Part shown: positions 1 through 58,136 of the stretch, piece by piece
Layout: every line of letters begins with the position of its first letter
Numbering within the stretch: the first letter of the stretch is position 1
Origin: Candidatus Uhrbacteria bacterium
Lineage (GTDB): Bacteria > Patescibacteriota > Patescibacteriia > UBA9934
DNA: 58,136 nt
NCBI GenBank assembly: GCA_903848275.1
Contig: CAINGB010000009.1
Span: 1 to 58,136, forward strand
Reading direction: 5' to 3'
The notes under the pieces: generated by a model
Database searches by the model: none
Seen by the model: the letters and a program-made list of their open reading frames with translations, nothing else
What the model was told of the DNA's origin: nothing
Position numbers and translations under genes: made by a program

Positions 1-491
1 AGATTGTTTGGTGGTTGGTTGACGAGGTCGCGAGCTAGGCTGACACCGTTGATGAGCGTCGCGGCACGGTCAAAGCCTTTGGTGGCCGAGGCGAGTTGCT
101 TACGGTCGACGATGATGTTGATGGAAGTGAGCTTGAGCTTGGCGTCCGACGGCTTTTTGAACTCGCTGTAGGAGTAGGTGGCGAGGAGGATGGCTTCGTG
201 AATAGCTTGGGCGAGTTCGTCGCTTGGGAATTCCTCGAGGCTCGGCAAGGCGATACTCAACGAGGAGATCTTGAGGGCGCGAGCTTGCGAGAGAGCAACA
301 CCAGTGGCTTCACGGATGACTTCGAGGTCGACTTTGGCCTCTTCGCCGAGGCCGACAGTTAGCAAATACTTGGCGTTACTGCCAACTGGAGCTGGTTCGA
401 TGAGAACTTCTGAAGCCTTCCCTTCCCCGAAACGGATGAGGACATCGTCAACCTGTTCTTCGAGTTTTCCGGTGACAAGTGAGATGTTCAT
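1..491 (-). CDS. pepA: Leucyl aminopeptidase (peptidase M17), N-terminal part, cut by window edge
   Basis: The reverse strand is open from an ATG at 491 down to base 1, so the gene continues outside the window. The translation begins MNISLVTGKLEEQVDDVLI and reaches LARDLVNQPPNN, a motif at the junction of the N-terminal macro-like domain and the catalytic domain of M17 leucyl aminopeptidases. The family are cytosolic metallopeptidases that remove N-terminal residues, usually as hexamers with two metal ions. The metal-binding residues lie in the missing C-terminal part, so activity cannot be judged. It is transcribed away from the small gene at 552. Confidence 0.85.
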   Translation of the reverse strand, partial: MNISLVTGKLEEQVDDVLIRFGEGKASEVLIEPAPVGSNAKYLLTVGLGEEAKVDLEVIREATGVALSQARALKISSLSIALPSLEEFPSDELAQAIHEAILLATYSYSEFKKPSDAKLKLTSINIIVDRKQLASATKGFDRAATLINGVSLARDLVNQPPNN

Positions 492-551
492 AGATTTTGT
501 TTGACTTTAAACTAAATAGAAAGTATCATAACGCCACAAACTTTCAACCCT

Positions 552-674
552 ATGCCTACACGCCATAAAATCGCCCGCAAGGCTGAACGCACTATCTGGA
601 AAGCAGCCAGGAAGACCGCGGAGGTCAAGCGCCGTAAGAGTAAGGCAATTCGCCTCAAAAAGCTAGCAAAATAG
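552..674 (+). CDS. Small Lys/Arg-rich protein (40 aa)
   Basis: Codons run from ATG 552 to TAG 674 and encode 40 residues, MPTRHKIARKAERTIWKAAR onward, almost entirely basic and helix-forming. A strong intrinsic terminator follows directly, which supports a real short transcription unit. I do not recognise the family. The composition suggests a nucleic-acid or ribosome-associated small protein, but that is inference. It lies between the divergent peptidase gene and the cold-shock gene. Confidence 0.5.
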   Translation: MPTRHKIARKAERTIWKAARKTAEVKRRKSKAIRLKKLAK

Positions 675-676
675 CA

Positions 677-700
677 AAAACGAGCCTTTGGGCTCGTTTT
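677..700 (+). terminator. Intrinsic terminator
   Basis: CGAGCC (681-686) pairs with GGCTCG (691-696) around a TTTG loop, flanked by AAAA and TTTT. It sits 2 bases after the stop of the 40-aa gene. Confidence 0.8.
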
Positions 701-727
701 CTCTTTAGCCTCAAAATGGGTCAGGAC

Positions 728-756
728 TGGACAAACATTCGGAAATGTGGTATAGT
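728..756 (+). promoter_or_regulatory. Sigma70-type promoter of the cold-shock gene
   Basis: TGGACA (728-733) is followed after exactly 17 bases by TATAGT (751-756). The start of transcription would be near 763, leaving a leader of about 70 nt before the ATG at 832. A long leader is usual for cold-shock genes. It also rules out an upstream ATG at 745 as the start. Confidence 0.7.
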
Positions 757-831
757 GTGGCCAAGCAAAATAGACCCCGCGTGAAGAAATTCTGCGAGCC
801 TAGATTTGCAGAAATATTTAACCCACACACT

Positions 832-1029
832 ATGCAAGGAACAATCAAGCGTTTGACTGACCGCGGTTTTGGCTTCATCGCCCCAGAAGATGGTAGCGCA
901 GACCTTTTCTTTCACTCAACTGAGCTCGTAGGCGTTGCCTTCGATGAACTCCGTGAAGGTGACAAGGTAACTTTCGAAGTTGCCCAGTCAGACAAGGGTC
1001 CTAAGGCCGTCGGCGTTTCCCGCGCCTAA
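832..1029 (+). CDS. Cold-shock domain protein
   Basis: The 65-residue product MQGTIKRLTDRGFGFIAPED is a single cold-shock domain (OB fold). RNP1 is seen as RGFGFIAP (residues 10-17) and RNP2 as DLFFHST (24-30). Members bind single-stranded RNA/DNA and act as RNA chaperones or antiterminators in the cytoplasm. The ATG at 832 is chosen because the promoter at 728-756 lies downstream of the other in-frame ATG (745), and because the domain starts at once. The gene is monocistronic, with its own terminator. Length matches CspA-type proteins. Confidence 0.95.
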   Translation: MQGTIKRLTDRGFGFIAPEDGSADLFFHSTELVGVAFDELREGDKVTFEVAQSDKGPKAVGVSRA

Positions 1030-1045
1030 GCTTTTCCCTCAAGAG

Positions 1046-1066
1046 CACCCCTTCGGGGGTGTTTTT
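1046..1066 (+). terminator. Intrinsic terminator of the cold-shock gene
   Basis: CACCCC and GGGGTG form a six-pair stem closed by a TTCG tetraloop, followed by TTTTT. Confidence 0.85.
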
Positions 1067-1105
1067 GTTTGTCCAAAATGATTTTCCGTGCTAGACTCTC
1101 CCCCT

Positions 1106-2344
1106 ATGAAGATTGCAATCATTGGTGGTGGAGCAGCTGGGCTGATGGCCACGGCGAGTGTACTCGAGGCTAATCCTAGCGCCGAGGTGTTTTTGCTTGA
1201 CCGCAATGACGGGCTGGGCAAGAAAGTCATCATCTCCGGTGGTGGACGTTGCAATGTCACGACTGGTATTCACGACATTAAAACTGTTTTGAGCAAGTAC
1301 CCACGCGGCCACAAGTTTTTGGCGACGGCCATGCATTCGTTCTCACCAGCGGATGTTTACAAGTGGTTCGAGCTGCACGGAGTTCCCCTGAAAACACAGG
1401 AGGATTTGCGCTGCTTCCCGGTCAGTAATGATGGGCATGACGTGGTAGGTGCTTTCGAAAAGATTTTTGCAGCTTCGGCGGTTAATATTCTACTGAAGAC
1501 GAGCGTGACGTCGATTAGTAAACTCGGCGAGCAGTTCGCAATTACGTTGAAAGATAAGACCGAGCCATTAATTGTCGACAAAGTTATTTTGACCACTGGC
1601 GGCCAGGCTTACCGCCAAACAGGATCGACGGGTGACGGCTATGCTTTTGCTGTCGGCCTCGGTCATTCCATTACTCCCCTCGCACCCAGCCTCAACGCTT
1701 TTTTCAGTAAAGAAACTTGGCCGGCGGAAATTTCTGGTTTGTCGTTTAAGAAAGCGACGATTACTGCTAACCGGACAGGCAAGCCAAGCTTTACCGGTCC
1801 GTTCCTCTTCACACACAAGGGCGTCAGCGGTCCGGCTATTTTTGCGCTGTCGTCGATGGTGGCGTTTGAGAAGTACGATCATAACCTCCCATTGGCGATT
1901 ACGATCGATTTATTTCCAGATCAATCGCATGAACAGCTCCGCGCTTTGCTCAACAAAAAAATTGTTGGTAGCCCCAACCGCGAGTTCGTGAACGTAATTA
2001 GCAGCATCATTCCGAAATCGCTCGCCGATATTGCGGTGAATGAACTCAAACTCCCAGGCAAACGCTTCAGTGCCGAAGTCGGCAAGAAAGACATGGTGGC
2101 GTTCCTCAACTGGTGCAAGGCCGTGCCATTGACGATTGTTGGCCGTGGCGCTGGTGATGAGTTTGTGACGGCTGGCGGCGTCAACTTGCATGAGGTGAAT
2201 CCGGTGACGATGGAGTCGCTGATTACGCCCGGCCTGTTTTTTGCGGGCGAGATTTTGGACGTTGATGGTTTTACTGGTGGCTTCAATTTGCAAGCTAGTT
2301 GGGCGACCGGCCGCCTAGCTGGGAGTCATGCGGCTCGGTTCTAA
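1106..2344 (+). CDS. HI0933/BaiN-type NAD(P)/FAD-dependent flavoprotein
   Basis: The 412-residue protein opens with MKIAIIGGGAAGLMA, a Rossmann GxGxxG dinucleotide-binding motif, followed by GLGKKVIISGGGRCNVT (about residues 42-58), typical of the HI0933 family. The C-terminus has TGGFNLQASWATGRLAGSHA, the second FAD-contact segment. The family is widespread, binds FAD and is annotated as an aminoacetone-oxidase-like or BaiN-type oxidoreductase; the physiological substrate is mostly unknown. The ATG at 1106 puts the dinucleotide fold at residue 1-15, as in relatives. An ATG 18 bases upstream would add six unconserved residues. Confidence 0.9.
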   Translation: MKIAIIGGGAAGLMATASVLEANPSAEVFLLDRNDGLGKKVIISGGGRCNVTTGIHDIKTVLSKYPRGHKFLATAMHSFSPADVYKWFELHGVPLKTQEDLRCFPVSNDGHDVVGAFEKIFAASAVNILLKTSVTSISKLGEQFAITLKDKTEPLIVDKVILTTGGQAYRQTGSTGDGYAFAVGLGHSITPLAPSLNAFFSKETWPAEISGLSFKKATITANRTGKPSFTGPFLFTHKGVSGPAIFALSSMVAFEKYDHNLPLAITIDLFPDQSHEQLRALLNKKIVGSPNREFVNVISSIIPKSLADIAVNELKLPGKRFSAEVGKKDMVAFLNWCKAVPLTIVGRGAGDEFVTAGGVNLHEVNPVTMESLITPGLFFAGEILDVDGFTGGFNLQASWATGRLAGSHAARF

Positions 2345-2385
2345 GACTTATGAGACCACTAGGACCTATGGTAAAATAGTTCCGT

Positions 2386-2889
2386 ATGAGAGTACCTGTC
2401 CGGCAATCTGAAGTCCTAGCTCAAAGCAAAAAGGTCGACGACCATCACCTGACGCGCGGCACCATGGAACGCATGCGCCAGGAGATTTTAAGGTTGACCA
2501 AGGAACGTCCAGCCTTATCGGCGGAGATGCAGCGCACGGCGGAAGAAGGCGACTTTTCCGAGAACGCTGGTTATCAGGCGGCTAAAGCTGCACTTCGTCG
2601 ACTCAATAGTCGGATTACTTATTTAGATGAACAGCTGCGTTTTGCGATTCCGATTGATCAGGACACGGATGATGGCAAAGTTCATGTGGGTTCCAAGGTA
2701 ACGGTTGAAGTGAATGGTAAGACAATGGAGCTCGAGATTCTCGGCTCGCAAGAAAGTAGCCCGGGCAAGGGTCGCATTTCTCACCTCTCCCCGCTTGGCG
2801 TCGCACTCATTGGTCACAGTGTTGGGGATGAAATCGAATTCGAGACGCCGAGCGGTCGAGTGATTTACAAACTACTTAAGTGTACCTAG
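2386..2889 (+). CDS. greA: Transcription elongation factor GreA
   Basis: The 167-residue protein has an N-terminal coiled coil and a C-terminal FKBP-like domain, the GreA/GreB layout. The tip of the coiled coil carries EEGDFSENAGY (about residues 49-59), matching the conserved acidic DxSEN tip that reaches into the RNA polymerase secondary channel and stimulates cleavage of backtracked RNA. The C-terminus GDEIEFETPSGRVIYKLL matches the family end. The N-terminus is about 20 residues longer than usual (MRVPVRQSEVLAQSKKVDDH). Its 3' end overlaps the convergent ABC-F gene by 18 bases. Confidence 0.93.
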   Translation: MRVPVRQSEVLAQSKKVDDHHLTRGTMERMRQEILRLTKERPALSAEMQRTAEEGDFSENAGYQAAKAALRRLNSRITYLDEQLRFAIPIDQDTDDGKVHVGSKVTVEVNGKTMELEILGSQESSPGKGRISHLSPLGVALIGHSVGDEIEFETPSGRVIYKLLKCT

Positions 2890-4356
2890 ATCCAGGAATT
2901 GATTGAAAGTAATCTTGCTAACGAAGTCGGGGACGTGGCTGACCATGATCATGGCGCCTTCGAATTTTTGGAGAGCTTCAGCGATGACCGGGAGGTGGCG
3001 GAAGTTGATGTGGTTAGTTGGCTCGTCGAGAATGAGGAGGCCTGGTTTCTGCAAGACGAAACGAGCGAAGCAGAGCAAACCTTTTTGACCTTCGGAAAGT
3101 GAACCGACTTTGTTGGCCAGCAAGTCGCCGGTTAGCAAGAACTGGGAAGCGACGGCGCGGAGTTTTTCGTTAGCGGCTGGATTATTCTGGACGTCCTGCA
3201 CGTCGCCTTCATTCTCCATCATGCTAGCGAGCGAGGCGTAGGCGGTTTGGTTGAAGTCGAGGCCGGAGAAATCCTGGCGATAGTAGCCAACGTTGACGCC
3301 CTTGGTGATAGTCACGCCTTCGTCCGTGTTCTCGGCCAACAAACGCAAGAGCGTACTCTTACCGATACCGTTCGGGCCGGAGATGAGTAAGCGATGACGA
3401 CGACGGAGAGCGATTTTTACCTCCTTACGTTCGGCTTCGTGATTCTTGATGATTTTAACGCTGTTAATTTCGACCATTGGTTCGCCAAAGTCCTGAGTAG
3501 GAATAACGAAGTCGCGAATGGTGCGGTCGTCGCGTTTGACGTCGACCATGTTCTCTTCCGCGTCCGCCACTTGGTCACGCAACTTACTGGCGAGCTTACG
3601 CATCTTGCCTCCCTTTTGCGCGAAGAAGTTGATCTTGTCCTTGCGGTCTTGAATCTCCTTGAGCAAACGGGCGTTCTTCATGCGATCACGTTCAACACGG
3701 GCGGTGATTTCTTCCACCACGTCAAAATAGTTACCCTCGTAACGGTCGACCTTGTGACTGTAAACGTCCAAGTGCAACACACCTTCAGTGAACGCGTTCA
3801 AGAAGTCGGCGTCATGGGAAATGACCAAAACGGTCTTCATGTACATCATGAGGAAACCGGTGAGGTGCTCAATGCCGGCCGTGTCCAAGTTGTTAGTTGG
3901 CTCGTCGAGGAGCAAGATGTCTGGGTCTTGAATGAGGGCGTAGGCGAGGAGCAAACGGGCTTGCTGACCGCCGGAGAAGTCCTTGATCTGTTTATCGAGC
4001 GGGATCTTCATGTCGACGATGTCCATGACATCCTTAATCTGTTGGTCGAGATTATACTGGAGTTCTGGGAAGGCATGGGCAAAGAATTCCTGGACGGTGT
4101 CATTCAGCCATTCGCGAGGTACGACCTGAGTAGCGATGGCGATCTTGGCGTTTTTAGCAAAGTGGATTTGGCCTTCGTCGGGCTTGAGGGCGCCAGTTAG
4201 TAACTTGAAAATTGTGCTCTTGCCGGCCCCGTTTTGGCCCATAACCGTCATTTTACTGTTCTCACGAACGCCAAAATTAACCTCTTCCAGAAGCAAATTG
4301 TCTTTGTCGTAACCAAACGACACGTTTTCAAAGCGGACGACGACGTTCTCGGCCAT
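2872..4356 (-). CDS. ABC-F family ATPase (ribosome-associated type)
   Basis: About 494 residues with two ABC cassettes and no membrane segments. Cassette 1 has GQNGAGKST, SGGQQARLLLA and LLLDEPTNNLD; cassette 2 has GPNGIGKST, LSEGQKGLLCFA and LLILDEPTNHIN. Between them is a charged helical linker (about 230-300) rich in Arg/Lys/Glu, the P-site tRNA interaction motif region of ABC-F proteins such as EttA or Uup. These factors bind the ribosomal E site and help stalled or initiating ribosomes. The ATG at 4356 (MAENVVVRFENVSFGYD) is preferred over a start 16 codons upstream because the fold begins there. No Shine-Dalgarno is seen. Confidence 0.92.
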   Translation of the reverse strand: MAENVVVRFENVSFGYDKDNLLLEEVNFGVRENSKMTVMGQNGAGKSTIFKLLTGALKPDEGQIHFAKNAKIAIATQVVPREWLNDTVQEFFAHAFPELQYNLDQQIKDVMDIVDMKIPLDKQIKDFSGGQQARLLLAYALIQDPDILLLDEPTNNLDTAGIEHLTGFLMMYMKTVLVISHDADFLNAFTEGVLHLDVYSHKVDRYEGNYFDVVEEITARVERDRMKNARLLKEIQDRKDKINFFAQKGGKMRKLASKLRDQVADAEENMVDVKRDDRTIRDFVIPTQDFGEPMVEINSVKIIKNHEAERKEVKIALRRRHRLLISGPNGIGKSTLLRLLAENTDEGVTITKGVNVGYYRQDFSGLDFNQTAYASLASMMENEGDVQDVQNNPAANEKLRAVASQFLLTGDLLANKVGSLSEGQKGLLCFARFVLQKPGLLILDEPTNHINFRHLPVIAEALQKFEGAMIMVSHVPDFVSKITFNQFLDLGTLK

Positions 4357-4600
4357 AAGAGGAGGATTGGGTGCTAGGGGTAAAAGGGCTGTAGTAAACC
4401 ACAAAATATAGGTTTTGGCAAGTATGGGCTCGGGGTTGCTATACTGCGCTCGGCCTTAGTTTGCGGGTCCTGCCGACTGCGGACCCCGTTCGGTGCTCGC
4501 AAGCTGCGCGCCGCCCAGGGGCCTCCCTCCGCGTCACCCGCTAAAAGATTTCGAGGTCATCGGCCATCGCCCGCTGCTAAAGGCTTCCGTCTGGCTAAAT

Positions 4601-4606
4601 TATGAT
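4601..4606 (+). promoter_or_regulatory. Probable -10 element of the 4635-6861 operon
   Basis: TATGAT lies 29 bases before the ATG at 4635; no good -35 is seen at the right distance. The rest of the 278-base gap (4357-4634) is GC-rich and holds a 6-bp hairpin (GGGTCC/GGACCC near 4466-4487), but no gene that I can see. Confidence 0.35.
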
Positions 4607-4634
4607 ACAATGAAGAAAATTATTATAAAATTTT

Positions 4635-5741
4635 ATGGTGAATCGTACTTGGCCATGGGTGCTTGGTAGTGTGGCGGTGGTGGTGCTAGCTGTCATGGTG
4701 TTTGTAGTCAGCTTGCTTAGTACACCGAACACAAATACCGACGTAACTTTAGACAATAACGGAACCACACCGGGAAATACTACCGGAACAGATACTGGGA
4801 CATCGACCGGGACAACGACGCCAAAAACAAAACAACCTTTTGTCATCACGACCATGACTCACATGGAGAGTGCTTTTACGGATGATGTTAACGAAAGAGC
4901 TTTTACTAAGCATGTAGCCGATATGCGCTGGGCCATGGACCTGTTTGACGAGTACGGTGCTAAGTTAACTTTTGAAAGCGAGCAATCATTCGCCAAGGCT
5001 AACACCAATTGGGGTCTCAATATCCTTAAAGAAGTTGTTAACCGTGGCCATGGCGTTGGCACGCACGCTGACTTCGGAGCTGGATCTGGCAATAAACTAA
5101 CACTCGACCAACTGACGGCGGATTTTGTAGCCAACAAAACCCTGGTCGATAACTTGGTGGGTGCTAGTAATAACCAAGGCGTATCAGGAGGTACTGGGCC
5201 AACAGATTGGGTGCTAGCTGCGGCCGCCGCTGGCTTCAAGTATATGGATGCAGTGACTGGTTTTGGCTATTTGTCCATGCCAGTTAATGCCCGACCAGCT
5301 GATTGGACTAATTCCTATATTCTGAGTACCGGCTATCATGATTCTATCCCACCAAACTTAGAAGATCGTATTTACCCTTTGCCGCTAAAGGATGCAAAGG
5401 ATTTAAAACCTGATACCGATCCAGCGATTACGGTCATGAGTGGTGACCTAGGCGAATTATCTAGCTTGGCCGAGGGACGTAGTAACTGCTTCCCTAATTG
5501 TAATTTTGATCAAGCTGACGTTGACGTAGTCGTGAAAGACATCGACGAAATTATTGCTAACCGCGACCAATCGCGCTTTGCTAAAGTAAATTTCCATATT
5601 CCTATGGACTTGCTGGTCAAGAGTAAGGAAACGGAATTGCGTGCCTTGCTCTCCGCTATCAAAAAATATACGGACGCTGGAACGCTCTCTTGGGATACAC
5701 AGCTCGGTGCCTACAAACAGTACGAGAGTTCACTGAAATAA
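4635..5741 (+). CDS. Membrane-anchored exported protein, possibly NodB/deacetylase-like
   Basis: The 368-residue protein has an N-terminal membrane anchor (about residues 8-28), then a Thr/Gly/Asn-rich linker (34-68), then a ~300-residue globular domain. Segments such as FVITTMTHMES, GHGVGTHADFG and the late NFHIPMDLL recall the strands and His motif of NodB-type polysaccharide deacetylases, which fold as TIM-like barrels. The usual TFDDG motif is not visible, so catalysis is uncertain and this assignment is inference from pattern. The domain should face outside the cell. It forms an operon with the gene 10 bases downstream, another anchored exported protein. Confidence 0.45.
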   Translation: MVNRTWPWVLGSVAVVVLAVMVFVVSLLSTPNTNTDVTLDNNGTTPGNTTGTDTGTSTGTTTPKTKQPFVITTMTHMESAFTDDVNERAFTKHVADMRWAMDLFDEYGAKLTFESEQSFAKANTNWGLNILKEVVNRGHGVGTHADFGAGSGNKLTLDQLTADFVANKTLVDNLVGASNNQGVSGGTGPTDWVLAAAAAGFKYMDAVTGFGYLSMPVNARPADWTNSYILSTGYHDSIPPNLEDRIYPLPLKDAKDLKPDTDPAITVMSGDLGELSSLAEGRSNCFPNCNFDQADVDVVVKDIDEIIANRDQSRFAKVNFHIPMDLLVKSKETELRALLSAIKKYTDAGTLSWDTQLGAYKQYESSLK

Positions 5742-5751
5742 CGGCTAGGTT

Positions 5752-6861
5752 ATGAAATCACATCACCGCGCGTTGATAGCCCTAGGAGCTTTAGTGACTG
5801 TCGCCCTTATCTGCACATTCGTCTGGTTAATTGTTCTGACCTCTGCTAAACCGGCAGCTGAACCCGTGGCCGATGGGACAAATACACCGTCAACAACGAA
5901 ACCTAAGTCGGCGCAAATCGTCTTTGGTGCTGACTTTAGCAATAATAAAGGTTGTGATACTCATGGCAACGCCGGGTGTGATGTCTTTCTGGCTGACATT
6001 ACGCTCGACGGCACCGTGTCGACAATTAAACAATTAACGAGTCTTGATGGCTCCGAGGTCTTCCCAACATTTTCCACCGATGCTAAGACGATTTATACCA
6101 ATGCTTGGAGTACACCTAAACAAGCAAATGTGGAATGGATTGACGTGGCCAGCGGTAGATCTGGAGTCCTGCAAACTGGAGCACGGGGCTTAGCGCCGTT
6201 GCCTGACGGTAAACGAGCTGTGTATGCGCCACTCGCGGCCAATTCCCCGCTGATGATGGCAGACTTGGCGACGCCGACGACGCTCGCTAATCCGGTGGCG
6301 ATTACTGGACCGGGTGACTTTAACGAGCCACATGCTTCCTCGCTTGGTGATATTGTTTTCTACGAACTCTTTGGGGCTGGCAAAGGTAGCAACACTGCTC
6401 AACCGGAAATCTATCAACTGAGCACTGGCAAGATTTTTAACCTGGAACAAGGTGGTGGCGCGCATTGTTTCTGGGGATTCGGCGGACTAGCAGCTTATTG
6501 CAACAACCTAGAAATTTACCAAGGGATTCAAAAATGGTCCTTCATTAATGGCGTGGTTGGTCCAGCTGTGGGTGCCGTTCACCATCCAAAAATTGCACAA
6601 GCAATGGCCGCAGACGCTGATTATGCGGATTGCAAATCGGCTTCGTTCGCTTATGGCAGTTTTTGTGATGCAGATCATTTGGTTGTAACTATGGGCTGCG
6701 GAACGAAAACAACAGACGGAATTGCTACGACGATGTCCAAGATTGTCCTTTTAGACCTGACGCAAAAACCACCTACCATCATCCCACTCGGCAAGAACTT
6801 GGCTGACGCGTTTGGCGGACCGGGTGGGTCGTCTTATACGGCGAGTTGTCGGATGAAATAA
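5752..6861 (+). CDS. Membrane-anchored TolB-like beta-propeller protein
   Basis: The 369-residue protein has one N-terminal membrane segment (about 8-30), a Pro/Thr-rich linker and a domain with repeated WD40-like/TolB-like blades, for example EVFPTFSTDAKTIYTNAW and NEPHASSLGDIVFYELFG. Eight or so cysteines in the exported part (such as GCDTHGNAGCDVF and CNNLEIY) suggest disulfides outside the cell. Beta propellers of this kind bind proteins or glycans; no enzyme motif is seen. It is co-transcribed with the preceding exported protein, so the two may work together at the surface. A strong terminator follows. Confidence 0.6.
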   Translation: MKSHHRALIALGALVTVALICTFVWLIVLTSAKPAAEPVADGTNTPSTTKPKSAQIVFGADFSNNKGCDTHGNAGCDVFLADITLDGTVSTIKQLTSLDGSEVFPTFSTDAKTIYTNAWSTPKQANVEWIDVASGRSGVLQTGARGLAPLPDGKRAVYAPLAANSPLMMADLATPTTLANPVAITGPGDFNEPHASSLGDIVFYELFGAGKGSNTAQPEIYQLSTGKIFNLEQGGGAHCFWGFGGLAAYCNNLEIYQGIQKWSFINGVVGPAVGAVHHPKIAQAMAADADYADCKSASFAYGSFCDADHLVVTMGCGTKTTDGIATTMSKIVLLDLTQKPPTIIPLGKNLADAFGGPGGSSYTASCRMK

Positions 6862-6875
6862 TTATCGATCATTAC

Positions 6876-6901
6876 AGAAGCCCGGCTTAAGCCGGGCTTC
6901 T
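6876..6901. terminator. Bidirectional terminator between convergent genes
   Basis: A 26-base perfect palindrome, arms AGAAGCCCGGCTT and AAGCCGGGCTTCT, lies between the propeller gene and the convergent helicase gene. Confidence 0.75.
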
Positions 6902-6910
6902 GGGTTTACA

Positions 6911-8599
6911 CTATTTCTTTGTCGAGTATAGGAGTCGCGCTAGGCGAATCAGGTCGTAAGCGTAGAAGCCGTTGAAGTGTTCGTAGATTGGTTTGAGGAA
7001 TTCGGGGTTGAGGCCAGCTACGAAGGCAGTGTGGATTTCGTTAATGCCGGGGATGAAGAGCAAGTGATTGAGGTCGCTAATGACGATCTTCTTGAGGGCC
7101 AGCAAGTCGTCGATATGGTCCATGATAGTACTTGGCTTGCGGTCGAGGGTGGTGCAAATTTCGTCGATGGTTTTCTGATTACAAATGAGGTCGAGAGTTT
7201 TTTGCCATTTTGGTTCCTTTACCTTTTTGGCTTTTTTGATGCGCGGGGCTTTGTCGCCAAAGAGTTTAAACGCACTAGTGGTACCGCCGCAGTTAGCAAT
7301 GAAGGCTTCGTGCTGAGCTAGCAATTCGTCGGCGTTAACCTCAAGTAACGTGGCTTGGGCGTTATTACTTGACTCCAAAAATTTGGCGTCTTCCTGTAGT
7401 ACGTTCTCGTCCACCTCGAGTGCTCGAGCGTTTAGGCCACCAAGGTACAAGCCAGCGAGCGTACGAACACGAGAAAGGGCGACATAACCTTGGCCGTAAG
7501 CGAAGGCCTGGCTTAAGTCGACAAAGGCGGCGTCAAGCGACATGCCCTGGCTTTTGTGCACGGTCATGGCCCAGGCTAAACGAAGCGGCAACTGAATGAC
7601 GCTCGCCAGTGGCCGGCCATCACCGTCAATACTCCAGGTGTCTGGCGTGACCTGAATGCGGCGGCCGGAACGCAGCTCGACAATGGGATATTTGTTCTCG
7701 CTAGCGAAGTCTTTAACGACGCCGGTGGTGCCGTTAACGAAGCCTTCGTCAAAATGATTTTTCGTGAACATGACGCGCGCACCAACCTTGAGGACCAACT
7801 TGTCCGGTGACAAACAGCCGCGCTTGAGCTGCTCGATGAGTGGTGGCGCACCGTGGCCGGCCATGGCATAGCTGTGTTCTTTGCCGAGCAGCTTAGCGAG
7901 ATGCGTGGCGTTGATGCGGTCGACGTCGGCGTTATGTGGGAAGAGCGTGGTAATGTCCGTGGTTTCGGTACGCGGAATTTGACGCGCGGTGAGGTGGCGC
8001 AAGTGATCTTCGTCCAGGCTGCCGTTACGGAGAGCAGCTAAGATACTGAGGAACGTTTCGTCCTCTTGACGGTGCTGTTCGCTCAAGTAGCAGACTGTTG
8101 GCTCGGCGTGCTGCCAGGCGTCGCTCATAAAGGCGAACTGAGGCATTGGTTCGTCTTGGCGCGAAACTGGCGGTAACTGGAAGAAGTCGCCGACAAAAAC
8201 CACTTGGAGGCCGCCGAAGGGTTGCATGGATTTACGGAGTGCTTGGCAAACTTGGTTAACGAGGTTCAACGTTGAGCCACTCAGCATCGAAATCTCGTCG
8301 ATGATGAGGACTTGCGTTTCGTTCATTCTTTTGACGAGTCGACTAACGCCGAGCAGGTCCTGCAACTCGCCGCGGGATAGCGATTTTTTGATGCCGATGC
8401 CGGCCCAGGAATGGATGGTGAGGCCGTTGATGTGGGTAGCAGCAATGCCCGTCGACGCGGTGATAGCTGGTTCGACGCCACAGCTACGCAAATACGCCAC
8501 ATAACGGTTGACCGTATGGGATTTACCAGCACCTGGTTGACCTGTTAAAAATACGTTTCGTCCGGTTTTCAAGATGGCCAAAGCCTCAGTTTGCAACAT
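6911..8599 (-). CDS. PIF1-like superfamily 1 DNA helicase with C-terminal winged-helix domain
   Basis: The 562-residue protein has Walker A GQPGAGKS (about residues 20-27), TASTGIAATHINGLTIHSW (motif Ia region), Walker B IIDEISML (about 98-105), VFVGDFFQLPPV (motif III) and, near 345-380, the late motifs with MTVHKSQGMSLD and GQGYVALSRVRTL. This is the PIF1/RecD-like set for a 5'-3' DNA helicase that can unwind G-quadruplexes and R-loops. After about residue 465, WQKTLDLICNQKTIDEICT onward looks like the helix-turn-helix domain found at the C-terminus of RecQ-type helicases. PIF1-like helicases with such extensions are common in CPR genomes. Confidence 0.9.
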   Translation of the reverse strand: MLQTEALAILKTGRNVFLTGQPGAGKSHTVNRYVAYLRSCGVEPAITASTGIAATHINGLTIHSWAGIGIKKSLSRGELQDLLGVSRLVKRMNETQVLIIDEISMLSGSTLNLVNQVCQALRKSMQPFGGLQVVFVGDFFQLPPVSRQDEPMPQFAFMSDAWQHAEPTVCYLSEQHRQEDETFLSILAALRNGSLDEDHLRHLTARQIPRTETTDITTLFPHNADVDRINATHLAKLLGKEHSYAMAGHGAPPLIEQLKRGCLSPDKLVLKVGARVMFTKNHFDEGFVNGTTGVVKDFASENKYPIVELRSGRRIQVTPDTWSIDGDGRPLASVIQLPLRLAWAMTVHKSQGMSLDAAFVDLSQAFAYGQGYVALSRVRTLAGLYLGGLNARALEVDENVLQEDAKFLESSNNAQATLLEVNADELLAQHEAFIANCGGTTSAFKLFGDKAPRIKKAKKVKEPKWQKTLDLICNQKTIDEICTTLDRKPSTIMDHIDDLLALKKIVISDLNHLLFIPGINEIHTAFVAGLNPEFLKPIYEHFNGFYAYDLIRLARLLYSTKK

Positions 8600-8623
8600 A
8601 GTGGGAGTATTGTAGCACAGATA

Positions 8624-8650
8624 TAGTTAGTAGTTGGTAGTCGGTAGTTT
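8624..8650. repeat. Copy of a TAGT-rich dispersed repeat
   Basis: TAGTTAGTAGTTGGTAGTC followed by GGTAGTTT matches the sequence at 58063-58081 for its first 19 bases. It lies between the divergent helicase gene and the next promoter. Confidence 0.6.
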
Positions 8651-8662
8651 GTGGTCCAGATA

Positions 8663-8691
8663 TGGACAAAAACTAGATTTTCTGCTATAAT
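8663..8691 (+). promoter_or_regulatory. Sigma70-type promoter, extended -10
   Basis: TGGACA (8663-8668), a 17-base spacer, then TATAAT (8686-8691) with an upstream TGC. Transcription should start near 8698. Confidence 0.8.
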
Positions 8692-8699
8692 TGCTGGTC

Positions 8700-8746
8700 A
8701 TGGAGCTTCCCTCTTGGGCCTAATTATAGGGCCTAAACGGGAGGCT
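8700..8746 (+). promoter_or_regulatory. Leader with seven-codon ORF and a stem that hides the ribosome-binding site
   Basis: Right after the predicted transcription start, ATG 8700 to TAA 8723 encodes MELPSWA. The same stretch folds: AGCTTCCC (8704-8711) pairs with GGGAGGCT (8739-8746, one G-U), and TTGGGCC pairs with GGGCCTAA inside it. The second strand of the outer stem contains GGGAGG, the Shine-Dalgarno of the gene at 8750. Ribosomes on the mini-ORF would cover the first strand and could free the site. Confidence 0.45.
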
Positions 8747-8749
8747 TTC

Positions 8750-9082
8750 ATGAAAGAAAACGACAACAAACTCAAGCGCGTTTTGCGCGAGAGTATCCTT
8801 CCAAACATCAAAAACTGGTTCACGACCAGGCTTCTCGTCTGTCACCAAGGCTGGCTCTGGGCTGGTCTCGGTCTGTGGTTGGGAGCCGATCTCCTGCAGA
8901 ATCTAGGCGCTATGTTCTTCGGGGTTATCCCCTACATCGGTCAGATGCTGATCGACACTCTACTCGACCCCATCATGACGTTTGTCCTTGGCCCCCTGCC
9001 AATCGCTTGTGGCCTGGAGCTGCTCCGTCGCTGGAGCATCTTTGTACCGGTCGATGACAACAACAAAAACGACGCCCGCTAA
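8750..9082 (+). CDS. Small membrane protein, unknown function
   Basis: The 110-residue product starts MKENDNKLKRVLRES at an ATG with a good Shine-Dalgarno (GGGAGG, 6 bases upstream). It has an amphipathic charged N-terminus and hydrophobic stretches at about 28-48 and 52-85 (GLGLWLGADLLQNLGAMFFG, LIDTLLDPIMTFVLGPL). I do not recognise the family. An upstream in-frame ATG at 8651 is rejected because the promoter lies after it. The leader suggests translational control. A terminator follows. Confidence 0.65.
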   Translation: MKENDNKLKRVLRESILPNIKNWFTTRLLVCHQGWLWAGLGLWLGADLLQNLGAMFFGVIPYIGQMLIDTLLDPIMTFVLGPLPIACGLELLRRWSIFVPVDDNNKNDAR

Positions 9083-9097
9083 GGCGCCGTTCGCTCG

Positions 9098-9132
9098 ACC
9101 ACCCCGATCTCGTCGGGGTGGTTCTGCTTTTT
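9098..9132 (+). terminator. Intrinsic terminator
   Basis: Ten-pair stem ACCACCCCGA / TCGGGGTGGT (9098-9107 and 9113-9122) followed by a T-rich tail. Confidence 0.8.
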
Positions 9133-9143
9133 ACTGGAATTTT

Positions 9144-9611
9144 CTAGGACTCGAATTCTTCGTCTTCGATTGGGGCACCGGCCAAGGCTTTCAAGATGAG
9201 GTCCAGCTTGGCGTTGATCATTTTGAGCTGGGCAGCTGAGTCGTCATGTGGGCGGCTCTCGTACTTTGGCTTGTCGCCGTAGTCAGCGCGCTTGCTGAAG
9301 CTTGGGCGATCACGACGCTCATTACCGAACGCGCCTGGCTCACGACGTGAGTTACCAAAGGCACCTGGTTCGCGCTGCTGTTCGCCGTCTTCGCGGACAA
9401 AACAGTTGCTGCAGAAGATTGGCTTCTTGCCGTTTGGTTTGAAGGGAACTTCACAACGCTCGTTGCACTTGGTGCAGGTGGCTGGGTGCATGGTTACTGG
9501 ACCCTTATTTTCACCACGGCTAGCGCCGAAACCTCCTTCACGCTTGGCGTATCCTCCCTTGCCCCCTGGCTTATATCCTCCCTTACTTCCGCCAAACTTC
9601 TTACCAAACAT
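9144..9611 (-). CDS. CxxC-x17-CxxC domain zinc protein
   Basis: The 155-residue protein has a Gly/Lys/Arg-rich N-terminus with KGGY/GGFG repeats (1-35), then CTKC and CSNC separated by exactly 17 residues (about 46-70). This is the small zinc-binding module known from many CPR proteins. Repeats of REPGAFGN follow, and then an acidic helical tail (AAQLKMINAKLDLILKALAG), possibly a coiled coil for oligomerisation. The RGG-like and basic segments suggest RNA or DNA binding, but the function is not known. The start MFGKKFGG is the only one that keeps the basic tail. Length varies widely in the family. Confidence 0.8.
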   Translation of the reverse strand: MFGKKFGGSKGGYKPGGKGGYAKREGGFGASRGENKGPVTMHPATCTKCNERCEVPFKPNGKKPIFCSNCFVREDGEQQREPGAFGNSRREPGAFGNERRDRPSFSKRADYGDKPKYESRPHDDSAAQLKMINAKLDLILKALAGAPIEDEEFES

Positions 9612-9678
9612 AACTTTTTTTGCTAATTATAGATGAATCTTGGCGAACCATACAGTAGTTAGCCAAAAAAGGCAAGGG

Positions 9679-12132
9679 TTACGGCGTTATATATGACATA
9701 GCGAACAAATCAGCGTCGGGAATGTGGCTTTCGTCGCCGAATAAATTAATTAACTGCTGCCAGTTTTGATCAATTATAACGTAAATTGGCGCCTTAATGT
9801 GAGAGCTCTGCCTAAACTGTTCTACTTCTTTTCTGTCTAGTGGGTCGCGAAGGATCATCCTATCAGCACCACTCTTGGCGTGTAAGATAGCCGATGTAGT
9901 TGATTCTGTTTGATTTTTGTTAAGTAAAGTTTCACCTGATTTAATAATTACGACGCGATTAATATGTCCAGTCGTTGCTGCTTGAGTTGAGATCATATCA
10001 CTAGGCGCACCTTGACCAAGTCTAACAATGAGCGTGTCAATCTTGGCATTCTCCAAAGCATTCTCACGTAAAACTATATCCGAGCTAAGACTCAGGACAT
10101 CAAAAGACATACCGCTAAAGGCTGCTGGCATAATCATGACATACTGATCCTTGGCCGCCTGTAACTGCAAAGTTTTGGTACGGAAACGATCGCTTTCACC
10201 ATTTACGAAGAATACTCCACCATCAAACTCAATACCGTTTTTTACATTTAGTCCTGGCTGCTCGCCTGGATCATCGTTAAAACGTAGAACTGTGTCGCTG
10301 GCTTTAACGTTGGCTAATGCGCCACCTTGAAAGCCTGTGCTACGGGCCCAGCTTAGTCGATCGACCGTCAAATCTGACAACCTACCGCCGCCGACGTTAC
10401 TCAAAGTTAAAGATTCCAATTTCGCTCCTCCAAAGTCAGCACCAGCTAGCCACTGATCGCCGGCAAAATTACTCTTAATTGTAATATTCTTCAGCCCGTG
10501 ATTAATAGCCACTGACAATATCTCGCCACCGCGCACACCCTCAGCACCTAACTCTGTATTGGCGATAGTGATGTCTAGGTAGGCACCATCATCCCAGGCA
10601 ATCTGGGATAGGCCGTTGGAGATTTGGCTGACGTTCTCCATTTCAACTGACGAAGTTGGAATGTCATAAATGGGCGGCAAATCGTTGCCTTTAATCTTCC
10701 AAGCGATGGGGCCATATTTGTTAAACTCGGTAACCATGATGCCTGACTTGGCAGCAAGCTGGACTGGCATATAGGCGGCATTCTTTTTGGCGGCAAAAAT
10801 ACGCATGGCAGCAGAAGCTGAAACAGCATCTTTACTCTCTCTATTTTGCTCTTCTTGACGTGCTCGGCGTTGGGACAGGAGAGCGTCGAGAGCCTGGGCG
10901 CTATAAGATTTGAACTTATCTAATCTGACGCCATCTGGAGTAAGAGCCGTCTCATAATTGTCTATGGTAAGCATTTCTTGCGGTTCATTATCATGCACTA
11001 GTCTTAACTCAATCGGATTCTTGAAATCATCCGCCGCGTGTGCGTAGGAGCCGGCAACCTTCTTGGAGCTGACGTTACGATTAATATTTGCTAAGCCGTC
11101 GCCAAGAGTGGCGGTAGCTTCAGGGTACGAGCTAACCGTGTTATTTACCAAGGCCTGGTGAACTTTTTGTTCCAACTTGCCGACATAGTCTGTATTAGCG
11201 GCTGCTTTTTTGGCAGCGCGAGCATCTTTACGGTTGGCTTTTTGGATAGCTGCTTGATGTGGAGCATTTTCTTTGTCCCAGGTGGTTAAACCTTCTTTAA
11301 CAGCAATGCCTTTCACGGCCGTACCGGTCGCCTCATACATACCGATAGCTTGATGCTTAGCAATGGCAGCCTCAGTAATTTCGTGATGTGGAGCGTCACC
11401 ATCGAGAATAATAATGCCCTTACCCTCGCTCGTGAGATCGAGGACGGCTCGCACGTGGCCAGGCACTGCCAAACCATTGGCATCAATATGGCCGCGAAAA
11501 TGTTCCAATTTTAATTTACCTTCAGCAACGTACTTGGGAAAAACTGCCTGGACCATGGCTTCAATAAATTTGGCACGAGCTTCGCATTCGCCTTCACCGG
11601 TCAGTAATAAATCGGTTAAACGGTTATTGGCATTATTGTAATTGCCTTGCTGTTTAAGTATCCAACCAAGTGTTTCCTCTTCACTCCAATGATTGGCCTG
11701 TTGCCTATTAGCGGCCTCGGCCAAGGCATCAAAATGAGCCCGGGCTTTAGCGACATCCTCAACACTAGTGCCACCAAGTAAACGTTCTTGTTCGAGATAA
11801 AGGCTGATGAGATTGACTGGTAACGGCTCTCCTTTGTCTATTTTCTCCTGGTACTTATGCATTAAGCCTTCCGCTGTATGCCGTGCCTCGTCCTTGGTCA
11901 AAGAGGCATTAATAACCTGCGGAATACGTTCGACGGCAACAATAATATCGTCATGATCAAGATAGGCGACATTCCAGGCAACAAAAAGAACTTTAAGAAA
12001 TTTGTAGTATTTGTTAGAAAGTTTATCTAGGCGGCTCTCGTCGAGAGTCTCTTTCTTGTCCGTCAGATAACCTTTGATGCGCTCGAACTTGCTCGGCTGC
12101 TCACCACCCCCCCCTGAACGACGCTCCGACAT
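9679..12132 (-). CDS. Large uncharacterised protein with a transglutaminase-like Cys-His-Asp triad
   Basis: 817 residues, no signal peptide or membrane segment. Residues 20-170 are helical and charged. Around 181-246 three spaced motifs appear: GECEARAKF (Cys183), PGHVRAVLDL (His226) and IILDGD (Asp244). Their order and spacing match the triad of transglutaminase/papain-like folds, with the small residue and ARA helix after the Cys as in bacterial transglutaminase-core proteins. Residues 430-817 show many short strand-turn units (such as LESLTLSNVGGGRLSDLTVD) suggesting a parallel beta-helix. I know no named family with this layout. A cysteine protease, crosslinker or inactive scaffold are all possible. 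Predicted from pattern only. Confidence 0.5.
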   Translation of the reverse strand: MSERRSGGGGEQPSKFERIKGYLTDKKETLDESRLDKLSNKYYKFLKVLFVAWNVAYLDHDDIIVAVERIPQVINASLTKDEARHTAEGLMHKYQEKIDKGEPLPVNLISLYLEQERLLGGTSVEDVAKARAHFDALAEAANRQQANHWSEEETLGWILKQQGNYNNANNRLTDLLLTGEGECEARAKFIEAMVQAVFPKYVAEGKLKLEHFRGHIDANGLAVPGHVRAVLDLTSEGKGIIILDGDAPHHEITEAAIAKHQAIGMYEATGTAVKGIAVKEGLTTWDKENAPHQAAIQKANRKDARAAKKAAANTDYVGKLEQKVHQALVNNTVSSYPEATATLGDGLANINRNVSSKKVAGSYAHAADDFKNPIELRLVHDNEPQEMLTIDNYETALTPDGVRLDKFKSYSAQALDALLSQRRARQEEQNRESKDAVSASAAMRIFAAKKNAAYMPVQLAAKSGIMVTEFNKYGPIAWKIKGNDLPPIYDIPTSSVEMENVSQISNGLSQIAWDDGAYLDITIANTELGAEGVRGGEILSVAINHGLKNITIKSNFAGDQWLAGADFGGAKLESLTLSNVGGGRLSDLTVDRLSWARSTGFQGGALANVKASDTVLRFNDDPGEQPGLNVKNGIEFDGGVFFVNGESDRFRTKTLQLQAAKDQYVMIMPAAFSGMSFDVLSLSSDIVLRENALENAKIDTLIVRLGQGAPSDMISTQAATTGHINRVVIIKSGETLLNKNQTESTTSAILHAKSGADRMILRDPLDRKEVEQFRQSSHIKAPIYVIIDQNWQQLINLFGDESHIPDADLFAMSYITP

Positions 12133-12154
12133 AAAGATAATTTAGTAGATTAAG

Positions 12155-12883
12155 CTACCACCTAAAGCTATCAAGTTGTTTGGAGATATATGAGAACCAG
12201 TCAGCGTAACCAGCGTCGCTCGGGTGGAAGAGATCAGCGGCGTAATATTTTTTGGGATCGAGAGCGAATGGGTCGTAGCTAGCGTCGCGATAAAGATCCA
12301 CAAACTGCACGTCACCGTTTGTAGCATCGACGGCAGTTATGAAGATTCTACGAATAAACCGGCTACGAATCGTAAAAATCCAACGCAAGGCCCAAGGTAA
12401 TAGCGGCACCGTACCGACGTTGCCGGGCGTGGTCAAGAGGACGTGCGAGGCCTTGCTGACGGCTAGTTGTAAAACATGCTTAATGTCTGAATCCAACTGA
12501 GAGTACGTGGTAAAGTGGACGTTGTCGTTGCCTCCAACATTAATGAAAATTAAATCGAAGTGTCCAGGTAGTTGTTTGATCTGCTCAATCACCTGCCAAG
12601 TTCGAGCGCTGATAGCAGCTACGTTCACCACCTCGGCTTGCGGGTACTTAGCGCCTATCAAAGCAGCTAATGAATACTCAGTGGCGCTGGCGCCAGCCCC
12701 GACACCTGTGCTATCGCCGACAATACCAATCCGCAGGGAAGCCTTGGGTAACTGGCGAGAAAATGGCGTGGCGGACCGGGCGATTTTTTCGCCGACCGAT
12801 ATTAGATGCAAGACGCGCTGTCGCTCATAGGTTACGTAGAGGAAGATGAGTCCAAGAATAATCAAGAGCAGCGGCATGATCAT
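12155..12883 (-). CDS. SGNH/GDSL-type esterase or lipase, membrane-anchored
   Basis: The 242-residue protein has one N-terminal membrane helix (about 2-18) and then an SGNH hydrolase domain. Block I is GIVGDSTGVGAG (catalytic Ser in GDS), block III FINVGGND (Gly and Asn of the oxyanion hole) and block V DLFHPSDAGY (catalytic Asp and His). The family cleaves esters or removes acetyl groups from lipids, glycans or peptidoglycan. The active site likely faces outside. Its ATG overlaps the stop of the upstream transporter gene (ATGA), so the two are translationally coupled. Confidence 0.88.
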   Translation of the reverse strand: MIMPLLLIILGLIFLYVTYERQRVLHLISVGEKIARSATPFSRQLPKASLRIGIVGDSTGVGAGASATEYSLAALIGAKYPQAEVVNVAAISARTWQVIEQIKQLPGHFDLIFINVGGNDNVHFTTYSQLDSDIKHVLQLAVSKASHVLLTTPGNVGTVPLLPWALRWIFTIRSRFIRRIFITAVDATNGDVQFVDLYRDASYDPFALDPKKYYAADLFHPSDAGYADWFSYISKQLDSFRW

Positions 12884-14100
12884 AGAACAAAAATCAAAAC
12901 GCCGGCCGTTGCCATTAGCAACATAACGAGTACGCCAAGTATGTTAGACCACTTTCCGTTAGTATGTTTGCCCATGATCTTCTTGTTGTTGGAGATGAGC
13001 AGGATGAGGAGTAGTAATGGTGGTGCAACCAAGCCATTCATGACGGCGGTGTAGTACAACATGGTGAACGGTGGGATATGCAAGAAGTTGATGAGTACGC
13101 CAACCGAAGTGGCAAGGATAATGATACCGTAGAAAATTTTGGCTTCGTACCATTTTTTGGACAGGCCACCGACGTGATCGAATGACTCGACGACGGCGTA
13201 TGAAGCTGAACCAGCTAAAATTGGCACGGCCAACAAACCAACGCCGATGATGCCAATCGCGAACAAGGCAAAAGCGAAGTTACCAGCCAATGGTCGCAAA
13301 GCCTCCGCAGCCGTGGCAGCCGTGTCGACCTGCAAGATGCCGTGTGCGCCGAGTGTGCTGGCTGTTGTGACAATAATGAAGAACATGATGAGGTTCGAGA
13401 AGAACATGCCGACTACAGTGTCGAGTCGCATATCCTTAATTTCCGCCAAGAGATTCCGCTTCTTGAGTTCCTGTGCCTCCTCGACCTCCTCATTCGCTTG
13501 CCAGAAGAAGAGGTAGGGCGAAATGGTGGTCCCGAGCACGGCGACGATGTTGAGAATATATTCTTTGTGCCAAGAGAAACTTGGAACAATCGTCGACCAA
13601 GCCACAGCGCCCCAGTTTTGTTTGACGACGAAAGCGGCGATGACGTAAGCAAAGAGTGAGAGCGTCAAGAATTTTAAGAACTTGGCGTAACGCGGATAAC
13701 TGACGAAGATTTCGAGCAGCAATGTGACAATAGTGATAGCGAGCAGCCAGACTACGAACGGAACGCCAAGCAATAACTGACCGGTGGCCGCCATGGCACC
13801 CAAGTCAGCCCCGATGTTGATAGTGTTAGCGATCATGAGCAGGCCGACGGCGACGTAAAGAACTGGCCGCGCATAATGGCGACGAATGACGCCGGACAGT
13901 CCCCGACCGGTCACGATGCCAATACGGCCGCACATTTCCTGGACGACGGTCATGAAGGGAAAGCTGAATAACGCTAACCAGAGCTGGCTGTAGCCGAATT
14001 GTGCGCCGGTTTGGCTGTAAGTGCCGATGCCGCTTGGGTCGTCATCCGCGGCCCCGGTAATAAAGCCTGGGCCTAAGCGTTGCCAGATGTTTTTTTTCAT
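12880..14100 (-). CDS. Nramp-family divalent metal transporter, DPSG variant
   Basis: About 406 residues with 11 predicted membrane segments. The N-terminus RLGPGFITGAADDDPSGIGT replaces the canonical DPGN metal-binding motif of helix 1 with DPSG. The helix-6 motif reads TTISPYLFFWQ, so the usual methionine/MPH signature is also absent. These changes are the kind seen in Nramp-related Mg2+ transporters, so magnesium rather than Mn2+/Fe2+ is plausible, but this is inference. The start at 14100 (MKKNIWQRLGPGF) gives the standard N-terminus; the frame stays open 72 codons upstream with no family similarity. Confidence 0.85.
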   Translation of the reverse strand: MKKNIWQRLGPGFITGAADDDPSGIGTYSQTGAQFGYSQLWLALFSFPFMTVVQEMCGRIGIVTGRGLSGVIRRHYARPVLYVAVGLLMIANTINIGADLGAMAATGQLLLGVPFVVWLLAITIVTLLLEIFVSYPRYAKFLKFLTLSLFAYVIAAFVVKQNWGAVAWSTIVPSFSWHKEYILNIVAVLGTTISPYLFFWQANEEVEEAQELKKRNLLAEIKDMRLDTVVGMFFSNLIMFFIIVTTASTLGAHGILQVDTAATAAEALRPLAGNFAFALFAIGIIGVGLLAVPILAGSASYAVVESFDHVGGLSKKWYEAKIFYGIIILATSVGVLINFLHIPPFTMLYYTAVMNGLVAPPLLLLILLISNNKKIMGKHTNGKWSNILGVLVMLLMATAGVLIFVL

Positions 14101-14221
14101 AAGGTTCGAAGTTCCAGTCAACGCGAGACTTGTCGCTCGCAACTGCCAATCTCCTATTCCTAGCTGCACCTCGTCAACCGCACCAGCCGTCTCACCTCGT
14201 CTGACTCGGGCGCTGGCGCAG

Positions 14222-14247
14222 GCCACGTCGGTCGCGACCGACGTGGC
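14222..14247. repeat. 26-base perfect palindrome between the transporter and DUF5671 genes
   Basis: GCCACGTCGGTCG followed directly by its reverse complement CGACCGACGTGGC. No T-run follows on either strand. The rest of 14101-14319 shows no gene. Confidence 0.8.
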
Positions 14248-14319
14248 AGGGCCGAGGTTGGCGTCGTCATAGAAGATATGGCAGTCGCTCGCTCCTACAA
14301 GGCTCAGGCTCAACACTGG

Positions 14320-15324
14320 TTATTTAACGGCTGGGCCGTTATTGATATACATTGACGAGTCAACGGTGCGGTCAAAGCAGGAGTCACCAGTGCCGTGTGA
14401 CCAGTTGTTACTGTAGGGTGAGTTGCCGTAAATATCACGGGTTGGGACCGGTGTGGTTGCTATTGATGGGGTCGAGGTTTCCCTGCTGTCGGTGGCGAAG
14501 TTAGCACAGAGGGTGAAGGTACTTTGCGTCACGCCAGTAGTCGCGTCGGCCATGACGGTGTCCTGCATAATGTAGGTATATGCTGCCCCGCTGGCTGGGT
14601 CCACGGGAGCCACAAAGCCGTTCAAGGTGTTGGTCAAACTTTCCATTGATTTAGGTAAAACGTGTTTGGTGGTGTAGTAATTAATGACTTCGTTTTGGAT
14701 GATAGAAAGATCATTAACACGAGTTTCGTCAAAGCGAACGGCACGCTGTTGTGCGGGTGAACCGACCAGGACGAAGCCGAGGATAATGGCAGCTACTAGG
14801 ATAACTGAGTTCGCAATAGCAACTGTCCTCGGTACCTTGGTCGGAGCAGTAACGTCGCGGCGCAAATCCCAGAGGTAATAAGCGAAGACACCAGCCGAAG
14901 TGAGCAAAACGATGATGACTTTGAGAATGAAGCGCGTGGTGATTTCGCCGTTTAGGAAGTAGTTAACGAGCGTCACTAAGTCGACAATCATCGTGATGGC
15001 GGTGGCGAAGAGGGTTAAGTAAAGCAACCACTTTTTAATGCCGAGTTCGTGCTTAGCTGGGTTGGCTTTGACGTCCCGGTTGAGAAACCAGGAGATAAGA
15101 ACAAAGACTGGCCAGACCACGATTAGGATGGCCATGCTAGTGCGAATGGCGTCGAGTGCACCGACGTATGAGTAGCTTAAGACGTCAGGCCATTTGACGT
15201 TGACGTACTGAAAAAGCAAGGCGATGAAGCTGCCGAAGCAGGCGTAAAGTGTGCCGATGGCGAGCAGATGGCCAAAAACATCGCGAGCAGTGGAGTGCTG
15301 ACTCTTCACCTTGAGATTTTTCAT
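14320..15324 (-). CDS. DUF5671-type polytopic membrane protein with exported C-terminal domain
   Basis: The 334-residue protein has about five membrane segments in residues 18-195 (for example HLLAIGTLYACFGSFIALLF and IANSVILVAAIILGFVLVG), which fits DUF5671-domain proteins common in CPR genomes. Residues 205-334 are soluble; DLSIIQNEVINYYTTKHVLP onward resembles the C-terminal region of pseudopilin-like proteins, with few cysteines. The function is unknown. A promoter-like extended -10 (TGCTATACT, minus strand near 15345-15355) lies upstream. Confidence 0.65.
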   Translation of the reverse strand: MKNLKVKSQHSTARDVFGHLLAIGTLYACFGSFIALLFQYVNVKWPDVLSYSYVGALDAIRTSMAILIVVWPVFVLISWFLNRDVKANPAKHELGIKKWLLYLTLFATAITMIVDLVTLVNYFLNGEITTRFILKVIIVLLTSAGVFAYYLWDLRRDVTAPTKVPRTVAIANSVILVAAIILGFVLVGSPAQQRAVRFDETRVNDLSIIQNEVINYYTTKHVLPKSMESLTNTLNGFVAPVDPASGAAYTYIMQDTVMADATTGVTQSTFTLCANFATDSRETSTPSIATTPVPTRDIYGNSPYSNNWSHGTGDSCFDRTVDSSMYINNGPAVK

Positions 15325-15371
15325 AGAGTAATAAATTATGATTACTCATAGTATAGCAATAATTCACTCTT

Positions 15372-15409
15372 ATTGTATACGTTGAGCGTATACGCTCAAC
15401 GTATACAAT
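15372..15409. repeat. 38-base perfect loopless palindrome over the end of the ATP-grasp gene
   Basis: ATTGTATACGTTGAGCGTA (15372-15390) is followed directly by its exact reverse complement. It contains GTATAC three times. The stop codon and last codons of the minus-strand ATP-grasp gene (stop 15396-15398) lie inside it. It may act as that gene's terminator or as a protein-binding site. Confidence 0.85.
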
Positions 15410-17144
15410 TCCACGGTGTGCTCGCCATAACAAAGAGGATGTTGCGATGCTCGGCTTTGAAGATATTGGCACCCTGAGCTTTGCGTGAATCAGCAATAAA
15501 GACGCCGTGCGGAGAGGTCGACGCGGCGGCCGCGGCTAGGATTGCCTCAGCCAAAATCGATGAAGTGCCGAGGATACGATGAGCAACGAGGAATTCAAGT
15601 TGGGCATCGAGTGGTACTGCGTCGCCGTGTTGTTCGATGACCTGCTCGGCTAACGCTAATAAGTGTTCGTAAGCTGCACGATGCTTGGTAATCGGCGAGC
15701 TGTAGAACTTGGAGGCGCCAATAATGGCGTGAGTGGCGAAGTAGACTAAAGCGCGTGGTTTGTAGGTGTCGACGTCGACCACTCCCCGCTCTAACGCTTT
15801 AACTAAGACGGCAGGATCTAACTCACAAGGGAAAACCTCGCCGAAGAGATTGGCGATGAAATATAGAGGATTGATAGCTGAGGTGCTTAGCAGTAATAGC
15901 TCGTGCTCGTCAACCTGTAAATCACGCCACAAAGTCTGCAACCGTTCTTGACCGATGACGGCAAGAGCAGCGGCGCGAACATCAGTCTCGTAAATTGTCG
16001 AGGCGAAGAGGGTTTTGGCTAGAATGCTTTGGATGGCAATGAGCTTGGGATACTTGGCGAGAACTGGAGTGCGTAGACTAGGCGATTTTTTACTTGTTGC
16101 AGAGTGGTTGATGATGGCTTGGAAGTGATCCTCGATGTTTTTTGCTTTGCCGAAGACGGCGCTACGTAATTGCTCGAGGTGCTGCTTAGCGTCGGCGTCT
16201 AATGTCCACAAATATTTACGACTCCACCAGTGAAAGGCCACGCTCGGCAAATACTCGATATTTGCTTCGTACCAATGAGTGACGGACTGCGCCATGGGCA
16301 CTTTGGCGACGTGCAACAAGGTCGCCACGTAGTCGATAATTTTGGCGGCCACGTCAATGCCAGTCACGCCCTGAAAGCCATTGTTGGCCCATTGCGGTAC
16401 GGTGTTAACTTCCATGAAATACCATTCGCCAGTCTCGACATGACGAATGAGGTCCACACCACAAATTTGTAAGCCGAAGATAGTGGCTACGCGGGCAGCG
16501 AGTTTGCAAGCCATGGCGTGTTCGTGAGCGTCGATGACGACTTCGCCGGTGCCGCCTTGGGCTAGATTATTGCGGTGCTCCCCTGCTTTGGCCACGCGCT
16601 TCATGACGCCGAGAGGGACGCCAGCAACCATGAAAATTCGGTAATCACCATTATTGGGAATGAATGATTGATAGACGTAATCGTTAACCGAGCCGGGTAA
16701 TTCGTCCGCCTCCTCCGCTGATTTGAGCAGATAGACGCCAGCACCACGACTGCTAACTGGCAGTTTGGCGATAACCGGGAAAACTAGACTGGCGAGGGCG
16801 GCAAATTCGACTGTCACAATGCCGTCGAGGCCGAGCTCCTCATTCACGCGAAGTTGCTGGTAGCGCTTGGAACGAACGAGTGGCGTGCGGAGTAAGGCCT
16901 GGTTAATGAGCGCGCAACCGCGAGCTTCCGCCGCCGTTAAAACTTCGGCCCTTTTGGCTGGCGTCAAACGGCCAGAACGCCAAAGAATGATGCAGTTATG
17001 TAAAGCGTTAATCTGGGCCGTTACTTCAGCGGCCGAGCCGGTAACGACGACCGTGGAAATATTTTGCGCTGAGGCTGCTTTGAGCAACAATTCAATGTGA
17101 ACCGTCTGGTATTTGGCGACGATGGCGAGTTGCGGAGAATTCAT
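15396..17144 (-). CDS. ATP-grasp domain protein (RimK-like) with extra C-terminal domain
   Basis: The 582-residue protein has an ATP-grasp core in about 80-300: FPVIAKLPVSSRGAGVYLL (nucleotide-binding lysine and Gly-rich loop), DYVYQSFIPNNGDYRIFMV, GVDLIRHVETGEWYFMEVN (metal-binding acidic residues ending in E-x-N) and TVPQWANNGFQGVTGIDVAAK. This resembles RimK/LysX-type ligases, which join a carboxylate to an amine using ATP. Residues 310-582 are mostly helical and unlike the usual C-terminus; I do not recognise that half. Substrate unknown. The last codons lie in a perfect palindrome. Confidence 0.75.
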   Translation of the reverse strand: MNSPQLAIVAKYQTVHIELLLKAASAQNISTVVVTGSAAEVTAQINALHNCIILWRSGRLTPAKRAEVLTAAEARGCALINQALLRTPLVRSKRYQQLRVNEELGLDGIVTVEFAALASLVFPVIAKLPVSSRGAGVYLLKSAEEADELPGSVNDYVYQSFIPNNGDYRIFMVAGVPLGVMKRVAKAGEHRNNLAQGGTGEVVIDAHEHAMACKLAARVATIFGLQICGVDLIRHVETGEWYFMEVNTVPQWANNGFQGVTGIDVAAKIIDYVATLLHVAKVPMAQSVTHWYEANIEYLPSVAFHWWSRKYLWTLDADAKQHLEQLRSAVFGKAKNIEDHFQAIINHSATSKKSPSLRTPVLAKYPKLIAIQSILAKTLFASTIYETDVRAAALAVIGQERLQTLWRDLQVDEHELLLLSTSAINPLYFIANLFGEVFPCELDPAVLVKALERGVVDVDTYKPRALVYFATHAIIGASKFYSSPITKHRAAYEHLLALAEQVIEQHGDAVPLDAQLEFLVAHRILGTSSILAEAILAAAAASTSPHGVFIADSRKAQGANIFKAEHRNILFVMASTPWNCIR

Positions 17145-17186
17145 AATTGGCCCAAGTCTAGCAGCTAACTACGAAAAACAAAAATA

Positions 17187-17204
17187 GAGCCCCGCGGTGA
17201 GGCT
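17187..17204 (-). terminator. Terminator of the phosphatase gene
   Basis: On the minus strand AGAGCC and GGCTCT form a stem around a GC-rich loop, followed by ATTTTTGTTTTT. Confidence 0.6.
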
Positions 17205-17217
17205 CTTATGGCGCTAG

Positions 17218-17697
17218 TTATTTAAGTGTTTTAGCGTAGGCTTTCAGACCGACTTTTTGCGCATCCGTAATAGCAGCGGTCGGACGCTTGGCGTGAATTA
17301 TGGCGAGTGCCTGTTCAAGCGTATTGCCCTGCTTGATGAGATAGGCGGCAAAGAGTGTTGGTGCCCGGCCGTGGCCGTTACGGCAATGGATATAGGCTGG
17401 TAGCTGACGAGCGGCGCAGAACTCGAGCATCTGCACACCGAGGATTAATGCGTCGGGTGTTGGCGGTAGATGATCGGGTGTTGGTAGCCACAAGAAATAG
17501 TCGACACCATGCGGGGCATCGATGCGTAAATCCTCCAAGCTGATGTCGACCCTGACGCCTTTGCTTAATAACTCTTTAGCGAAACCAAACTGGCAGCACA
17601 TGTTGGTGCCGATGTAGACTAAGTCGGTGATTTGCTGATAATCAAAGCCGGGTAAGCCCATGACGTGATTAAACCCGTCGACGATTTTATTTTTCAT
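17218..17697 (-). CDS. Dual-specificity protein phosphatase-like protein
   Basis: The 159-residue protein carries YIHCRNGHGRAPTLFAAYLI (about 110-129), the CX5R active-site loop of cysteine-based phosphatases (Cys nucleophile, Arg for phosphate). Upstream, the general-acid region is PHGVDYFLWLPTPDHLPP. The compact length and the YIGTNMCC start fit the small DSP family. Such enzymes act on phosphotyrosine/serine or on phosphorylated small molecules, RNA or lipids; the substrate cannot be read here. It has its own terminator. Confidence 0.85.
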   Translation of the reverse strand: MKNKIVDGFNHVMGLPGFDYQQITDLVYIGTNMCCQFGFAKELLSKGVRVDISLEDLRIDAPHGVDYFLWLPTPDHLPPTPDALILGVQMLEFCAARQLPAYIHCRNGHGRAPTLFAAYLIKQGNTLEQALAIIHAKRPTAAITDAQKVGLKAYAKTLK

Positions 17698-17753
17698 ACG
17701 AGTGTAGTATAGCGCAAAGTAAACAAGACCTAAAGACTAAAGTGGAGTACACT

Positions 17754-18086
17754 GTGAGTAATATGACTATCATTGAAACGCTACGCACGCCGAGGATTAG
17801 TGGTTATGCTATATTCGACTTCGCCGTTTCGTTCCTAGCGGTTTATTTAGTAGCGCCAACGTTGACTAAACTGGCGCGCAAAATAAAACTTGAAGTCCCC
17901 AAACATAGCTGGCTTTATTTAACCGTACCGCTAAGCGTCGTCATTCATTTACTGGTTGGAACGATGACACCGTTGACGCTAGCGACTCTTGATCTGCACG
18001 ATCATCTTTTTGTTAAGTTGGTCATCGTTCTGCTCGTTGTACTGGGAGTAAAAGATATTCGGGTGATCGGTAAGAAAAACAAGTAA
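17754..18086 (+). CDS. Small membrane protein, unknown
   Basis: About 110 residues with three hydrophobic stretches (GYAIFDFAVSFLAVYLVAPT, WLYLTVPLSVVIHLLVGTM, HLFVKLVIVLLVVLGV) and a basic C-terminus. No family recognised. GTG 17754 is chosen because GGAG lies six bases upstream; GTG 17742 and ATG 17763 are alternatives. A bidirectional terminator separates it from the convergent YtxH-like gene. Confidence 0.6.
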   Translation: MSNMTIIETLRTPRISGYAIFDFAVSFLAVYLVAPTLTKLARKIKLEVPKHSWLYLTVPLSVVIHLLVGTMTPLTLATLDLHDHLFVKLVIVLLVVLGVKDIRVIGKKNK

Positions 18087-18093
18087 TACAAAA

Positions 18094-18127
18094 CTCTCAG
18101 AACCAAGTTGGCTCTGAGAGTTTTTTT
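18094..18127. terminator. Bidirectional terminator
   Basis: CTCTCAGA and TCTGAGAG pair across 18094-18120, followed by TTTTTTT on the plus strand and an A-rich stretch before it for the minus strand. Confidence 0.8.
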
Positions 18128-18131
18128 ATTG

Positions 18132-18470
18132 TTATTCAATTTCTTCATCGGCTTTGAGGTCCTGGTACTGCTCTTCCATGGCGTGCCATTCACGACGCAG
18201 GGTGTCGACCAAGGCATTCTTGACGTCGATAGCTAATTCTTTCTTGGTGGCGTATTCCTCGACCACAGTTTCTACCAAGTTGTCGTAGGTTTCCTTGGTG
18301 ACGTCTTCCATTTTGTGCAAAGCCTTCTTAATCTTCTTAGCCAACATCTTGGCGTCGTCCTGCACATTCTCGAGTAACTCTTGGCCTGGTTTAGTGAAGG
18401 CAAAGCCAACAGCGGCACCGACGGCTAGCAGGCCACCGAGAATGAGACCCTTCTTGAATTTATTTTCCAT
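18132..18470 (-). CDS. YtxH-like protein with one membrane helix
   Basis: The 112-residue protein has a short basic N-terminus, one Gly/Ala-rich membrane helix (LILGGLLAVGAAVGFAFT, about 9-26) and a long charged helix (30-112). The GLLAVGAAVGFAFTKPGQELLENVQ pattern is typical of YtxH-domain proteins, often linked to general stress and the envelope. Role unknown here. It lies upstream of neither a clear operon partner nor a regulator, but the next two minus genes are also small envelope proteins. Confidence 0.7.
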   Translation of the reverse strand: MENKFKKGLILGGLLAVGAAVGFAFTKPGQELLENVQDDAKMLAKKIKKALHKMEDVTKETYDNLVETVVEEYATKKELAIDVKNALVDTLRREWHAMEEQYQDLKADEEIE

Positions 18471-18488
18471 ACGTATTTGATTATCGAA

Positions 18489-18641
18489 TTACTTAACTAT
18501 CTTTTCACCACGAATGATACGAATGAGAACTACGATGATAGCGAGAATCAGTAAAAAGTGGATAAAACCGCCAAAAGCGTGAGCGGTAACTAAGCCTAAG
18601 AGCCAGAGGATGAAGAGTACGACGGCGATGGTCCACAGCAT
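18489..18641 (-). CDS. Lmo0937-family (DUF5670) small membrane protein
   Basis: The 50-residue product starts MLWTIAVVLFILWLLGLVTA and contains two membrane helices separated by a short HAFGGFIH turn, ending in IRIIRGEKIVK. This matches the lmo0937 family of tiny stress-related membrane proteins, which always start MLWTI. An in-frame ATG 36 bases upstream would add a basic dodecapeptide and is less likely. Confidence 0.75.
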   Translation of the reverse strand: MLWTIAVVLFILWLLGLVTAHAFGGFIHFLLILAIIVVLIRIIRGEKIVK

Positions 18642-18718
18642 ATTTGTTTTTTTAGGAATTAGCTTCTTATAGACCATACTCTCCCTTGGCTAATAAAGAT
18701 AGCTGAGCTATTAGCTCC

Positions 18719-19186
18719 CTACTCAATCTGATACCCCTTCGCAGCAGCCCAGTCTTCCACGGCGTTAGTGATCATTGGTGAGTTAGCCAGGTCGACGTTA
18801 ACGTCCCAAGTGTTGCCGTCCTGGTCTTCGCCATGAGCGTTGCCGTCGGCCTTAAGTTCCGCGGTAAAACTGAGGGTATCGCCGTAACCGTTATCTAAAG
18901 AGTCGAGGAAACCGCCGCTGAAGGTAGCGTCGATGTTGTAAGTGCTGCCGCTTGAGGCTGAGTAGGCCTCGACCGTCTCCGTGCCATTAATGTAAGGCGC
19001 GATGTAGTACCAGTAATTATCTAAGGCATCCTGACGGCTAATGCTAGTTAGGTTAGCTGAGTTGCTGGCACTACCCTCGTCGGTTGGCGAGACTTCGGTG
19101 TTGGTCGAGCTTGAGCAACCAGCACCGATTAAGGAAATACTGATGAAGCAGAGAGCGGCTGGAGCGATACGAGACAGGAACTTCAT
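18719..19186 (-). CDS. Lipoprotein, unknown function
   Basis: The 155-residue protein has a signal peptide with a lipobox (about residues 8-23, ending GAGC), then a Ser/Thr/Asn-rich linker and a small beta-rich domain (DALDNYWYYIAPYINGTETV onward). No known family. The lipid anchor should place it on the outer face of the cytoplasmic membrane. It is part of a stretch of envelope genes on the same strand. Confidence 0.7.
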   Translation of the reverse strand: MKFLSRIAPAALCFISISLIGAGCSSSTNTEVSPTDEGSASNSANLTSISRQDALDNYWYYIAPYINGTETVEAYSASSGSTYNIDATFSGGFLDSLDNGYGDTLSFTAELKADGNAHGEDQDGNTWDVNVDLANSPMITNAVEDWAAAKGYQIE

Positions 19187-19247
19187 AGACTACTATTAAT
19201 GATACAAAAGATACTCGCACGTTTTTTCAGTCAGATGTTGGGTATGG

Positions 19248-20012
19248 TCATTTTCTAGGCCAAGGAATAAACATCGAGACACGCTGCTTATAGGCTGCAA
19301 AGTCGGGATTAGAAGCCATTTTCTTTTCGAGCAAGGGAACGCCGGATACTTTCAAGATTAAGAAGGTGATGGTGAGTGGGCCAAGCACAGCGATAAGACC
19401 ACTCGGTACTGATAGCGCTATGAGCCAGATCCCCCACCATTGCGTAACTTCGCCAAAATAATTGGGGTGACGGGTGTAGGCCCAGAGACCGCTTTGCATG
19501 AGCTTGCCTTTATTGGCCGGATTTTTTATGAATGAGGCCAGTTGAGAGTCGCCCACTGCTTCGAAATAAAAGCCCAGCGACCAAACGGCTAAACCTACAA
19601 AATCCAGCCAGCCAAGCGGTGCACCTGGACTCATATTAATCAACAGCACTGGCAGAACAATCAGGTACAAGAGAGTGCCTTGCAAAAGATAAATTTGGAA
19701 ATATGAGCGTAGATAGAACCACTTGCCCCAGTCTTGTCGCCATTGCTGATAACGATAATCCTCTGGTTTGTTTTTGTTCCTACTGTAGATATGCCAGGCT
19801 AGTCGCAAACCCCAAACACTGACTAGAAGACAAACAATAAGACCACGTAGACCGCCGACACCGTAAAAGAAAAATGAAATCCAGGAAAGGGTGACAAAAC
19901 CCAGCCCCCAGGCGACATCCGCCACGTCATTTCTTTTTTTAAGTAAAGACACGACGAACCAGAGGCTCATGTAGCCTAAGAGAACTAAACCGAGAACGAT
20001 AAAATAACTCAT
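19248..20012 (-). CDS. DUF1295 membrane protein (steroid 5-alpha-reductase-like)
   Basis: 254 residues with about six membrane segments. Motifs near the C-terminus, SGLWAYTRHPNYFGEVTQWW, are the conserved NADPH-binding RHPNYFGE of the DUF1295/ICMT/steroid-reductase group. Members reduce or methylate lipid substrates inside the membrane. In other bacteria DUF1295 genes sit beside DUF2177 genes, as here: the start codon overlaps the stop of the DUF2177 gene (ATGA). The substrate is unknown. Confidence 0.85.
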   Translation of the reverse strand: MSYFIVLGLVLLGYMSLWFVVSLLKKRNDVADVAWGLGFVTLSWISFFFYGVGGLRGLIVCLLVSVWGLRLAWHIYSRNKNKPEDYRYQQWRQDWGKWFYLRSYFQIYLLQGTLLYLIVLPVLLINMSPGAPLGWLDFVGLAVWSLGFYFEAVGDSQLASFIKNPANKGKLMQSGLWAYTRHPNYFGEVTQWWGIWLIALSVPSGLIAVLGPLTITFLILKVSGVPLLEKKMASNPDFAAYKQRVSMFIPWPRK

Positions 20013-20407
20013 AAGCCGATTTTACTAGCTATGAAATAAGCTATTGTCGAAACTGAGGCGGCGAGAGTGGCGCCCCAGGCGAGATCTACTATTGTGATGA
20101 ACAGCGGCCAGTCCTTAGCAACTGCGAGGTTGGTTAGGTCGTAGGTTGCGTAACAAACTAAGCCGAACAAGGCGCCGTATAGCAGGGCATACGACCATGA
20201 ACCTTGCTCGACAGCTGGAGCGATAACAAACACCACCAGTCCAGCGATGAAAATGAGGTAGAAAATAATGGCGGCAAGCCAGTTGACGTCAGGCTTTAAT
20301 AAAAACCCGATTTGCTTACTATAAAGATTCTTAGCTATTAGACCGAGCCAGGTCATGTCTATGGCGAAGAAAACTGGTAGGGCTATAGCGTAAAGTTTGA
20401 TAAACAT
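20009..20407 (-). CDS. DUF2177 family membrane protein
   Basis: 132 residues with four membrane helices. The segments AIDMTWLGLIAKNLYSKQIG and LVCYATYDLTNLAVAKDWPL, and the late DLAWGATLAASVS, are hallmarks of DUF2177. Function unknown; it often co-occurs with DUF1295 and lipid-modifying genes. It starts five bases after the upstream DUF2892-like gene ends, so the three form one operon on the minus strand. Confidence 0.88.
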   Translation of the reverse strand: MFIKLYAIALPVFFAIDMTWLGLIAKNLYSKQIGFLLKPDVNWLAAIIFYLIFIAGLVVFVIAPAVEQGSWSYALLYGALFGLVCYATYDLTNLAVAKDWPLFITIVDLAWGATLAASVSTIAYFIASKIGL

Positions 20408-20412
20408 ATTTT

Positions 20413-21264
20413 TTAATTAAGCGGACAAGTATTTTTTCCTAACGCTGCGTAAAAGAGGCACCAGCTAAAGATTGCCTCCCAGAGGCAAAAGCCCGAAAGG
20501 AAGATGAGGAGTGGACTCCAGGAGGTCGTGATTGCTAATAATAGTAGCCCCAAGCCTATCGCTAACCGCAACAACCGATCAAGTCGACTGATATTCTTGT
20601 GTGCTCTGCCCGCTTTGCCTTTAGCGAAATGTCGCCAGAGCACGCGATAGACCAGACCAAGCAGGCCAGCTAAGAAATACAACGCAACAATCTGACCCCA
20701 ACCAAAAGGTGAAAAAATAAAGCTAATTGGCGACTCATTGAAAAAATTCTTTTTAAGCTCAGGGATGACAGTGAGAGCATTGAGCCCTTCTTTCAGATTG
20801 AAGGCCTCTACCTCCCCAATAGCCAGCGAATACTTGCTATCATTATGGCTGCTAGAAACTCTTATCTCATAGTTACCTGGCTCCGCACGAGCTCTGTATT
20901 CTGGGCCTAGCAAATATGTGTCAGCACCGAATGGCTCGTAAAACTTTTCCCAGACAAAATTCGGTCCATCAAGTTTTGTTAGTTCAGTGCCATCCTTCAT
21001 GATAACGACTGACAAATCCTTAGCCTGCCCCGCGATATCTGGTACAAGAATATTAGTATAAAGGTTGAAGGCCGTACTTGACTCTATAAAATAACTATCT
21101 GGCTCACCAACTAGCTGGCTATAATAAGCTTTGGAAATTTCGGGAGAAGGTACTTGAGTAACCCGACTCGTGGTAAGGCGAGGTTGGTGCGCAGAGACTA
21201 CTAACGGTGATAGAAAGATGGCTAGTACTGGTAATATTGCCAGTTTTAGAAATTTATTTGGCAT
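20413..21264 (-). CDS. Exported domain plus DUF2892/YgaP-like membrane domain
   Basis: The 283-residue protein has a signal peptide (1-25, cleaved before HQPRL), a soluble external domain (about 30-170) with beta-rich segments such as PGNYEIRVSSSHNDSKYSLA, a membrane helix (about 185-203), and a C-terminal RLDRLLRLAIGLGLLLLAIT...SWCLFYAALGKNTCPL segment. The last part matches the DUF2892 (YgaP-like) inner-membrane module with its Cys-x-Leu-Tyr/Phe and NTCPL ending. The fusion is unusual but may reflect envelope stress or lipid handling together with its operon partners. Confidence 0.65.
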   Translation of the reverse strand: MPNKFLKLAILPVLAIFLSPLVVSAHQPRLTTSRVTQVPSPEISKAYYSQLVGEPDSYFIESSTAFNLYTNILVPDIAGQAKDLSVVIMKDGTELTKLDGPNFVWEKFYEPFGADTYLLGPEYRARAEPGNYEIRVSSSHNDSKYSLAIGEVEAFNLKEGLNALTVIPELKKNFFNESPISFIFSPFGWGQIVALYFLAGLLGLVYRVLWRHFAKGKAGRAHKNISRLDRLLRLAIGLGLLLLAITTSWSPLLIFLSGFCLWEAIFSWCLFYAALGKNTCPLN

Positions 21265-21350
21265 ACTAGAGATTTTCGTTAGTTGCCCGTATTATATACT
21301 AATTACAAGGATAAGTCTCTGTGATGTTACTAGTAGTTCTGTTGTGCAAA

Positions 21351-21392
21351 GCAAAGAGCCGCACCCCGAAGGATGCGGCTCAAGGCCTGGCC
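21351..21392. repeat. 42-bp direct repeat, copy 1 (contains terminator hairpin for the minus gene)
   Basis: Identical at 41 of 42 positions to 22548-22589. It contains GAGCCGCA and TGCGGCTC, which form a hairpin with a central TTCG on the minus strand and a T-rich stretch after it, placed just after the stop of the 21401-22444 gene. Confidence 0.85.
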
Positions 21393-21400
21393 GAGTACGG

Positions 21401-22444
21401 CTAGGAGTCGCGAACGTCGTCGATTTTCCCCTCGACGGAGTTGACCTTGCTCTTCTTGTCTTCGTTGATCCAGCAAGACCGGACGCGGATGGTCTTGGGA
21501 TCGGTCGGCTGGCTGCCAGGTGCCCGACGATAGTGCGCCCGACGTTCATGGGTGGCGACGCTCCCCGCGAACTCGCGTTGCACCCCGGTTGGCGTGCCGT
21601 CGATCAGCTGGCCGACAGTGATGACACCAGACGCTGTGACCGCGCAGATGTCCTCGCTCATGAGATCGGCTGGCGGACTCTCGTCCACGACCGAGCCCAA
21701 GTGCGAGGAGTGTCGGCGGCCAATCACCACATTGCCGTTGGCCATCAGCTCGCAGAAGCCGGTGAGCAGGCTGTAGTCGTTGATGCCGTCCTGCTCACCC
21801 TCAACTGCTGTGCCTGGCAAGAAGCCGGAAGTGAGAGCGCAGATCTGGGCCCACTTGCCACTGATGAGCCGGCGTACCCTGGCAGTCGAGACCTTGGCGT
21901 TGGCGTCGCGCTTTTCGTCGGTGGTCAACGGCACATACCCCTCGAGCAGCTCTGGCAGACCGAGTGACGTGAGCATGGACTCCGGGCCGTTAGCGATGCC
22001 GAGGTACAGCATGGTGTCAACGCCGTAGTCGGAGCCAACTCGCTGCAGCTGTACGCCACTGAGCGAGAGACCGAAGCAGTAGTGAGGCAGCAGGTCATGA
22101 TCGAAGTTGAATTGCCGCCGACCACGAGCCACACAGTCCTGCGCCAACCCACCTGTTACATGGAAGAGACGTTTGGAGCTTCGGACCCAGTAGTTCAGGA
22201 GCGCGGGCAGCGTCGCAATAGCCTGCAGCTCCTTGACCTTGCCGCGGTAGATGAAAGCTGGGTCATCCGCGTTGTGACCAGCGGTCAGCAGGGCGCGGAA
22301 GCGCGGCCAGTGCAGCACCGGGCCGAGGGGCTCGATGGGCAGGCCATCGTGGGTGAGCAGCCCGAAGGCGTGCATGCGGCTGGCGAGAAACATGACGTTT
22401 TCCCAGAACTCGAGAGCCTGAGCGGGACGATCTTGGAGAGCCAT
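21401..22444 (-). CDS. Hypothetical protein flanked by direct repeats
   Basis: The 347-residue protein starts at ATG 22444 (MALQDRPAQALEFWENVMF) with AGAGG seven bases upstream; a longer frame to 22510 lacks a ribosome site. It has no membrane segment. The C-terminus has THERRAHYRR and KTIRVRSCWI, a pattern like the HERR...VRPxxV ending of some plasmid and phage proteins. The family is not recognised. The codons appear more GC-rich than those of neighbours, and the gene lies between two copies of a 42-bp repeat, so it looks like an acquired cassette. Confidence 0.6.
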   Translation of the reverse strand: MALQDRPAQALEFWENVMFLASRMHAFGLLTHDGLPIEPLGPVLHWPRFRALLTAGHNADDPAFIYRGKVKELQAIATLPALLNYWVRSSKRLFHVTGGLAQDCVARGRRQFNFDHDLLPHYCFGLSLSGVQLQRVGSDYGVDTMLYLGIANGPESMLTSLGLPELLEGYVPLTTDEKRDANAKVSTARVRRLISGKWAQICALTSGFLPGTAVEGEQDGINDYSLLTGFCELMANGNVVIGRRHSSHLGSVVDESPPADLMSEDICAVTASGVITVGQLIDGTPTGVQREFAGSVATHERRAHYRRAPGSQPTDPKTIRVRSCWINEDKKSKVNSVEGKIDDVRDS

Positions 22445-22547
22445 GGTGAACCTCTTTTCTTGGTAGAAGGTGAAAGAACGGCCCCAAAATGGGACTGGGG
22501 ATTGTAGCATATTTTGCGAGATTAGTCAATAAAATCCCACTATTACA

Positions 22548-22589
22548 GCAAAGAACCGCACCCCGAAGGATGCGGCTCAAGGCCTGGCC
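22548..22589. repeat. 42-bp direct repeat, copy 2 (terminator of the Gmad2 gene)
   Basis: One base different from copy 1 (A for G at the seventh position). It lies five bases after the stop of the 22595 gene and forms the same hairpin on the minus strand. Confidence 0.85.
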
Positions 22590-22594
22590 AAAAT

Positions 22595-23416
22595 TTACTG
22601 CCCAATGATAACAGGAACGCTGAGTGAGTCATCGTTCTCGTGCAATCCAGAAGGATTATCTTTCTTCAGAACTAGCGTGCCGGCGTCGCCAATAATTTGT
22701 GGGTCAGCGGTATAGTTGATCGTCGCTTTAAAGGGCACGAAGTCTGTGGTCATCCAGTCGCCTTGGGCCGTGGCGATTCCCTGTCCGAGCATGTTGCCAT
22801 GAGAATCTAGAAGAAAAACCGGGAAACTTGCTTCGAAAAACCAGTTACCGCGAGCGCGACCGGTGACGAGCAGCGGACTGCTGACGGTGCTATTAGATAC
22901 GGGAGGGTCGAGAATAATGAGATCGGCGTGATCTGGCGTGCTGGCCGTGGTGCCGTCAGACCAAATTACCTGCTTCATTCCAGGGATTTGCAAAATATTT
23001 ACTTCCACCTGTGGTTTACAGCTGCACATGGTGATAGAAACGCCGGCCCAACCGTCAATTGGTGAAATGGTAACAACACCGTTCTTTTCCGTAATTACTG
23101 TCTGACTCAGAACCGTGTGGCATTTGCCAGTTGTAGCCGCGTCGACGGTGGCGCGAATGATCTCTGCCGTGGTCGGCCTGGCTTTCGCGATGATCCCCGT
23201 GTGCTTAACGGTGAGGGAGGCGCGGTACCCAGCGCTGTCCATATTGGCGCCGTCACAGTAGGCGGTGGTGTCCGACGCTGAAGTGAGATAAGTGTATGTG
23301 TAGTTGGTGGTCTGAACTACTAGTTGATCAGCGGAGGATTTATATAAGAAGACGGCATAGAAACCGACTCCGAGAACGGCTATAACGGCGAGTACTATTG
23401 GGATATATTTTTTCAT
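22595..23416 (-). CDS. Membrane-anchored Gmad2-domain protein
   Basis: The 273-residue protein has a short basic start MKKYIPIV, one membrane helix (about 3-24) and an exported part. The last ~90 residues, PVSNSTVSSPLLVTGRARG through GDWMTTDFVPFKATINY, form a Gmad2 immunoglobulin-like domain, common in CPR and Firmicutes cell-surface proteins. The middle has cysteines (YCDG, CHTV, MCSCK) suggesting disulfides. The frame stays open through the tRNA gene upstream; those extra residues are a tRNA read-through artefact. ATG 23428 is an alternative start. Confidence 0.75.
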   Translation of the reverse strand: MKKYIPIVLAVIAVLGVGFYAVFLYKSSADQLVVQTTNYTYTYLTSASDTTAYCDGANMDSAGYRASLTVKHTGIIAKARPTTAEIIRATVDAATTGKCHTVLSQTVITEKNGVVTISPIDGWAGVSITMCSCKPQVEVNILQIPGMKQVIWSDGTTASTPDHADLIILDPPVSNSTVSSPLLVTGRARGNWFFEASFPVFLLDSHGNMLGQGIATAQGDWMTTDFVPFKATINYTADPQIIGDAGTLVLKKDNPSGLHENDDSLSVPVIIGQ

Positions 23417-23562
23417 ATGTTTCACCATACTCTCTTTATGGCGGAAAGAGTAGCTGGGATAGCGTATATTCCCTCTTTCTCCATGATATATGTTTGCTCT
23501 CCAGCCAGCCCTTGAAAGGATTCTCTTCTCATGATAACCTACCCCCGTCAAAAGAGAAATAT

Positions 23563-23637
23563 TCCCGGGTAGCTCAGCGGCAGAGCGGCTCGCTGTTAAC
23601 GAGATGGTCACAGGTTCGATCCCTGTCCCGGGAGCCA
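23563..23637 (+). tRNA. tRNA-Asn (GTT)
   Basis: Acceptor arms TCCCGGG (23563-23569) and CCCGGGA (23627-23633), discriminator G and encoded CCA. The anticodon loop CTGTTAA (positions 32-38) holds GTT. The T arm is ACAGG-TTCGATC-CCTGT. It stands at the left border of the accessory region. Confidence 0.97.
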
Positions 23638-23678
23638 TGAGAAGGCGTGTGAGGTGACCCACATGCCTTGTCAAAAAG

Positions 23679-23705
23679 TCGTCATTGAAAAATGGCGATT
23701 TTTTG
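23679..23705 (+). terminator. Terminator after tRNA-Asn
   Basis: TCGTCATT and AATGGCGA pair (one G-U) across a GAAA loop, followed by TTTTTTG. Confidence 0.65.
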
Positions 23706-23899
23706 TTTAATCCTTGAGCAAATAGCGACTCTTGTTAGCTTGTCTAGAAAACCGAAGCACCTGGGACGCAAAGTCGTCGAATTTTTCTCAAACGCCCAAA
23801 AGTAGGAATTCGCCTTACTTTTTCGGTTCGAACCCCGAACAAGGTTTCGAGGCTGCAAGACTTCGGGAATTTATCAAAAGTTGCTATGATTCAGGCAAT

Positions 23900-24511
23900 A
23901 TGAGCGATAGCGCAAAACCAAACGTCATTCTCACTTCGAGCTTCAATACCGTTGCCGGAGCACTTCGAGAAAAATCCCTACTACCAAAAACGGCATCCGT
24001 CGCCTTCATCCCAACGGCTGGCGATCCTTATCCAGAACGACCTTGGATTGATGCGGATCGAAAAGCTCTCGTTGATCTGGGCTATAGCGTCATGGACATC
24101 GACCTGAAGGGTGTGACGGCGGGATCACTCGAAAAGGAACTATCCAGCCACGATATTATTTTCGTCGCAGGCGGTAACACGACCTATCTCGTTCAGCAGT
24201 CCTATATTTCTGGTTTTGCTGATTTGATTCATAGTTTCCTCAAACAAGGAAAACTGTACATCGGTTCGAGCGCAGGTTCGATTCTCGCTGGTCCGACAGT
24301 CAAACCTTTCGTAACTGAAGATATTGCAGAGTTACCAAAGGATTTCGTCTTGACGAATCCGACTTGCCTTCATCTCGTTGATTACGTCGTATTGCCTCAC
24401 GACCAGGTTGAACAGTTTTCAGCAGAGCACGACAAGATTATTAAACAGCATGGCGAACAATTGACGTTCGTAAGGTTACCCGACCTGGAGTACCGTGTGG
24501 AAAATATTTGA
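23900..24511 (+). CDS. Peptidase S51 family protein (dipeptidase E-like)
   Basis: The 203-residue protein has IIFVAGGNTTYLVQQ (about 85-99) and YIGSSAGSILAGPTV (about 114-128), the nucleophile-elbow Ser of peptidase S51 (class I glutamine-amidotransferase-like fold). PepE-type members cleave dipeptides with N-terminal Asp; cyanophycinases are relatives. The expected catalytic His/Glu region corresponds to LVDYVVLPHDQVEQF. It is four bases from the next gene, so co-transcribed with the reductase and cyclase. Confidence 0.82.
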   Translation: MSDSAKPNVILTSSFNTVAGALREKSLLPKTASVAFIPTAGDPYPERPWIDADRKALVDLGYSVMDIDLKGVTAGSLEKELSSHDIIFVAGGNTTYLVQQSYISGFADLIHSFLKQGKLYIGSSAGSILAGPTVKPFVTEDIAELPKDFVLTNPTCLHLVDYVVLPHDQVEQFSAEHDKIIKQHGEQLTFVRLPDLEYRVENI

Positions 24512-24515
24512 GTAT

Positions 24516-25439
24516 ATGGAATCAATCATTCTCAACACTGGTGCCAAGATGCCTATTTTGGGTTTAGGCACCTGGAACGCTCCAAAAGGTAAAGTCGGCT
24601 TGGCGGTGAAACAAGCATTGTTAGATTTTGGATATTCGCATATTGATTGCGCACACGTTTACGAAAACGAAAAGGAGGTCGGTCAGGCTTTTTATGAAGT
24701 ATTCAGTACAGGCAAACGAACAAGAGCAGATGTCTTCGTGACCAGTAAACTTTGGAATTACGATCATGCAAAAGAGGACGTTGTTAATGCTTGCAAGAAA
24801 ACCTTAGCCGATTTGCAACTCGACTATCTCGACTTGTATCTCATGCATTTTGGTATTGCCTCGCCTCATGGTCTTGGCATTGAGCCACTTGATCCAAACG
24901 GTGTACTGATCACAGAAAAGATTTCCATTCGTGAGACGTGGGAAGCCATGCAGGAGCTTGTAGGTATGGGTCTCGTAAAGGCGATTGGTGTCTCAAACTT
25001 CACAGCACCAATGCTCGTCGATCTTCTGACGTACGCCGAGATCATCCCGGCAATGAATCAGATCGAGCTTCACCCGTACAATCAGCAGACCAAGTTGATC
25101 GAATTCTGTAGGCAACAGAACATAGCTGTAACCGCGTATTCTCCACTCGGTTCTCAAACAGAAATGAACAACGGCAAACCAGCTCTCCTTGAGGATGTAA
25201 AGATCGACGAAATAGCGATCGCTCACAAAAAGACTCCGAGCCAAGTGCTTCTCCGTTGGGGTATTCAACGAGAAACCGTCGTGATCCCAAAAAGCACGAC
25301 CCCGGAACATATCAAAGAAAATAATGAGGTATTCGATTTCGTATTATCGGAAGATGACCTTGTAAAGATTGCCTCATTGGATAGACGACTTCGGTATGTA
25401 GATCCGTATGAGTGGTGGCGGATTCCTTACTTTGGGTGA
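24516..25439 (+). CDS. Aldo/keto reductase
   Basis: The 307-residue protein has the AKR motifs: HIDCAHVYENEKEVG (catalytic Asp and Tyr), VTSKLWNYDHA (catalytic Lys), LDLYLMHFG (His), GVSNFTAPMLVDLL and the NADPH-binding VVIPKSTTPEHIKEN. Members reduce aldehydes or ketones with NADPH. The ending RYVDPYEWWRIPYFG is a normal full-length end. It shares an operon with the S51 peptidase and the cyclase; substrate unknown. Confidence 0.9.
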   Translation: MESIILNTGAKMPILGLGTWNAPKGKVGLAVKQALLDFGYSHIDCAHVYENEKEVGQAFYEVFSTGKRTRADVFVTSKLWNYDHAKEDVVNACKKTLADLQLDYLDLYLMHFGIASPHGLGIEPLDPNGVLITEKISIRETWEAMQELVGMGLVKAIGVSNFTAPMLVDLLTYAEIIPAMNQIELHPYNQQTKLIEFCRQQNIAVTAYSPLGSQTEMNNGKPALLEDVKIDEIAIAHKKTPSQVLLRWGIQRETVVIPKSTTPEHIKENNEVFDFVLSEDDLVKIASLDRRLRYVDPYEWWRIPYFG

Positions 25440-25975
25440 TGGGGTTTCAGATATGAACATGTACCAACAAATCCTTGAATCTTCTATTTCTGTCGATTCT
25501 CAATTTGCCGCGTTATCGGGCGAAAAGTTTTTGCATTTCAAATTATCTTTTCGTGTGTCGTCATCGCACAAGCGAGCCGGATCAATCGAAAACTATACTT
25601 ATGAAGTCGGTTCGATGGCTCAGGTTCTTGCCAAAGAAAATCAACTCATCATTGCCGACGATACATTTCGTACCTACACTTGGCTCAATAAGGAACTCGT
25701 CGGTAAATCTGTTATTTGGCTAACACCACACGAAGAAGAAACGAAAGAGCGACATTGGCTTGATCGATTTATCTCCAATGAGAGTCTGCTCCAGAGTCCT
25801 CCCTATGAAATTGTTGTTATCGGTGGTGGAATTCTTCTTAATGCCGGTGCTTATGTCGCCGAACAGCTCGGAAGCGATCTGACGTATATTCCAACGACTG
25901 TTCTTGCAATGTCTGATGGATCTATTGGAGGAAAAGTACGAGCAAATGAAATAAAGGATGGACTATATCATAAGC

Positions 25976-26862
25976 TGTGACTTTACCTCGCGTTGTTTAT
26001 AGTTCAGTTGGATAAAAGTACTGTATCAGTTTTTCAAGTGGTGTGTCGCCACCGATCCCTGCATGAGGCTTTACTGTGTTGTAGTAGTTCACGAAACGGA
26101 TCAATTCCTTCTTCCGATGCTCACGGTTTTTAAACACGGTTTTCGTGTGCCAGAGTTCCATGAGTGTCTTGATGACCCGTTCGGCTTTTCCATTCGTCTG
26201 TGGATGACGAACCTTTGTATGACGTTGTTCGATGCGGTTTTCCTTACAAACATTCATAAAAGCATGCGTTCCTTCGGTCCCCCGATATTCCGTTCCGTTA
26301 TCCGAATACGCAACCTCGATAGTGTACGGACACTCGTCAATGACCTGTTTCAAGAATGTTGCTGCAGATTCCTGTGTTTTGTTGGGTAGAATGGCTGCAA
26401 AGAGTTCTCGTGAGTAGTCGTCGATGCCGACGAAGAGATACTCTCGCTGCTCCATGACGACCTCTCCATGAAGGAGCGGAAGGCGTTTTGTGTCAAAATG
26501 GACCATCTCTCCTGGATATTCTTTGTTGTATCTTTTTGCTTGCTTTTTGAGCTTTTCTTCTAATTTCTGTTCGATCTTTGCAAGTCGTCGTAAACCATAC
26601 TCGATGACCCGATACCGAACGTTCGTGCTGTTATGCACCGTGAAGTCGTTTGCACGACCACGCCGAAGAATCTTATAAATGGTCGGAGGGGTGATGTGAT
26701 ATTTCCGTTGTAAATCTACGATCCGTAGCTTCTTCTCATGTCGATCTGTAAAGATTTCTTTGCGTTGGAACGGCGTCAGTCTCGTCTTTTTGTGGATAGT
26801 CATACGTTGGTAAACAGTGTGCCACAGGGCTACGACTGTATACAACGCGGTGAAAAGTCACA
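25976..26862 (-). mobile_element. IS481-like insertion sequence (887 bp)
   Basis: The ends are imperfect inverted repeats starting TGTGACTTT; 22 of the first 27 bases match. Both sides carry the same 7 bases CATAAGC (25969-25975 and 26863-26869), a clean target duplication. The element holds one transposase gene on the minus strand and sits inside a dehydroquinate-synthase-like gene. The intact duplication and open frame suggest recent insertion. Confidence 0.95.
25997..26803 (-). CDS. IS481-family transposase (DDE)
   Basis: The 268-residue protein has an N-terminal helix-turn-helix (TPFQRKEIFTDRHEKKLRIV, about 10-45) and an rve-type integrase core. DDE residues are seen in VHFDTKRLP (first Asp), VAYSDNGTEYRG (second Asp) and NGKAERVIKTLME (Glu). 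The C-terminal FVNYYNTVKPHAGIGGDTPL matches the family end. ATG 26803 is chosen because the fold starts there and the longer frame (to 26845) lies in the IS end. Confidence 0.92.
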   Translation of the reverse strand: MTIHKKTRLTPFQRKEIFTDRHEKKLRIVDLQRKYHITPPTIYKILRRGRANDFTVHNSTNVRYRVIEYGLRRLAKIEQKLEEKLKKQAKRYNKEYPGEMVHFDTKRLPLLHGEVVMEQREYLFVGIDDYSRELFAAILPNKTQESAATFLKQVIDECPYTIEVAYSDNGTEYRGTEGTHAFMNVCKENRIEQRHTKVRHPQTNGKAERVIKTLMELWHTKTVFKNREHRKKELIRFVNYYNTVKPHAGIGGDTPLEKLIQYFYPTEL

Positions 26863-27317
26863 CATAAGCATACGTATAAAAGTTTCTACGAGCCGAATCG
26901 CATTTTGATTGATCCACGTTTTCTTGAATTATTGCCGGACAAACAGATCGCCATTGGCCTGGGCGAGGTTATTAAACATGGTGTGTACCAGTCGCGCGCT
27001 CTTTTGGAGTATCTCATTTCAAATGATTTTCATCCGCAGACTGACAAAGATAGTTTGCTTAAGGCTATCCTATGGGCAGCTGCACTCAAAGAAGTTTGTC
27101 TAAATATTGACCCTGACGAAACAACGGATGGTTCTCATATCATCATGCGGGGCGGGCATGAGGTATCCGATAAAATCGAAGAGTCGTCGCATTTTCAAAT
27201 TCCGCACGGCACAGCTGTGGCGATTGCCGTATACGAAGAAATGTCACAAAAAAGTTCTGAGCTGATGCCATTGCTAGATGCCTGCTACAGGAAGTTTTCT
27301 ATACCTACCAAAAATTC

Positions 27318-28634
27318 CTAACGAGTCACGGATCCATCTTTTATAAACAGTTGGGATTTAATATGACCGAGTAAATCCCTTTTTTCATCCTTTGAGCCTT
27401 CTTTCAGAATATATTTAGCGCACGCATAGACATCGATGTCTGGCATAATTTCTGCGACTTTAGCGGTCGCCACATGTCCTCCGAGACTCGAAATCATCTT
27501 CGTAAGCCGATCAACTTCCTGCTTGATACGTTCTACTGCCGCGAGTTTGTTGATGTCTACCTTGTCGATGATTTTGTAGAGTTGATTGAGAAGTTCCTCC
27601 TCGCGTATATACGGCTGTTTGCAACCCGTCATCCAACGCTTCATGCATCCGTAGTAGACGTAGCGTTTTGTTGTTCCGTCCTTGAGCCGTTTCACTTTTT
27701 GATCGGCACTGATGCCCGATCCGCACACGCCGCATTTGAAGATTCTCGTGAATGCGAATTCGTGAGTTCCGGGCATCGCCTTGGGGGCGCACTTCATGAC
27801 TTCTTGAACCTTATCGTAAGTTTCTTTCGTAATGAGTGCCTCGTGTTTTCCGTCGTACCATTTGCCGCTTCCTTGCGGAAATTCGTACCGACCAGTGTAG
27901 AACGAGTTGTCCATCATGCGATAAATCATACTGAGCGTCACTTGTTTGCCTTTGCGTGTCGTCAATTTCATTTCGTCGTCGAGCCATCGTTTTACACTGC
28001 GCCCAGTCCAGCCTTCGTAGGCGACTTTGTGAAATGCTTCCTTAATGATCGGTCCGCGCACGGGGTCCATAAAGATTTTGCACGTGCCTTTTTCCGCGTA
28101 TTTGTCGTGTAGATATCCGAGCGGTGACATGTTCGGTCGAAAACCCATCTCGATTTTCGCACGGAATCCGCGTTTCACGTTCACACCCTTGTTGTCATTC
28201 TCTAGCTTCGCCTGTCCGCACATCATCATGAGCATGAACTTGTCGCTCGGTGAATTTGTAAATCTCGTACCGTGCGTAAGGATTTCTCGAAGCAGTCCTT
28301 GATCCATAAGGTCGATCACCGTTCCGAGATCGCCCGCATTACGACTGATGCGATCCGCCGCCCATGTCAGAATCCCGTCGAATTTCTTTTCTCGAATGTC
28401 CTCAATTAAACGATTAAACTCCGGGCGTGACCCGGAGCTTTTTGCAGAGTGACTTTCTCGACGTACTTCGACAACATTCAAGCCGTCTCTCGCGGCCAGT
28501 TCAAGTGCCTCCTTGACCTGACTTTCGATTGACAATGCCTGACGCTCGTCATCCTCCGATGATTTTCTCGAGTAAAGGCAGTATTTGATCGGCACGACCT
28601 TCTCTGGTTCGTTGTTCGTGTTTTGTGCGTACAT
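27318..28634 (-). CDS. Large serine recombinase (site-specific integrase)
   Basis: 438 residues. The N-terminal resolvase domain shows YSRKSSEDDERQALSIESQ (catalytic Ser near residue 25) and WAADRISRN (active-site Arg region). The recombinase domain follows with GYLHDKYAEKG and GRSVKRWLDDE. A zinc ribbon is given by FKCGVCGSG and GCMKRWMTGC, and a coiled coil by AAVERIKQEVDRLTKMI. This is the architecture of phage-type large serine integrases. The start is preceded by AAGGAG. Its stop overlaps the truncated cyclase gene, consistent with an attachment-site junction. Confidence 0.93.
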   Translation of the reverse strand: MYAQNTNNEPEKVVPIKYCLYSRKSSEDDERQALSIESQVKEALELAARDGLNVVEVRRESHSAKSSGSRPEFNRLIEDIREKKFDGILTWAADRISRNAGDLGTVIDLMDQGLLREILTHGTRFTNSPSDKFMLMMMCGQAKLENDNKGVNVKRGFRAKIEMGFRPNMSPLGYLHDKYAEKGTCKIFMDPVRGPIIKEAFHKVAYEGWTGRSVKRWLDDEMKLTTRKGKQVTLSMIYRMMDNSFYTGRYEFPQGSGKWYDGKHEALITKETYDKVQEVMKCAPKAMPGTHEFAFTRIFKCGVCGSGISADQKVKRLKDGTTKRYVYYGCMKRWMTGCKQPYIREEELLNQLYKIIDKVDINKLAAVERIKQEVDRLTKMISSLGGHVATAKVAEIMPDIDVYACAKYILKEGSKDEKRDLLGHIKSQLFIKDGSVTR

Positions 28635-28673
28635 AAGTTTTGTTTACTCCTTATGACCCACACACTACCGCGT

Positions 28674-28687
28674 CTGTCCCGGGTGCC
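28674..28687. repeat. Partial copy of the tRNA-Asn 3' end
   Basis: CTGTCCCGGGTGCC matches tRNA-Asn bases 23623-23636 at 13 of 14 positions in the same orientation. It could be an old attachment-site half. It lies in the 139-base gap between the recombinase and the next gene. Confidence 0.35.
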
Positions 28688-28773
28688 TAGCCCATGGAAG
28701 GAGGTAACTTAAATCCATCAAATACCACTCAAAATTGCCACAAGACGTGAGTTTTGAGACAATACCGTCACTT

Positions 28774-29709
28774 ATGTCTCTTCTTCGTATTAACGGCGAT
28801 AAGCTCCAACAAATCCAAGAAACCGAGCTGAAGCTTGAGAAGGATTTGCAAAAGCTGACGGAACAGAACCTTGAAACGGTTTTTGGTCTTCAGTTTGTTT
28901 CGACCGAATTTGCCCTCAATAATCTTCGCATCGATACGTTGGCGTACGATACCGAGACAGCATCTTTCGTGATCATCGAATACAAGCGCGACCGAAGTTT
29001 CAGTGTTATTGATCAGGGTTTTGCCTATTTGGCACTCATGTTGAATAACAAGGCAGATTTCATTTTGGAATACAACGAAAAAATCGGTACCAGTCTTCGT
29101 CGCGATGACATTGATTGGTCGCAGAGCCGCGTGTTGTTTATCGCTCAAAGCTTCACTGCTCACCAGCTCCAAGCGATCAATTTTAAAGATTTGCCTATCG
29201 AGCTCTGGGAAGCGAAGAAATATAGCGACGACCTCATCTCTTTCAATCTCATCAAGGCTTTACAGTCCGCCGAATCAATCAACACTGTATCGCACAACGA
29301 AGTTGTTTCGACGGTGAGCAAAGAAGTCGAAGCGGTTTCCGCTGAAGAAGTCTTTGCCCGAGCAAAGGACGACATCAATGATCTTTCTCAAGAATTGCGT
29401 CGACGCATTTTTGAGGTAGATACTCGTTTTCAGGAAAAAGCCACGAAGCGATACGTCGCCTACAAAATCGGTTGGAGAAATATTATCTCCATTGAGCCGG
29501 TTACTGGACGCCTTAACGTGACTTTCACTCGTACACGTCCAGAGGATCTCAATGATCCCGAAAGCAAAGCCAAACTCCGTAATAAATCCCTAGAACACTA
29601 CAATCAATATCTCACCGATGTAAGTGTTGCCGAACCAAGCGATGTAGACTACGTCATTTCACTTTTGAAACAAGTACTTGCGCGATTCCAAAAGGAAGAG
29701 ATCATCTAG
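28774..29709 (+). CDS. DUF5655-type protein with PD-(D/E)XK-like nuclease core
   Basis: The 311-residue protein begins MSLLRINGDKLQQIQETELK, the usual start of this family. The nuclease signature is LRIDTLAYD (Asp54) followed by VIIEYKRD (Glu69-x-Lys71), then a helix QGFAYLALML. The C-terminal ~110 residues (LRRRIFEVDTRFQEKATKRY onward) match the DUF5655 domain. Such proteins are common in genomic islands and near R-M genes. A TTG 39 bases upstream extends the frame, but the ATG at 28774 fits the family. It converges on hsdR with a shared terminator. Confidence 0.78.
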   Translation: MSLLRINGDKLQQIQETELKLEKDLQKLTEQNLETVFGLQFVSTEFALNNLRIDTLAYDTETASFVIIEYKRDRSFSVIDQGFAYLALMLNNKADFILEYNEKIGTSLRRDDIDWSQSRVLFIAQSFTAHQLQAINFKDLPIELWEAKKYSDDLISFNLIKALQSAESINTVSHNEVVSTVSKEVEAVSAEEVFARAKDDINDLSQELRRRIFEVDTRFQEKATKRYVAYKIGWRNIISIEPVTGRLNVTFTRTRPEDLNDPESKAKLRNKSLEHYNQYLTDVSVAEPSDVDYVISLLKQVLARFQKEEII

Positions 29710-29721
29710 CTCTCTGGACAC

Positions 29722-29752
29722 AAAAACCAGCGCATAAAAACGCTGGTTTTTT
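29722..29752. terminator. Bidirectional terminator between the DUF5655 gene and hsdR
   Basis: AAAAACCAGCG and CGCTGGTTTTTT pair around an eight-base loop, serving both convergent transcripts. Confidence 0.85.
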
Positions 29753-29760
29753 GTATCTGA

Positions 29761-32715
29761 CTATTTATGTTCGTTGACCGACTTTACAACGTGATCGAAC
29801 ATCTTTTCGCCGAAGTATGCCTTCAAGTCTGGATTCTTATCGAGCTTCTTATAGAAGTCGAAATGACGATTGAGCATTTCCACGAGTTCTTGACCAAGCA
29901 CCTCGTCAAACTTGATCTTCGCCGTATCACGGGCGTTGTTCTTAATAGAACCCTGCAACATCGGGTTATTCGCTAATCGTTCACCAAGCTGATTCGTGAT
30001 AACAACGTCTTCAAGTGAGAATTCTGTCCCGAAGCGGTCATTGATATCGGTGATGATTTTCGAGAGGCGATCTTGCTCCTTCACTTCTTCACTTCGTGTG
30101 CCGCTTTGCATCGGTTCGAGCGAGCCTTGCTCGTCCTCAAGACGAATCGCATCCTGACCACGGTGCACAATTTTGTATGATTCCATATCGACACTATCTA
30201 GCACTTCCGTCGGTAATTCCTCCTTGATTCGTGGGAGCTTCTTCAACAAAAGGCGCGTGAATGTGTAGAGCTTTTCCAGCTCTGAGCTTTCGTACGGGAT
30301 AATCTGCGAAGCAAACGCGTAACGACGAACGAAGTCCGTACACTTCTTTCGGAAGTCCTCCTGTTCCTGTGGAAGACAGTCTTCGAATTGCTGAACAGTT
30401 GCATCAAGAATGGCGTTGATCGTTGCCGGAGGAGCATTGTGGAACAGTTCTTGCACGAATCCGTCCACCTCGTGTTGCGTGAAAAGTTTGAACGAATACA
30501 AATCCCTTTCAAGATCATGGAGAATGTTCGGATCGGTACCTTCCGAGAGAACCGTTGTTGTGTAGTAAGGCTGGAATGACTCTTGAATATCACCCGCATC
30601 GTTTACGAAGTCGAGCACGAATACCTCATCCTTATCTGAAGTCGTACGATTCAATCGACTCAATGTCTGTACGGCACTGACTCCGCTCAACTTTTTATCG
30701 ACATACATGGAAGCCAGCAGAGGTTGATCGAACCCTGTCTGGAATTTTTCAGCGACAATGAGAAATTTGTACTCATTCTGTTCAAAAGTCTTTGCCGTAG
30801 TCGCTTCAGGAACACCGTTCATACCTCCTTCGGTATATTCAACCATCCCATCCTTTACCGTGCCCGAGAAAGCCACCAGAGCCCTGTAGGGATAGTTGTG
30901 TTCGCGCAGATAGGCATCCATGGCTATTTTGTACCGAACCGCGTGTAAACGCGATTTTGTCACAATCATCGCCTTTGCCTTGCCATGAATCTCCTTAGCA
31001 ATACGAGCACGGAAATGCTCAGCCATGATTTCCACTTTCTTCTGGATAGCATGCTCATGTTTCTCGACATAGCTAATCAAAAGACGTTGCGCCTTTTTCT
31101 TGTCGAATTCCGGATCATCCTCAACTTTCTTCAACAACGAAAAATATGCTTGATACGTTGTGTAATTCTTGAGTACGTCCAGAATGAATCGTTCCTCAAT
31201 GGCTTGTTTCATCGAATACAAACTGAACGGATAATACTTTCCGTCGATCGGGCTCTTTGTTCCGAACAGCTCCAGAGTTTTTTGTTTCGGAGTCGCTGTA
31301 AACGCAAAAAAGCTGATGTTGTCCGTTTTCACCTTTCGGCTGCGGAGCTTCTTCAGGATCATTTCTTCTGTCGTCTCAGGCTCTTCAGAATCCTGTTGCG
31401 CCGCTTCGTCGAGGCTAGACGTCGTCAGTGCTTCACGGAGATTCGCGGCTCCTTCGCCAGTCTGCGAAGAATGTGCCTCGTCGATAATCACCGCAAAGTT
31501 TTTCCCTGGGAGATTCCCAATCGAATCAACAATGAACGGAAACTTTTGAAGCGTAGTGATAACGATCTTCTCTCCGGTTTCTAACGCATCCTTCAGCTCC
31601 TGCGAGCCTTCGGTAATCGCCTTCACAACACCCGCGCGTTGCTCGAACTGCGTGACCGTATCCCGCAATTGGCGGTCGAGCACACGACGATCTGTAATCA
31701 CGAGAACGGTATCAAAGACCTTTTTGTCATCAGAGTTGTGTAACTCTGAAAGACGATGTGCCGCCCAGCCGATCGTATTGCTCTTGCCGCTACCCGCGCT
31801 GTGCTGAATGAGATAGTTCCGTCCCGCACCATTTTCTTTTGCATCTACGAGTAAACGCTGAACCGTATCGCGTTGGTGATAGCGAGGGAAGACAAGGGCT
31901 TCCTTGATGGTTTCCTTGCCTTTCTCGTCGGTACTCTTCAACTTTTGTAACGTGATGAATTTACCAATAAGTTCCAGAATACTCAGCTTCGTCCATACAT
32001 CCTCCCAAAGGTATGCCGTTTTGTATCCGCGGTCATTCGGCGGATTGCCAGAACCGCTGTTATATCCCTTGTTGAAAGGCAAAAAATACGTCTTGAGACC
32101 CGCGAGCTTTGTTGTCATGTACGCTTGATCCGCGTCCACGGCAAAGTGTGCCAAACATCGCTTGAAAGCCAAAAGAGGCTCTTTGTGGTCTCGATCCGTA
32201 CGGTATTGCTGAATTGCATTCCTGACCGTCTGTCCGCTCAGTTGATTCTTTAGTTCAATGGTGAAGATTGGGAGACCGTTCAAGAAAATAACGGTATCAA
32301 TGGAAAGATCGGGATTCTTTTCACTGTAATGCACCTGCCGCATGACGCTCAAGATATTTGCCTCATACAGACCCCGAGTTTCCTCGTTGATTCCAGAGTT
32401 CGGAGGGAAATATGCCATTTTAAAGCTCACACCATGATCGGTGAAACCGTTACGGAATACATCAAGCGCACCTCGTGTTTTCACTTCATCGGTCAACCGA
32501 CCAAACAAATGCTCATTCAATTCTTCTCCATGAATTTCTAACAGTTTCCCAACCGATTCGGGTTGCGTCGAGTCCAGAAACTCCAAAACCATCTCAGGAT
32601 CCAAACAAAGATTCTTGAGATAAAGTTGATTCGATTGCTTGCGATATCCGTTGGCATCGATGAGCTGTTTCTCGATGTACTCCTCGAAACCGATTTCTTT
32701 AGTGTTAGTTGGCAT
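29761..32715 (-). CDS. hsdR: Type I restriction enzyme HsdR (R subunit)
   Basis: 984 residues. The N-terminal nuclease shows LSIDTVIFLNGLPIFTIELKN (D...ExK-type motif). The motor has Walker A HSAGSGKSNT, IIDEAHSSQ (DEAH box), FTATPKQKT and the helicase C region with EKFQTGFDQPLL and SRLNRTTSDKDEVFVLDFVN. The C-terminal helical region binds the M subunits. HsdR translocates DNA and cuts unmethylated DNA far from the target site. Its start codon lies inside the 3' end of the reverse transcriptase gene (11 bases of overlap), so the two are tightly coupled. Confidence 0.95.
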   Translation of the reverse strand: MPTNTKEIGFEEYIEKQLIDANGYRKQSNQLYLKNLCLDPEMVLEFLDSTQPESVGKLLEIHGEELNEHLFGRLTDEVKTRGALDVFRNGFTDHGVSFKMAYFPPNSGINEETRGLYEANILSVMRQVHYSEKNPDLSIDTVIFLNGLPIFTIELKNQLSGQTVRNAIQQYRTDRDHKEPLLAFKRCLAHFAVDADQAYMTTKLAGLKTYFLPFNKGYNSGSGNPPNDRGYKTAYLWEDVWTKLSILELIGKFITLQKLKSTDEKGKETIKEALVFPRYHQRDTVQRLLVDAKENGAGRNYLIQHSAGSGKSNTIGWAAHRLSELHNSDDKKVFDTVLVITDRRVLDRQLRDTVTQFEQRAGVVKAITEGSQELKDALETGEKIVITTLQKFPFIVDSIGNLPGKNFAVIIDEAHSSQTGEGAANLREALTTSSLDEAAQQDSEEPETTEEMILKKLRSRKVKTDNISFFAFTATPKQKTLELFGTKSPIDGKYYPFSLYSMKQAIEERFILDVLKNYTTYQAYFSLLKKVEDDPEFDKKKAQRLLISYVEKHEHAIQKKVEIMAEHFRARIAKEIHGKAKAMIVTKSRLHAVRYKIAMDAYLREHNYPYRALVAFSGTVKDGMVEYTEGGMNGVPEATTAKTFEQNEYKFLIVAEKFQTGFDQPLLASMYVDKKLSGVSAVQTLSRLNRTTSDKDEVFVLDFVNDAGDIQESFQPYYTTTVLSEGTDPNILHDLERDLYSFKLFTQHEVDGFVQELFHNAPPATINAILDATVQQFEDCLPQEQEDFRKKCTDFVRRYAFASQIIPYESSELEKLYTFTRLLLKKLPRIKEELPTEVLDSVDMESYKIVHRGQDAIRLEDEQGSLEPMQSGTRSEEVKEQDRLSKIITDINDRFGTEFSLEDVVITNQLGERLANNPMLQGSIKNNARDTAKIKFDEVLGQELVEMLNRHFDFYKKLDKNPDLKAYFGEKMFDHVVKSVNEHK

Positions 32716-34075
32716 ATATTTTTCTTAGTGTAGCAATTCTTTTCTGTATTGCAGATGAATTTTTGTTGGTTGCTTTCATGAAAGCCATGACCTCGTAGTG
32801 GAATCCGTTGTGGAGTAGGCGTTCGGATAATCGATCTAGCGATGCCACGAAGTCATCCTTTTCCCTGTCGTGTAATCGCTCGTGAATTGCTGAAAATTGA
32901 TACGTTCTAGCGTCTTTAAGAAAATCGTCATCCAGATACCAGGAAAAAAGTTTAACTCTTTGAGAATAAGCGACTTTTTCCCAATTACAGGTTAAAGCAC
33001 GGTTCAGTAGTGGTAAACCACGAGCTTTTATTTTTTCTCGTTGGTCGCTGACGATTATCTTTGTCACCTCATCGATAAAATTATTTGATTTGTCCGGATC
33101 CTTGTTTGATCCAGGTTGAAGTAAGATATCAAACAGCTTATATGAACGGTACTCAATCATCTCATCAACAGTTCTGATGACCACCTTCTTTTGATTGATG
33201 GCTAAACCCAAAGCAAGCAGTTTTCTGGAAGCGCAGTAAATGACATGTTCAATTTGATCACGATTTTTTACAATGATTGCCTGGTCATCGGCGTATCGGA
33301 AATACTTTGCGCCAATTTCATCGCAAATTTTCTTGATGTAAATATCGTATTCTTGGAGATAAAAGTTCGCCAAAATTCGCGAGCAGTCAGACATGGCATC
33401 TTGTGGCAACCCTACCGTTTGAGGATTGTAATGATTGATCGACTTGTTCCAGAAATTTAGGAAATGAAAAAGAAGTGAAAGTTCATCACGATATTTCCCG
33501 TCAAAAACCTCTCCTATTTTACGTTTTAAAATGTCTAAATTAATCGAATCGTAAAAATTAGCGATATCTAACTCAACTACGTATCCCTCGCTGGATTCCT
33601 TCAGTGAAACGTAAAGTTTCGCGTTGAAATCCTTGTACGCGATATACCACGCCGTTGGCGAAAACGACCAAGACGGCATTGATACTGTTGGATCGAAAAG
33701 ATTTTCAATCTTTTTTTGTATTTCTACTTCTTCTGCATCTCTATAGTTTAAGCCACTGATGCTCCAGCCGCCGAAAGTATTTTCGGTTCTATTTCGAGCA
33801 AGTTTATGCTCGAGTCGAATGACGCAATAGTAATAAACGATGTAGTCCTTAATAGTAAAAACAGGAGAGATACGAGCAACACCAGATCCTTTGTTGTGAG
33901 CAATGTAAAATTCTGGCTTTACTGGATGATATGTTTTGCCTTTAATTTCCGTATAAACCAACTTCAAAAGTTCCTCTTTTTCTTGGTAGGAAGAGGGTGT
34001 GTTAAGAGGCAAATTCTGGAATGCTTTCCAAAATTTACGCCCAAAAATCTTTTTGAATGATTTATAGCCGATCAT
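32705..34075 (-). CDS. Reverse transcriptase inside the type I R-M operon
   Basis: 456 residues. RT motifs: GSGVARISPVFTIKDYIVYY (fingers), YVVELDIANFYDSINLDIL (motif A, Asp170), GLPQDAMSDCSRILANFYL (motif B region) and YFRYADDQAIIV (YxDD, residues 261-264), then LAINQKKVVIR. All catalytic aspartates are kept. The last ~150 residues are helical with no nuclease, maturase or other domain that I can see. It fits the broad group of non-retron, non-intron defence-type bacterial RTs, but the exact class cannot be set without a search. It lies six bases after hsdS and overlaps hsdR, so it belongs to the operon. No intron or retron RNA is evident beside it. Confidence 0.9.
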   Translation of the reverse strand: MIGYKSFKKIFGRKFWKAFQNLPLNTPSSYQEKEELLKLVYTEIKGKTYHPVKPEFYIAHNKGSGVARISPVFTIKDYIVYYYCVIRLEHKLARNRTENTFGGWSISGLNYRDAEEVEIQKKIENLFDPTVSMPSWSFSPTAWYIAYKDFNAKLYVSLKESSEGYVVELDIANFYDSINLDILKRKIGEVFDGKYRDELSLLFHFLNFWNKSINHYNPQTVGLPQDAMSDCSRILANFYLQEYDIYIKKICDEIGAKYFRYADDQAIIVKNRDQIEHVIYCASRKLLALGLAINQKKVVIRTVDEMIEYRSYKLFDILLQPGSNKDPDKSNNFIDEVTKIIVSDQREKIKARGLPLLNRALTCNWEKVAYSQRVKLFSWYLDDDFLKDARTYQFSAIHERLHDREKDDFVASLDRLSERLLHNGFHYEVMAFMKATNKNSSAIQKRIATLRKIYAN

Positions 34076-34081
34076 GTATTT

Positions 34082-35293
34082 CTATGTACCGCTCACTGAC
34101 TTCACAATGAGCGATTCACGGTACTCAATCAGTAACTTGCATGATCTAATGATGCGATCCGTCGCAGCATCTATCTTTTTTAGTGTTTGGTTTAATTCGG
34201 TAATAATTCGTTTTTGTTCACATAGAGACGGGAGAGGAATCTCTGTATTGGCTACTGATGCGTGGTCAAGGCTTTCGACTGTTGCGCCTAGTTTGCGCCA
34301 CTTATTAAGCAAGTTAGTTACGTTACCGTCTACAAAATAACGCAGATATTCTGGGTCTACTGCGTCGTTTGTAATCAGCACCTTAATGTCCTGATTCACT
34401 GCAACGCTAACTTCATTAACAGCAGTGGGAAGTGAATGTCTTAAAATTCCTGAACGGTATACCAAGAGCCATGATCGCGGTGGAATCAACATTCCAGCAG
34501 TGTTAGCGAGGCCTAATTCCGTGATCGTATCTTCGGTGGTTCTAATCACCTCGCTCTTCATATCTTTCGGCGATACCCAAGGAATAGATCCGTTCCAATA
34601 GTTTAAGTTTGCCGTTTCTGGAGTGCCACCACTATAAAAGTGTCCGAGATGTTTAAGTTTTTTAATCTTCCAATCCGCTGGAACCTTCCCAATCCATTCC
34701 ACACCGCTCTCAATATATTCAACACTTTTATCTAAACCCCGCGTGACGGCATGATGGATGATGGCTACGCGTTGCTCTTTAAGTATTCCAATAAGTAATC
34801 TTTTCTGTTCGATCAACCGTGCAATAGATTCCGAATCAGTATCCAGCTTCTTCGCTACCTTTAATTGATCAACCAGCGAAGGAAGATCAATTTTTTGATC
34901 GCCAATAAAAGTCCAATTAGCGCGAGGCATTTTAGAACCGTAAGTCGAATTATCTACGGCCTTAATGAAGTCGTCAGCTCGCAACCGATAGGCTAAGAAC
35001 GCTGGGCTAACCTTCTCTTTTTTTGAATTGAGGACTAGCAGTTCTCCAGTACAAACTCCTTCGTTCTTTGCCAATACAACTTTTGCAAGATAAGGGCGAA
35101 GCTTCCCAAATAAAACGTCATCTTTTTGGTAGTAACTAGTAACACCATCGGAAACGATTGGGGTTTCCGACTCGATAATTTTACCGGTGCCACTCTCAAT
35201 ATTTTCCAGCCCAAGATACGACAATCCGTCTTCAGATTGACCTCGAGTACCCCTGAGCGGGGCAATGTATTTGATCTTTATAGATTCGCTCAT
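34082..35293 (-). CDS. hsdS: Type I R-M specificity subunit HsdS
   Basis: 403 residues with two target-recognition domains (about 10-140 and 200-345), each followed by a conserved helix. TRD1 ends with PRANWTFIGDQKIDLPSL...IARLIEQKRLLIGILKEQRVA, TRD2 with VANTEIPLPSLCEQKRIITELN and the RESLIVKSVSGT end. The start of TRD2 is GVEWIGKVPADWKIKKLK, typical of HsdS. It decides which bipartite DNA sequence the complex methylates or cuts. The ATG at 35293 directly follows hsdM (stop 35295). Confidence 0.93.
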   Translation of the reverse strand: MSESIKIKYIAPLRGTRGQSEDGLSYLGLENIESGTGKIIESETPIVSDGVTSYYQKDDVLFGKLRPYLAKVVLAKNEGVCTGELLVLNSKKEKVSPAFLAYRLRADDFIKAVDNSTYGSKMPRANWTFIGDQKIDLPSLVDQLKVAKKLDTDSESIARLIEQKRLLIGILKEQRVAIIHHAVTRGLDKSVEYIESGVEWIGKVPADWKIKKLKHLGHFYSGGTPETANLNYWNGSIPWVSPKDMKSEVIRTTEDTITELGLANTAGMLIPPRSWLLVYRSGILRHSLPTAVNEVSVAVNQDIKVLITNDAVDPEYLRYFVDGNVTNLLNKWRKLGATVESLDHASVANTEIPLPSLCEQKRIITELNQTLKKIDAATDRIIRSCKLLIEYRESLIVKSVSGT

Positions 35294-35294
35294 A

Positions 35295-37307
35295 TTACAA
35301 GCTTGCCATGAGCTTCGAGATCTCTTGCTCAAGTTCCTCTATTTCCTTTTTGATGACTTCGGTCGAACGCGGTGCCTCGTACTTGTAGAAGAAGCGGGTC
35401 ACAGGAACTTCATAGCCAATTCGACCGAGCTTTCCGTCCTTATGATCGGTACACGTTTCGTCGATCCATGCATCGGGGACGTACGGTTTTACCTCACGAT
35501 CAAAGTACACTCGAGCGTCTTCGTTTAGTGGCACATTCTCGCTATCTCGCAGAGTGCTGTCTGGCTCTATGCTTCCATCAGCAAGAGTGCAGACGTCGGC
35601 TTTCTCATCGCGTTCGCCGAGCATCGATAGAATGAATTTCAATACCGGCTTCTTGAGTTCAATCTTTTGCTCGTCGCATCGCTTTTTCATTGCCTCGACA
35701 AACTTTTCTTGGTTCAAATATGCCTCATCACCGAAGTTCTCGATGAGATGAAGGAGCTTTTGTTTTTCTGGATCAGGCAAACGGTCTTTGGTCATGAAGA
35801 TCTTCCAGAACACTTCGTGTCCTTTGAGACGCTCAATCCGTTCAGCTGATGCCTGAAAGTTCATCCGCAACGGACGCTCGACGACTATTTGTCGGTATCC
35901 AAAATCACTGTTCTTGAAGATCTTAGAGTATTCATTTTCGGCGAATCCCTTGTACAGCTCAAGAACCTTCGCGCGATGGGCATCGGTGATTTCGTTGCGC
36001 TTATTACCAAGGCTCTTCCGCATCTTTTCCGAGAAGCCGCGAGCATCAATAATTTGAACCACGCCTTTGCGCTTATCTTCTTTCCGATTCGTCACGAACC
36101 AGAGGTACGTTGGAATACCCGTGTTGAAGAAGAGTTGGTCCGGGAGCGCGACGACAGCTTCCAACCAATCATGTTCCAAAATCCAGCGACGGATTTCGCT
36201 TTCACCCTGACCAGCATCACCTGTGAAGAGCGGTGAGCCATTGAAGACGATGCCGATGCGCGAGCCTCCTTCGCTTTCTGGTCGCATTTTTGAAATGAGA
36301 TGCTGAAGGAAGAGGAACTGACCATCAGAAGATCGTGGAAGACCTGCGCCAAAACGTCCCGCGTATCCGCGTTCAGCTTCACGCTCAACTGCATCCATGT
36401 CCTTCTTCCAGTCCACACCGAATGGTGGGTTGGTAAGCATGTAGTCGAAATGTGTGCCGAAAAATTGATCGTTTGAAAGTGTGCTTGCGAGTGAGTGATC
36501 CTTTTCACCGCCCTTCATGTTGTCGGGGTTCTCGCCCTTAATCAGCATGTCTGACTTACACATGGCATAGGTGACCGGATTCAGTTCCTGACCGTAAAGG
36601 TACACACCAGCATCCTTGTTTACGTCGTTGCGAATGTACTCCTTTGCGATAGAAAGCATTCCGCCCGTTCCGCACGCACAGTCGTAAACGGTTTTGATGA
36701 TGTGTTCCTTCTTCAGTTTGTCTCGATCTGGCACGAAGAGAATCTCGACCATGAGTTTAATCACGTCGCGTGGAGTGTAATGTTCTCCAGCGGTTTCATT
36801 GGATTGCTCAGAGAACTTGCGGATGAGCTCCTCAAAGATCGATCCCATCTCGTGGTTGTCGACAACGTCAGGATGAAGGTCGACTTTATTCAATTCCTTG
36901 ATGATGAGGTAGAGCAGGTTACCGCCCTCGAGCCGTGAAAGTTGGCGGTCAAATTCAAACTTTTCAATAATGTCTTCGATGTTCGCACTGAATCCACGCA
37001 GATAGTGTTTAAAGTTGGTAGCGATGTGATCTGGGTCTTCAAGGAGTTTTTCAAAGTCGTATTCGGAGACGTTATAAAAACCAACCTTCGATGCGGCCTT
37101 CAAGACAGGGTCAATATCAATCTGAGCCTTCAGTTCGTTGTTCTGTTGAAGCACCTTCGCTTTTGTTGGAGCAAGGAGAGAATCAAGACGTTTAACCACG
37201 ACGAGCGGTAAAATAACGTCTTGGTACTCGTGTTGTTTCCAGCTTCCACGAAGAATTTCGGCGATGTTCCAGATGAGCTGTGCCTTGTCTCGAAAGTTGT
37301 TGGTCAT
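35295..37307 (-). CDS. hsdM: Type I R-M methyltransferase subunit HsdM
   Basis: 670 residues. The N-terminal helical HsdM_N domain starts NFRDKAQLIWNIAEILRGSW. The N6-adenine methyltransferase core shows ACGTGGMLSIA (SAM-binding) and TNPPFGVDW (catalytic NPPF). A long C-terminal part (about 480-670) ends in a coiled-coil-like EVIKKEIEELEQEISKLMAS, the segment that docks on HsdS. The start is one base after the stop of the Fic-like gene, so the operon runs Fic-like, hsdM, hsdS, RT, hsdR. Confidence 0.95.
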   Translation of the reverse strand: MTNNFRDKAQLIWNIAEILRGSWKQHEYQDVILPLVVVKRLDSLLAPTKAKVLQQNNELKAQIDIDPVLKAASKVGFYNVSEYDFEKLLEDPDHIATNFKHYLRGFSANIEDIIEKFEFDRQLSRLEGGNLLYLIIKELNKVDLHPDVVDNHEMGSIFEELIRKFSEQSNETAGEHYTPRDVIKLMVEILFVPDRDKLKKEHIIKTVYDCACGTGGMLSIAKEYIRNDVNKDAGVYLYGQELNPVTYAMCKSDMLIKGENPDNMKGGEKDHSLASTLSNDQFFGTHFDYMLTNPPFGVDWKKDMDAVEREAERGYAGRFGAGLPRSSDGQFLFLQHLISKMRPESEGGSRIGIVFNGSPLFTGDAGQGESEIRRWILEHDWLEAVVALPDQLFFNTGIPTYLWFVTNRKEDKRKGVVQIIDARGFSEKMRKSLGNKRNEITDAHRAKVLELYKGFAENEYSKIFKNSDFGYRQIVVERPLRMNFQASAERIERLKGHEVFWKIFMTKDRLPDPEKQKLLHLIENFGDEAYLNQEKFVEAMKKRCDEQKIELKKPVLKFILSMLGERDEKADVCTLADGSIEPDSTLRDSENVPLNEDARVYFDREVKPYVPDAWIDETCTDHKDGKLGRIGYEVPVTRFFYKYEAPRSTEVIKKEIEELEQEISKLMASL

Positions 37308-37308
37308 A

Positions 37309-38196
37309 TTAGACGAAGAGTTTTTCATATCCCTTAAGAGCGAAGATGCGGTTACGCTCACCACCGCCCGTGATTTCGAGTAAATGCAGGTCCTCGACGA
37401 GACGTGTCATGAGTTTGTTGAGCGTGTGGTAGGTGATTTTGAACTTTTTCCCATACGCCGCCTCAATCTCTCGTACAGTAAATGCCTCGCGCTCCATAAA
37501 ATACGGGAGGAGCTCAAGGGCGACTTTCTTCGGACGAGTCTCAAGAGAAACAATGGTATCCCTGTATCTCGCCTCGATAATGCGAATGACGTGATAGACA
37601 CTCTGCGTACGTTCTTCTGCGCGGAGAACGCTTTGTAGAAAATCATCAGGAGTCGTGTTCTGATCCTCAATCATGAATTTCGCAAGCGGAAGCATTGGGC
37701 TTGGAGTCAGATCGAAATGGACGAATAACGCATGGAGCAGAGCGTTCGCCATCACATTGTTACCCGAACGAAATGGAGCCAGTTTCAAAAAGGCAGCATG
37801 AATAAGGTGAATCCTCGTAAAGACATCGATTCTCACCAGTCCCACGATTTCATTTATCGCTTCGTTAAATTCTTCTCCTACCTCATCCGTGCGAAATTCA
37901 CCCGGAAAATATCGGTAACCATCGGGATGATCAAAAATTTGTCGATGTACTTTTTCAAGGAAAGGCGACCCCATCTCGATCTGCGGGCGCATAGCAATAA
38001 GAGCCGACGTGTAACGCTTCGCACACTCCATGTCGCCATGGGTGATTGCCTTGTTTTCCAAACGAGCTTCCATCTGAAATGCCGCTTCAGCCTCATGGGC
38101 GAGTAGGAGTCTTGTAGGAGCCGATAGCTCGTCAAGAGCCTCTCGAAAAGCACTCAAAACACCCGCAAAAAATGCGGCTTTTCCGACTGCTTCCAT
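37309..38196 (-). CDS. Fic-like protein with degenerate active site
   Basis: 295 residues with a Fic-fold core. The segment THIHLIHAAFLKLAPFRSGNN aligns with the family motif HPFxxGNGRxxR, but the catalytic His is replaced by Ala140 and the GNGR by GNNV. AMPylation by this site is therefore unlikely. The upstream region has FDHPDGYRYFPGEFR, the usual Fic loop (GxYR). The C-terminal ~90 residues (MEREAFTVREIEAAYGKKFK) look like a winged-helix DNA-binding domain. First gene of the R-M operon, so it may regulate it. ATG 38196 is chosen; GTG 38214 is an alternative. Confidence 0.72.
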   Translation of the reverse strand: MEAVGKAAFFAGVLSAFREALDELSAPTRLLLAHEAEAAFQMEARLENKAITHGDMECAKRYTSALIAMRPQIEMGSPFLEKVHRQIFDHPDGYRYFPGEFRTDEVGEEFNEAINEIVGLVRIDVFTRIHLIHAAFLKLAPFRSGNNVMANALLHALFVHFDLTPSPMLPLAKFMIEDQNTTPDDFLQSVLRAEERTQSVYHVIRIIEARYRDTIVSLETRPKKVALELLPYFMEREAFTVREIEAAYGKKFKITYHTLNKLMTRLVEDLHLLEITGGGERNRIFALKGYEKLFV

Positions 38197-38213
38197 GTTA
38201 ATAATTTCTTCCA

Positions 38214-38245
38214 CAATGTAATAAAGTGTTTACTTCTTTACATTG
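38214..38245. promoter_or_regulatory. Operator-like inverted repeat upstream of the R-M operon
   Basis: CAATGTAATAAAGT (38214-38227) and ACTTCTTTACATTG (38232-38245) match as inverted repeats at 12 of 14 positions around a 4-base spacer. It lies between the promoter and the start of the Fic-like gene, where a repressor would block transcription. Confidence 0.6.
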
Positions 38246-38248
38246 AGT

Positions 38249-38276
38249 ATTCTATCACATCCCATGTACCAGTCAA
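38249..38276 (-). promoter_or_regulatory. Promoter of the Fic-like/hsdM/hsdS/RT/hsdR operon
   Basis: On the minus strand TTGACT (38271-38276) is followed after 16 bases by TAGAAT (38249-38254). Confidence 0.6.
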
Positions 38277-38374
38277 GTTATCCGCTATAAATTGCCAAAT
38301 TTCCCCAAGGTTCCTTCAATTTCGCAGAAGACCCATAAGGGTAAGGAAGGGCTGTGAATAGCCAATGAAATCGC

Positions 38375-38403
38375 TTTACGTGAATTGGTTTGTAAGCTAT
38401 TAT
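38375..38403 (+). promoter_or_regulatory. Promoter of the structured RNA
   Basis: TTTACG (38375-38380), a 17-base spacer, TATTAT (38398-38403). The transcription start falls near 38409-38411, the beginning of the closing stem of the structured element. The rest of 38277-38374 shows no gene. Confidence 0.6.
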
Positions 38404-38406
38404 TTA

Positions 38407-38531
38407 GGAGCTTCACTACTCAGCCTATACAAGGGCCGAATTTCGGCTTAACCGGATCGCGCGTAATAAGCGGCGTATCCGGTTAAAACAGTTCTAGCAC
38501 GATCCGTGCTTGGGCTGGGTAGTGAAGCACC
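38407..38531 (+). ncRNA. Four-way-junction structured RNA, unknown class
   Basis: A 19-base closing stem pairs 38407-38425 with 38513-38531 (two non-Watson-Crick positions; the inner one is a U-G pair on the plus strand and an A-C mismatch on the minus strand). Inside are three hairpins: GCCGA/TCGGC (38435-38447), TTAACCGGAT/ATCCGGTTAA (38448-38486, with a further stem inside) and AGCACG/CGTGCT (38496-38510). A promoter starts transcription at its 5' border. It is not a tRNA and lacks the T-box bulge. It could be a free RNA or the leader of the nuclease gene at 38583. Its proximity to an RT-bearing operon is notable, but a link is unproven. Confidence 0.6.
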
Positions 38532-38582
38532 ACCGGCATACGTCGCTTTTTGTATTATCGAAAGCGATTCCCGGGATGCTTT

Positions 38583-39716
38583 ATGGAATCGACTTTTTTA
38601 GAAAATTTGTTATCAAATCCGATCGGGCTTTTCGAACTTGAGAAGCGCATATCTTCTTTCAATGTGTTCGAGGCAACTGGCGCGGTGCGCCGAGAACTTA
38701 GGCACTCGGACTTTATCGGGTTCCTTTTTGATCCATCCGAAACTCACGGACTCGACGAGACCCTTTTTCGCATATTTTGCGAGAGCTTCAACATCAACAT
38801 TTCTCAAACTCCAATCGTCACCGTTTCCCGCGAGTGGGAGCACATCGATATCATGGTTCGCGACCGGGCGAACAAGGTTATCCTCGTCATCGAAAACAAA
38901 ATCGACACGTCGGAACACTCAGATCAGCTCCAGCGATATCGCAGAATTGTTGACGCCGCGTACCCGGATTACGCGCGTCATTATTTTTTTCTCACGAAGA
39001 CCGGAGAGGAACCGTCGGATAGCCACTATAAAATCCTCAGTTACGCGGATATCCGTTCATTTGTGGAGCGGCTAGCAAGCGCGTCCGGAACAGGTGACGT
39101 CGCAACCATCCTTATCCATTACGCCAACATGATTGAACGCCATTTTATGCCAGACAACGAAATAGCCCAGCTCTGCCGAAAAATTTACACGGATCACCGC
39201 AGAGCCATTGATCTCATCATTGAGCACAGACCAGAAGGCGGTGAGGACGTCTTCGACAAGCTCCGCGAGCTGATCGACCAGCGTCCGGATTTCGAACTCG
39301 ATCACTCCGACGTGCACCGTATTCGGTTCGCCGTTCCCGCTTGGGATAGTCTTCCTGACATGAAGACATCCAACTGGACGCCGAGCAAGCGATTCGTTCT
39401 CTTTGAAGCGAAGAACAATGTCGACGGAACCGAGCGCGTTCAACTCAAGTTGTTTCTTGGTCCGACGCCAAGTAGAATCAGAGAGGAGTTGTTCGGGCAC
39501 GTCCAAGGAGCGAAAGAAGCTTTCCGCCATAGCCGTCGCGAATTGGGCGAAAAGTGGGCGCAGGTCTACAATATCGAGCTTCTCGGTTCGGACGACGTTC
39601 AACAGGACGACAAGCTGAAGATGCTTGAAAACAACTGGAACCACTTTTTGCGACAAGATTTTCCACTGATTGATCAGAGTATCCGCGCATTCATCGAGTC
39701 CCAGGATTCCAAATAA
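38583..39716 (+). CDS. PD-(D/E)XK nuclease superfamily protein
   Basis: The 377-residue protein has a PDDEXK_4-like core: HIDIMVRDRANKVILVIENK gives Asp89 and Glu104-x-Lys106, followed by the QLQRYRRIVDA helix. The C-terminal half is of unknown role. It resembles proteins found in defence islands and beside R-M genes, possibly nicking or cutting DNA. ATG 38583 is preferred (MESTFLENLLSNPIGLFELE); an upstream in-frame start adds eleven residues. The leader of about 170 nt carries the structured RNA. The next gene starts five bases after its stop. Confidence 0.78.
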   Translation: MESTFLENLLSNPIGLFELEKRISSFNVFEATGAVRRELRHSDFIGFLFDPSETHGLDETLFRIFCESFNINISQTPIVTVSREWEHIDIMVRDRANKVILVIENKIDTSEHSDQLQRYRRIVDAAYPDYARHYFFLTKTGEEPSDSHYKILSYADIRSFVERLASASGTGDVATILIHYANMIERHFMPDNEIAQLCRKIYTDHRRAIDLIIEHRPEGGEDVFDKLRELIDQRPDFELDHSDVHRIRFAVPAWDSLPDMKTSNWTPSKRFVLFEAKNNVDGTERVQLKLFLGPTPSRIREELFGHVQGAKEAFRHSRRELGEKWAQVYNIELLGSDDVQQDDKLKMLENNWNHFLRQDFPLIDQSIRAFIESQDSK

Positions 39717-39721
39717 AGCCT

Positions 39722-41188
39722 ATGTTGACCAAATCCAACTTCATGCAATTTCTCCGTTGTTCCTGCGAGCTGTGGCTCGTGAAGCAGCGGCCGGATTTGG
39801 TTCCGCCAATCGATCCTGCTCTCCAGCGCATCTTCGACGAAGGAAACGTGGTCGACGCGTGGGCACAGAAGCTATTCCCAGGTGGCGTGAACGTCGACGG
39901 GTTCGGTAAGCCTGCCGCCGAGAATACGAAAAAGGCGATCGCGAATGGTGCGACTATTTTGTTACAGCCGACGTTCATGACGGCGAAGCTTTCTTGTCGT
40001 TGCGACATTCTTACGAAGAACGCTGACGGCTCGTGGGACATCTACGAGGTAAAGAGCTCAACGGACGTCAAAGAAGAACACATTACCGACGTTGCCTTCC
40101 AACGCATCTGCATCGAAGAGGCTGGCATTCGTATTTCGCGGACGTTCCTCGTCCATATCAACAACCAGTACGTTCGTAACGGTGAGATCGACCCGGAACA
40201 GCTGTTCTCCAAAGTCGACGTCACACACGAAGTCGAAAACGTCATGCCGATGGCGAAGAAGGAAATCCCTCGTGCTCTCGCCGTACTCGATTGGGAAAAG
40301 ATGCCGAGACTCATGCATGTCATGTCCTGCAATGATCCAGCCGAATGCGAATTCCTCGCCTGTTATTTTTCGGAATTTAAGGACGACGATAAATATTCCA
40401 TCGCTGCATCGCTTCCCAAAGAAAAGCTCGTCACTTTCATCGAACGCGGCTTGATTACACCCGACCAAGTTCCAGCCGATGTTATGGCTGAACTTGGTGA
40501 TATCAAGTTACCGAACACGAAGGCTGAGCCGACGCTTTCGATTGATAAGGATGCGATCAGGTCAGAACTGGACGGTTTGCAGTACCCGCTCTACTTCCTT
40601 GATTACGAAACTCAACACTCCGCTGTCCCTACGTTCGATGGCTACCGACCATACCAGCAGATGGTTTTTCAATATTCCGTCCATGTCGTGCGCGAGCCGG
40701 GAATGGAGCCAGAACACTACGAATTCCTCGCCGATCAACCGAAAGATCCCGCATCGATGGTCGCAGAGTCTCTCAAGAAACATATTGGCGATGTCGGAAG
40801 CGTCATCGTTTGGAATGCTCGTTTCGAAGCTTCGCGCAACGCGGAGATTGGTGAACACCTGCCCGAGTTCGCGGACTTCATGGCTGACATCAACAACCGC
40901 ATCTACGACCTCATGATGATCGTGAAGAAGGGCTACTACGTCGACTCCCGTTTCGGCGGCAGCGCATCTATTAAGCGTGTTTTGCCCGTCATGTGTCCCG
41001 AGCTGTCGTACAACGATCTCACCATTCACGAAGGAGGAACGGCATCCGCAAGCTGGGCGACGCTCACGAACCCAGCGATTCCGGTCGATCAGCGAGAGCA
41101 GTTGCGTAAGGACATGCTCGCGTATTGTGGATTGGACACTTACGCAATGTATGCGATTTTTCTCAAGCTCCTCACGTCCTGTTCGTGA
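39722..41188 (+). CDS. DUF2779 protein: Cas4-like nuclease plus RNase H-fold exonuclease-like domain
   Basis: 488 residues. The N-terminal domain begins KSNFMQFLRCSCELWLVKQR and has KLSCRCDILTK and WDIYEVKSST (acidic residue and E-x-K), like RecB/Cas4-type nucleases. The C-terminal domain has YFLDYETQHSAVP (DxE), VIVWNARFEASRN and MLAYCGLDTYAMY (late Asp), a DnaQ-like 3'-5' exonuclease layout typical of DUF2779. Together with the preceding nuclease it forms a two-gene unit. The 3' end overlaps the convergent terminase gene by 17 bases. Confidence 0.8.
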   Translation: MLTKSNFMQFLRCSCELWLVKQRPDLVPPIDPALQRIFDEGNVVDAWAQKLFPGGVNVDGFGKPAAENTKKAIANGATILLQPTFMTAKLSCRCDILTKNADGSWDIYEVKSSTDVKEEHITDVAFQRICIEEAGIRISRTFLVHINNQYVRNGEIDPEQLFSKVDVTHEVENVMPMAKKEIPRALAVLDWEKMPRLMHVMSCNDPAECEFLACYFSEFKDDDKYSIAASLPKEKLVTFIERGLITPDQVPADVMAELGDIKLPNTKAEPTLSIDKDAIRSELDGLQYPLYFLDYETQHSAVPTFDGYRPYQQMVFQYSVHVVREPGMEPEHYEFLADQPKDPASMVAESLKKHIGDVGSVIVWNARFEASRNAEIGEHLPEFADFMADINNRIYDLMMIVKKGYYVDSRFGGSASIKRVLPVMCPELSYNDLTIHEGGTASASWATLTNPAIPVDQREQLRKDMLAYCGLDTYAMYAIFLKLLTSCS

Positions 41189-42929
41189 TTTTTGTAGTGA
41201 CAGAATTGGTTGATGGTTGTGCGGAAGTCATAGGAACTCTTTCTTGCATCCGTTCTTGCTTACGCAGGATCACGGAAGCTTGATATTCTCCGCGCGTGAA
41301 TTGCTTTCTCGGCGGCGGTGCAATTGATCTCCAGACCCCAGGCGCAATCCATTCCACACCGTCAGTTTTATAACGTGCGTTCATTGCCAGTTCGATCTCG
41401 GGCATCTTTTCGACCGCTTTTATCTGAATGTCGGCTTCTTGCCATGATTGTTGTAAATCGATCGGAATGATCTGTTTATAGTCACCGGTCGCCATTCCGA
41501 TCTCCATCTTCGCTCGATTTTTTGTGTGTACCGAAAGAATAAGAGTCGTTAGTGCATCGACAAGATCATCATGCTTTGCCGCTCCAAAGTTCACGAGTTG
41601 CTCAATCAATGCATTCGCGCCGCTCCTCGGGAAAAGCACCATACCGGTCTTTATCAATGCGCTGATACCGTATAGCCTTTCTCGCTTGTCCATCTGTCCG
41701 GGCAAATATTCCGTAACGCGTCGAACGCCGAGAACTTTTAAGTGTTGTCCGAAAACCGCTTGGTAGGCTACTTTTTCGTAGAACACTTCGACGTTTTGTT
41801 TGCTGCCGATAGCATCAATGAGTGACACGCATGCCCTGATAGATGGGTCGAATTCTAATTGAGCGTTTAAGACGTTTGGGAGAATGTAAATTTTCTGATC
41901 GACTCCATGACCCTCAACGATCGCTGGGATCATCGCGGTCTTGTCGCGCCCCTGCTTTGTACTGCTTGCGAGATCGACGCCCAAAACACGAAATGTCGAT
42001 CCTGTGAATTTGTAATCCGGCTCGTAGTAGACGATGTCTTTCTTCTCAATAATCTGCTCGTCGGGCGGAATGATTTCGAGCCGGTATTCCTGTCTCCACG
42101 TTTTGATGGATGGAAACGACTGCTTGAACGCCTCGATGCTCGCTTTGTCCGGAAACTTTCCAGGCCAGGCACAGACACCTTTCTTACCGATGAGCGGACA
42201 CTTGATTACCTCGGCATCGAACGTCCCCGCCTTCACCTTCGCGATGATGCGGTTCGGCAGGCTGTCCTCGTGAAGGTTGTTCGCGATCATGATGACGCGC
42301 GTGCCGATGTCGCCCGCGCCGAGCAAGTCGCTATTGAACCAATCCTCCAGCTTGTCGCGCGATTCCTGCATGCGAACCGACGCGGTGTCCTCGATGTCGT
42401 CAAGAATGAGCACGTCGGGGCGGTAGTGCTTGAAACGCACGCCGCGCATCGACTGCTCGACGGAGATGCCCGCGATCTGCGCGTCGTACTTCTGGAACGT
42501 CAGCGCGGTTGAGTTCCACGGCGTGGTTTCCTCAGACACCGCGCCGAAGTCATTCTGAAGCATCGTGTTCGTCTCGAACTCTCGCTTGATCGCGTCGATG
42601 AATTTCTTCGTCTGTTCGACGGTCTTTCCGACGATAAGGACGAAGTGTTTCTGTTGTTCGCCGAGAATTGCCCAGATCGGGTACGACATGGTGCAGATCG
42701 TGCTCTTCGCGCTTCCACGGAACGTCATTGCGACCGCGAACCGAACCTTGTCGTCCTGCGTGAGGTCGAAGAGCATCCGGTGGATGTCGGCGGACGGGTA
42801 TTTGATGTAGTCGCCGAAATACGCCCCAAAGAATGCCAGGTGCGACTTCCGCGCAAGGTCAATTCTCGCCGTCTTGTTGTTCATCACCAGATCCAGCGTC
42901 TGCTGGTCCAGCTGGTTGCTGTTTGTCAT
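41172..42929 (-). CDS. terL: Phage terminase large subunit
   Basis: About 585 residues. The ATPase has a deviating Walker A FRGSAKST, and Walker B VLILDDIED. The nuclease domain shows VLGVDLASSTKQGRDKTAM and AAKHDDLVDALTTL (catalytic Asp residues), as in phage packaging motors that move DNA into procapsids and cut it. The start at 42929 (MTNSNQLDQQTLDLVM) overlaps the small subunit gene by 71 bases; the open frame reaches 42980. No portal or capsid genes follow. Confidence 0.9.
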   Translation of the reverse strand: MTNSNQLDQQTLDLVMNNKTARIDLARKSHLAFFGAYFGDYIKYPSADIHRMLFDLTQDDKVRFAVAMTFRGSAKSTICTMSYPIWAILGEQQKHFVLIVGKTVEQTKKFIDAIKREFETNTMLQNDFGAVSEETTPWNSTALTFQKYDAQIAGISVEQSMRGVRFKHYRPDVLILDDIEDTASVRMQESRDKLEDWFNSDLLGAGDIGTRVIMIANNLHEDSLPNRIIAKVKAGTFDAEVIKCPLIGKKGVCAWPGKFPDKASIEAFKQSFPSIKTWRQEYRLEIIPPDEQIIEKKDIVYYEPDYKFTGSTFRVLGVDLASSTKQGRDKTAMIPAIVEGHGVDQKIYILPNVLNAQLEFDPSIRACVSLIDAIGSKQNVEVFYEKVAYQAVFGQHLKVLGVRRVTEYLPGQMDKRERLYGISALIKTGMVLFPRSGANALIEQLVNFGAAKHDDLVDALTTLILSVHTKNRAKMEIGMATGDYKQIIPIDLQQSWQEADIQIKAVEKMPEIELAMNARYKTDGVEWIAPGVWRSIAPPPRKQFTRGEYQASVILRKQERMQERVPMTSAQPSTNSVTTKITNRT

Positions 42930-43350
42930 ATGGTTCCATGTTGGTAGAGATAAGTCCGAGCTTTTGGTAAGCATCGGCAAGCATCTGTTTTTCCTTGTCG
43001 GTCAGCTCCTGCTTTACGGGAGTCGTGATCTGCACCTTGTTCGCGTACGCCTTGTGACGGTTGCGGAGCCAGAACGAAATTGCGGCGAAGTTCTGTTCCT
43101 TGATCGCGCTGATGAGTTGCGATTCTGCCATGTCGTTGATGAATCCCGTTCCTTCGCTGAGTGCCTCCTCAGTTTGCGTAGCGAACGTCGCATCTTCCGC
43201 GATCCATCGATAATACGTCGCGCGGGAGACGCCGAGCTTCTCGCACGCAACCTGCACGATGGGAATCTTGCGAAGATGATCGACGAGAAGCTTTTTCTGT
43301 TCCTCCTGTCGCTTGTCGATGAGTGGGCTATTTCGCTTTATCTTTGGCAT
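42859..43350 (-). CDS. terS: Phage terminase small subunit-like protein
   Basis: The 163-residue protein has an N-terminal helix-turn-helix (IPIVQVACEKLGVSRATYYRW, about 29-49), then ATFATQTEEALSEGTGFINDM and SAIKEQNFAAISFWLRNRH, matching the phBC6A51-type helix-turn-helix small terminase. The C-terminus is Gly/Gln-rich and acidic. It recognises packaging sites and recruits the large subunit, whose gene follows and overlaps. Confidence 0.82.
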   Translation of the reverse strand: MPKIKRNSPLIDKRQEEQKKLLVDHLRKIPIVQVACEKLGVSRATYYRWIAEDATFATQTEEALSEGTGFINDMAESQLISAIKEQNFAAISFWLRNRHKAYANKVQITTPVKQELTDKEKQMLADAYQKLGLISTNMEPYDKQQPAGPADAGSGDEQQDGEN

Positions 43351-44131
43351 AGGTCATGAGCTTTACTGCTTTTATGCCTGTCTTCTTTTCGAATCTGTCG
43401 ATGATCGTCGCAATGTACTCGTGATCGATCTCAACTCCGTAGCACCTGCGCCTCGTATCCTCACACGCGATAACTGCGGTTCCGCTTCCGAGAAAAGCGT
43501 CATAAACAACGTCACCAACTTGTGATGAGTTGAGAATCAGTCGACGGATCAATCCCGTAGGCTTTTGCGTAGGATGCAATGCGGACTTCGACGGCTTCGG
43601 ATACACGATCACCGATTTATCTTTTGACTTGAAGAACCGATGGGTGCCATGCCAGGCGTACGCAATAAGTTCGTGTTGGCCAATATAATCGAGCCGCCCA
43701 ATCACCGCGTGGTGCTTCACCCATACGAGCAACTGTGTGAATGTCATGCCCGCGTCGAGCATGCCCTCGCGCATCGCGAAGATCATCTTGTCGGCATTGA
43801 ACAGGTACGCGGCGTTCTTCTTTGCCATATGCGGAACGACCGCATCGAGCCACGCCTTGGTGAACGCCCGATATTGTTCGTCTGTTTGGTTGTGATCGTT
43901 CTGAATTTCTTTCTCCTTCGCAATCTTAATGTTCAATCCCTGTTTGCTCGTTGCGTACGCGACTCCGTAAGGCGCGTCCGCGCAGATGAGTGCGACGCGT
44001 TCGTCGCCAAGGAGCGCGGAGACAAGACCCGCATCGCAACTGTCGCCACAGGCAATCCTGTGATCGCCCAAGATGAAAATATCCCCGTACTTAATTGATG
44101 AGTTTTGCTTTGTCTCCGGAGAGGGCTTCAT
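43328..44131 (-). CDS. DNA methyltransferase (N4/N6), DAPY variant
   Basis: 267 residues. It has a catalytic tetrapeptide read as ADAPYG in place of DPPY, and DAFLGSGTAVIACEDTRR as the SAM-binding FxGxG. LHPTQKPTGLIRRLI is the typical motif of beta-class methyltransferases. The target adenine or cytosine cannot be read. It overlaps the small terminase gene and the ParB-fused methyltransferase gene, forming one phage-type cluster. It may protect the element from host restriction or mark its own DNA. Confidence 0.85.
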   Translation of the reverse strand: MKPSPETKQNSSIKYGDIFILGDHRIACGDSCDAGLVSALLGDERVALICADAPYGVAYATSKQGLNIKIAKEKEIQNDHNQTDEQYRAFTKAWLDAVVPHMAKKNAAYLFNADKMIFAMREGMLDAGMTFTQLLVWVKHHAVIGRLDYIGQHELIAYAWHGTHRFFKSKDKSVIVYPKPSKSALHPTQKPTGLIRRLILNSSQVGDVVYDAFLGSGTAVIACEDTRRRCYGVEIDHEYIATIIDRFEKKTGIKAVKLMTYAKDKAK

Positions 44132-45395
44132 ATCTGTCGATGATTACTTGAGTAAATACTGGCGACTGTTCGATCATGAATGCCTTTCGTCGCATTTGCT
44201 CGCATGAAGTCATGAGGGATCCCGACCCCGCGCATAAATCCAAAACGCAGTCACCGATTTTTGTGCATCGGCGCAATGGCTTTTCATGTAATGAGGTAGG
44301 TTTTTCCGTTGGATGCGTGTAATCCTGTCCGTTCACGCGTTTCGCGAGCCATACGTCGAACAAGTCCTCAATGTCGTCGATCGTACGATTGCCTGGTTGA
44401 ACATCGCGGTTCAAGATTTCCGTAACGCTCGTAACCGCGCTGTTGAGGAACGGCTTTCCAATGGTTCCGTAGACGCACGGCTCGTACGCCTTGTTGAACG
44501 CCACCTGTGGGGTCATATTGAACGAGTTCTTTATCCATAAGCAGGTGCGCTTGTTCGTGATGCCGAGCTCGCGGTAGAGATCCTGCAACATGCCGACGTA
44601 GTTCTGATCGCACCACGAGAAGACGTGCGCGTCTTCCGCGAGAACAGTCTTCCCATTTTCCAAACACGTCTTCAGGAACGCACGGTATTCGTCGTAAGTT
44701 TTCGCATCGTTCACCTCGCCGTTATATTTTCCTTTCGTGCTGATGCCTTTTGAATAATCGAGTTTTATGTTGTACGGAAAATCCGTGTAGAACATCTGGA
44801 TCTTCGCGTCACCAACAACTAGCTTTACGTTTTCGAGCACAGTTGAATCCGCGCAGAGGACGCGATGATTTCCAAGTTGGTACAGCTGTCCGCTCTTCAC
44901 TTGCGTTGCCTTCGCTTCCTTGACCGCCTGCTCGACATCAAAGTTGTTGTCCTCGGTAGAGAGGGAGTCGCCCCAAATGTCGTTGAGGTCGCCGTCATCG
45001 AAGCCGATGTCCAGCAGTTCGCCGATGTCGAACGCCTTCAACAGCTCAAAGTCCCACGCGCCCGTATTCTTGTTGAGACGAATCAATAGCTCACGCTCCT
45101 TGTCGATATCTGGGATATTTACGTACACCACAGGTACTTCGGTGAATCCGAGATCCTTGGCACATGCCCAGCGGAAATGTCCACCGATTAAAATGTTCTC
45201 GCGTCCCTTCGCGCTGTTGCAGATCAGTGGATCGACCATGCCAAACTTACGAATGCTCTCGCGAAGCTTTTCCGCCGCGGGCTCGTCCCACGTGCGCGGG
45301 TTCTTTTCGTTCGCCCGTAATGAATTAATGGGTACGTTCACGATCTTGAGATCGTCTGCGGCCGCTTTTGACCGCACTAAAGAAGGCTTCTTCAT
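44091..45395 (-). CDS. ParB-domain plus DNA methyltransferase fusion, DFPY variant
   Basis: About 434 residues. The N-terminal ParB-like nuclease domain has VPINSLRANEKNPRTW and ENILIGGHFRWACAKDLGF (GGHRR-like motif). The methyltransferase half has YTDFPYN in place of DPPY and LDLCAGSGSLMTSCEQMRR (SAM motif), with HPTEKPTSLHEKPLR. Such ParB-methylase fusions are frequent in phages and islands. The start is uncertain (45440, 45407 and 45395 are all ATG, none with a Shine-Dalgarno); 45395 is chosen because an inverted repeat GAACGC/GCGTTC lies just upstream. It overlaps the next methyltransferase gene. Confidence 0.82.
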   Translation of the reverse strand: MKKPSLVRSKAAADDLKIVNVPINSLRANEKNPRTWDEPAAEKLRESIRKFGMVDPLICNSAKGRENILIGGHFRWACAKDLGFTEVPVVYVNIPDIDKERELLIRLNKNTGAWDFELLKAFDIGELLDIGFDDGDLNDIWGDSLSTEDNNFDVEQAVKEAKATQVKSGQLYQLGNHRVLCADSTVLENVKLVVGDAKIQMFYTDFPYNIKLDYSKGISTKGKYNGEVNDAKTYDEYRAFLKTCLENGKTVLAEDAHVFSWCDQNYVGMLQDLYRELGITNKRTCLWIKNSFNMTPQVAFNKAYEPCVYGTIGKPFLNSAVTSVTEILNRDVQPGNRTIDDIEDLFDVWLAKRVNGQDYTHPTEKPTSLHEKPLRRCTKIGDCVLDLCAGSGSLMTSCEQMRRKAFMIEQSPVFTQVIIDRYEALSGDKAKLIN

Positions 45396-45655
45396 ATGAA
45401 GAGTCATTTTAAAGTGATGGAACGCTAGTGCGTTCTTCATCGGTCGCGGGAGCCGCCCCGCCGTACCTACGCGCCTGCGGACAATACTTGTCCTTGGTGG
45501 TGACCCTATGTCGCCTCTAGGGCGATCTGCTTGAAAACAAGTGTACTACTGCGGCGAGAAGAGTCAAATATTGTCTAATATTAGCAAAGTTAACAAACTC
45601 GACAAAGTAAAAAAGTTTCAAAGAAAATATGGCTTATGTTCGTCGTAATTTGAAT

Positions 45656-45666
45656 GTTTGACAAAC
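45656..45666. promoter_or_regulatory. Operator-like palindrome upstream of the LexA/UmuD-type repressor
   Basis: GTTTG-A-CAAAC is a perfect inverted repeat, with a related GTTAACAAAC about 70 bases upstream. The 45396-45716 gap is 321 bases, holds no recognisable gene, and would be the regulatory region of the divergent pair. Confidence 0.4.
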
Positions 45667-45716
45667 GACTTGAAAGAGTAGAAAATAGGGCTGTCGGGCT
45701 TGTCCACAACCAAATT

Positions 45717-46364
45717 ATGAACAAATTCCAGCAAAAACTCATCGAGCTTGCCCGGAAGCGAGACATCAACCACATGACACGCCAAGAGCTTGCCGACGCG
45801 GTGGGTTTGAAGTATCCAAGTCACGTGTATTACCACCTTAATCGGTTGGTCGAGGAGAAGATTTTCGGCTATACGAAGGAACGTCAATTCTTCGTGAATT
45901 CAGCCTTCGCCGAAGGACGTGCTGGATTTTGGAAAATGCCAATTCTCGGAACTGCGACATGCGGAGACGCTACGGCGTTCGCGGACGAAGCCGTCGATGG
46001 ATACGTCAGCATCTCAACTCGATATGCTCCGGATGATTCCAAATGGCTTGGTGTTCGCGCCGTTGGCGATTCGATGAATGAGGCAAGCGTCAACGGTAAC
46101 AGCATCGAGGAAGGCGACGTAGTGGTGGTAAATCCGAACGACAAACTTCCTCACAACGGTGCGTACGTGCTTTCCGTCATCGACGGTCTCGCGAACATCA
46201 AACGTTTCTATCGAGACGAGAACGGACAGATCACGCTCGCCTCCGAGTCCACGTCACAACATGACCCGATCTTCATTCACCCCGACGATCCGTTGTCATA
46301 CGTCGTTGCCGGGATCGTAAAGCACGTGATCAAGAAGCCGAAGGCAGGTCATGATAATTCATAG
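45717..46364 (+). CDS. LexA/UmuD-type S24 repressor
   Basis: The 215-residue protein has an N-terminal winged helix (MTRQELADAVGLKYPSHVYY, about 20-40) and an S24 peptidase domain. The self-cleavage site is TATCGDA (Cys82-Gly83, as in UmuD rather than the Ala-Gly of LexA). The catalytic dyad is Ser119 (GDSMNEA) and Lys162 (LANIKRFY). Such repressors keep a prophage or island silent until DNA damage triggers self-cleavage. The ATG at 45717 starts a good N-terminal helix; a frame from 45654 is open but unconserved. Two bases separate it from the AlbA gene. Confidence 0.9.
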   Translation: MNKFQQKLIELARKRDINHMTRQELADAVGLKYPSHVYYHLNRLVEEKIFGYTKERQFFVNSAFAEGRAGFWKMPILGTATCGDATAFADEAVDGYVSISTRYAPDDSKWLGVRAVGDSMNEASVNGNSIEEGDVVVVNPNDKLPHNGAYVLSVIDGLANIKRFYRDENGQITLASESTSQHDPIFIHPDDPLSYVVAGIVKHVIKKPKAGHDNS

Positions 46365-46366
46365 AT

Positions 46367-47545
46367 ATGTTCATTAAGAAATTTGCAGACATTAACGAAG
46401 ATGATCTCGTTCAGTTGATTTCAAATGGCGTGCCTGAGGGCACGAGCATTGAATACAAACGCGATCTTCCCGGTGAGAGTGATAGCGATAAGAAGGAGTT
46501 TCTTGCTGACGTTTCATCGTTCGCGAATACATCAGGTGGCTTTATTATTTACGGACTTCGCGAGGATGCTGGGCTTCCAAAGGAAATCACGCCATTGGTC
46601 ATCGAAGACACGGATGCCTACGTTCGAAAGATTGATGAAATGATTCGCATGAGCATCCAGCCGCGCATGGAAGCGACGCATCGTTTTATTGATGTCACCG
46701 GTGGTAAAGTTTTGTTGCTCAAAATTGAACGAAGCACCCTGCGACCGCATCGGGTCGTTTTTAAGGGTCATGATAAATTTTACATGCGTGGTGCCGCTGG
46801 AAAATATCCGATGGACACCACTCAATTGAGAGAGGCCTACTTACAAGGAGATTCGCTTTCCCAAAAAGTGAAAAACTTTCACACGGATCGTATTTCCGCA
46901 CTACGTGCCGGTGAGACACCCTTGCCCATGGCTTCCAAAAGCATGCTCTGCCTTCACATCATCCCTGCATCTGCCTTTAGTACTTCTCAGAGCCTAAAAG
47001 TCGCTGACCATCTTGACGATCAACGATTGCATCCAATTTGTTCGTCAGGATGGTCACCGCGAATAAATCTTGATGGAGTTTTGGTAACCGCAGGATCTCG
47101 TGGCGATGAAGGTGCGTTTGGCTATACACAACTTTATCGGTCAGGAATCATCGAAGCAGTTGCCTCTGGCATTCTCGGAGATGACCCGCGTGATGATGGG
47201 AATGTCTATATTCCGAGTCTCTTGTATGAGGATGAGATCAGAAAAGCCTTTCCGCGCTACATGGCGTTTCTTCAAGCGGCGGGAGTTCAGCCTCCGTTCA
47301 TCGTATTCTTGACCCTGACTGACGTAAAAGGCAAGCATCTCGGCGTTTCAAGTCGGTCTGTGTCGCTCCGCGATAGGTATCCAGTTGATCGTGATGTCTT
47401 GTCATTGCCGGAGTGCTACGTCGAAACTTATGACATGGACGTTGATTCGATTTTTCGTCCGATGTTTGATGTTGTTTGGAATTGTTGTGGCTATGCGCGA
47501 TCGAGAAACTACGACGATCAAGGTGTCTGGCAATCTGGAAGATAA
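46367..47545 (+). CDS. AlbA_2/Schlafen-domain protein
   Basis: 392 residues. The N-terminal domain has TSIEYKRDLPG and EFLADVSSFANTSGGFIIYGL (about 20-65), the SlfN/AlbA_2 signature (E-x-K...FANxxGG), followed by KFYMRGAAGKYPMDTTQLRE. The C-terminal ~200 residues are unassigned. Bacterial proteins with this domain are often in defence loci or act as regulators, and some contain nucleic-acid-binding or nuclease activity. It comes just before the CBASS cyclase gene (11 bases) and after the repressor, so it may be part of the defence cassette or its regulation. Confidence 0.75.
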   Translation: MFIKKFADINEDDLVQLISNGVPEGTSIEYKRDLPGESDSDKKEFLADVSSFANTSGGFIIYGLREDAGLPKEITPLVIEDTDAYVRKIDEMIRMSIQPRMEATHRFIDVTGGKVLLLKIERSTLRPHRVVFKGHDKFYMRGAAGKYPMDTTQLREAYLQGDSLSQKVKNFHTDRISALRAGETPLPMASKSMLCLHIIPASAFSTSQSLKVADHLDDQRLHPICSSGWSPRINLDGVLVTAGSRGDEGAFGYTQLYRSGIIEAVASGILGDDPRDDGNVYIPSLLYEDEIRKAFPRYMAFLQAAGVQPPFIVFLTLTDVKGKHLGVSSRSVSLRDRYPVDRDVLSLPECYVETYDMDVDSIFRPMFDVVWNCCGYARSRNYDDQGVWQSGR

Positions 47546-47556
47546 ACGAAACGAAT

Positions 47557-48438
47557 ATGCGAACAAGCGAAGAACAATTGCAGACATGGGCTTCGGGGCC
47601 AAGTGACACCGAGCTTACGCGATGTCAGAATGCGAAATCGATGATCTACGATTGTCTGAAGGATCGTTTTGGAGAAGGAATTCAGGTGTTCCTTCAAGGG
47701 TCGTATCGAAATAGCACAAACGTGAAAAGGGAGAGCGATATCGATATCGTCGTTCTAAATCCTGATTATTATTACCCCGACTATTCTCACCTCGGTGTGC
47801 TTGAGCAATCTCGAGCAAAGGCACTCGCTGAATCTGCGGGCTATACCTTTTCACAATTCAAAACAGAGATTCACGGTCTTCTTGCTGCAACCTTCGGCAC
47901 AGGAGGCGTAATCCGAAAGAACAAGTGCATACACATCGAAGAGAATACATATCGAGTCAAGGCGGATGTCGTGCCTGCCTATATGCATCGAAGATATGTA
48001 AGCGGAGATCGCTGGCACGAAGGTATCGAGCTCGTCACAGATTCCGGCACTCGTATTCACAGCTTTCCAAAATATCATTACGAAAATGGAGTGGAGAAAA
48101 ACAGGGCGACATCTGAAAGGTATAAACCAACCGTACGCATCCTTAAACACATCAGAAATCGATTAGCTGAAGATGGTCTTATGCGTATGGAGGACATGCC
48201 TTCATTCTTTATCGAGTCCTTGACGTGGAACGCTTTGGATTCGTCCTTCTTCGCGGGGAGCAGTCATAAGGACAGGATCCCCGCGATCTTATCCGGCTTA
48301 CAGCTCCGATGCGGCAACCCTCTTCAGGCGATGGGTATGAAAGAAGTGAACAACCTTAAACCATTGTTCTCCGATGCCGCAGGGCGAACGTCAGCACAGG
48401 CAAACCGATTCATCTCCCTGGTTTTGGAAAACTATTAA
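47557..48438 (+). CDS. CBASS CD-NTase (cyclic-oligonucleotide synthase)
   Basis: The 293-residue protein has the nucleotidyltransferase signature QGSYRNSTN (Gly48-Ser49) followed by ESDIDIVVL (Asp61 and Asp63) and VKADVVPAY (Asp137). These coordinate the metals used to make cyclic oligonucleotides. The C-terminal helical half is OAS-like. On phage infection such enzymes make a second messenger for a partner effector; the product base cannot be read. The start at 47557 is preferred over upstream in-frame codons, which lie in the preceding gene. The effector gene begins two bases after its stop. Confidence 0.9.
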   Translation: MRTSEEQLQTWASGPSDTELTRCQNAKSMIYDCLKDRFGEGIQVFLQGSYRNSTNVKRESDIDIVVLNPDYYYPDYSHLGVLEQSRAKALAESAGYTFSQFKTEIHGLLAATFGTGGVIRKNKCIHIEENTYRVKADVVPAYMHRRYVSGDRWHEGIELVTDSGTRIHSFPKYHYENGVEKNRATSERYKPTVRILKHIRNRLAEDGLMRMEDMPSFFIESLTWNALDSSFFAGSSHKDRIPAILSGLQLRCGNPLQAMGMKEVNNLKPLFSDAAGRTSAQANRFISLVLENY

Positions 48439-48439
48439 T

Positions 48440-49048
48440 ATGCGTCTAACCTCCGAGAACTACGAGAACTTTTCTAGATTTGTCATCATCTTGGTGGCGA
48501 TAAGCGCGGCGTGCGCTTTTAGTCTTCAAACCATCATTACAAAAGTCGCGCCAAATTTTCCGTTCTGGCCGCAATTCTTTCTTCTGGAAATACCTGCTAC
48601 TAGCGCATTCTTTTGGCTATTCTTTGAGCTTTTCGACAAGTATTTTTGGAAATGGAAATTCTTTCGAACAATTGGGATCGTCGATGGTCCAGATCTGTCG
48701 GGAAACTGGGAAGGAAAGTTTAAATCGAGCTTCGATAATTTCGCAACCGAATATCCCGTAACGATGACGATCACGCAGACAGCTACGAAGATCGAGGTTC
48801 ATACACAGTTCAACCAATCGAGATCAGGAAGCCTCACTGCATCATTCGAAAAAAGTAATATCGACGGAACAACCGCGTTGTTCTTCTTTTACCAAAATCG
48901 ACCAAAAGCTGATGCCGTTGAAACGATGGCTATGCACGAAGGTGCCTGTATGTTGGTTTTTGATCCAACGACAAAGCTACTTACGGGCAATTATTATTCC
49001 GGCCGAAACAGAAATAATCACGGCGAGATGACACTGAAAAAAATCTAA
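48440..49048 (+). CDS. cap15: CBASS effector, Cap15-like (2TM plus beta-barrel)
   Basis: The 202-residue protein has two membrane helices at the N-terminus (about 13-33 and 43-65) and a beta-rich C-terminal domain that starts DLSGNWEGKF (85-94) and continues YPVTMTITQTATKIEVHTQ. This two-helix plus beta-barrel layout, and the SGNWEG start, match Cap15-type effectors. When it binds the cyclic nucleotide it is thought to oligomerise and disrupt the membrane, killing the infected cell. It follows the CD-NTase with one base between stop and start, the classic minimal type I CBASS. Confidence 0.85.
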   Translation: MRLTSENYENFSRFVIILVAISAACAFSLQTIITKVAPNFPFWPQFFLLEIPATSAFFWLFFELFDKYFWKWKFFRTIGIVDGPDLSGNWEGKFKSSFDNFATEYPVTMTITQTATKIEVHTQFNQSRSGSLTASFEKSNIDGTTALFFFYQNRPKADAVETMAMHEGACMLVFDPTTKLLTGNYYSGRNRNNHGEMTLKKI

Positions 49049-49057
49049 CAAAAATCC

Positions 49058-49381
49058 ATGGAAATAAATGAACTCACGAACACAGTGAAACAAGTTGCAG
49101 AGGGGTACTCGAAAAAATTCGACGTGCCATATGACGGCGATTGGTTTCTACTCAAGCTCCAAGAAGAACTCGGCGAAATGACGCAGAAGTATCTCATCAT
49201 GACGAACCGGACGCGTCGCAAGCCCGAATCAGAAGCGGAGGCACGAGCCGCGCTTGCGGAAGAGATCGCGGACACATTCAGCTACGTCTTGCTTTTCGCC
49301 GATCACGTCGGAGTAGACGTCGAGGAAGCGGTAAAGGCGAAGTGGTTCAAGTATTTGGGACAGGAGTCGGCTCAGTCGTAA
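49058..49381 (+). CDS. MazG-like nucleotide pyrophosphohydrolase
   Basis: The 107-residue protein has the KLQEELGEMTQKYL and EEIADTFSYVLLFADHVGVD motifs (ExxE...ExxD), the metal-binding pattern of all-alpha NTP pyrophosphatases. Small MazG-like enzymes hydrolyse nucleotide triphosphates; in phages and islands they alter nucleotide pools or (p)ppGpp. It comes nine bases after the Cap15-like gene and may be part of the same transcript. Confidence 0.85.
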   Translation: MEINELTNTVKQVAEGYSKKFDVPYDGDWFLLKLQEELGEMTQKYLIMTNRTRRKPESEAEARAALAEEIADTFSYVLLFADHVGVDVEEAVKAKWFKYLGQESAQS

Positions 49382-49880
49382 GGTTTGGATTTTCCTCCTT
49401 CAAAAACACGAAATGCCAGAAGTGTTCATCGCTTCGAATCTCACGCGCTTTTAGCTCACCAGTCCGTACCTTCTTCGCCAAAGTCGTATGATGCCAGCCG
49501 AACTTCTCCTTGAGATCGTCCGACGAATACCAGCTCTCGCGATCAGTCGCAATGGTACCCGGAATCACTCCGTCATTGACCGCCTTCTGGCACGGGTGGC
49601 ACTTGATGCCGAACTGATCGAACCAACCCTCGTCGCCCTTCATGTGGTGATGGCAAATGATACAGCTGTATGTCCCAGTTGATGGAACGGGGAACCCCTT
49701 TGGTTCGTTAACGAGCCGCTCCTTCCAACGCTCGATCCTCATGTGAACATCCAGCAGGGCACGGTAGAAGCCGAGCAAGTTGTCCGAGTATTCCAACGCC
49801 TGCGCGTCGGTCAAATCCTCGCCTCGGTTCTTCTTCCAAAGCTCCTTAAACGACTGGATCCGTTCGTTGTCTGTGCGCAT
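49347..49880 (-). CDS. Zinc-binding HTH protein, unknown
   Basis: 177 residues from ATG 49880 (MRTDNERIQSFKELWKKN). A C-terminal zinc site is suggested by CIICHHH and KCHPC (about 72-98), followed by a MerR-like helix-turn-helix segment WYSSDDLKEKFGWHHTTLA (about 118-138). I do not know the family by name. Its 3' end overlaps the MazG-like gene by 35 bases, convergent. It is the last gene of the accessory region. The open frame goes 44 codons further upstream without support. Confidence 0.6.
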   Translation of the reverse strand: MRTDNERIQSFKELWKKNRGEDLTDAQALEYSDNLLGFYRALLDVHMRIERWKERLVNEPKGFPVPSTGTYSCIICHHHMKGDEGWFDQFGIKCHPCQKAVNDGVIPGTIATDRESWYSSDDLKEKFGWHHTTLAKKVRTGELKAREIRSDEHFWHFVFLKEENPNLTTEPTPVPNT

Positions 49881-50043
49881 AGGATTATTGTTAAAAGCCC
49901 TTGAAACGATCGTATTCCCGATTTGAGACACAGGCCATTCTCGTGTCTCATTTGTCTCATTTCGATGAGACCCGGGTGCCAGTTTGACCTCTCCAAAAGA
50001 CCCCTCAATCATTGTCGAAAGGTGAGTTCGAGACCCGTACGCC

Positions 50044-50089
50044 GAGCCACAAAAAGACGACAGCTTCGGCTGCCGTCTTTTTGTGGCTC
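50044..50089. terminator. Strong hairpin at the right edge of the accessory region
   Basis: GAGCCACAAAAAGACG and CGTCTTTTTGTGGCTC pair across 50044-50059 and 50074-50089, with a further CAGC-TTCG-GCTG inside. It can work as a terminator in both directions. The 315-base gap 49881-50195 holds no gene; it also contains a T-arm-like GTTCGAGACCC at 50026-50036 that resembles a tRNA 3' end. Confidence 0.75.
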
Positions 50090-50127
50090 CCGGTGTGTGT
50101 GTGGATTGAGACTTTAGGTTCGTTACT

Positions 50128-50156
50128 CTGACAGGAATTTTAATATAGAGTAAAAT
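50128..50156 (+). promoter_or_regulatory. Promoter of the 50196 gene
   Basis: CTGACA (50128-50133), 17-base spacer, TAAAAT (50151-50156). Confidence 0.6.
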
Positions 50157-50195
50157 ATCTTATATACTATTTAGACTACCAATTAACTATTTTCT

Positions 50196-50654
50196 ATGAG
50201 CACTGCTGAATGGTTCGACATTCTTGGATTATTCTTACTACTCGCTGGTTTTGTGATTGGCCTGGGGGCAGTGACGGTGGTAGATATCCACGGCTTCCTG
50301 GGGCGGACGTCGTCGTATTGGACCGAGGCCACAACCAGAACACACAAAGTCACCAAGCCGATGATCTGGGCTGGGATTATTCTGGCTGTGGTTGGTGGTT
50401 TTATTTTTTATCGAACCCAGAGCTTGGCCGGTATTCCACTCGCTCAGGCGTTGATTGCGCTCATGTTGATTGCTAATGGTTATTTTCTGTCATTCCGGGT
50501 CAGCCCTTTCATGCTGCAGCGTGAAAAAGAAGGAAGAGCTGGAGAACTCTTGCCAGCTGCCTGGCAAAAGAAAATTGCGGTGAGTCTCATTGTCTCCGAT
50601 CTCGGCTGGTGGGGTGGTTTGTTTTTGCTAGTCGTCTATCTAGTAGCTTGCTAA
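50196..50654 (+). CDS. Four-helix membrane protein, unknown
   Basis: The 152-residue protein has four hydrophobic segments, for example FDILGLFLLLAGFVIGLGAV, IWAGIILAVVGGFIFY and VSLIVSDLGWWGGLFLLVVY. TVVDIHGFLGRTSSYW is a conserved-looking loop. No family name can be given with confidence. First gene after the accessory region and preceded by a clean promoter; the next gene starts six bases after its stop. Confidence 0.7.
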   Translation: MSTAEWFDILGLFLLLAGFVIGLGAVTVVDIHGFLGRTSSYWTEATTRTHKVTKPMIWAGIILAVVGGFIFYRTQSLAGIPLAQALIALMLIANGYFLSFRVSPFMLQREKEGRAGELLPAAWQKKIAVSLIVSDLGWWGGLFLLVVYLVAC

Positions 50655-50660
50655 ATTCTT

Positions 50661-51173
50661 ATGAGAACTAAGACTGTCAAAGTGAATGATACCTTTCAGA
50701 AAGGTTATACGTATCAACTCACCGCGCCGGTGGGACGGAATTTTCAGCCTGATTTCAAGCCAGACCTTTCCCCAAAAGAAATGCTGGCGCTTGGCGTCTT
50801 CGGCGGCAAGTACATGACCGACTGCCAAAAAGAGTTTCCTAAAAGCTGGTTCACGCGCGCTAAGCTCTCCCCCGAACAACATGACGACACAATCAACTTT
50901 TTTCACAAACACGCTAGTCAACCGCTAAAAGTTTGGCGAGAAAAAGGCTGGATCAATGAAGAGCACGATCCGCGCGGCTGGTTCCAATGGTATTGTCGCT
51001 ACTACATGGGCAGACGACTGGGGGCCGAAGACGAGCGACAAATCAAGAGGTGGAAAGCCATCCGTCGACACATATCACAGATTAGAAAGAATTGTCAGGC
51101 GAAAGACCTCACCTGCCGTCCGGCACAAAGACAGGCCGTGCTGCACTGGGCTTATGACAGCAGAAAGATGTAA
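50661..51173 (+). CDS. Conserved hypothetical protein, Trp/Arg-rich
   Basis: 170 residues with conserved-looking segments: QPDFKPDLSPKEMLALGVFG, WREKGWINEEHDPRGWFQW, YCRYYMGRRLGAEDERQIKR, and RPAQRQAVLHWAYDSRKM. Proteins of this pattern are widespread as short single-domain proteins without a known function. No signal or membrane segment. It is co-directional with the membrane protein upstream and the PEBP-family gene seven bases downstream. Confidence 0.65.
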   Translation: MRTKTVKVNDTFQKGYTYQLTAPVGRNFQPDFKPDLSPKEMLALGVFGGKYMTDCQKEFPKSWFTRAKLSPEQHDDTINFFHKHASQPLKVWREKGWINEEHDPRGWFQWYCRYYMGRRLGAEDERQIKRWKAIRRHISQIRKNCQAKDLTCRPAQRQAVLHWAYDSRKM

Positions 51174-51180
51174 ACCGAAT

Positions 51181-51639
51181 ATGAAACTCTCTAGTCCCGT
51201 CTTCAATAATGGCGATGTCATTCCCGAGCAATACGGGCGAGATTTTGCGAATGTTAATCCCCCGCTGGTGATTGAGGACGTGCCGAATAAGGCGGCCTCG
51301 CTTGTGCTGTTTATGGAAGACCCGGATGTTCCGCTGGCGGCTGGAGTGCCCGTGTGGGATCATTGGGTGGTATTTAATATTCCAGCGGATACCAGAACTA
51401 TCCCCGAGGGGTGGCAACCGACTGGAATTCGTGGACGAGGCACACGCGGCGAGCTCGATTACGGCGGACCGCGACCACCGGACCGTGAGCACCGGTATTT
51501 CTTTAAACTGTTTGCGCTTGATGCGATGCTCGATTCACCCGAGGGATCGACGAAGCAGCAGATTGCAGAGGCGATGCATGGGCATGTACTTGAGACGGTG
51601 GAGTTGATGGGACGGTTTGCTCCTTCGTTCACTAACTGA
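51181..51639 (+). CDS. YbhB/YbcL family protein (PEBP fold)
   Basis: The 152-residue protein starts MKLSSPVFNNGDVIPEQY and has the PEBP signature LVLFMEDPDVPLAAGVPVWDHWVVFNIP, with the anion-binding DPD...DHW residues, and GYGGPRPP-like ELDYGGPRPP then REHRYFFKLFALD. The family resembles eukaryotic phosphatidylethanolamine-binding and Raf-kinase-inhibitor proteins. Its bacterial role is mostly unknown. The ATG at 51181 is used; the longer frame overlaps the preceding gene. Confidence 0.9.
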   Translation: MKLSSPVFNNGDVIPEQYGRDFANVNPPLVIEDVPNKAASLVLFMEDPDVPLAAGVPVWDHWVVFNIPADTRTIPEGWQPTGIRGRGTRGELDYGGPRPPDREHRYFFKLFALDAMLDSPEGSTKQQIAEAMHGHVLETVELMGRFAPSFTN

Positions 51640-51728
51640 TTATGATAAATTGAAAGAGTCGACAATGTCGGAATTTCAGAAATGGGCAGTGGCTCAGGTC
51701 GTTAAGAAGATTCATGATTTGTAATAAT

Positions 51729-52736
51729 ATGGAACCTAATAATGAAATAGTTATCTATCAAGCCGACGATGGTACGCCTAAAATTGAGGCGCGTATTGAG
51801 GATGAAAATATCTGGTTAACACAAGCACAAATGGCCTTGCTTTTTGATAAAGGAAGGACAACTATCACTGAACATATTCTCAATATATTCAAAGAGGGCG
51901 AATTAGACGAAGAGGTGGTATGTCGGAATTTCCGACATACCACTAAACACGGTGCTATTGAAGCAAAAACTCAAGAAAAAGATGTAAAATATTTTAATCT
52001 TGATGTTATAATCTCCGTTGGATATCGCGTTAAATCGTTCATCGGGACACAGTTTAGGATCTGGGCAACAAAACGACTACATGAATACATTGTTAAAGGC
52101 TTTACGATGAACGATGAACTACTGAAAGAAAATGGTGGAGGTAAATATTGGTACGAACTGCTTGATCGTATTCGCGATATTCGGAGCAGTGAGAAGGTGC
52201 TCTACCGCCAGGTGCTGGATTTATATGCCACGAGTGTCGACTATAATCCCAGCGCCAAAGAGTCGATCAAGTTTTTTAAAATTGTCCAAAATAAACTTCA
52301 TTACGCGGCCCACGGTCACACAGCCGCCGAGGTGATTGCCGAGAGAGCCAATGCTGGTAAGCCATTTATGGGTTTACTCACCTTCTCTACAGGCGGCGTA
52401 TGCAAAAAAGATATTGCTGTGGCTAAAAATTATCTTAATGTAAAGGAGTTGAAAATTCTAAATAATATCGTTTCGGCGTTTTTTGATTTGGCTGAAGTGA
52501 GGGCTATGGAGCACGAAGCAATGTACATGAAGGACTGGGTCGCCAGGCTTGATAAATTAATTGGTGTTTTCGATAAGAAAGTTTTGGCTGAAGCTGGGTC
52601 GACTAGTCATGACGACGCGCTAAAAAAAGCCGAGGCGGAATATAAGAAATATCAAATTCAGAATATCAGTAGTGTAGAGATGGCATATTTGAAGAGTATC
52701 AAGGTACTGCAGGAAGAAATAAAGAAAAAGATATGA
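51729..52736 (+). CDS. RhuM family protein
   Basis: 335 residues. The N-terminal segment IEDENIWLTQAQMALLFDKG (helix-turn-helix) and YFNLDVIISVGYRVKSFIGT are the hallmark of the virulence RhuM family. The C-terminal half has a Fic-associated DOC-like region (KLHYAAHGHTAAEVIAERAN). RhuM-type proteins act with Fic/DinD-like partners in stress or mobile-element settings; function unclear. The coding sequence includes a 13-base-arm palindrome at 51917-51943, encoding VVCRNFRHTTKH. The YdeI-like fragment begins inside its stop codon. Confidence 0.85.
   Translation: MEPNNEIVIYQADDGTPKIEARIEDENIWLTQAQMALLFDKGRTTITEHILNIFKEGELDEEVVCRNFRHTTKHGAIEAKTQEKDVKYFNLDVIISVGYRVKSFIGTQFRIWATKRLHEYIVKGFTMNDELLKENGGGKYWYELLDRIRDIRSSEKVLYRQVLDLYATSVDYNPSAKESIKFFKIVQNKLHYAAHGHTAAEVIAERANAGKPFMGLLTFSTGGVCKKDIAVAKNYLNVKELKILNNIVSAFFDLAEVRAMEHEAMYMKDWVARLDKLIGVFDKKVLAEAGSTSHDDALKKAEAEYKKYQIQNISSVEMAYLKSIKVLQEEIKKKI
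51917..51943. repeat. Palindrome inside the RhuM coding sequence
   Basis: TGGTATGTCGGAA and TTCCGACATACCA are inverted repeats separated by a single base. A related half, ATGTCGGAATTTC, occurs at 51665-51677 just upstream of the gene. Confidence 0.7.
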
Positions 52737-52867
52737 CCTCAATAGCAAAAGTTCCCTCTGACTTACAGAAGGCGTTAGCTGCGACGCCTAAGATTGAGGC
52801 GCTGTGGAAAAGTTTGACGCCCATTGCTAGGCGCGATTTTGTGAGTTGGATTGAGTCGGCTCAGTAG
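52733..52867 (+). pseudogene. YdeI/OmdA-like protein, truncated
   Basis: 44 residues, VPSDLQKALAATPKIEALWK then LTPIARRDFVSWIESAQ and a stop. This matches the short YdeI/OmdA-like domain up to the WIExAK motif, but the following ETRxRR segment is missing, so the frame is probably cut. Its start overlaps the RhuM stop (ATGA). Confidence 0.55.
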
Positions 52868-52984
52868 TCAGAAATGAGGACGCGAAGTTGCAGGCAAAGC
52901 AGATCGCCAGAGTTGGGTGGAGGAGATTTGTGGTAAACTGTCGACAAGTAAACATGAGAAGTAATTTCAGTAGCAACTTCTGTT

Positions 52985-53512
52985 ATGAAAAAATTTGTCC
53001 TTCTAATCTCTGGCACATCATGTACTGGTAAATCGAGCCTGGTCAAGGTAATCAGCCAGAAATTTCCCGGGGTCTACAATGTGGCCCATGACAAACTTAA
53101 ATGGCAGCTGGCTGGGTATGACAGAAGACAGAATGGTGAGGTGATGAAGAAGTTGGTAGAAGGATTTTTTCGTGTGGTTTGTGAGCAAGGCTTGTCGATA
53201 CTGCTCGAAGTAATTATACGGTCACCAGAAGCACTGAAACGCTATGAGCAGACAGCAGCAGAGTTTGGCTACCAATTTATTTCAGTAAAACTGACGGCAC
53301 CAGAAGATGTACTACTCAAACGTTGGCGAGAACGTGTGAAGGATGCGAAGGCTAACAACAGACCAACCTCAATGACAAAAGAAGAAGACTTTATAGAGAA
53401 TGTGAGGATGGCGTTCTATGTACCCAGTGAGGCTACAGTGTTTGATACATCAGTGGTAAGTACTGATGAGATAGCTGAAAAGATTAGCGAGCTTATTACT
53501 GCGGCGAATTAA
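52985..53512 (+). CDS. P-loop kinase-like protein (AAA/zeta-toxin-like)
   Basis: The 175-residue protein has Walker A SGTSCTGKSSL (about 9-19), HDKLKWQLAGYDRR, and LLKRWRERVKDAKANNRP, the layout of small P-loop phosphotransferases such as the chloramphenicol-phosphotransferase and zeta-toxin group. Without a search I cannot name the substrate. The next gene begins nine bases later. Confidence 0.75.
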   Translation: MKKFVLLISGTSCTGKSSLVKVISQKFPGVYNVAHDKLKWQLAGYDRRQNGEVMKKLVEGFFRVVCEQGLSILLEVIIRSPEALKRYEQTAAEFGYQFISVKLTAPEDVLLKRWRERVKDAKANNRPTSMTKEEDFIENVRMAFYVPSEATVFDTSVVSTDEIAEKISELITAAN

Positions 53513-53521
53513 TTTCAACTT

Positions 53522-53800
53522 ATGGACATAGAAATGGGTATTAAAGGGCAGGATTTCAAGCGACTACCTAATCCAGAACGCATGACGGATGACGCCTTGA
53601 TAAAAGACTTTGATCACCTGATTGGCCAAGCTGAGAGCGCAGCTGATGCGGAGCGTATACTTCTCGATTCCTTCTCACCTCGTCCAGTCGTTACCGTTGA
53701 AGAAACACCCGATGGTCGAAGTTTTGTGGTCAATATCAGGACGAAGATAACTGAATATCCTAGAACATACATCATCGATAAAATTGCCAAGGCGGCGTAA
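53522..53800 (+). CDS. Hypothetical small protein
   Basis: 92 residues, alpha then beta (ALIKDFDHLIGQAESAADAE and RPVVTVEETPDGRSFVVNIR). No motif recognised. ATG 53534 is an alternative start. Preceded by the P-loop kinase, and 35 bases before the next gene. Confidence 0.55.
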   Translation: MDIEMGIKGQDFKRLPNPERMTDDALIKDFDHLIGQAESAADAERILLDSFSPRPVVTVEETPDGRSFVVNIRTKITEYPRTYIIDKIAKAA

Positions 53801-53835
53801 CAAAATTCGCGCTTCATGCTATACTGGGAACAAAT

Positions 53836-54900
53836 ATGATTCCCAAGCGTATTAAGGAGAGTAAGACTTACCAGCGCGTGCACGCGTTTGCGAAGAAGTA
53901 TGAAAAGTGGACCATTCCGCTCATGCTGCTTGGTGGTTTGAGTGGCGACGTGTTGCAGTACACCAAGCTCGATATTCGCGAGAAGTTCATGATTCTCAGC
54001 GTCTATGTGGTGGTGTCGACGGGGACGTTACTCATTATGAATTATCCAGCTGCTAGCGAGCACAAAGTGTGGCGTAAGCTGCTGATTATTTCGCCGTTCG
54101 CGCATCAGTTTGCGATTGGTGGTCTATTGGCTACTTCCCTCTTGTTCTACTGGTTTAGCGGCGCATTCTCCGTCACCTGGCCGATCATTCTCATTGTCGT
54201 CCTGTTCATGTTCTTTAACGAGTTTTTGCGGGAGCATTTCTTGCGGCCCACGGTGCAAGTTGGCGTACTGTCCTTCTCCATGTTCTCGCTCTTGGCGATT
54301 CTGTTCTCTTTCATCTTTAATTCACTCGAACCGCAAATCTTCGTGCTGGCTGGCGTCGCGAGTCTAGTTTTCATGATTTGCTTCACGCTACTGCTGACGA
54401 GGGTTGGCGCCATGAAGAACAAACGTTTTACCATGATCGCTACGAGTTCGATCGTCTTTCTCCTGATGAACGGGGCGTACTACCTGAACATTATTCCACC
54501 AATTCCGCTGTCTGTGCGAGAGGCTACCATGGCTTATAATGTGGCCCGGAGTGACGGTGATTACTTGTTAGTGAAACAGCCGGAGAGCTGGCTTGAGGCG
54601 CTTATTCCTGGCGTCACCATGACCATTAAAATCGGCGACCCCATTTATGCTTTTACTAATGTAGCCGCCCCAACTAGCTTGTCGACTACACTCGTGCATC
54701 GTTGGGAATACTACGACCCGTCGAGTAAGAATTGGGTGACGAAAAGTATTCTCAGTTACGGTATGACTGGTGGACGTGATGAGGGTTACCGCGGATATTC
54801 TTACAAGACAAGTTTGTTGGCTGGGAGGTGGCGCGTTACCGTAGAAACAACCCGAGGGCAAGTACTGACACGCATTCCCTTTTACGTTGTGTATAAATAG
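53836..54900 (+). CDS. Membrane protein with C-terminal DUF2914 domain
   Basis: 354 residues with about seven membrane helices between 30 and 235, then a soluble C-terminal domain (about 245-354) with LVHRWEYYDPSSKNWVTKSI and GGRDEGYRGYSYKTSLLAGRWRVTVET. This HRW...GGR...W-R-V-V pattern is DUF2914. The function is unknown. The start at 53836 (MIPKRIKESKTYQRVHAF) precedes a basic N-terminus. Confidence 0.8.
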   Translation: MIPKRIKESKTYQRVHAFAKKYEKWTIPLMLLGGLSGDVLQYTKLDIREKFMILSVYVVVSTGTLLIMNYPAASEHKVWRKLLIISPFAHQFAIGGLLATSLLFYWFSGAFSVTWPIILIVVLFMFFNEFLREHFLRPTVQVGVLSFSMFSLLAILFSFIFNSLEPQIFVLAGVASLVFMICFTLLLTRVGAMKNKRFTMIATSSIVFLLMNGAYYLNIIPPIPLSVREATMAYNVARSDGDYLLVKQPESWLEALIPGVTMTIKIGDPIYAFTNVAAPTSLSTTLVHRWEYYDPSSKNWVTKSILSYGMTGGRDEGYRGYSYKTSLLAGRWRVTVETTRGQVLTRIPFYVVYK

Positions 54901-54947
54901 TTGACGGAAATGTGCTATACTAAAGTTATGAATCTTAAATAAATTCT

Positions 54948-55034
54948 ATGGGCAAAGGAGACGCGTCACAAAAGGGAAACAAGAATGCTAAGAAACTAAG
55001 CAAGGCACAGATCGCTAAAAAGGCTAGAGCTTAA
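54948..55034 (+). CDS. Small basic protein (28 aa)
   Basis: 28 residues, MGKGDASQKGNKNAKKLSKA then QIAKKARA, ending at TAA 55034. Upstream is an extended -10-like TGCTATACT (54913-54921). The 3' end overlaps the convergent Fur gene by 11 bases. Lys-rich, like the 40-aa protein at 552. Confidence 0.45.
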   Translation: MGKGDASQKGNKNAKKLSKAQIAKKARA

Positions 55035-55494
55035 TACACTTCCTACAGAGGCCGAAGAGTTCGACCGAATGTTCATTGACAGTCGCAAAGTTGCGGCTGT
55101 TTTTGATAGCGGCTTTAATGAGACCTGAGACACCGCAGCTGTAAAGGTCTTCGGTTAAGCCGCACTTGGTGCAGACAATATGGTGATGGTGGTCAGCGTG
55201 ATCGATTAGTTCGTAGTCCAAGTGGCCGTGACGGAGATTGACTTCGCGAATCAAACCGCTCGTCTTAAATGAATCAAGAATGCGGTAAATGGTGACTCCA
55301 TTAATGGCGGGGAGGGCTGGGACAGTTGGGAGGGCAGCTGCAACTTCTTGCGCGCTGAGGGGGTGGGTGCTGTTTTTGAAGATTTTCAAAACAGAAAGTC
55401 GAGGCCTGGTCACTTTGAGACCGCACTCGGCGAGCAAACTGGTGAGCTCTAATTGCTCCGGCGACGCTGTGGCTGGTTTGGAAGAGTTTGACAT
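55024..55494 (-). CDS. Fur-family metal regulator (probably Zur-like)
   Basis: The 156-residue protein has a winged-helix N-terminus (LKVTRPRLSVLKIFKNSTHP, then GVTIYRILDSF), the HADHHHHIVCTKCG metal-binding region and CRKC near the C-terminus, the structural zinc site of Fur-family proteins. Because it is divergent from a zinc-uptake operon with an operator between, it is most probably a zinc sensor (Zur), but a Fur role is not excluded. Confidence 0.85.
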   Translation of the reverse strand: MSNSSKPATASPEQLELTSLLAECGLKVTRPRLSVLKIFKNSTHPLSAQEVAAALPTVPALPAINGVTIYRILDSFKTSGLIREVNLRHGHLDYELIDHADHHHHIVCTKCGLTEDLYSCGVSGLIKAAIKNSRNFATVNEHSVELFGLCRKCIKL

Positions 55495-55496
55495 AA

Positions 55497-55543
55497 TTGA
55501 CTTAAAGCTAGCACACTGCTATGCTAAATGCAAGTTAGTTGCA
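55497..55543 (+). promoter_or_regulatory. Promoter and Zur/Fur-like operator of the zinc operon
   Basis: TTGACT (55497-55502), 17-base spacer, TATGCT (55520-55525). Just after the -10 is TGCAAGTTAGTTGCA (55529-55543), an inverted repeat placed to block transcription when the regulator is bound. Confidence 0.7.
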
Positions 55544-55556
55544 ACAAGTAGAGCCT

Positions 55557-56480
55557 ATGGAAAAATCATATTTTGTTTTCGGTCTTATCGCTATCATCGT
55601 CATCGCGACTGGTGCCGTCCTCTGGTCCGCTAATAAACCAACCCAGATAGCCGGCCCCGACTCCTCTCGCAAACTGAAAATTGTTACCTCCTTTTACACA
55701 ATCGGAGAATTTGCCCACCAAGTCGGCGGCGATTTGGTCGACGTGGAAGTCATCACTCCAGCCGGTACCGAACCCCACGACTACGAACCAACACCGCAAC
55801 AGATTGCCGATATTTATGCCTCCGATGTTTTCTTGTTTAATGGAGCTGGCTTGGATAGTTGGGCAGAGAAGATTGCCGCCGATCTAAACACTAAGCAAGT
55901 GTATCCTGGAGTATCTGTTGGAGAAATGCGTTTCGCTGTAGATATAAACGGAGCGACTGATCCGCATTTTTGGTTAGACCCGAAGTTAGCAATCAAGGAA
56001 GTTCAAGAAATCAGTTTGGAACTCGCCAGAATCGATGAGACTAACAGGCAAAAGTATACTGACAATGCTAACAGCTACATCGCCAAACTGACAGCCTTGT
56101 CCGACGAATATAAAATGGGACTCGCGAAATGTAGCCAGAGAACAATAGTAACGAGTCATAACGCTTTCACTTATCTGGCCGACGAGTATAACTTTGACGT
56201 CATTGCTTTGACTGGACTCTCGCCGGATGCTGAGCCGTCCGCTGGCAGACTCGCCGAGATTGCCAAGCTCGCGGAAGAGAAAAAAATAAAGTATATTTAC
56301 TTCGAGACGTTAGTGAGTCCAAAGCTCGCGCAAACTATTGCCGATGAGATAGGCGCTACGACACTTATCTTTAATCCGCTCGAGGGTTTGACGAATGAAG
56401 AGCTGGCGGCGGGAGAGAATTATATTTCTGTGATGGAGACCAACTTGCAGAATTTAAGAATTGGCATGATATGCGAATAA
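55557..56480 (+). CDS. znuA: Zinc ABC transporter substrate-binding protein
   Basis: The 307-residue protein has an N-terminal membrane or signal segment (about 6-23) and conserved metal-binding His in GTEPHDYEPTP, ATDPHFWLDP, and VTSHNAFTYLADEY, typical of ZnuA/TroA-like solute-binding proteins for zinc or manganese. The signal is not a clear lipobox. It overlaps the ATPase gene by ten bases. With Zur-like regulation it supports zinc uptake. Confidence 0.88.
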   Translation: MEKSYFVFGLIAIIVIATGAVLWSANKPTQIAGPDSSRKLKIVTSFYTIGEFAHQVGGDLVDVEVITPAGTEPHDYEPTPQQIADIYASDVFLFNGAGLDSWAEKIAADLNTKQVYPGVSVGEMRFAVDINGATDPHFWLDPKLAIKEVQEISLELARIDETNRQKYTDNANSYIAKLTALSDEYKMGLAKCSQRTIVTSHNAFTYLADEYNFDVIALTGLSPDAEPSAGRLAEIAKLAEEKKIKYIYFETLVSPKLAQTIADEIGATTLIFNPLEGLTNEELAAGENYISVMETNLQNLRIGMICE

Positions 56481-57235
56481 GTAAAGCGTCGACGATCATC
56501 GAAGCCAAACATCTCACCTTCGTCCGACATGACGAAGAAGTGCTACATGATTTCAGCTTCGCTATTCATGAAGGCGATTATGTTGGTGTGATTGGGCCGA
56601 ATGGTGGTGGTAAAACGACGTTGCTACGCTTGTTACTAGGTTTAGAAAAACCAACGAATGGGGGTATAAAAATTCTGGGAGGCTCGCCCTCGAAGAGAAT
56701 GGTGAGGCAGCAGATTGGCTATGTGGCGCAACGTGGAGGGAGTTTAGATAGCCAGTTTCCGGCGACGGTCGAGGAGGTGGTGAAGGCGGGACGGACGCCG
56801 CGTTTGGGCTGGTTCGGTACTTGGCGAGACGTCGATGAAAAAGCAGTCAACACAGCCATGAAAGAGATGAATGTCGAGAAGCTGCGCGAACGGCCGATGA
56901 GCAGATTATCAGGTGGTGAACGGCAGAAAGTGTTGCTGGCTAGGGCGATGGCGGCGGAACCGAAGATACTTTTTCTCGACGAGCCAGTGGATGGCCTCGA
57001 TCCGCAGTCGCGTGATGACTTCTATAAATTGTTAAGGTTGATAAATAAAAAAGGTGTCACCATCATCTTTGTCTCCCACGATGTGCATGTGATTAGTCGC
57101 GAAGCAGGATCGGCGCTGTGCTTGAAACATCAACTAGTGTGTCACGGCGATAAGGCTTGCCATATTCAGGGGACGCAACTGCGCGACCTCTTCCATGAGA
57201 CGCACGAGGACTTGGTTCATCATCACGATACCTAA
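56471..57235 (+). CDS. znuC: Zinc ABC transporter ATP-binding protein
   Basis: 254 residues. Walker A GPNGGGKTT, signature LSGGERQKVLLARAM, Walker B ILFLDEPVDGLD, and HDVHVISREAG as the H-loop. This is the ZnuC-type cytoplasmic ATPase. It lies between the binding-protein and permease genes; the C-terminal HETHEDLVHHHD is His-rich, which may bind metal. Confidence 0.9.
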   Translation: MRISKASTIIEAKHLTFVRHDEEVLHDFSFAIHEGDYVGVIGPNGGGKTTLLRLLLGLEKPTNGGIKILGGSPSKRMVRQQIGYVAQRGGSLDSQFPATVEEVVKAGRTPRLGWFGTWRDVDEKAVNTAMKEMNVEKLRERPMSRLSGGERQKVLLARAMAAEPKILFLDEPVDGLDPQSRDDFYKLLRLINKKGVTIIFVSHDVHVISREAGSALCLKHQLVCHGDKACHIQGTQLRDLFHETHEDLVHHHDT

Positions 57236-57236
57236 T

Positions 57237-58055
57237 ATGCTCAACTCAATTATCGAAGTACTGAGCCTGAGCTTCATGCAACGAGCGCTGGTCGTCGGCT
57301 TGATGGTGGGCGTGGTGGCGCCAACGATTGGTATTTTCTTTGTAGTGCGACGTTACTCGGCAATGGCGGATACGTTGGCGCACGTCTCGCTAGCTGGCGT
57401 CGCTGTCAGCTTGTTGGCAGGGACGGCGGCAATTCCGACGGCACTCATAGTATCGATTCTGTCCGTGCTCGGCATTGAGCAACTGCGCGAGAAGAAAACC
57501 TTGCCAGCGGAAACTATCGTCTCGCTATTTCTCTTCGGCGGACTAGCTCTCGGCGTCGTCCTCCTCAGCTTGGCGCACGGTCACAACGTCAACATCGTCA
57601 ACTATCTCTTTGGCAATATCTTGACGGTCACCACGAGCGACGTGTGGAATATTGTCATCCTCGGTAGCGTGGTCGTCGTCGTTACGCTTATCTGTTGGCG
57701 ACAGTTCTTTGCCATCTCGCTCGACGAAGACACAGCGCGCGCGGCTGGCCTCCCCGTCAAACTGCTTAATCGCGTACTGGCGATTCTCGGAGCAGCCACG
57801 ATTGCCATTGCCATGAATGTCGTCGGCGTGTTGTTGATTGGGGCTTTGATGGTGATTCCGGTGCTCGCAGCTATGCAGTTCAAAGTTGGTTTTACGAGAA
57901 CTTGGCTAATGGCGGTGATTATTTCGCTCGTCTCGGTAGCTGCTGGCTTAGGTGCCTCATATGTCTTTGACCTCGCGAGCGGTGGCTCTATCGTGCTGGT
58001 AGCCATCGGCGGCTTTATCTTGTCGACGTTGGGTGCTAGAATGATCACAAAATAA
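57237..58055 (+). CDS. znuB: Zinc ABC transporter permease
   Basis: The 272-residue protein has about eight membrane segments, ABC-3 family. It starts MLNSIIEVLSLSFMQRALVV with RRYSAMADTLAHVSLAGVAV as the signature region. The ATG at 57237 follows the ATPase stop by one base. Together with the two preceding genes it makes a complete zinc importer. Confidence 0.9.
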   Translation: MLNSIIEVLSLSFMQRALVVGLMVGVVAPTIGIFFVVRRYSAMADTLAHVSLAGVAVSLLAGTAAIPTALIVSILSVLGIEQLREKKTLPAETIVSLFLFGGLALGVVLLSLAHGHNVNIVNYLFGNILTVTTSDVWNIVILGSVVVVVTLICWRQFFAISLDEDTARAAGLPVKLLNRVLAILGAATIAIAMNVVGVLLIGALMVIPVLAAMQFKVGFTRTWLMAVIISLVSVAAGLGASYVFDLASGGSIVLVAIGGFILSTLGARMITK

Positions 58056-58060
58056 CGTTG

Positions 58061-58136
58061 GTAGTTAGTAGTTGGTAGTCTGTAGTTAGGCTCACTGATG
58101 AAATAAGCTACCGACTACTAACTACATACTACTAAC
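58061..58136. repeat. TAGT-rich repeat, direct and inverted copies, cut by the window end
   Basis: GTAGTTAGTAGTTGGTAGTC (58061-58080) matches 8624-8642, and CTACCGACTACTAACTAC (58110-58127) is an inverted related copy. The two could pair in RNA as a hairpin after the zinc operon. Confidence 0.6.

Follow-up and report, generated by a model that had tools for sequence, protein, structure and literature searches.

Bacterial transcription attenuators combine a promoter, a structured leader, a premature terminator and a gene (PMC2965389). The HMP-PP (thiS) riboswitch is a terminator-embedded aptamer, where the pseudoknot and the intrinsic terminator use one strand adjacent to the U-run and form mutually exclusive ON and OFF folds in the 5' leader (PMC6478431). 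In the fluoride (crcB) transcriptional riboswitch, a pseudoknotted leader domain is set against a downstream terminator (PMC11077080). The Patescibacteria RNA described here, with a closing stem (P1), a long-range stem (P2) and a pseudoknot helix (P3) before a U-tract, resembles the three systems in these respects and differs from each of them in others. The HMP-PP RNA, which lies ahead of thiamin genes in Firmicutes, is far smaller (PMC6478431), whereas the Patescibacteria RNA is a ~140 nt P1/P2/P3 leader found ahead of very diverse genes. In comparison with the fluoride riboswitch, it has no Rfam match, its P3 reaches the U-tract, and its P1 is much longer. Unlike in general attenuators, no leader peptide was recognised, and the structure is conserved phylum-wide while the genes it would regulate differ. 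A literature search for attenuators of Patescibacteria found no paper.

The search of Rfam 15, including the T-box and the known riboswitches, gave no match at the gathering threshold and none in permissive scans of 16 loci (E<=5 / E<=2), in agreement with the first-pass annotation of this DNA, according to which the RNA fits no recognised class. One Rfam RNA, LOOT (RF03000), is present at locus L080 (2745-2862), before the gene of a small membrane protein resembling the DUF4190 proteins encoded downstream of the leader RNA. LOOT is placed similarly to the leader RNA and also has a hairpin and a T-run after it, but it matches none of the scanned leader-RNA copies.

The locus and its prophage setting

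The window, i.e. the whole analysed stretch of 58,136 nt, is one contig (C9) of a 0.98 Mb Candidatus Uhrbacteria genome (48 contigs, 99% complete), and the named records homologous to it come from Ca. Uhrbacteria and other Patescibacteria. The part between 27 and 46 kb looks like a prophage, with a serine integrase gene, terminase subunits, ParB/methylases and a repressor. Its cargo is a type I restriction-modification (R-M) operon that includes a reverse transcriptase (RT) of the RVT_1 type (32705-34075), the order being HsdM, HsdS, RT, and then an HsdR-like protein. A 43-nt direct repeat, 98% identical and terminator-like, is found elsewhere in the window (21350-21392 and 22547-22589).

The hairpin-rich stretch 38407-38531 folds on the + strand at -69 kcal/mol (z -9.4), and none of 200 shuffles is as good. 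The element extends past position 38531 to the U-tract at 38547-38551. The features of the region are as follows (annotated hairpins are those of the first-pass annotation):

27318-28634, serine integrase gene, prophage region
38375..38403, + strand, sigma-70-like promoter (TTTACG-17-TATTAT)
38410..38425, + strand, 5' strand of the closing stem P1 (16 bp in the window)
38433..38449, + strand, hairpin HP1 (GGGCCGA-ATT-TCGGCTT; constrained fold)
38453..38462, + strand, 5' strand of P2, pairing with 38497-38506; 5' side of the second annotated hairpin
38468..38482, + strand, 5' strand of P3 (AAGCGGCGTATCCGG) in the P2 loop, pairing with 38533-38548; 3' side of the second annotated hairpin
38497..38506, + strand, 3' strand of P2 (GCACGATCCG), overlapping the third annotated hairpin (38497-38509)
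38513..38528, + strand, 3' strand of P1
38533..38548, + strand, 3' strand of P3 (CCGG(C)ATACGTCGCTT) with one bulged C, entering the U-tract
38547..38551, + strand, terminator U-tract (TTTTT)
38583..39716, + strand, downstream gene, PD-(D/E)XK nuclease (PDDEXK_4)
39722-41188, DUF2779/Cas4-like gene, next after the nuclease gene
41172-43350, terminase subunits, prophage region

Upstream of the promoter (38330-38400), a block AAGGGTAAGGAAGG ... GCCAATnAAAnCG is common to the window and the second copy of the RNA in the same genome (L002/L070). It is partly present in L064/L011 too, and is possibly a regulator site.

Copies of the RNA and the genes that follow them

By sequence comparison, the hairpin-rich stretch belongs to a previously uncatalogued RNA family that occurs throughout the Patescibacteria, a little-studied phylum of tiny bacteria. 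The comparison covers 93 copies, 49 from the first round and 44 later ones found with covariance model R3. The second copy in the window's own genome (C1:42472) is 71% identical, and its P1 is of another sequence with the pairing kept. Eight further copies were obtained by blastn in 145 relatives. Covariance models R1-R3, none of which contains P3, were used for the phylum-wide search. They placed the RNA in 12 of 73 genomes of the order, 17 of 381 of the class and 19 of 380 of the phylum sample, the genomes being a MAG-based sample in which most loci have only ~1.5 kb of flank. Within family f106 the RNA occurs in 27 of 41 genomes, with nine copies in one of them (G771, roughly 0.8 Mb; L115, L124-L130) and seven in another. 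The single scan reaching beyond Patescibacteria, a pattern scan of 84,980 genomes, gave 7 matches, all of them in Patescibacteria.

The RNA is also present in two IMG/VR viral contigs, in both of which the RNA cassette has terminase genes beside it, with type I R-M genes upstream. Other patterns scanned in viral contigs gave nothing besides these two, and blastn against GenBank phages gave no match. A first-round blastn match (G016/L012) was dropped as merely terminator-like, and model matches on the opposite strand that overlap true copies are palindrome artefacts. Tandem copies are observed in L126 (250-574, minus) and L136 (1034-1626, minus), with a TATAAT-like box for each copy; in the L126 tandem (L126a, genome G771) there is no ORF between the first copy and the second.

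A same-strand ORF starts 9-119 nt (median 36 nt) after the U-tract in 49/49 first-round copies, by a search that would pick up some ORFs by chance and with Pfam support for part of the genes only. This supports the earlier idea that the RNA is the leader of the nuclease gene. The downstream protein is readable in 89 of the 93 copies, and 60 of these 89 proteins contain a membrane-like segment vs 47 of 240 other ORFs of the same loci, as estimated by a simple and crude hydropathy test with a background set that includes mechanical ORFs. The downstream genes are mostly those of membrane proteins or of defence. They include the PD-(D/E)XK nuclease gene of the window and, as R-M genes, those of GmrSD, an N6/N4 methylase, a C5 methylase, and an MmeI-like enzyme. 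Others encode a serine recombinase, a trypsin-like protein, Zn-ribbon membrane proteins, DUF4352, DUF4190, and Ig-like proteins, and many are without a family. In the nine-copy genome, several copies precede related exported proteins (NITLTINNEKTLTLS), which form a candidate surface-protein regulon.

The first-pass annotation had also connected the RNA with its neighbours, as a template or regulator of the RT or as an R-M regulator. The RT gene is indeed located ~4 kb away in the same prophage region, as could suit an RNA that serves the RT as template, primer or partner, or a regulator specific to the R-M operon of the window. However, when sought by tblastn in all fetched loci, most spanning just ~1.5 kb per side, the RT was found in the window only, and thus a role as its template or partner is very unlikely; the linkage expected of a retron or another RT-associated RNA is seen at this one locus. 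In addition, the remaining copies precede unrelated genes, and the R-M operon is divergent from the RNA, with its start upstream of the RNA promoter. A partnership with the RT or with this particular operon is hardly credible. What stands of the wider R-M idea is that some copies precede R-M genes, but mostly membrane or exported genes follow, and the R-M link is incidental.

The closing stem, P2 and the pseudoknot P3

P1 is common to all 93 copies; its sequence changes and the pairing stays. Strong covariation was observed in the relatives, the check that the first-pass annotation had named, and with two-sided changes in 12 of 14 P1 pairs the closing stem it described is real. The P1 pairing energy in 49 copies is -27.8 kcal/mol for the native strands vs -12.1 kcal/mol with the 3' strands swapped between unlike copies, and for 47 of the 49 no swap is as good. 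In respect to the strand, G-U pairs number 71 in P1 of the 49 copies, against just 5 internal A-C oppositions, therefore the + strand is the RNA, the one that the first-pass annotation had favoured. Taken alone, the promoter of the window is weak, because a promoter scan of that 1 kb gave 2 promoter-like sites vs 1.2 expected by chance. In most of the 49 homologues a -10-like hexamer is found at a nearly constant distance from P1, with +1 at the P1 foot (expected at about 38407-38410 in the window), and this conserved spacing supports the annotated 17-base-spaced promoter with a start at the edge of the closing stem.

The same data bear on another reading, in which the element would fold as DNA and be a mobile repeat such as a MITE or an attC-like recombination site. 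Such an origin is suggested by the prophage location of the window, the two copies in viral contigs and the varying neighbouring genes. Nevertheless, a promoter is nearly always found before the element, with a U-tract and a same-strand ORF after it, and the tolerance of G-U on the + strand points to RNA. The window's genome contains no near-identical copies, and a MITE or IS-end repeat was rejected since the second own copy is divergent (71%), with P1 replaced but still pairing. We consider a mobile repeat, a match to which the first-pass annotation had listed against its own reading, highly improbable.

Inside the closing stem, three hairpins in a four-way junction had been annotated, but the pair counts favour another fold, P1 + HP1 + P2 + the pseudoknot P3. 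P2 is formed by the 5' half of hairpin 2 and the 5' half of hairpin 3, and its main helix shows two-sided changes in 8 of 9 pairs. In the P1+P2+P3 model 93.0% of cells are paired, 24 pairs show two-sided changes, and the covariation is 0.420 (controls: 0.172 shuffled, at most 0.108 slid), whereas the model of hairpin 2, hairpin 3 and a local hairpin before the U-tract gives 84.7% of paired cells and a covariation of 0.186. On these values, the four-way junction was replaced by P1-P2-P3 as the putative functional fold, and two of the three annotated hairpins are, by the pair counts, a weaker, competing fold. Several copies (L068, L069, L088, L093) lack hairpin 2 (HP2) or have it only in a very weak form.

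P3 comprises 9-18 bp between a GCGGCAUCCGGU-type strand, located between the P2 halves, and a ACCGGGUGUCGC-type strand preceding the U-tract; it was missed in the first-pass annotation because the annotated segment, 38407-38531, does not include its 3' strand. It is present in 49/49 first copies and in 44/44 new matches. P3 has an energy <= -18 kcal/mol in all but one of the 93 copies (92), a level that 3.8% of mononucleotide shuffles reach, and the gap between P3 and the U-tract is 0 nt in 77 copies and 1 nt in 15 (n=93). In the covariation alignment of 24 sequences the two-sided changes fall mostly in P1 and P2, with three pairs in P3, so that P3 is supported chiefly by the strand swaps and by the out-of-sample copies. 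Because MAFFT shifts parts of P3 out of register when it aligns the divergent group (A6), the strand swaps were made free of any alignment. For the 49 copies the native P3 has -21.1 kcal/mol vs -10.7 kcal/mol swapped (no swap is as good in 48/49), and for the 44 out-of-sample copies, which come from the P3-free model R3, -21.8 vs -13.4 kcal/mol; these controls are conservative in places, as the swaps involve related copies. In the window, a GU inserted in the 5' strand of P3 is matched by a change in the 3' strand. In the near relatives L051 and L060, P3 shows a compensatory change (G-C in L051 vs A-U in L060) at the spacer, where the local hairpin does not reach.

The local hairpin before the U-tract (GACACC/GGUGUC in most copies) has a mean energy of -9.3 kcal/mol. 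It is weak in the window copy (-4.4 kcal/mol), and in the window, L064, L070, and L069 it is weak yet P3 is kept. In the window (38544-38569), L070 and L064, the U-tract region is also able to pair with a downstream AAAGCGA-type strand, giving an extra hairpin absent from most copies.

Proposed control of transcription termination

The RNA is located between a promoter and a gene on the same strand, as is typical for a cis-regulatory leader, and in terms of pairing potential it has the helix, the U-tract and the mutually exclusive alternative pairing of an attenuator. It is probably the 5' leader of the downstream gene, in which a choice between P3 and the competing hairpin would govern transcription termination. 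The polymerase would stop at the U-tract or read through into the gene, depending on the fold of the leader. Since P3 and the local hairpin need the same strand before the U-tract, we infer that they are alternatives, the balance of which may be tipped by a signal such as a ligand, a protein or the folding kinetics. HP2 would mask the 5' strand of P3 in most copies, and formation of P2 would free it. With a rough, assumed pseudoknot penalty of 9 kcal/mol, the two folds are near in energy (mean difference -4.8). As the downstream genes are so diverse, one biosynthetic metabolite is not a likely signal.

As to polarity, we lean slightly toward P3 being the terminating helix, because it is 0-1 nt from the U-tract in 92 of 93 copies, often pairing into it, while the local hairpin mostly stops 2 nt short of that point, and because P3 is kept in copies, the one of the window among them, that have a weak local hairpin. 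The opposite polarity is slightly less favoured; P3 would then be an antiterminator, the arrangement proposed for the HMP-PP and fluoride riboswitches. If P3 is the terminator and the local hairpin terminates too, both states would be OFF.

The RNA could also be a stand-alone, trans-acting small RNA, with P1/P2/P3 as the mature fold, the U-tract as a normal 3' end, and the gene reached by leaky read-through or being a mere neighbour. Nearly all copies have a promoter and a terminator of their own, P3 is retained where the local hairpin is weak, one tandem copy is without its own ORF ahead of the next copy, and a genome may carry as many as nine copies. Against this, the ORF in 49/49 copies has the same orientation and sometimes begins only 9-23 nt past the U-tract, where a separate promoter has no room. 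The sequences of P1 and P2 are so variable that there is no conserved seed, and the competing alternative pairings resemble a switch. A small RNA is, on balance, unlikely. Quite improbable, too, is a passive leader without sensing, in which P1-P3 would shield the 5' end of the mRNA or fix a constant low expression of accessory genes. The stable 5' structure from +1 agrees with it, and so do the very diverse downstream genes, which suggest no one metabolite; protection, however, needs neither the conserved strand competition (HP2, local hairpin, P3) nor a U-tract directly after P3. A leader that switches termination is the preferred reading.

One could go further and regard the family as phylum-wide, riboswitch-like Patescibacteria leaders, where the loop strand forms the terminator helix as a pseudoknot and one common signal (e.g. 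host attachment or growth state) controls scattered surface-protein and phage-borne defence genes; this wider scheme is tentative, and we find it rather doubtful. The family is of note for its phylum-wide covariation, up to nine copies per genome, lack of an Rfam entry, and bias to membrane/exported and mobile genes. With P3 abutting the U-tract, it would represent an unusual terminator or antiterminator formed by a pseudoknot. A recent review describes the mechanisms governing Patescibacteria differentiation as completely unknown (PMC11665869). Regulation in Patescibacteria is almost unknown, and the leader RNA offers a concrete, testable regulatory element, which may also be usable for expression control in organisms that have had no such tool.
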